Source: a virus
Strand: one strand, 5' to 3'
IMG/VR virus record: IMGVR_UViG_3300021139_001730
Location: 1 to 22,158 of that record
Length of the DNA: 22,158 bases
Shown piece after piece: positions 1 through 22,158 of the stretch. The notes under the pieces were generated by a model, which had not been told where the DNA came from, did no database searches, and worked only from the letters and a program-made list of their open reading frames with translations. Made by a program: the position numbers and the translations under genes. Numbering within the stretch: the first letter of the stretch is position 1; every line of letters begins with the position of its first letter.

Positions 1-1
1 T

Positions 2-1594
2 CCTGAATTCTTAAAAGATTATAAAGTTTATAGTTTGGATATTTCAGCTATGCTAGCTGGAAGTAAATATCGCGGTGATTTCGAAGAACGCTTTAAGCAT
101 GTTATAAAAGCTCTACAAAAGAAAGGTAAAACTGTATTGTTTATCGATGAGGCCCACATGATAAGCGGTGCAGGATCTGCTGGTAATAGTGCAAATGATC
201 TTGCTAATATGATGAAACCTGCATTGAGTAAAGGCAATATAAAAGTTATTGCCAGCACTACTTGGGAAGAGTATCGTAAACACTTTGAAAAGGATCGTGC
301 GCTAATGCGCCGCTTCCAACGCATTACCGTAGATGAACCAACCATCGAAGTAACAAAACAAATCTTAAAAGGTATTAAGAAATACTACGAACAATTTCAT
401 AAAGTAAAGATAAAAGATGATGCTATAGATACAGCAATTAAATTGTCTGTAAAATATCAAACAGATAAAAAATTGCCAGATAAGGCTATTGACTTAATTG
501 ATGTAGCTTGTAGTCGTTTTAATTTAAAAATTGCTGATGATCGAATAATCGGAGAAAAAGAGATTCAATACGAACTTGCTAAGATGATTCAAATGCCAGA
601 AGAGAAAATTATGGAAACTGAATCTAATAATCTTGCTACATTACAAAATAATTTATTAACAGAAGTATACGGCCAAGATTTTGCTCTTACTGAAATTGTT
701 GATAAAATTATGGTAGCTCAAGCAGGGCTGAAGTCTGAAAATAAACCTGTAGGATCATTTGTGTTTATGGGTCCAACTGGTACAGGTAAAACAGAAACGG
801 CCAAATCATTAGCTAAACATTTAGGTGTAAAGTTGTTGCGGTTTGATATGAGTGAGTATCAAGAAAAACACAGCATTAGCAAGTTAATCGGATCTCCGCC
901 TGGATATGTTGGGTTTGAAGAAAACGCTGGTCAGTTAATCACTAGCATTCAAGAGTCACCTAATGCTGTATTATTATTAGATGAAATTGAAAAAGCACAT
1001 CCGGATGTCATGACAGTATTGCTACAAGTTATGGACAATGGATTTATTACCGGAAGCAATGGTAAGAGTGCCGATTGCCGTAATTTAATACTGATCCTTA
1101 CTACTAATGCGGGTGCGCAATCAGCGGACAAAAATGCCATTGGATTCGGAGCACAAGAAAAAGAATATAGCGATACAGATTTGAAGAAATTCTTAACTCC
1201 AGAATTCCGTAATCGTTTAGATGGCATTATTACATTTAAGAAACTTGCTAAAGAAACTATGGTTAAGATTGTGCACAAGTTTATCGATGATCTACGCAGT
1301 CAAGTAAAGGATAAAGGTATTAAGATTAAAATTGATAAGGAAAGTATTAATTGGTTAATTACCAACGGCTTTGATCAAAAAATGGGTGCTAGGCCATTAC
1401 AACGTGTAATTGACAAAGAAATCAAACGACCCATGGCAAAAATAATGCTATTTGGAGAATTAAAACATGGAGGCTTATTGTCCATTACAGTTAACGAGGA
1501 TAAATTATTATTAGTTGCTACTCCTAAAGAATCTAAAGTACAACTATTAACTGTAGATTCAGCTCCTTCTTTAGTTGACATAAATGCTGCATAA
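2..1594 (+). CDS. clpA: ClpA-type AAA+ unfoldase, 5' truncated by window edge
   Basis: The reading frame is open from base 2, so the N-terminal domain and the first Walker A lie outside the window. The visible 530 codons match the rest of bacterial ClpA: the D1 pore-loop region (KYRGDFEERF), the D1 Walker B (VLFIDEAH), an RALMRRFQ segment, the D2 Walker A (GPTGTGKTE), the D2 Walker B (VLLLDEIEKAH), sensor 1 (TTNAG) and sensor 2 (GARPLQR). An Ile-Gly-Phe tripeptide at bases 1139-1147 sits where ClpA carries its ClpP-docking IGL loop. Known for the family: ClpA hexamers unfold proteins and feed them to ClpP. Inference: this phage copy could recruit host ClpP, since no protease gene is in the window. 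The end overlaps the next gene by 11 bases. ClpA is favoured over ClpB because no middle coiled coil lies between D1 and D2. Confidence 0.9.
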   Translation, partial: PEFLKDYKVYSLDISAMLAGSKYRGDFEERFKHVIKALQKKGKTVLFIDEAHMISGAGSAGNSANDLANMMKPALSKGNIKVIASTTWEEYRKHFEKDRALMRRFQRITVDEPTIEVTKQILKGIKKYYEQFHKVKIKDDAIDTAIKLSVKYQTDKKLPDKAIDLIDVACSRFNLKIADDRIIGEKEIQYELAKMIQMPEEKIMETESNNLATLQNNLLTEVYGQDFALTEIVDKIMVAQAGLKSENKPVGSFVFMGPTGTGKTETAKSLAKHLGVKLLRFDMSEYQEKHSISKLIGSPPGYVGFEENAGQLITSIQESPNAVLLLDEIEKAHPDVMTVLLQVMDNGFITGSNGKSADCRNLILILTTNAGAQSADKNAIGFGAQEKEYSDTDLKKFLTPEFRNRLDGIITFKKLAKETMVKIVHKFIDDLRSQVKDKGIKIKIDKESINWLITNGFDQKMGARPLQRVIDKEIKRPMAKIMLFGELKHGGLLSITVNEDKLLLVATPKESKVQLLTVDSAPSLVDINAA

Positions 1595-2174
1595 AAAAAT
1601 TACCACCAGTTTATTTAAAGGAAAATATCAGTACAAAATAGTACTGGTATGTTCTACCGCCAGTGCATTTCGTTCAGAAAATGTCGAAGAGTCATTGAAA
1701 AGATTAGCTAAAATAAAAGGAAAAATACACGAATTAGATTATGCGAAAAAAATAGCTAATCTATTATCAAATCAAACTGATTTAGAAATACGAGTCGAAT
1801 CTGCTTGGTTAAGTGTATACACTAACAATCATCAGCTTATATCCAAACTGGCAAATCTAAATATAGATAATGTAAAATATATCTGCGAACCACTCAGTGG
1901 TGAAAATTTAACAGCAGGGACTGTGCTTATGCCTAAAATGAATTACGATTATCGTGTAACATTAGGCAAAACTACCCAACCTAATTTGAGTTTTCTTGAA
2001 TGGGCTGAAAAAAGTTCTAAATGTAAATTGACTAAAAGTTGTCGTAGAGATTTAACTAAACAGCGTACATGGGGTGGTACCCATTTTTATATAACAGGTG
2101 AAAACAACTTATTACTTGCTAAAATGCACTTAGGCGCAAGTATCAGCAAAGTTGAGCGTATAATTAAAGCCTGA
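1584..2174 (+). CDS. T4-like phage protein of unknown function (196 aa)
   Basis: This is a basic soluble protein with no signal peptide or membrane segment. The N-terminal half has a helical Lys/Leu-rich stretch and an alternating segment (ESAWLSVYTNN). The C-terminal half contains DYRVTLGKTT and WGGTHFYIT followed by a Leu/Lys-rich end. I recall similar hypothetical proteins in T4-like phages with the same order of features (a YTN segment, a VTLGK segment, a WGG-x-x-FY segment), but no function comes with them. The ATG overlaps the end of the clpA-like gene by 11 bases, so translation is probably coupled; no strong ribosome binding site is visible before it. The 71-base gap after it contains a late-promoter-like sequence, so it appears to end the upstream unit. 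Confidence 0.75.
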   Translation: MLHKKITTSLFKGKYQYKIVLVCSTASAFRSENVEESLKRLAKIKGKIHELDYAKKIANLLSNQTDLEIRVESAWLSVYTNNHQLISKLANLNIDNVKYICEPLSGENLTAGTVLMPKMNYDYRVTLGKTTQPNLSFLEWAEKSSKCKLTKSCRRDLTKQRTWGGTHFYITGENNLLLAKMHLGASISKVERIIKA

Positions 2175-2191
2175 CTATTGATTCTAAAAGC

Positions 2192-2199
2192 GATAAATA
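2192..2199 (+). promoter_or_regulatory. T4-type late promoter candidate (GATAAATA)
   Basis: GATAAATA matches the T4 late -10 consensus TATAAATA at seven of eight bases. It lies in the only gap of this part of the genome, 46 bases upstream of the ATG at 2246, and precedes a run of coupled genes through 6847. T4-type late promoters need no -35 element. It is a short AT-rich match, so chance is possible. Confidence 0.4.
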
Positions 2200-2245
2200 C
2201 TCTAAATCCATAGCGTTCTATTGGGTATGTAAAACCGAGGCAGAT

Positions 2246-2617
2246 ATGCGTATACAAGAGTTATTAGAAAACGCTCATTTTAAAGAGTTAGATTTTGTTA
2301 AAAAACAAGGCGATAAGCGCGAGCTAGACTATGATTTAGTAGAAGATCTTTTACATTTCATGCACAATGACGATAGTGTATACCGTCGCCATGTGTTCCC
2401 TGTATTAATGAAATGCATAGATAATATTAAAGATAAAAAAACTACTAACCCTAACATGTTTGCAGAAACCATGAAAGAGTGTTACAAACTATATAAGAAA
2501 AAATTTCCTATACGCGAATTACCTGATATGTTAGAAGAAAAAGTGTGCAAAGATGCCTGTGAAAAATTGCACGATGAAACAAGAGAACATATTCAGTCCG
2601 GAAAATACAAGGACTAA
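2246..2617 (+). CDS. Phage protein of unknown function with N-terminal leader (123 aa)
   Basis: This small, charged, probably all-helical protein begins MRIQELLENAHF. The start resembles the openings of several neighbours (M-x-x-x-E-L-L), and L6-L7-E8 fits the L-x-E pattern cut by T4-type prohead protease gp21. The rest is rich in Lys, Asp and Glu, with cysteines near the C-terminus (KVCKDACEKL). No catalytic motif is visible. The start has GAGG at 2237-2240. The stop is two bases before the next ATG, so this is the first gene of the coupled run 2246-6847. The length and position resemble small T4-like phage proteins that I cannot name. Confidence 0.75.
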   Translation: MRIQELLENAHFKELDFVKKQGDKRELDYDLVEDLLHFMHNDDSVYRRHVFPVLMKCIDNIKDKKTTNPNMFAETMKECYKLYKKKFPIRELPDMLEEKVCKDACEKLHDETREHIQSGKYKD

Positions 2618-2619
2618 TT

Positions 2620-4482
2620 ATGTTACTACGCGAACTTTTTACTAGTGTAAGAAAGCCTATTCTCAAAGAAAGTAATAATATATGGCCAGATACCCAGCCT
2701 TTTGATCAAGCGATTGCTGATCAATTAGCAGATGCTACTAATCGTTATCTACATACAATAAGTCCAGATGTCACGGTATACAGATACGGAAGCGGTGCTA
2801 CACCTACTCCGGGGAAATTAAGTGGGGATCTCGATGTTATGGTAGATTTGGGGCATTTAAATAATATATTCGGTACTAAAGAAGGCAAAACAGCAAGAAT
2901 CGCATTAGAAAAAAGTCTACAATTACAAGGACTTGAAACCAAAAAGACTGGAACACAAGTGCATATTAAGTTGCCATATAAAGGCAAGTTTCATCAAGTA
3001 GATATCAAAGTTGTTGCCAATGCCGAACATGTACACAAACTTCACATTCATAATATTCCTCCAGGTAGTCCTTACAAAGGAGTACATAAACAAGTTTTAT
3101 TAAGTACGCTAGCTTCTCATAAAGGTATGTTATACTCACCAGACGAAGGGTTATACGCTAGAGATGCTGCTGGAAAAAAGAGTCAATTTATTAGTCATAA
3201 CTTAGATGTTATAGCCAAAAAATTATTTGGGCCTACCGCTACTGCCGATACTATGGGTAGTGTTGAAAGTATATTGAATAATATTCCAGACGAAGCATTG
3301 CGCAATCAATTGCTACAAAAAGCTAGCGAAGGTGCAAGTTGGCAAGCTGTTACACCACAACCGATTAACGAAGCTGCGGCACCTGCTGTTGGACGCAAGT
3401 ACCAACACATAGAAGACTTAGTGTTTACAAATGGTAGCACCGGAGGATTACATGCTGTTGAACGACTACGCCATATGACCAGTAAGGGTGGAACTATAGA
3501 ATTAAAGTGGGACGGAAGTCCTGTAGTCTATTGGGGTCGTGATGAAGAAGGCAAGTTTCGCATGTTTCCCAAAAACGCTTGGGATTATATGAAGCGTGGT
3601 ACTACTCATACCAAGAGTGGAGTTACTACCATGATGAATGATCCAGATGATGTTGCTATGTTTATTCTAGGAACAGGAACAACACAACCTGGACAAGAAG
3701 ATCAACGTCGTGCATTTGCTCAAGGGCTTGCGGATCTTTGGCCGTACTTTGAAAAAATCAGTCCAAAGAAAGGCTATATCGAAGGCGGTATATTATTCAG
3801 TCCATTACAACCGGCACAACTAAATCAGTCAACTAACGAATACGATTTCCAACCTAATATAACAGCTTTTCATATTCCAGCAGGAAGTGAATTAGGCAAA
3901 CGTATTGCCAAGGCAAAAGTTATGGTTGCTGCAACTGGCTATTATACACACATTGGTGCAGATGAAACACGTTATCCCAATGCTGAAAAATTGTCTACTG
4001 CAGATGTCATTGTACAAGGTACAACATATGTTGAAAATGCTCCGCAAGTAGATTCAACTGGATTGGATCACACTGAAGATTATATTAAGAGTAATAAGGC
4101 AGCAATTGACAGTTTTATTGCTGGACAACCTGGTCTAAGTAAACCAGGAGATGTGCTTTATAGTTTCTTTAATCAAAACTTACGTGTGCAAGGTGTTAAA
4201 CAAAAGTTTGCACAATGGGCACAATCTAAACTAAGCAACACTCAAGCACAGAAGATACTAAGTCATCCAGGGTTGGACGCTGTACTAACAGCCGTAGAAT
4301 TACTAACACATGAAAAAATGAAAGTAATTAATTCATTAAGTTCAGGCACACACGGCGGAATTCGTCAAACAAAGCCAGAAGGATATGTACAAGCGCATCC
4401 TGGTGGCAAATTTAAAAACGACTTGCCTGGACAGTTTGTCAAAACTATTGACCAGGCTAACTGGGCACCAAGGAAAGACTAA
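2620..4482 (+). CDS. Nucleotidyltransferase / ligase-like two-domain fusion
   Basis: Residues about 50-135 carry a Pol-beta-type nucleotidyltransferase signature: G57-S58, then D70-L-D72 in GKLSGDLDVMVD, and a third Asp at D128 in HQVDIKVV. Residues about 260-600 form a second domain containing ELK296-WDG299-SPVVYWGRD, which resembles motif I (K-x-D-G) of the covalent nucleotidyltransferase/ligase superfamily, and GYIE388GGILF, a plausible motif III or IV. This half resembles a family of T4-like phages that I recall as DUF6267. Nothing shows the substrate; RNA or nucleotide end-modification is a guess. The N-terminus, MLLRELFTSVRKPILKE, is leader-like with an L-K-E site. The interdomain linker contains I249-N-E251-A, another possible prohead-protease site. 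The start has AAGGA at 2609-2613. The stop overlaps the next ATG (TAATG). Confidence 0.8.
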   Translation: MLLRELFTSVRKPILKESNNIWPDTQPFDQAIADQLADATNRYLHTISPDVTVYRYGSGATPTPGKLSGDLDVMVDLGHLNNIFGTKEGKTARIALEKSLQLQGLETKKTGTQVHIKLPYKGKFHQVDIKVVANAEHVHKLHIHNIPPGSPYKGVHKQVLLSTLASHKGMLYSPDEGLYARDAAGKKSQFISHNLDVIAKKLFGPTATADTMGSVESILNNIPDEALRNQLLQKASEGASWQAVTPQPINEAAAPAVGRKYQHIEDLVFTNGSTGGLHAVERLRHMTSKGGTIELKWDGSPVVYWGRDEEGKFRMFPKNAWDYMKRGTTHTKSGVTTMMNDPDDVAMFILGTGTTQPGQEDQRRAFAQGLADLWPYFEKISPKKGYIEGGILFSPLQPAQLNQSTNEYDFQPNITAFHIPAGSELGKRIAKAKVMVAATGYYTHIGADETRYPNAEKLSTADVIVQGTTYVENAPQVDSTGLDHTEDYIKSNKAAIDSFIAGQPGLSKPGDVLYSFFNQNLRVQGVKQKFAQWAQSKLSNTQAQKILSHPGLDAVLTAVELLTHEKMKVINSLSSGTHGGIRQTKPEGYVQAHPGGKFKNDLPGQFVKTIDQANWAPRKD

Positions 4483-5819
4483 TGTTTTTACGTGAATTTT
4501 TAAATCGTACTGGTGAAGGCAAAGCGGCTGTAGTTGGCTGGGGACGTGGCATGGGTCACAAAGGACACATGTATTTGGCTAGTAGTGTAATTACACAAGC
4601 CAAAGATCACGGAGCAGATCCGTATTTTGTGGTTAGTCGCACAGTCGGTAAAGATGATCCAATCACACCTGATGAAAAATTAGGAATCTACAAAAAAGTA
4701 TTTCCTAAACATGGACATATTTTTCATACAGCTACAGATGAAATGCCAGATTTAACTCGTGTATTAACTCAATTGAGCAAACATGGATATACCGATGTCA
4801 CTGTTGTTGTAGGTGCTGACCAAGTCGGTGCATTAAGTTATGTTAAGAACTATAACGGCAAACCTGATAAATCTGGAAATATTCCATTTGATTTTAACAC
4901 ATTAAATGTTATTGCTCGTCAAGAAACAAATGATCCTAGTGCCGGTGAAGAAGGACCACGTGCTACGCCTATGCGAGCAATATTGCAAGATCCTAATGCA
5001 ACTGAAGAAGAAAAATTTGCAGCATGGCGTGATGCAATGAGTCCCGAACTAAGCGATGACGAAGTTCGTGAGCTAATGAATAAAGCACAACAACGCATGG
5101 CAGATCCTGCATTCGGTAAAGCACCTAAGAAGCCTAAGAAAGAAAAAGTAGCAGATGAAAGTCTAATGGGATTTTTAGGCAAAGTTGAAAAACCTGCCAA
5201 GAAGAAACCTGTAGCCAGTGCAGAAGAGATGCGTAAATGGTTTGAAAAAGAAAAAGGTGCAGAACCTGAAAAAGTAGAAAGAGACAGCGAAGGTAAAAAG
5301 ATTAAACAAGTGTTTACTAGGTCGGATGAGAATTCGATTAAATATGCTAACAGGATGATAAGAGAAATGAGAGCACAAGAATTCATAAGACGACAATTGA
5401 ATGAAAAGGCAACTATAACTGCTGCTACACCAGATGCTCCTTATGCCGGACAAGGCGACAGTGATGATTTAGCAGACGAACACTTAGCAGGATTGAATCA
5501 TGCTGTGAGTTTTCCATCTATTAGCATGAACAAATCAAACGGTAGTAGTTATTTGCAATATCGCTTTGGCTTAGCCATGGCGGGTGCTCATCCTAATCCT
5601 AACGATCACATGCCTGTGCCTATGAGCACTGGTGGAGCATTTAGTGGCGACCCATTAATTGCTCCGTTTAGCGATCAAGATTTAGAAATAGTTAAAGCCG
5701 CTGGCAAGCATATTGGTGCCGGTAAGATGACTAAGTTAGCTGACAGAAGTAATGAGTTGTCTGATACTAATAAAATTAGTCCTGTTGCTAAACAAAAGAA
5801 AAATAGATACGGTATATAA
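4482..5819 (+). CDS. Nucleotidylyltransferase fused to a small phage domain
   Basis: Residues 14-185 form a HIGH-type nucleotidylyltransferase (the NMN adenylyltransferase/cytidylyltransferase superfamily): GMGH26KGH29 matches the H-x-G-H nucleotide-binding motif, VVVGADQV is a typical strand-turn, and GPRATPMR matches the conserved S/T-x-x-M-R segment of phage members. A Lys/Glu-rich linker (about 215-290) follows. At M296 the sequence restarts with MRAQEFIRRQLNE, a leader like those of neighbouring proteins, then a domain with YLQYRFGLAMAGAH, ending in SPVAKQKKNRYGI. That ending is nearly the same as the next protein's, so the second half looks like a normally separate gene. An internal ATG at 5367 has AGGA at 5352-5355. 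The substrate is unknown; nicotinamide mononucleotide is one candidate. The gene is coupled at both ends by TAATG overlaps. Confidence 0.8.
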   Translation: MFLREFLNRTGEGKAAVVGWGRGMGHKGHMYLASSVITQAKDHGADPYFVVSRTVGKDDPITPDEKLGIYKKVFPKHGHIFHTATDEMPDLTRVLTQLSKHGYTDVTVVVGADQVGALSYVKNYNGKPDKSGNIPFDFNTLNVIARQETNDPSAGEEGPRATPMRAILQDPNATEEEKFAAWRDAMSPELSDDEVRELMNKAQQRMADPAFGKAPKKPKKEKVADESLMGFLGKVEKPAKKKPVASAEEMRKWFEKEKGAEPEKVERDSEGKKIKQVFTRSDENSIKYANRMIREMRAQEFIRRQLNEKATITAATPDAPYAGQGDSDDLADEHLAGLNHAVSFPSISMNKSNGSSYLQYRFGLAMAGAHPNPNDHMPVPMSTGGAFSGDPLIAPFSDQDLEIVKAAGKHIGAGKMTKLADRSNELSDTNKISPVAKQKKNRYGI

Positions 5820-6193
5820 TGCGAGCTAAAGAATTTTTATCTGAAAGAACAGGAAAACACCATACAGATCATGCATCTGTGCATAAAGGTATTAGTGCAG
5901 ATAGAGATCCTGGTGGATATTATCCTAATTATCATCAGTTAAGAACAGGTATGGCATTAGCAATGGCCGATGGTGGAAAAGATAAATTAGATGTAGACCA
6001 TGAAAGCTGGATGGGGCCTTTCTGGACTCAACATCCTTATACTGAAGTTGAACACAATATGTTCAAACAAGTACGTAAAGCTATACCTACTGAACATCAT
6101 CAGAGAACACCTTGGGCAGATAGTAAAGAACCAGATGATACACATAAAACTAGCCCTATAGCAGCTCGCAAGAAGAACAAATACGGAATTTAA
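5819..6193 (+). CDS. Small phage protein with leader, relative of upstream C-terminal domain
   Basis: This 124-aa protein starts MRAKEFLSERTG, with L-S-E matching a gp21-type cleavage pattern. It contains DPGGYYPNYHQLRTGMALAM, then an acidic/aromatic part (ESWMGPFWTQHPYTEVEHNM), and ends SPIAARKKNKYGI. The end and the central GMALAMA/GLAMAGA segment match the C-terminal domain of the preceding gene, so the two are likely paralogous or share a functional tail. I recall similar short proteins in T4-like phages of marine and freshwater origin, without known function. Its ATG overlaps the preceding stop by one base, and one base separates its stop from the next ATG. Confidence 0.8.
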   Translation: MRAKEFLSERTGKHHTDHASVHKGISADRDPGGYYPNYHQLRTGMALAMADGGKDKLDVDHESWMGPFWTQHPYTEVEHNMFKQVRKAIPTEHHQRTPWADSKEPDDTHKTSPIAARKKNKYGI

Positions 6194-6194
6194 C

Positions 6195-6632
6195 ATGGAC
6201 GAGAAATATCATCTAGCACTTAAAACAGCATTTGCCAGTGAATTTAGTTTTTATCTAAAAGCACACAACTTTCATTGGAATGTAGAAGGCCCGTTATTTG
6301 GTCAATTGCATGAACTATTCGAAAGAATCTATACAGAAGTATATGGCAGTATTGATACATTTGCGGAACACCTACGTGCGTTACAAATCTATACGCCAGC
6401 CAGCTATGGCAAATTCAGCATGCTTACCGCAGTGCCGGATGAAAATCGTGTACCAGAGTGGAAAGAAATGTTAGAAGAATTACTAGCAGATAGTGACCGT
6501 ATGGCAGATATATTCCGTATTACATTTGATATGGCTGAAGCGAATGGCGATCACGGACTAAGTAATTTCTTAGCCGATCGTCAAGATGCACATAAAAAGC
6601 ATAGCTGGATGTTAAGAGCGAGTTTAAAATAA
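6195..6632 (+). CDS. dps: Dps-type ferritin-like protein
   Basis: This 145-aa protein matches the Dps family along most of its length: a first helix leading to AHNFH27WNVEGPLFGQLH39ELFE43, then GSID54TFAE58HLRAL. The residues expected at the inter-subunit ferroxidase site are present with the right spacing (H27, H39, E43, D54, E58, corresponding to H51, H63, D67, D78 and E82 of E. coli Dps). It lacks a Lys-rich N-terminal tail, so non-specific DNA binding of the E. coli type is not evident. Known role of the family: a 12-subunit shell that oxidises and stores iron and protects DNA from peroxide. Inference: protection of replicating or packaged phage DNA, or iron handling during infection. It is coupled to the following gene by a TAATG overlap and has no leader of the neighbours' type. 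Confidence 0.92.
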   Translation: MDEKYHLALKTAFASEFSFYLKAHNFHWNVEGPLFGQLHELFERIYTEVYGSIDTFAEHLRALQIYTPASYGKFSMLTAVPDENRVPEWKEMLEELLADSDRMADIFRITFDMAEANGDHGLSNFLADRQDAHKKHSWMLRASLK

Positions 6633-6847
6633 TGGATGAACTAGCACGTCTTAAGAAGTTAGCTGGAGTTAATGAATTTAAAGGTTTACAACCATACGAG
6701 CTAGACGGAATTAATATCAGTGTTACTGGTACAGAAAAAGCTAAGTTAATGCGTGAACACAATATACAACCTGGAACACCAGAATGGTTTCAATTATGGT
6801 TTAGCAAGCCTTATCTCACATCAGAGCCGCCAATCGGCAAAAAATAA
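6632..6847 (+). CDS. Small phage protein (71 aa) next to GIY-YIG insertion
   Basis: The protein begins MDELARLKKLAGVNEF, similar in style to the leader-bearing neighbours, and contains a C-terminal segment PGTPEWFQLWFSKPYLT that I recall from short proteins of T4-like phages. No enzyme motif is visible. It ends TSEPPIGKK. Downstream of the GIY-YIG gene that follows, bases 7491-7517 encode TGEKPVGK and a stop, very like this protein's own end. This suggests that the 3' end of the gene is the site where the endonuclease gene entered. The ATG overlaps the dps stop. Confidence 0.8.
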   Translation: MDELARLKKLAGVNEFKGLQPYELDGINISVTGTEKAKLMREHNIQPGTPEWFQLWFSKPYLTSEPPIGKK

Positions 6848-6879
6848 ACCATATTTAACTAGCGATACTAAATAAATGC

Positions 6880-7491
6880 ATGGATACTTATTATGTCTAC
6901 GCATATCTTAGAGAAGACGGAACTCCCTATTATATAGGTAAAGGAACTAAAGATCGAGCATGGACTAAAGGTAAAGGAGAGGTAGGAAAACCTACAGATT
7001 CTTCTTGCATTATTATTGTAGAGTCAAAACTGACCGCGGTAGGCGCATTAGCTATTGAGCGTCGATTAATAAGATGGTATGGTAGAATAGATCAAGGTAC
7101 TGGAATTTTGAGAAATCAAACAAACGGCGGAGACGGAGGACCTGGATCTAAAACAGGAAGGCCCGGGCGTAAAGGAATACCCAGAGGACCACATTCAGAA
7201 GAAACTAAAGCTAAAATTAGATTAGCACGAGCTAGGCAAATTATACCTAAACGATCAGAAGAGCATAAAAAAGCAATATCAAAAGCACAAAAAGGTATTC
7301 CTAAAAAATTAGAATCAATAGAAAAACAGCGTCAAAAAATAGTAGGAAGAAAACCCATAGGACCGGAAAGGGAAAACTATCTAAAGGCAATGGAACAAGG
7401 AACTACTACCTGTGAATATTGCGGTAAAACAACAAATAAAGGCAACTACCTAAGATGGCACGGATTAAAATGCAAACTAAATATAGTATGA
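6880..7491 (+). CDS. GIY-YIG homing endonuclease with NUMOD3-like repeats and zinc finger
   Basis: The N-terminal GIY-YIG nuclease domain shows Y5-V-Y7, then Y17-Y-I-G20-KG, a conserved Arg (R26 in KDRAW), a catalytic Glu candidate (E60 in LAIERRL) and [11 protein letters not shown]. The middle holds two NUMOD3-like DNA-binding repeats (HSEETKAKI and [14 protein letters not shown]). The C-terminus is a single zinc-finger-like motif, C178-x2-C181-x12-H194-x3-C198. The family makes site-specific breaks that spread the gene into related phages. It is a free-standing gene between two phage genes. The ATG follows CTAAATAAATGC with no ribosome binding site, unlike its neighbours, so its expression may be low or specially controlled. 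The end contains CTAAATA, which may serve the next gene. Confidence 0.88.
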
Positions 7492-7517
7492 CTGGTGAAA
7501 AACCTGTAGGAAAATAA
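7491..7517 (+). pseudogene. Remnant C-terminal coding end of the 6632 gene
   Basis: In the frame opening at 7491 the DNA reads TGEKPVGK and a TAA stop, directly after the GIY-YIG gene. The intact gene before the endonuclease ends TSEPPIGKK and a stop. T, E, P, G and K align, with I/V conservative and one extra Lys in the upstream copy. Two bases separate the stop from the next ATG, the usual spacing here. The simplest reading is the original 3' end of the interrupted gene, left downstream when a variant end arrived with the endonuclease. It is only nine codons including the stop, so this is an inference. Confidence 0.5.
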
Positions 7518-7519
7518 TT

Positions 7520-8125
7520 ATGAAAATGAATGAATTAGTTGAAAGTTTAAGTGATGACTTTGCAAAATTTGCAAAAGATTTACAAAAAAATAATCCTAAG
7601 TTTAAAAACTTACGAATACACGGTGATCCTGAACATGACGAACTACGTCGTCAAGATGCAGAAGCTCGAGAAAAACGTCTTGCACAACCTGCGGTTGCTC
7701 CTAAAGAACTAAGCGCAGAAGAGCGTCATCGACTAGAACAAGAATTAGGACATTTAGAAGCTCAATTTGATCCCAACTATCAATACAGTGATGATCATAG
7801 TGTGTATAGTAAACATCACAGTCTAGCACAGCGTATTAGTAGTATTAAACATAGATTGAAGCAAGGTGTGGCGGAATCAGCTAGTGCAGGTGCTACAAGT
7901 GCAGCCAGTATCGGTACTGTAGATGCTCCACAACTAAGCCCAGGCAAAGCTCGTGGTAAGAAAAGCTACACTGGATCACCGGGTAAAAGTGGCACAAAAG
8001 CGCCACCACAGCCTAAAGTAGTACAGCCAAAAACCAAGATGGGAACCGCTGTAAATGCCTTAGATATGAAGGGTAAGAACATTTTTGGCCAAGCTGCAGA
8101 GTCAGCAGTAATCAAAAGACGCTAA
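7520..8125 (+). CDS. Leader-bearing low-complexity phage protein (201 aa)
   Basis: It opens MKMNELVESLSDDF, with L-V-E matching the prohead-protease pattern. Residues 60-115 are a charged, probably helical stretch (AEERHRLEQELGHLEAQF). After GVAESASAGATSAASIGTVD the protein becomes Pro/Lys/Gly-rich and probably disordered. I recall similar Ala-Gly-Thr segments in capsid-associated or hypothetical proteins of T4-like phages. No enzyme motif or membrane segment is visible. AGGA at 7508-7511 precedes the ATG. It is probably a virion or scaffold-associated protein, judged by leader, composition and neighbours only. Confidence 0.75.
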   Translation: MKMNELVESLSDDFAKFAKDLQKNNPKFKNLRIHGDPEHDELRRQDAEAREKRLAQPAVAPKELSAEERHRLEQELGHLEAQFDPNYQYSDDHSVYSKHHSLAQRISSIKHRLKQGVAESASAGATSAASIGTVDAPQLSPGKARGKKSYTGSPGKSGTKAPPQPKVVQPKTKMGTAVNALDMKGKNIFGQAAESAVIKRR

Positions 8126-8128
8126 ATA
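8121..8128 (+). promoter_or_regulatory. Possible late promoter overlapping a stop codon (GCTAAATA)
   Basis: GCTAAATA matches six of eight bases of TATAAATA. It contains the stop codon of the gene ending at 8125 and lies 23 bases before the ATG at 8152, which has its own ACGGAG site at 8139-8144. Similar CTAAATA sequences occur at 7477, 6868 and 12296, three of the four at gene ends. The match is weak on its own. Confidence 0.25.
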
Positions 8129-8151
8129 CATAAAGATAACGGAGTATACTC

Positions 8152-9405
8152 ATGCCAGGATTAGACAACATGGAGCCAGGAATGGACCAACAAGAACCAG
8201 CACAAAATGATGTAATTGGTACACACGGTGAAGCAGATCGTGAAGGCGCAATGGCCAAAGCTGATTTGTTCAAATTAGCCAATTATTCACATAAATTGTA
8301 CCAACAAATTAATGATGAAGATCAATTAGAAGCATGGGTACAAGCAAAGATTACTAAAGCCGCTGACTATATTGCCAGCGTTTATCACTATTTAGAATAT
8401 GAAATGAAGTTCAGCGAGTACGGACATCATTTGGATAACAGCGATACCTTAAGCGAAAGTCAACGTCGTGTTCTTAAAGCTCGTTTAAACGAAGCTAAAG
8501 AAAAAATGAAAGAGTTGAAAAAGACTCAAGCTGAAAAAATGAAAGCTAAAGAAGCTAAGAAAGTAGAAGAGGGAATTTTAACTGGCGGCGAATGCGAGTG
8601 TACAGAATGTGGTGGTACTGGTAAAGTTTACAGAGAGCCTGCACAGGTTCCTGCGCATGTTAAAGCTAAAGCTGAAAAGTATAATACTCTAGTAAAAGCT
8701 ACTAAAGCGGCTCACAAACGTATGGATGCTAATCATAATGGTATTCCAGATGATGAAGAGGCAATGGATGAAGATTTTGATTCTTTAAAGAAGACTGGTG
8801 ATACAACTAAGACTTCTAAAGGTGCTACAGTTACAAAAACTGATACTGGTATCAAACATGAGCGTCCTTCTTCAAGCTATAGTGACGAAGACGGTGACGA
8901 AAAATCAGGCAAAGGCACTAAGAGCCATGCTAAGTCAATGTCGGCTTCAGAAAAGAAAGATCGTGCTCCAGCACAAAAGAAATCTAAAACAGGTACTTGG
9001 GGTATGGAAAACAGTGAAAAGTTTGACAACCGTAAGAAAGACGAATCAATTGCTGAAGCTAAACCAAGCGCAGGTCTAAGCAAAGAGAAAAAATCTGCTA
9101 CAGTTAAAGCCGCTAAGAAAGGTGAAGACATTGGTAAGCCAGGTAAAGGTTTTAAATCTCTTGCTAAGAAAGCTGGCGGTGGCGAGAAAGGCGAGAAAAT
9201 TGCTGCAGCTGCTATGTGGAAGAACATTAAAGAAACCCAATCATACATTGCCGAAAAAGCAAAAGTTAAACCAGACTATATTGATTTAGATAAAGACGGT
9301 GATAAAACTGAGCCAATGAAAAAAGCTGCTAAAGAAAAAGAAACTGTTAAAGAGTCTGCAGATTTAGCTCGCATGCGTCAATTAATGACACGTTTGAACG
9401 GTTAA
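8152..9405 (+). CDS. Charged low-complexity phage protein with EF-hand-like loops and CxCxxC
   Basis: Residues 25-115 look helical and more ordered. A Lys/Glu coiled stretch follows, then CEC150TEC153GGTG (C148, C150, C153), like one half of a DnaJ-type zinc repeat. Residues 192-203 (DANHNGIPDDEE) fit an EF-hand calcium loop at positions 1, 3, 5, 6, 9 and 12. A second Asp-rich loop, DLDKDGDKTEP, lies near the C-terminus. Residues 205-340 are Lys/Ser/Gly-rich and disordered. The end is ADLARMRQLMTRLNG, a tail I recall in structural or internal proteins of T4-like phages. The function is unknown; a core or scaffold role is possible. The start is supported by ACGGAG at 8139-8144. Four bases separate it from the next gene. 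Confidence 0.75.
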   Translation: MPGLDNMEPGMDQQEPAQNDVIGTHGEADREGAMAKADLFKLANYSHKLYQQINDEDQLEAWVQAKITKAADYIASVYHYLEYEMKFSEYGHHLDNSDTLSESQRRVLKARLNEAKEKMKELKKTQAEKMKAKEAKKVEEGILTGGECECTECGGTGKVYREPAQVPAHVKAKAEKYNTLVKATKAAHKRMDANHNGIPDDEEAMDEDFDSLKKTGDTTKTSKGATVTKTDTGIKHERPSSSYSDEDGDEKSGKGTKSHAKSMSASEKKDRAPAQKKSKTGTWGMENSEKFDNRKKDESIAEAKPSAGLSKEKKSATVKAAKKGEDIGKPGKGFKSLAKKAGGGEKGEKIAAAAMWKNIKETQSYIAEKAKVKPDYIDLDKDGDKTEPMKKAAKEKETVKESADLARMRQLMTRLNG

Positions 9406-9409
9406 TACC

Positions 9410-10438
9410 ATGGACATGAAGCGCATACTACAGGCGATGGATGGAGTTGCTACTAAACCTGTAGTAGGCGCCGATAGCATGGCTAAACTTTTATCCATTG
9501 TAGATAAAAACGCCAGTACACAAGTTCTTAACGAAGGCAATCCTCACAAAGTCACATTGCCAGTACAAATGGCAATGCAACACTATCAACAAAAAGAAGA
9601 AACGCCCAAAGCCCGTGTGGGTAAAACTACACTGGTAGGCAAATACTTTCACGAAGTTGAACAAGAATTTCAAGAACAACAAGCACAAAAACGTCAGTTG
9701 ATCAATCAATATGCCAGCACAATTGCTGAACGTGTATTGATGAAAGAAAGTGTTGTTAATGAAAAAAGTACAAGTGAAAAACAAGCTCGTTTTATGGCGG
9801 CGGCCGCACACGATCCTGCATTTGCTGCACGTACAGGCATTAAACAAAGTGTAGCCAAAGAATTTAATAAAGCTGATACTGGTACTAAACAATTAAGCAA
9901 TGCGATGAAGCATAAGCCTAAGAAAAAATCAGTTAAAGAAAATGAAATTTCAGATCATAGTATGGGTTTTAAACCTGGTCCTGGCGGACCGGGTCTACAG
10001 AGTAATGTAGCAGAAGCACCCATAGATTTTGATAAAGAAAATCCCACAGCCAGTACTATACATAGTCATCAAGGTGTAAACCCTGCCAGCATCGAAGCAC
10101 GCATCATGCGAGCACGAGGTCAATTGAAAGATCTAGCTAGTAGAGCCGACAGTAACGAATTAATAGTATGGGAAAGTATTGCAAGAAATTTCCCAGAGCT
10201 AACTATGAACATCGAACAGATTCGTCATGGTATAGAAGAACTGGCCAAGATTAGAAAAGGTGGTGGACGTAGAGTACATAACATACCGGACAATATTGGC
10301 GAAGAAAATAGCATCAAAGAAGCCAATGCCAAAAAGCGTACACTGAAAAATTCAAACCCGTGCTGGACGGGTTACAAACCAGCAGGCACTAAGAAAAAAG
10401 GAGGCCGCACAGTACCTAACTGTGTTCCAAAGGAATAA
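9410..10438 (+). CDS. Phage protein with leader and CW-GY-PNC C-terminal motif (342 aa)
   Basis: The start is MDMKRILQAMDG, followed near residue 40 by VLNEGN, an L-N-E cleavage-type site. The middle is Gln/Lys-rich and helical, with VLMKESVVNEKS and an Ala-rich AAAAHDPAFAARTG segment. A compact part (about 220-290) has a helical pair typical of small structural domains. The C-terminus contains NPCWTGYKPAGTKKKGG and ends VPNCVPKE. This paired-cysteine tail recurs, as I recall, at the ends of unrelated proteins in T4-like phages, and may be a binding or anchoring tag. No enzyme motif is seen. The gene belongs to the 8152-11938 unit, three bases from the next ATG. Confidence 0.75.
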   Translation: MDMKRILQAMDGVATKPVVGADSMAKLLSIVDKNASTQVLNEGNPHKVTLPVQMAMQHYQQKEETPKARVGKTTLVGKYFHEVEQEFQEQQAQKRQLINQYASTIAERVLMKESVVNEKSTSEKQARFMAAAAHDPAFAARTGIKQSVAKEFNKADTGTKQLSNAMKHKPKKKSVKENEISDHSMGFKPGPGGPGLQSNVAEAPIDFDKENPTASTIHSHQGVNPASIEARIMRARGQLKDLASRADSNELIVWESIARNFPELTMNIEQIRHGIEELAKIRKGGGRRVHNIPDNIGEENSIKEANAKKRTLKNSNPCWTGYKPAGTKKKGGRTVPNCVPKE

Positions 10439-10441
10439 ACT

Positions 10442-11938
10442 ATGAACATGCGTGATTTACTTAATAAACTAGATACAGTATCTGAAAGCAATATATCCGA
10501 ATTTAGAGTCGATGCTGGAAGACCACACGATTTTTATCGTCATGATAATTACTACGGTAATCCTCGTATGTGGAGACCAGAGTGGCGCGAACCACGTATG
10601 TGGGGTATAAATCCTTTAACAGGATTGTTATTTACAGCTGCTGAAATTGCTGCACTAAGCAATCAAGGAGTGACGCCTATGATGATACAACAAATGCCGC
10701 CACAACAAGTAGCGCAAGTAGTACAAGCTGCTCCACCAGCAGGTGCTCCGCCTATGCCAAGTAGTGCACCAGTTACATCTGGGCCAGCCGTACCGGTAGG
10801 TCAACCTACTACAGGTGCAACTAAGTACTATAATCCAAACGGTGACGGTACATTCCAAGATCATCCTTATACACAAAGCGGAGGTACTGCTGGAGATCCT
10901 GTAGACACTACTAAAGATGATGCAGATAAAGCAGCTAAAATTTCACGTTTCAAAGAGCTGTTGGCAAAAGCAGGTGTTAGTGATAAACCTACTGGGTTAG
11001 ACAGTGTTGACAAACCATTTAATCCAGATTATAGTTTAACTGGTGGTAAATCAACAGGCGGAATCGGCATAAAAGAAAGTTCTATTAATGGATTTGCAAG
11101 AGATCCGCTATTAGAAAAATTAAGATTGATCGAATCTGGACATAAATTCAACGAAGGTTTAACTCCAGAAGAAAGTAAAGAGTTAGATAAACTCTACGGT
11201 GATCTAAGTGTTACAGGAAAAAACGATCCTAAATTAGCACCATTATTTGCACAGTATAATAAAGTACCAAGTGCATCTGCTGCAGATCCTACAACACCAA
11301 ACACAGCTGCAGATCCTGCAGATACTACCAAACCACAACAATGGGCACCAGGTGTACTACATGTAGGTAGCACAGGACCTGAAGTAATAGCATTACAAAA
11401 ACAATTAGGAATTAATGCCGATGGTAAATTTGGTCCTGCAACTAAAGAAGCTGTTATGGCAATGCAAAAAAAGCTAGGAGTTACTGTAGACGGCGCATGG
11501 GGTCCAAAGTCAAAAGCAGCATTTGCGGCAAAAGGCGGAACAGCACCATCACCATCAGATACAACTAAAGGCGACGGTAAGTGGACTGGTAGTGCAAAAG
11601 ACTGGGGTAGTGCAATTGGTGGCGGCTTAGGAACCGCAGCTGGGTTTGCAGGCGGAGGGCTTATTGGTACCGAGGTCGCAGGACCCGTAGGTACAATGGC
11701 TGGAGCTGCAACCGGTGCGGTTGCAGGACACGATATCGGTGCAGACCTTGGCGGTAAAGCTGGCGAATGGTTAGGCCAAGCTGGAGACAAGATTGGTAAA
11801 TCTTGGGATGCTGCTAAAACTGCTTGGAACGGTAAACCCGATAATACAGCGGCTGCTCCTGCAAAAACAACTAAAGAAAGTATCGAAGTTGACTTTGCTA
11901 ATCAGTTAATTGAAAGTTTCGGTTACCAACCTAAGTAA
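10442..11938 (+). CDS. Peptidoglycan-binding / glycine-zipper protein, probably virion-associated
   Basis: This 498-aa protein starts with a leader, MNMRDLLNKLDTVSESNISE. An aromatic/Arg-rich patch (RMWRPEWREPRMW) and a long Pro/Ala/Gly-rich linker follow. Residues about 304-361 form a PG_binding_1 domain (GSTGPEVIALQKQLG, DGKFGPATKEAV, DGAWGPKSKAAF). Residues about 388-436 are a glycine-zipper segment (GGGLGTAAGFAGGGLIG and onwards), able to insert in or span a membrane. The end, ESIEVDFANQLIESFGYQPK, is amphipathic. No lytic catalytic domain is seen, so it should bind rather than cut cell wall. Inference: a virion protein acting at the envelope during DNA entry, or an anchored structural part. 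AAAGGA at 10429-10434 precedes the start. A terminator directly follows, so it ends its unit. Confidence 0.82.
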   Translation: MNMRDLLNKLDTVSESNISEFRVDAGRPHDFYRHDNYYGNPRMWRPEWREPRMWGINPLTGLLFTAAEIAALSNQGVTPMMIQQMPPQQVAQVVQAAPPAGAPPMPSSAPVTSGPAVPVGQPTTGATKYYNPNGDGTFQDHPYTQSGGTAGDPVDTTKDDADKAAKISRFKELLAKAGVSDKPTGLDSVDKPFNPDYSLTGGKSTGGIGIKESSINGFARDPLLEKLRLIESGHKFNEGLTPEESKELDKLYGDLSVTGKNDPKLAPLFAQYNKVPSASAADPTTPNTAADPADTTKPQQWAPGVLHVGSTGPEVIALQKQLGINADGKFGPATKEAVMAMQKKLGVTVDGAWGPKSKAAFAAKGGTAPSPSDTTKGDGKWTGSAKDWGSAIGGGLGTAAGFAGGGLIGTEVAGPVGTMAGAATGAVAGHDIGADLGGKAGEWLGQAGDKIGKSWDAAKTAWNGKPDNTAAAPAKTTKESIEVDFANQLIESFGYQPK

Positions 11939-11940
11939 AC

Positions 11941-11966
11941 AAATGGCAGACTAGTTCTGCCATTTT
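11941..11966 (+). terminator. Rho-independent terminator
   Basis: A perfect 10-bp stem (bases 41-50 paired with 56-65 of 119xx, AAATGGCAGA with TCTGCCATTT) has a 5-base CTAGT loop and ends in Ts. It begins two bases after the stop of the preceding gene and lies before a sigma70-type promoter. This is the clearest transcription stop in the window. Confidence 0.85.
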
Positions 11967-11967
11967 C

Positions 11968-11989
11968 ACCTCTAAAATTTCATAGAGGT
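11968..11989 (+). terminator. Second hairpin after the terminator
   Basis: ACCTCTA at 11968-11974 pairs with TAGAGGT at 11983-11989 around an 8-base loop, followed by TGATTTTA. It may be a backup terminator. Its 3' arm touches the -35 box of the next promoter, so it could also be incidental. Confidence 0.4.
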
Positions 11990-12017
11990 TGATTTTACAA
12001 GATAAGTAATATATAAT
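11989..12017 (+). promoter_or_regulatory. Sigma70-type promoter before the dsbA-like gene
   Basis: TTGATT (11989-11994), a 17-base spacer and a perfect TATAAT (12012-12017) form a near-consensus host-type promoter. Transcription would begin about 12024, a few bases before AGGAG (12031-12035) and the ATG at 12042. This suggests expression by host RNA polymerase early in infection. Confidence 0.75.
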
Positions 12018-12041
12018 AGGCATATACATTAGGAGATTTAC

Positions 12042-12299
12042 ATGGGCGGTCGTTCGTACGGTGCAGAAGAAAAGGCAAAATTAGAAAGATTAATTAGCGA
12101 AGGTTCTACAGTCTTACGTGAAGTAGAAGATTTGCAAGAAGGCTTGAAAGAAACTGTTAAAGCAGTTGCTGAAGAATTACAAATTAAACCCAGTGTTATT
12201 AACAAAGCTATTAAGATTGCTCACAAAGGCGATTGGCAAAATTATAACGCAGACTGGGAAGAAATTGAAGCTATTTTAGATATTACAAAACGTATCTAA
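12042..12299 (+). CDS. dsbA: DsbA-like dsDNA-binding protein (late transcription)
   Basis: This 85-aa helical protein resembles T4 DsbA (89 aa) in size and in its C-terminal half: a helix around EELQIKPSVINKAIKIAHKG, then DW and an acidic ending EEIEAILDITKRI, matching the T4 pattern of LGVDG..FNR.L...HK...F..E..E. Known role: T4 DsbA binds double-stranded DNA near late promoters and modestly enhances late transcription. It has its own sigma70-type promoter and a strong AGGAG at 12031-12035. T4 places dsbA near genes 33 and 59; here it is separated from the DNA polymerase gene only by an antisense endonuclease. The alternative is another small helical DNA-binding protein. Confidence 0.7.
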   Translation: MGGRSYGAEEKAKLERLISEGSTVLREVEDLQEGLKETVKAVAEELQIKPSVINKAIKIAHKGDWQNYNADWEEIEAILDITKRI

Positions 12300-12391
12300 A
12301 TAAGTATATAACACAAGGTTAGCTGGCCATAAACAGCATGCAGGTATTTGCAAGCCTCAAATTGCATGGAGAGTATTATATGAATAAATTA
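12300..12391 (+). promoter_or_regulatory. Leader-like stretch with hairpin, RBS and orphan start codon
   Basis: These 92 bases encode no credible protein. CATGCA (12337-12342) pairs with TGCATG (12363-12368), with GG/CC able to extend the stem across a bulge. GGAGAG (12368-12373) and ATG (12380) follow, but only four codons (ATG AAT AAA TTA) remain before the antisense endonuclease gene ends at 12392. This looks like the 5' region of a gene whose body was displaced. CTAAATA at 12296 overlaps the dsbA-like stop. Confidence 0.35.
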
Positions 12392-13108
12392 TCACCTGGT
12401 CCACATTGTGACCAAATTGTATACCTTGCGAATATCTTGTTCTCGCAACATAGTATTTTTATACAATTCGCCAAAAGTTTTGCCAGTCTTTATGTTAATC
12501 TGATTAGCAGGGTAAATCTCTGGATTGCCGTGCCAGAAAGAACCGTAACATTCGTACACTGTGTTTGTATTAGGATCAAATCCATCAACTACTACAGTGC
12601 GAGTATCTAATATGACTGTATGTTGCCTCAATGGAACTCTTAAAGAATCTAGCCAAGCTGTTTCAACTTTACTTATATTTCCTGGTTTAAGATTTTCTAA
12701 TCTGGTTTCATACCAGCAAGCTGGACAGCCGCCTTTTCCAATTAAATGCGTTTCGGCCTTTTTAAGATGGAATAATCCGTGTAGATTGCAAGATATAGAA
12801 ATAGAATGTTTCATTCCAGTATATTCTGTTATAAAAGAATACTTGTTGCCGTACCGGTTGACACTTTTTTCAACAAAATTTTTATGGGTATAAGCAAAAT
12901 TATGAGAACATTTAGGACATCCTTGTTTTTGATTTATATGATCGCACGGTCGTTGTTCAAAAACTCCGTGAATAGAACACTTAATTTTAATTTTAGTATA
13001 AGAATTTTTATACTCAACTTCAGAATAATCATAGGCAAAATTATGAATTTTGCCAGCTTTTTCAATATAAGAACTAGTAGTGTAGCGTATTCCGGTGTTT
13101 GGTTTCAT
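12392..13108 (-). CDS. Antisense endonuclease: DUF723-like zinc repeats plus Vsr/PD-(D/E)XK-like nuclease
   Basis: From M at 13108 the protein has 238 aa. Residues 28-67 and 84-131 are two repeats of the same plan: a Cys-x2-His-Gly-x-Phe segment (CSIHGVF, CNLHGLF), then GCPKC or GCPAC, resembling DUF723-type zinc DNA-binding repeats. Residues 148-238 resemble Vsr-like homing or PD-(D/E)XK nucleases: VVVD175GFDPNTNTVYE186CYGSFWH193GNP. Such genes are mobile in phages. It is the only convincing - strand gene in the window. The start at 13108 is preferred to 13135 because AGAG precedes it and a perfect late promoter lies 30 bases upstream on the same strand. It is inserted between dsbA-like and polymerase genes and opposes their transcription. 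Confidence 0.82.
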   Translation of the reverse strand: MKPNTGIRYTTSSYIEKAGKIHNFAYDYSEVEYKNSYTKIKIKCSIHGVFEQRPCDHINQKQGCPKCSHNFAYTHKNFVEKSVNRYGNKYSFITEYTGMKHSISISCNLHGLFHLKKAETHLIGKGGCPACWYETRLENLKPGNISKVETAWLDSLRVPLRQHTVILDTRTVVVDGFDPNTNTVYECYGSFWHGNPEIYPANQINIKTGKTFGELYKNTMLREQDIRKVYNLVTMWTR

Positions 13109-13138
13109 TTTATTCTCTGTACAAAGTATCAACATAAG

Positions 13139-13146
13139 TATTTATA
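13139..13146 (-). promoter_or_regulatory. T4-type late promoter for the antisense endonuclease
   Basis: The - strand reads TATAAATA, an exact match to the T4 late promoter -10 box. It lies 30 bases from the ATG at 13108, leaving a leader of about 25 bases with AGAG before the start. It sits in the 55-base divergent gap between this gene and DNA polymerase. Confidence 0.7.
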
Positions 13147-13163
13147 TAAAGGAGTGCTTTAAT

Positions 13164-15830
13164 ATGTCATACGTGGATGCCTGGTTTGATAGAGAGAATG
13201 ATATCATTCGAGTTGTTGAACGTAATAAGAAAGGTGAGCGTGAGTTTCGTGACATTCCTGTCAAACACACGTTCTACGTAAAAGACCCACGCGGTAAATT
13301 TACATCAATCTACGGTGATCCACTCACACGTATCGTTTGTAAAAACACAAAAGAACTACGCAAAGAACAAGCCATTAACAGTGGTAAAGAACTTTACGAG
13401 TCCGATATTAATCCAATTTTTGTTACACTAAGTGAACATTATCTTAATCAAGATGCTCCGAAATTAAATGTAGCATTTTTCGATATTGAGGTAGACTTTG
13501 ATCCAGAACGTGGCTATGCTAGTCCTGACAATGCATTTATGCCAATTACTGCGATTGCTGTCTACCTACAGTGGCTAGAGACTATGGTATGTTTGGCTAT
13601 TCCACCAAAGAAACTCAAGATGGAAGAAGCCAAGGAAATGGTCAAAGACTTTCCTAATACATATCTGTTTGACAATGAAGCAGATTTGTTGGACATGTTC
13701 TTAGATTTGATTAAAGATGCAGATATTATCAGTGGTTGGAACAGCGAAGGTTTTGACGTACCTTACACTACAAATAGAGTAACTAAGGTATTATCAAAAG
13801 AAGATACAAGACGATTCTGTTTATTTGACCAACTACCTAAACGTAGAGAATATGAAAAGTACGGCCGCACTAGCACAACCTATGATTATATTGGCCGTGT
13901 ACACTTAGACTATCTTGAACTGTATCGCAAATATACGTATGAAGAACGTCATAGTTATCGACTAGATGCTATTGCCGAATATGAATTGGGCAAGCGTAAA
14001 ACACAATACGAAGGCACACTGGATCAGTTATACAACAATGATTTTAAAACGTTTGTCGAATACAACATCAACGACTGTAAGCTACTTGACGATTTAGATA
14101 AAAAGCTCAAGTTCATGGACCTTGCTAATACACTAGCACACGAATGTACTGTATTGTTGCAGACCACAATGGGTGCGGTAGCTGTAACAGAACAGGCTAT
14201 TATTAACGAAGCACATCGTAGAGGTTTCCAAGTTCCTAATCGTACTAAGATGAGTGAACGAGAAGACACAGCAGCCGCAGGTGCTTATGTTGCGTATCCT
14301 AAAGAAGGTTTACAAGACTGGGTAGGCTCATTGGACATTAACAGTCTTTATCCTAGTGCAATTCGTGCACTAAACATGGGTCCGGAAACTATTATCGGGC
14401 AGTTGCGTCAAACAATGACCGAAGAATTCATTGAAGCACAAACGGCAAAAGGTAAATCGTTTGCAGCAGCTTGGGAAGGTGTTTTTGGATCATTAGAATA
14501 TACAGCCGTGATGAATCAAGAGATTGGCACTGATATTACTATCGACTGGGAAAATGGTGATAGCGATGTACTAAGTGCCGCCGAAGTATATAGGCTTATT
14601 TTTGAAAGTAATCAGCCGTGGATGATTAGTGCAAATGGCACTATCTTTACATACGAAACAGAAGGTATTATTCCAGGGCTACTAAAGCGTTGGTATACTG
14701 AACGTAAAGAGATGCAGGCCAAACTTAAAGATACTATTAAAGCGGGGAATAAAGTTGAAGAAGAATACTGGGATAAAAGACAGCTTGTTAAGAAAATTAA
14801 TCTTAACAGCTTGTATGGCGCCATCCTTAATAGTGGTTGTCGCTTTTTTGATAAGCGTATCGGGCAGTCGACTACACTGACAGGACGTCAAATTGTTCGA
14901 CACATGGCTGGTAAAGTAAATGAAATTATAACTGGAGAGTATGACTATAGAGGCAAAGCTGTTATCTATGGCGATACAGACAGTTGTTATTTTAGTGCTT
15001 ATAAGACATTGCAAAAAGAAATCGATTCTGGTAAATTGCCGTGGACTAAAGAAACTGTCATTTCCTTATATGATCAAATCGGTGAAGAAGTTAATACTAC
15101 ATTTCCGCAGTTCATGCTAGATACATTCCACTGTCCTAAAACACGTGGAGAAGTTATCAAAGCCGGTCGAGAAATTGTTGGATCTAAAAGTTTATTCATT
15201 ACTAAAAAACGTTATGCTGTCTTATACTATGATAAAGAAGGCAAGCGAACCGACGTAGACGGCAAAGCAGGCAAGATTAAGGCCATGGGACTAGACCTTA
15301 AACGTAGTGATACTCCAGAATTCATTCAAGACTTTTTAAGCGAAGTTCTTGAAATGGTGCTAATGGGTAAGCCTGAACAGGAAGTATTGGATCATATTAG
15401 TGAATTCCGTATTAAGTTCAAAGGTCGCCCGGGTTGGGAGAAAGGCAGTCCTAAACGTGCCAATAAAATTACCGAATATCAAGAAAAAGAACGTAAGGCA
15501 GGTAAAGCAAATATGCCTGGACACGTTCGAGCAAGTATTAATTGGAATACGCTAAAACGTATGTTTAATGACAAGTATTCCATGGCTATTACAGATGGTG
15601 CTAAAGTTATTGTCTGTAAACTTAAACCTAATCCGTTAGGTTTTACATCAGTCGCATATCCAGTAGACGAACTGAGATTACCACAGTGGTTCAAAGATTT
15701 ACCATTTGATCATGCTGAGATGGAACAGACCATCATTGACAATAAGTTAGATAACTTAATCGGAGTACTGAACTGGGACGTTACTAGTACAGAAGAAAAA
15801 AATACATTTAATAGTTTATTCGAGTTTTAA
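13164..15830 (+). CDS. 43: Family-B DNA polymerase, T4 gp43-type
   Basis: At 888 aa it is close to T4 gp43 (898 aa). The 3'-5' exonuclease motifs are complete: D107-I-E109 (Exo I), W192NSEGFD198 (Exo II) and Y300-N-I-N-D304 (Exo III), so proofreading should be active. The polymerase has motif A (SLD391INSLYPS), motif B (KKINLNSLYG, 543-552), motif C (YGD604TD606) and KKRYA. It replicates phage DNA with the sliding clamp. The start at 13164 is chosen over an in-frame ATG at 13095: AAAGGAGT lies at 13148-13154, and the longer version would add 23 residues that overlap the antisense gene's start. The next gene begins one base after its stop. No intein or intron is seen. Confidence 0.97.
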   Translation: MSYVDAWFDRENDIIRVVERNKKGEREFRDIPVKHTFYVKDPRGKFTSIYGDPLTRIVCKNTKELRKEQAINSGKELYESDINPIFVTLSEHYLNQDAPKLNVAFFDIEVDFDPERGYASPDNAFMPITAIAVYLQWLETMVCLAIPPKKLKMEEAKEMVKDFPNTYLFDNEADLLDMFLDLIKDADIISGWNSEGFDVPYTTNRVTKVLSKEDTRRFCLFDQLPKRREYEKYGRTSTTYDYIGRVHLDYLELYRKYTYEERHSYRLDAIAEYELGKRKTQYEGTLDQLYNNDFKTFVEYNINDCKLLDDLDKKLKFMDLANTLAHECTVLLQTTMGAVAVTEQAIINEAHRRGFQVPNRTKMSEREDTAAAGAYVAYPKEGLQDWVGSLDINSLYPSAIRALNMGPETIIGQLRQTMTEEFIEAQTAKGKSFAAAWEGVFGSLEYTAVMNQEIGTDITIDWENGDSDVLSAAEVYRLIFESNQPWMISANGTIFTYETEGIIPGLLKRWYTERKEMQAKLKDTIKAGNKVEEEYWDKRQLVKKINLNSLYGAILNSGCRFFDKRIGQSTTLTGRQIVRHMAGKVNEIITGEYDYRGKAVIYGDTDSCYFSAYKTLQKEIDSGKLPWTKETVISLYDQIGEEVNTTFPQFMLDTFHCPKTRGEVIKAGREIVGSKSLFITKKRYAVLYYDKEGKRTDVDGKAGKIKAMGLDLKRSDTPEFIQDFLSEVLEMVLMGKPEQEVLDHISEFRIKFKGRPGWEKGSPKRANKITEYQEKERKAGKANMPGHVRASINWNTLKRMFNDKYSMAITDGAKVIVCKLKPNPLGFTSVAYPVDELRLPQWFKDLPFDHAEMEQTIIDNKLDNLIGVLNWDVTSTEEKNTFNSLFEF

Positions 15831-15831
15831 T

Positions 15832-16605
15832 ATGAAAGTTATAATTGCAGGTTATGGATTTGTTGGAAAAGCTGTTGCCAACAGTATAGATAAAAAAAAT
15901 ACAGTATACATTGTAGACCCTAAAATAAGTCCGCAAACAGTAAAAGATTATTCTGATGCCGATGGCGTCATTATCTGTGTCGGTACTCCTATGACATCGT
16001 CAGGAGATTGCGATGTTAGTCAAATATATCAAGTAATGGATACTGTTCCTACAACTATGCCTGTATTGATAAAATGTACAGTAAGACCTGATTACCTAAA
16101 TAGATTGCTAGTAAACTATCCTAATCATAGCATTGCCTATAGCCCAGAGTTTTTACGTGCTGTAAGTGCCAATGAAGACTTTGCCAATCAGGAATACATG
16201 ATTTTAGGCGGAAGCAATCCTGGAAATATTTGGAGAGAATTATTCATCGGTTCTCTTAAAAACCTAAATAAGATTGAACATTGCACATTGACCGAAGCAA
16301 GTATGGTCAAATATGCTACCAATTGTTTTTTAAGTGTCAAAGTAGCGTTCTTCAATCAGTTATATGACATGTGCCAAATGAACGGTGCTGACTATAACAA
16401 AGTTGTTGAACTATTAAATCTGGACGAACGTATTGGCATGAGCCATATGCAAGTCCCTGGTCCCGATGGAAGTCGTGGATTCGGTGGTGCATGTTTTCCT
16501 AAAGATACTAGTGCATTTATACACTATGCAGATAGTTTGCAAATGTCGCATACATTGGTAGAATCAGCAGTAAAATATAACAAAAAGGTAAGGAAAAATC
16601 CTTGA
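15832..16605 (+). CDS. Short UDP-glucose/GDP-mannose dehydrogenase-family protein
   Basis: The protein has a Rossmann start (VIIAGYGFVG), GTP53M at the NAD site, YSPE106FLRA, K160-Y-A-T-N164 and FGGAC221FPKD225. These correspond to the catalytic Glu, Lys, Asn, Cys and Asp of UDP-glucose 6-dehydrogenase. Family members oxidise a nucleotide-sugar C6 alcohol to the acid with two NAD. At 257 aa it ends soon after the catalytic Cys region and lacks the C-terminal nucleotide-sugar-binding domain of cellular enzymes (about 390-450 aa). Similar short forms occur, as I recall, in other large phages, so this need not be a broken gene. The substrate is unknown. It lies directly after polymerase, and its TGA stop falls within the -35 box of the next promoter. 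Confidence 0.88.
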   Translation: MKVIIAGYGFVGKAVANSIDKKNTVYIVDPKISPQTVKDYSDADGVIICVGTPMTSSGDCDVSQIYQVMDTVPTTMPVLIKCTVRPDYLNRLLVNYPNHSIAYSPEFLRAVSANEDFANQEYMILGGSNPGNIWRELFIGSLKNLNKIEHCTLTEASMVKYATNCFLSVKVAFFNQLYDMCQMNGADYNKVVELLNLDERIGMSHMQVPGPDGSRGFGGACFPKDTSAFIHYADSLQMSHTLVESAVKYNKKVRKNP

Positions 16606-16630
16606 CATTGTCAAAAAAACCAAGTAAAAT
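16602..16630 (+). promoter_or_regulatory. Consensus sigma70 promoter for clamp-dpdA operon
   Basis: TTGACA (16602-16607, perfect) is followed by exactly 17 bases and TAAAAT (16625-16630, one mismatch). AGGAG (16638-16642) and the ATG (16649) lie just downstream, giving a very short leader. The TGA stop of the upstream gene is inside the -35 box. Confidence 0.8.
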
Positions 16631-16648
16631 TAAAAACAGGAGAATCAT

Positions 16649-17380
16649 ATGAAAGACTTTTTACAAGACCTAGTAGCACATACACATAGCTTGGGATTTT
16701 TACCTTTGGTAAAAGTTTCAGCTAGCGAAAAAGAAATCGCAATTGAATCATTAGCAGAGGATCGTAGTGTAATCCTTAATGCTAAATCAAAAGAAACAGT
16801 AGAAGATTTTGAAGGCGTATTTGGTATGCCTAATCTTAATAAATTGGACATTATTTTAAAGTGTCCCGAATATAAAGAAAATTTTACTATTAACGTAGTT
16901 AGACAAGAACGCAATGGAGAAGAAGTTCCAACAGGCTTACATTTCCAAAATGGCGCTGGCGATTTTGAAAACGATTATCGTTTTATGAATCAAGATATCA
17001 TTAATGAAAAAATGAAATCAGTTAAGTTTAAAGGTGCAAACTGGGATATCGAGTTTGAGCCAACTATGGCCAGTATTCAACGTTTTAAATTCCAAAGTGC
17101 AGTACACAGCGAAGAACAAACTTTCCAAGTTACTACTAAAGATGGTAACTTAGTGTTTAGTTTTGGTGATGCAAGCACTCACGCTGGTAATTTTGTATTC
17201 CAAAGCGGAGTTAGTGGCAAATTAAAACAGTCTTGGTCATGGCCTGTTACACAAGTTCAAAGTATTTTGAACTTAACCGGTGACAAAACAATGCGTATTG
17301 CAGATGCAGGAGCATTACAAATTACTGTAGACAGTGGCATTACAGAATACGAATACATTCTACCAGCTCAATCTAAATAA
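16649..17380 (+). CDS. Sliding clamp-like protein (T4 gp45-type, probable)
   Basis: This 243-aa acidic, mostly beta protein resembles T4 gp45 (228 aa) in length and layout. A central DFEGVFGMPNLNKLDII segment recalls the gp45 DFDVAIYDLNGFLGIL region. The second half has SAVHSEEQTFQVTTKDGNLVF, then SWSWPVTQVQSILNLTGDK and ITEYEYILPAQSK, like the closing strand of the second clamp domain. Known role: the trimeric clamp tethers polymerase and, in T4, activates late transcription with gp33 and gp55. Support comes from position near polymerase and a strong promoter; the sequence similarity is moderate. The start has AGGAG at 16638-16642. TAA overlaps the next ATG by one base, coupling it to the DpdA-type gene. 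Confidence 0.65.
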   Translation: MKDFLQDLVAHTHSLGFLPLVKVSASEKEIAIESLAEDRSVILNAKSKETVEDFEGVFGMPNLNKLDIILKCPEYKENFTINVVRQERNGEEVPTGLHFQNGAGDFENDYRFMNQDIINEKMKSVKFKGANWDIEFEPTMASIQRFKFQSAVHSEEQTFQVTTKDGNLVFSFGDASTHAGNFVFQSGVSGKLKQSWSWPVTQVQSILNLTGDKTMRIADAGALQITVDSGITEYEYILPAQSK

Positions 17381-19086
17381 TGAACAAAAATCTGACAGCT
17401 ACACAGAACGATTATGCGTACTTCCTGCCGGCAACGTCAGGTTTTTATAGTACGTATATAGGCAAACAGCGCCACAGCAACTATGTAGATCCAGCACGTA
17501 TTCCTTCTAGCTTTGGGCCTAAAGGGATCGAAGCTATGAATTACCTAGATCCTAACGCAGCATTCTATTTCGATCATTGCTTATACTCAGCTGGACATGC
17601 CAACTTAGATCTTACTAAATTTGATCCTAGTGAAGACATGTTTCGTAATAGAGACCGTTCAACTAGTTGGGTGTTAGGCGATTCAGGCGGATTCCAGATT
17701 GGTAAAGGTGTATGGGCAGGTGAATGGAGAGATCCTAATGGTCCAGAAGTTGCAGCTAAATGGGCAGAGGTTCGTGCTAAGGGTGTTGAATTAGTTCAGC
17801 AATTTCATCCGACTGGACATCCTAAGACTGATAAGAATGGCAATCCTAAGTATACCAAGATTGATCACGTTAAAAACTATCAAGCACTATTAGATGCGGC
17901 ACAGAAAAAACGTGAACAAGTATTAGCATGGATGGATGCACTGATGGATTACGGTATGGTACTTGATATTCCTGCATGGGTTGAACGTAGCCCGGTTGGT
18001 AAAGCAGCTACAGGTATTGCAAGTTATGATCAAGCTGTAGAAGCAACCAAGTATAACAATGAATATTTCATTAAGCATCGTACTGGTGCTTGTAAGTTCT
18101 TAAATGTGTTGCAAGGTGAAAATCACAAGCAGGCCGAGGACTGGTATCAAAAAATGAAAGATTTTTGTGATCCTAAGATCTATGGCGACATGGCTTTCAA
18201 TGGCTGGGCTATGGGTGGACAGAATATGTGTGATGTTGAATTAACATTGCGTAGATTAGTTGCATTAAAGTTTGATGGACTTCTTGAAAAAGGTCATCAA
18301 GACTGGATGCACTTCTTGGGCACCTCTAAATTAGAATGGGCATTATTATTAACTGACATACAACGTGCAATAAGGAAATACCACAATGAAAACTTTACCA
18401 TATCTTTTGATTGCGCCTCACCGTTTCTGGCAACAGCAAACGGACAAATCTATGTCCAAACAGAAATCAAAGACAGAGAAAAATGGCTCTACCGCATGTT
18501 GCCAAGTCTTGACAACAAAAAATACGCCAAAGATACTAGGTTATTCCAAGACGTAGTAGTACAAGACAAACATTTCGAGTCTTTTACTACTAGTCCGCTA
18601 ATGGATGGTGTTAAGGTTAATGAAATCTGTATCTATGGGCCTGGAGATCTAAATAAAGTAGGTAAGGAAGGTAAAACTAGCTGGGATAGTTTCACCTATG
18701 CTATCATGATGGGCCATAATGTTTGGTTGCATTTGAATAGTGTACAAGAAGCCAATCGTCAATATGATGCCGGACTGTGCCCTGCAATGCTTGTTGATGA
18801 AAAATTTGAAAGAATTTACTTCCGCGATATCGTCGATGCTATTTTTAGTGCGCCTGACAGAGATACAGCTATTGCTATTATTGATAGTTTTGATAAATTT
18901 TGGCAAGCTATACCTGGAACTCGTGGGTATACTGGTAAACGCACAGTCAATGCTAGTACTAAGTTCTCCGAATTATTTGAAGAAATAGACGGAGATAGTG
19001 TACAATCAGAAGATGAAGTGGATTTTGACGAATCTGCAATAGATAAACTAGACGCATTAGAGGCCAGTGTACATGACATTACCTGA
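17380..19086 (+). CDS. dpdA: DpdA-type transglycosylase (tRNA-guanine transglycosylase superfamily)
   Basis: The 568-aa protein carries superfamily signatures: GD101SGGFQ106, as in the TGT guanine-binding and general-base loop; LNVLQGE; and ISFD344CASP348, then ANGQIY, aligning with TGT's FDCV-x-P...NG segment that contains the nucleophilic Asp. No CxCxxC zinc site of bacterial tRNA enzymes is visible, and the C-terminus ends in an acidic tail (VQSEDEVDFDESAIDKL). Length, FDGLLEKGHQDW and LGTSKLEWALLL favour phage DpdA-type enzymes, which insert 7-deazaguanines into DNA, over tRNA-specific TGT. Known role: protection against restriction. The precursor synthesis genes (FolE, QueD, QueE, QueC) are not in the window. 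It follows the clamp-like gene by TAATG overlap. An archaeosine or tRNA role cannot be excluded. Confidence 0.82.
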   Translation: MNKNLTATQNDYAYFLPATSGFYSTYIGKQRHSNYVDPARIPSSFGPKGIEAMNYLDPNAAFYFDHCLYSAGHANLDLTKFDPSEDMFRNRDRSTSWVLGDSGGFQIGKGVWAGEWRDPNGPEVAAKWAEVRAKGVELVQQFHPTGHPKTDKNGNPKYTKIDHVKNYQALLDAAQKKREQVLAWMDALMDYGMVLDIPAWVERSPVGKAATGIASYDQAVEATKYNNEYFIKHRTGACKFLNVLQGENHKQAEDWYQKMKDFCDPKIYGDMAFNGWAMGGQNMCDVELTLRRLVALKFDGLLEKGHQDWMHFLGTSKLEWALLLTDIQRAIRKYHNENFTISFDCASPFLATANGQIYVQTEIKDREKWLYRMLPSLDNKKYAKDTRLFQDVVVQDKHFESFTTSPLMDGVKVNEICIYGPGDLNKVGKEGKTSWDSFTYAIMMGHNVWLHLNSVQEANRQYDAGLCPAMLVDEKFERIYFRDIVDAIFSAPDRDTAIAIIDSFDKFWQAIPGTRGYTGKRTVNASTKFSELFEEIDGDSVQSEDEVDFDESAIDKLDALEASVHDIT

Positions 19087-19333
19087 CGAAAGATTTAGAA
19101 GTATACAACGAACTGAGGAGTTTTTACAGGATCTAATGAATCCTCAAAAGACTCCACGTATTCCAAAAAAAATACGTGAGGACGCTCGTCGGTGCTTACG
19201 CCATTATCCTAGTTATCATAATTTAAAAGAATTAGAACGTGCGGCTCCACATGTTGTACAAGAACGTATGGAAGATGTTAGTCGCATGATCAAGTATTGG
19301 GAAGAAGGAAAGAAGTTCACAAATGAAAACTAG
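19073..19333 (+). CDS. BPSL0761-like small protein
   Basis: From the ATG at 19073 it has 86 aa: MTLPDERFRSIQRTEEFLQD, LMNPQKTPRIPKKIREDARR, then LRHYPS. This matches the BPSL0761-type family of short proteobacterial proteins, where MxxPDER...T..FL.DL and LRHYPS are conserved. Their function is unknown to me. The ATG is preferred over the GTG at 19067 because GAGG (19060-19063) lies nine bases before it and the family starts M-T-x-P-D-E-R. It overlaps the DpdA-type gene by 14 bases and the next by 11, so it is part of the same operon. It may have been acquired from a proteobacterial host. Confidence 0.85.
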   Translation: MTLPDERFRSIQRTEEFLQDLMNPQKTPRIPKKIREDARRCLRHYPSYHNLKELERAAPHVVQERMEDVSRMIKYWEEGKKFTNEN

Positions 19334-20204
19334 TCTTATTGTCGGAATGGGTATAGGTAATTTATATGCTAAAGTATTAAAGAACCTTGGACATGGAGTT
19401 GTTACAGTAGATAGCGATCCCGGTAAAGGCGCAGATTTCCTAACTGTAGAAGATGCTATTGCTAAATGCTATATGTTTGACACAGCCCATATTTGTACTC
19501 CCAATTTTACTCATTTTGAACTTGCGGCTAAACTGGCACCTTGTACAAAAATGATTTTTATCGAAAAACCAGGTGTTGCTACTAGTCTTACATGGGCTAA
19601 ACTAATAGGCACATTTCCGCAAACACGATTTATGATGGTTAAAAATAATATGTGGCGGAGTAATATTGTCGATTTACAAAAATTAGCAAATAAAGCTAAG
19701 ATTGTGAACATACGATGGATTAGAAAAAATTGTATTCCTAGCCCAGGTAGTTGGTTCACTACACGCAAACTGGCATTCGGTGGAGTTAGTAGAGATTTAA
19801 TGCCCCACTTGCTAAGTTTATATATTGCATTAAACCCATCTTGGCGTAAAGAATCAGTAAATGGTAAATCTTCGCAGATGAAATGGCGGTTAGAAGACAT
19901 TACTAGTACCGATTATGGTACAATTAATCCTAATGGAACATACGATATCGACGATGTATGCCATATAGACTTCGGTAATAAATGGGGGTGTTATGCCGAC
20001 TGGCGTAATATGGATACTGAAGATAGTTCTATTGAGTTTATTATGCAAGATAATAGTGTAGAACGATTTGAATTAGGTTGGTGTCCTGCAGATGCGTACG
20101 AATCTATGATTCAAGATGCTATTAATAATGAAGATAATTATGAATTCTGGCTACGACAATATGATATTGATCTCTGGATACATGAAAGAATAGAAGAATT
20201 ATGA
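19323..20204 (+). CDS. Gfo/Idh/MocA-family oxidoreductase
   Basis: The Rossmann start is LIVGMGIGNLY, followed by VDSDP, then HICTPNFTHFELA and E81K82PG, the diagnostic EKP of the family. AFGGVSRD158LMPH162 matches the conserved GG-x(3)-D-x(3)-H catalytic helix. At 293 aa it is slightly shorter than the usual 330-380. Members oxidise or epimerise sugars, inositols and related compounds with NAD(P). The substrate is unknown. It shares an ATGA overlap with the next dehydrogenase gene, and such pairs of oxidoreductases suggest sequential steps on one compound. The link to the DpdA-type gene is by operon only. Confidence 0.85.
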   Translation: MKTSLIVGMGIGNLYAKVLKNLGHGVVTVDSDPGKGADFLTVEDAIAKCYMFDTAHICTPNFTHFELAAKLAPCTKMIFIEKPGVATSLTWAKLIGTFPQTRFMMVKNNMWRSNIVDLQKLANKAKIVNIRWIRKNCIPSPGSWFTTRKLAFGGVSRDLMPHLLSLYIALNPSWRKESVNGKSSQMKWRLEDITSTDYGTINPNGTYDIDDVCHIDFGNKWGCYADWRNMDTEDSSIEFIMQDNSVERFELGWCPADAYESMIQDAINNEDNYEFWLRQYDIDLWIHERIEEL

Positions 20205-21106
20205 AAGTAAAGTGTTTACAAACAACTGGTCAAGGCTGGTTTGAAGAAGTAGAGTTCGATAAACCCAATCCTGGACAATTCGAAATCGAAGTTCGAGCAT
20301 TAATGACTGGTGTATGTCGTAGCGATATCGATATGATGATGGGAGAATTTGGACCATTGCCATTAAACATGCAAGGGCATGAAGGAGTAGGTGTAGTAAC
20401 TAAAGTAGGTATGGGTATTGCTAATACACAAATAGGCGATATTGTAGCAACACGAGGCGAACCTGCGTATGCCGATTATTACAATGTACGTATAGAAGAA
20501 TTTGTAAAAGTACCCGAGGCTGATCCAAAATATATTTTAGAACCAGTGGCATGTGGTCTTAACCTTATTAATCAGGCTAAAGATCAATTATTAGACAGAC
20601 AGGGTCGCAGTGAAAACACACGTATGTTAATTATCGGTAGTGGTTTCCTTGCTTGGGTCGCCTATCATGCTATGCGTCTTAATGGATATATCTTTCACGT
20701 CGATGTTTTAGGACATAGCAATAAAGATCTATGGGGTACCAGACTGTTATCTAGCACCATTGAAAATTATGATGTTGTAGTAGATCTTAGCGGAAATTAT
20801 GAACTAGGTATAGATATTAACCTAAATAACAATGCACTGATTATCGACGGAGTGGGTAAAGCAGTGAGTAAACAAGAAGCACAATCACAACTTTGGAAAG
20901 CTGTTACTACTATCAAACCAAGTCCACGCAATCCTTATTTCATCGAATGTATGAGAATGGCAAAATTCTTTATTGAAAATGGCTACATAGAAGTTGATTC
21001 TTTCTGGACAAAGTGTTACAATCGTACTACAGAGTGGGAACAAGCGTTTGCGGATGGCGTTAATCGTCCGAAGGGTTACAGCAGAGGTTATATTAAATGG
21101 GACTAA
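20201..21106 (+). CDS. Zinc-type MDR alcohol dehydrogenase-like protein
   Basis: The N-terminal GroES-like domain holds TGVC39RSD and MQGH60E61GVG, matching the catalytic-zinc and proton-relay motifs of medium-chain dehydrogenases. E114PVAC118 supplies the expected third region. The Rossmann fold starts at MLIIGSGFLA (about 142-151). The four-Cys structural-zinc lobe is absent, and the protein (301 aa) is shorter than the usual 340-380 aa. It is most like short sugar or polyol dehydrogenases; the substrate is unknown. The ATGA overlap with the upstream oxidoreductase and a 10-base overlap with the next gene show tight coupling. Confidence 0.85.
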   Translation: MKVKCLQTTGQGWFEEVEFDKPNPGQFEIEVRALMTGVCRSDIDMMMGEFGPLPLNMQGHEGVGVVTKVGMGIANTQIGDIVATRGEPAYADYYNVRIEEFVKVPEADPKYILEPVACGLNLINQAKDQLLDRQGRSENTRMLIIGSGFLAWVAYHAMRLNGYIFHVDVLGHSNKDLWGTRLLSSTIENYDVVVDLSGNYELGIDINLNNNALIIDGVGKAVSKQEAQSQLWKAVTTIKPSPRNPYFIECMRMAKFFIENGYIEVDSFWTKCYNRTTEWEQAFADGVNRPKGYSRGYIKWD

Positions 21107-21615
21107 ACACTGAAGAACGACAAAATGTTGTTTACTTTACAGGATATGAAGTTGAGCATACTATTTGTCATGGCATGAAGACATTGTTTGTAGTAGGAAC
21201 TCCTCCATTAAAAGAAATCTTACAACAGGCAAATCGAGATGTCGAAATTAAACATATCTATTTCGGAACTAGTCAAAGTTTTAATCCTAAAGGAATAACA
21301 TTCCAAGAATATCGTGCGTGGGACGAAGTCATTCTAGGCTGCCTCAAAGAGGATTATTGGGTGACTCTAGACTTCGATGTCAAGCATGCAGAAGGAGTAC
21401 TTGAATCAGGATATTCCGAATACCCTAGATTTGTTCCTATGATTAGTGTAAAATTACCTTATATTAATCAATTCAACTATAACGCTACACTTAAACTAGA
21501 TGATCGCACTTGGGGTAAGACTAATCCCGGAGTATGGACTCATCAACTGCACGATCTAATGAGTAAAGACAAATACACTTATTGGGATCAATATACACAA
21601 GATACACCAACATGA
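21097..21615 (+). CDS. T4-like phage protein of unknown function (172 aa)
   Basis: The protein is soluble and alpha/beta in appearance: VVYFTGYEVEHTICHGMKTL, then KHIYFGTSQSFNP, YWVTLDFDVKHAEG and FVPMISVKLPYI, ending with NPGVWTHQLHDL. I recall this family as hypothetical in cyanophages and other T4-like phages; the conserved TLDFDV and PMISVKLPYI segments suggest an enzyme or binding fold, but I cannot assign a reaction. It overlaps the upstream dehydrogenase by 10 bases and the following 17-codon stub by ATGA, so it closes the six-gene run from the promoter at 16602. Confidence 0.8.
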   Translation: MGLNTEERQNVVYFTGYEVEHTICHGMKTLFVVGTPPLKEILQQANRDVEIKHIYFGTSQSFNPKGITFQEYRAWDEVILGCLKEDYWVTLDFDVKHAEGVLESGYSEYPRFVPMISVKLPYINQFNYNATLKLDDRTWGKTNPGVWTHQLHDLMSKDKYTYWDQYTQDTPT

Positions 21616-21665
21616 TTATTAAACAAGACATTCGCCCAAACAAAATGATCTGGGTTACCTTTTAA
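21612..21665 (+). pseudogene. 17-codon stub of a gene broken by a GIY-YIG insertion
   Basis: The ATG overlaps the preceding stop (ATGA), the pattern seen at real starts here. The frame reads MIIKQDIRPNKMIWVTF and a stop. I recall a phage protein family that begins with a similar MIWVSF-type segment and continues for about 100-130 aa, often beside the gene ending at 21615. Here translation stops at once, and a near-copy of the last six codons follows at 21667. The body of the gene may lie beyond the endonuclease, outside the window. Confidence 0.5.
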
Positions 21666-21684
21666 TATGATTTGGGTTAGTTTT
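21645..21684 (+). repeat. Imperfect direct repeat next to the GIY-YIG gene
   Basis: Bases 21645-21662 and 21667-21684 match at 15 of 18 positions (ATGATCTGGGTTACCTTT and ATGATTTGGGTTAGTTTT). The copies encode MIWVTF and MIWVSF. They differ mainly at third positions or by a conservative change, so they look like two alleles of the same coding segment placed side by side. Confidence 0.7.
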
Positions 21685-21692
21685 AATAAATA
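21685..21692 (+). promoter_or_regulatory. Late promoter candidate for the second GIY-YIG gene (AATAAATA)
   Basis: AATAAATA matches seven of eight bases of TATAAATA and lies 20 bases before the ATG at 21712, with AAGGAG (21698-21703) between. This is the usual position for a T4-type late promoter. Confidence 0.45.
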
Positions 21693-21711
21693 AACATAAG
21701 GAGACATCATA

Positions 21712-22158
21712 ATGTTTTATGTTTATGGATTATATAACCCTATTACAGAACAACTTTTTTATATCGGAAAAGGTACAAGGGCAAACAATCGTCACAACGA
21801 TCATTTAACCGAAAGTCGTGGAAAAGAAAATCGACTACGATGGAAACAAGTATGCGATATACGAAAACAAGGACTTGAACCGGGTATTCAAATTTTGATA
21901 GACGATATAGATGACGAAACAATTGCATACAATAAAGAGACTGAACTAATCAAATACTACGGAAAACTTATTGATAATACCGGAATACTTACAAATATTT
22001 TAGATGATGCTAGGCCGCCTTCGTGGAAGGGCAGAGTTAAAACCGAAGAGCACAGAAAAAATCTTTCAAAGTCGCATATGGGGAAAACGCTGTCAGAAGA
22101 AACAAAGCGGCGAATTATTGAAACTAAGACTAAAAATGATTCATTCAAATCGGGTATG
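21712..22158 (+). CDS. GIY-YIG homing endonuclease, 3' truncated by window edge
   Basis: The frame runs from a well-supported ATG (AAGGAG at 21698-21703) to the window end without a stop, giving 149 residues. It shows VYGLYNPITEQLFYIGKG, the two halves of the GIY-YIG core, with R23 in GTRANN and a later Arg/His patch, then a Glu in KETELIKYYGK and TGILTNILDD. A NUMOD3-like DNA-binding repeat follows (KTEEHRKNLSKSHMGKTLSE). It is a different lineage from the gene at 6880, since only the core motifs are shared. It sits directly after a stub of a disrupted gene, as expected for a homing gene at its target. Confidence 0.85.
   Translation, partial: MFYVYGLYNPITEQLFYIGKGTRANNRHNDHLTESRGKENRLRWKQVCDIRKQGLEPGIQILIDDIDDETIAYNKETELIKYYGKLIDNTGILTNILDDARPPSWKGRVKTEEHRKNLSKSHMGKTLSEETKRRIIETKTKNDSFKSGM

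Follow-up and report, generated by a model that had tools for sequence, protein, structure and literature searches.

A gene at the end of a probable late unit

The window analysed here is the whole of a 22158-base virus record, a fragment without head genes from a lake phage related to T4. On its plus strand, a gene with an ATG start (10442..11938) encodes a protein of 498 aa, and orthologues lie at the same place in four further loci (L001-L004). The protein begins with a leader of 15 residues (10442..10486), MNMRDLLNKLDTVSE|S, which a comparison of leaders including T4 propeptides predicts to be a capsid-targeting propeptide; it ends in VSE|S, with V where T4-type sites have L or I. There follow a variable N-terminal region (aa 16-212, 10487..11077), predicted to be a separate or discarded piece and ending at IKE|S, a short piece between this site and LIE|S (aa 213-231, 11078..11134), and a predicted mature piece (aa 232-491, 11135..11914), which according to site mapping on the sequence alone would hold both a wall-binding domain and a glycine zipper. 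The C-terminal tail (aa 478-498, 11873..11935) carries LIE|SFGY, a motif that is internal in longer homologues. We also considered the tail, DELARWLKIARG, as a copy of the gp22 tail and rejected this, the best scores being within the range of shuffled queries.

The wall-binding domain is PG_binding_1 (PF01471; aa 312-356, 11375..11509), found at 40.2 bits against a Pfam cut-off of 23 and overlapped by a weaker match to PG_binding_3. Pfam detects no catalytic domain against peptidoglycan in the protein. Downstream, the glycine-zipper region (aa 388-446, 11603..11779) appears from its GxxxG count, hydropathy and segment identities to be a swappable module. GxxxG occurs 12 times in aa 386-446; when this stretch is shuffled, 5.9 are expected, and 12 are reached in a fraction of 0.001 of the shuffles. 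Hydropathy is modest (Kyte-Doolittle maximum 1.15 in a 19-residue window, with E409 inside). An earlier note had proposed that a leader, a peptidoglycan-binding module and a glycine zipper are combined in one protein without a lytic domain, and the sequence bears out this architecture. The zipper does have a true GxxxG register, but its standing as a defining part is weaker: because it is weakly hydrophobic in the target and absent from the close orthologue L004, whose leader, PG-binding domain and tail are kept in the alignment, it cannot, as judged from these sequences, be the essential core of the protein.

A tblastn search of the 498-aa protein against 50,697 phage records returned a single match, a mycobacteriophage lysin, in the PG-binding part; the same search with two long slot proteins (see below) returned none. 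The AlphaFold model of the protein was unusable (mean pLDDT 34.7). Its PHROG matches are to endolysins, a tail-associated lysin and a tape measure, and are due to the PG-binding and G/A-rich stretches. Taken at face value, they would make the protein a remnant of a tail-associated lysin or a tape-measure-like tail protein. We regard this as very improbable, as there is no lytic domain, the leader matches that of head cargo, and in a sister record, G001, tail genes and a candidate tape measure of 1077 aa are found elsewhere.

Judging from the sequence, the gene is probably the last of a late unit (2246-11938), whose genes often carry T4-type capsid-targeting leaders. The T4 late-promoter motif is TATAAATA; this exact motif is absent upstream of the unit, but the looser TAAATAC is present in a late-promoter-like site, GATAAATAC (2192..2200, plus strand), whose TAAATAC is separated from the first leader gene by 52 bp. 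At this distance from the same gene, G001, G002 and G006 have the same AGCGATAAATACTCTAA, and in these records TAAATAC is also found upstream of a core gene, a tape-measure candidate, fibre-like genes and a few others. On the plus strand lie the first gene of the unit (2246..2617; leader MRIQELLE|N), a DUF6267 protein identified by Pfam (2620..4482; MLLRELF), a cytidylyltransferase-like protein identified by PHROG (4482..5819; MFLREFL) and a 124-aa protein (5819..6193; MRAKEFLSE|R). The unit is closed by a terminator-like 10-bp stem (11941..11965), symmetric and scored on the minus strand, and a similar stem is visible in G001. Behind it, a sigma-70-like promoter of the next unit (11989..12017, plus strand) has 10/12 matches, such sites being no commoner than in shuffles.

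Also inside the leader-bearing unit are a Dps/ferritin-like gene that has no leader and is kept in relatives (6195-6632), and a homing-endonuclease-like ORF (6880-7491); the latter and a similar ORF at 21712-22158 have NUMOD3 or GIY-YIG matches.

Probable late expression, together with wall-binding and hydrophobic segments, would also suit a protein that serves lysis from inside the cell as infection ends. Such a role is hardly credible for a protein that has no lytic domain, displays no obvious secretion signal (by inspection of the sequence) and has a leader common to enzymes without a lysis role.

A variable slot beside the replication genes

The slot in which the gene lies directly precedes the replication genes. 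The left border is the upstream neighbour starting MDMKRIL (9410..10438, plus strand), which has modules in common with annotated virion proteins, and the right border is an 85-aa regulator-like gene of conserved position (12042..12299, plus strand). The initial search brought up L001, whose protein is identical, and L002, L003 and L004. In all four the orthologue lies between these two genes, beside the DNA polymerase; an alignment-based search from the four orthologues gave nothing beyond them. The window's polymerase is nearest to those of Sinorhizobium phage Phosso (49%) and Agrobacterium phage Atu_ph07 (45%), followed by other jumbo phages, and at the positions beside the polymerase in Phosso and Atu_ph07 no slot protein was recognisable by eye. 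Between the 85-aa gene and the polymerase, the minus strand of the window carries a 247-aa ORF with a DUF723 match (12392-13135), possibly a homing-endonuclease-like insertion, at a spot where spacing differs in several relatives. A 568-aa protein further on (17380-19086) is kept in relatives and has no Pfam match at 0.001 and no PHROG match at 0.01.

A polymerase search confirmed 526 loci, the best 80 of which were compared. Both borders are present in 52 of these 80 (duplicates of one contig included), and between them lie a leader protein (35 loci), nothing (10), a 199-aa gene whose L041 copy matches 2OG oxygenases in Pfam (6), or no long ORF (1, L055). The slot of L055 (747-3207) measures 2.46 kb and has no long plus-strand ORF, perhaps owing to a frameshift or a decayed gene. 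Among the same best 80, the leader form is present in 25 of 30 distinct occupants, chosen by position, versus 0 of 290 internal methionines of occupants, and the bodies behind these leaders are very different. As 10 of the 52 slots are empty and 6 hold the 199-aa gene, the function of the slot is, as far as these sequences tell, dispensable or supplied elsewhere. In two empty-slot phages, L009 (710-2290) and L015 (5239-7581), the neighbouring gene ends, by eye, in a hydrophobic module like those of slot proteins L066 (small) and L023; Pfam gives no match for these neighbour proteins.

Twenty-three full-length slot proteins of 174-939 aa, including the target and three orthologues, were compared as a set. 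PG_binding_1 was detected by Pfam in 18 of them at E<=0.05 (our own 4-sequence profile found fewer, 14/23), and PG_binding_3, DUF6861, FtsQ and the Acb2 hairpin occur in one to four members each. No lytic Pfam family was found in any of the 23 at E<=0.05, nor an enzymatic Pfam family in the target or the set, and they thus do not answer to the description of polyvalent proteins (Iyer 2017), in which each injected protein is reported to carry several unlike, largely enzymatic domains (PMC5512222). Among slot fragments at contig edges, 6 of 7 match PG_binding_1 (L020, L042, L058, L068, L071, L051) and L072 has no Pfam match. One occupant outside the set, L082, has LysM at 50 bits instead of PG-binding. 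These counts support a wall-binding role kept by selection, and the slot would seem to renew wall binding by unrelated folds (PG-binding, LysM).

The AlphaFold model of an 807-aa slot homologue reached a mean pLDDT of 52.7; its recognisable Foldseek matches are PG-binding folds, with E above 1 in PDB. Against viral models it had 0 matches at E<=0.001, leaving its N-terminal domain (aa 30-168) without a name. As for hydrophobic segments, the lax cut of 1.2 is passed by 20/23 slot proteins in one or more windows of 19 residues, and 9/23 attain 1.6, while the target, L003 and L004 nowhere come up to 1.2. By this measure the family probably contacts the membrane; for the target, whose zipper the earlier note had called membrane-active, such contact is no more than possible.

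The orthologues differ from segment to segment. Target and L003 share 63/63 residues in the PG-binding part and 33/52 in the zipper; with L004 the identities are 19/20 in the leader, 41/63 in the PG-binding part and 12/52 in the zipper. Read from the alignments, these values amount to mosaic exchange of modules. In the same phages, polymerases are 95-99% identical whereas slot proteins are 69-75% identical. Such fast module turnover, along with the empty slots, would fit a dispensable role in an arms race, where an ejected or late-made envelope protein protects the infected cell by blocking a second phage or countering envelope-based defence, leader and cleavage being unchanged. That T4 IPI is described as an anti-restriction internal protein (PMC9026906) lends this some weight. 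No homology to known exclusion proteins was found in Pfam, PHROGs or NCBIfam, however, and the wall-binding domain fits entry equally well, and we place protection of the infected cell on the unlikely side.

Leaders and candidate protease sites

Across four records of the clade, the leader form starts 18 of 334 proteins versus 3 of 1925 internal methionines, homologous genes being counted repeatedly; it is also present on a core gene beside the portal. For comparison, the T4 record reads MKTYQEFIAE|A in IPII and IPIII, an ITE|A site in IPI and MAKINELLRE|S in gp24. The T4 prohead protease gp21 is reported to cleave after L/I-x-E (PMC9026906). The leader that the earlier note had called virion-type can thus be linked to T4-type capsid targeting and gp21-like sites.

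A gp21-type protease together with known substrates bearing the same site was found in the sister record G001 only. This 97.8-kb record contains the polymerase, the 807-aa slot protein and a head module in T4 order. The module runs from the portal through two core genes, one of 80 aa that begins MILRELF and then an acidic one, to the gp21 protease (PF03420), gp22 and gp23 (PF07068); portal, core genes and gp22 were named by position and by eye. The gp23 precursor has RKYLME|SPTA near the expected place. When the 278 proteins of the four records that measure at least 100 aa are ranked by their excess of [LIM]xE[SAGN], gp22 comes first (12 vs 2.24) and gp21 second (4 vs 0.74); the 807-aa slot protein has 5 vs 1.70, and the target 3 vs 0.78, a count that is modest taken singly.

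Over the 23 slot proteins, whose relatedness means that site counts are not independent, [LIMV]xE[SA] was observed 82 times versus 28.2 expected, and [LI]xES 44 times versus 5.1. Controls in which E is replaced by D, K and Q gave 31 vs 48.8, 76 vs 61.6 and 34 vs 37.5, respectively, and the reversed motif, likewise a control, shows some enrichment (56 vs 37.4). The motif [LI]x[EK]SFGY is present in 21/23, with the target's copy at the C-terminus.

Having many LxE|S sites, like gp22, the slot proteins could be core or scaffold filler that helps build or size the prohead and is fragmented by gp21, most pieces then leaving and the wall-binding domain being incidental; T4 core proteins are indeed described as cut by gp21 into several fragments (PMC9026906). 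The placement of the sites argues against filler, since only 6 of the 82 lie inside PG-binding envelopes, all in the last one or two residues, and the domains are predicted to stay uncut inside. Wall binding is moreover kept, or replaced by an unrelated wall-binding fold, which is needless for filler, and slots can be empty. Altogether, we hold filler to be quite unlikely. If every site were cut, aa 232-491 of the target would keep wall binding and zipper together; of the 14 proteins in which our own profile finds PG-binding, 10 would have this domain on the same predicted piece as a hydrophobic segment.

A candidate ejected envelope protein

We estimate a probability of about one half that the 498-aa protein is a T4-type internal head protein that is processed by gp21, ejected, and acts at the envelope. 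The steps of this reading differ in strength. Leader and sites make it quite likely that the protein is head cargo cut by gp21, and its packaging into the head is well supported by inference; packing, cleavage and ejection are what we infer from these features. Action at the envelope is evenly balanced, formation of a channel is doubtful, and membrane insertion and help to DNA entry are speculative.

The first 15 residues would target the protein into the prohead core, and a gp21-type protease cutting after L/I/V-x-E would take off the leader and free about aa 232-491 with the wall-binding domain and zipper. This piece would share the head with the DNA and be ejected when the phage infects. 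Speculatively, its PG-binding domain might then anchor it at the wall in the periplasm, and its zipper module might touch or enter the inner membrane; the anchored piece may in this way help DNA or co-packed proteins through, or condition the envelope. Frequent swapping of envelope modules would fit adaptation to different host envelopes or rivals.

T4 IPI, IPII, IPIII and Alt have a capsid-targeting sequence, are processed by gp21 and are ejected. The target resembles T4 internal proteins in its short leader at the N-terminus, whose closing L/I/V-x-E is followed by a small residue, and in its likely late unit, and the head-module gene order of G001 is also like T4. On such features it would belong to this family and function as its members do, though with a task at the envelope. 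Unlike T4 internal proteins, with which no body similarity was found, most slot homologues are 488-939 aa long and slot proteins combine wall-binding and hydrophobic modules, several internal sites and rapid module exchange. The T4 internal proteins known to us have their tasks in assembly or in the cytoplasm, and contractile tails already puncture the wall; these points count against the present reading, as do the empty or otherwise filled slots and the weak or missing zipper.

Other systems are comparable in part. Ejection proteins of the giant phages SPN3US and phiKZ are described as losing propeptides to a prohead protease, with several sites per protein, and as being ejected with DNA (PMC5694885); compared by description, several of their propeptides exceed 100 residues and have a different motif, unlike the slot proteins. 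The T7 gp14-gp15-gp16 ejectosome is similar in logic, its head proteins handling wall and inner membrane and having mosaic domains (PMC8954989). T7 is a podovirus, however, and gp16 has a wall hydrolase; searches of Pfam, PHROGs, NCBIfam and PDB sequences match the 498-aa protein neither to gp14, gp15 or gp16 nor to a wall hydrolase, and we do not propose a tunnel. The type VI secretion effector Tde1 also has a GxxxG-rich stretch, a zipper reported to permeabilise the inner membrane (PMC10240207), but it is a secretion-system toxin of no known homology to the 498-aa protein, likened to it by the GxxxG feature.

That the gene sits in a slot whose contents are reshuffled between phages suggests an interchangeable tool for cell entry. 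Tentatively, lake T4-like jumbo phages may possess a dedicated, fast-reshuffled locus for head cargo, from which membrane modules released by the protease and anchored to the wall would be delivered as an ejected device for entry or envelope control. We know of no such device described in contractile-tailed phages, and the matches listed in searches of the open-licence literature include no described T4-like wall-binding internal protein, in agreement with the earlier note, which knew of no T4-like example. Few internal head proteins of T4 relatives have an assigned use. If an ejected, envelope-acting protein is the right reading, contractile-tailed phages would also deliver proteins of this kind, and a leader with LxE|S sites may serve as a rule for finding packaged cargo in uncultured phages.

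The leader-bearing unit has counterparts in clusters of cyano-, pelagi- and methylophage T4 relatives, where cytidylyltransferase homologues likewise lie amid leader-bearing proteins. DUF6267 homologues were found in cyanophages (17 records) whereas cytidylyltransferase homologues, present in 163 records, extend beyond cyanophages to pelagiphages, methylophages and a few others; the two adjoin in P-HM1. The clusters of P-HM1, ACG-2014d, Melnitz-2 and HTVC008M each contain several proteins with like leaders, e.g., MKKFSDFLSE|A and MKKFSEIIE|A, and no wall-binding slot protein was noticed in them by eye. For cyanophage S-CREM2, a cytidylyltransferase (ORF154) is reported among the proteins detected in virions, together with the products of its neighbours ORF155 and ORF156; the authors caution that abundance could explain virion detection (PMC10665884). 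By likeness only, ORF154 being likened by annotation, these data would support packing of the cargo cluster. In L110, L111, L107 and L108 (methylophage, pelagiphage, cyanophage), the cargo-like clusters whose genes have leaders of T4 type are mostly annotated as hypothetical.
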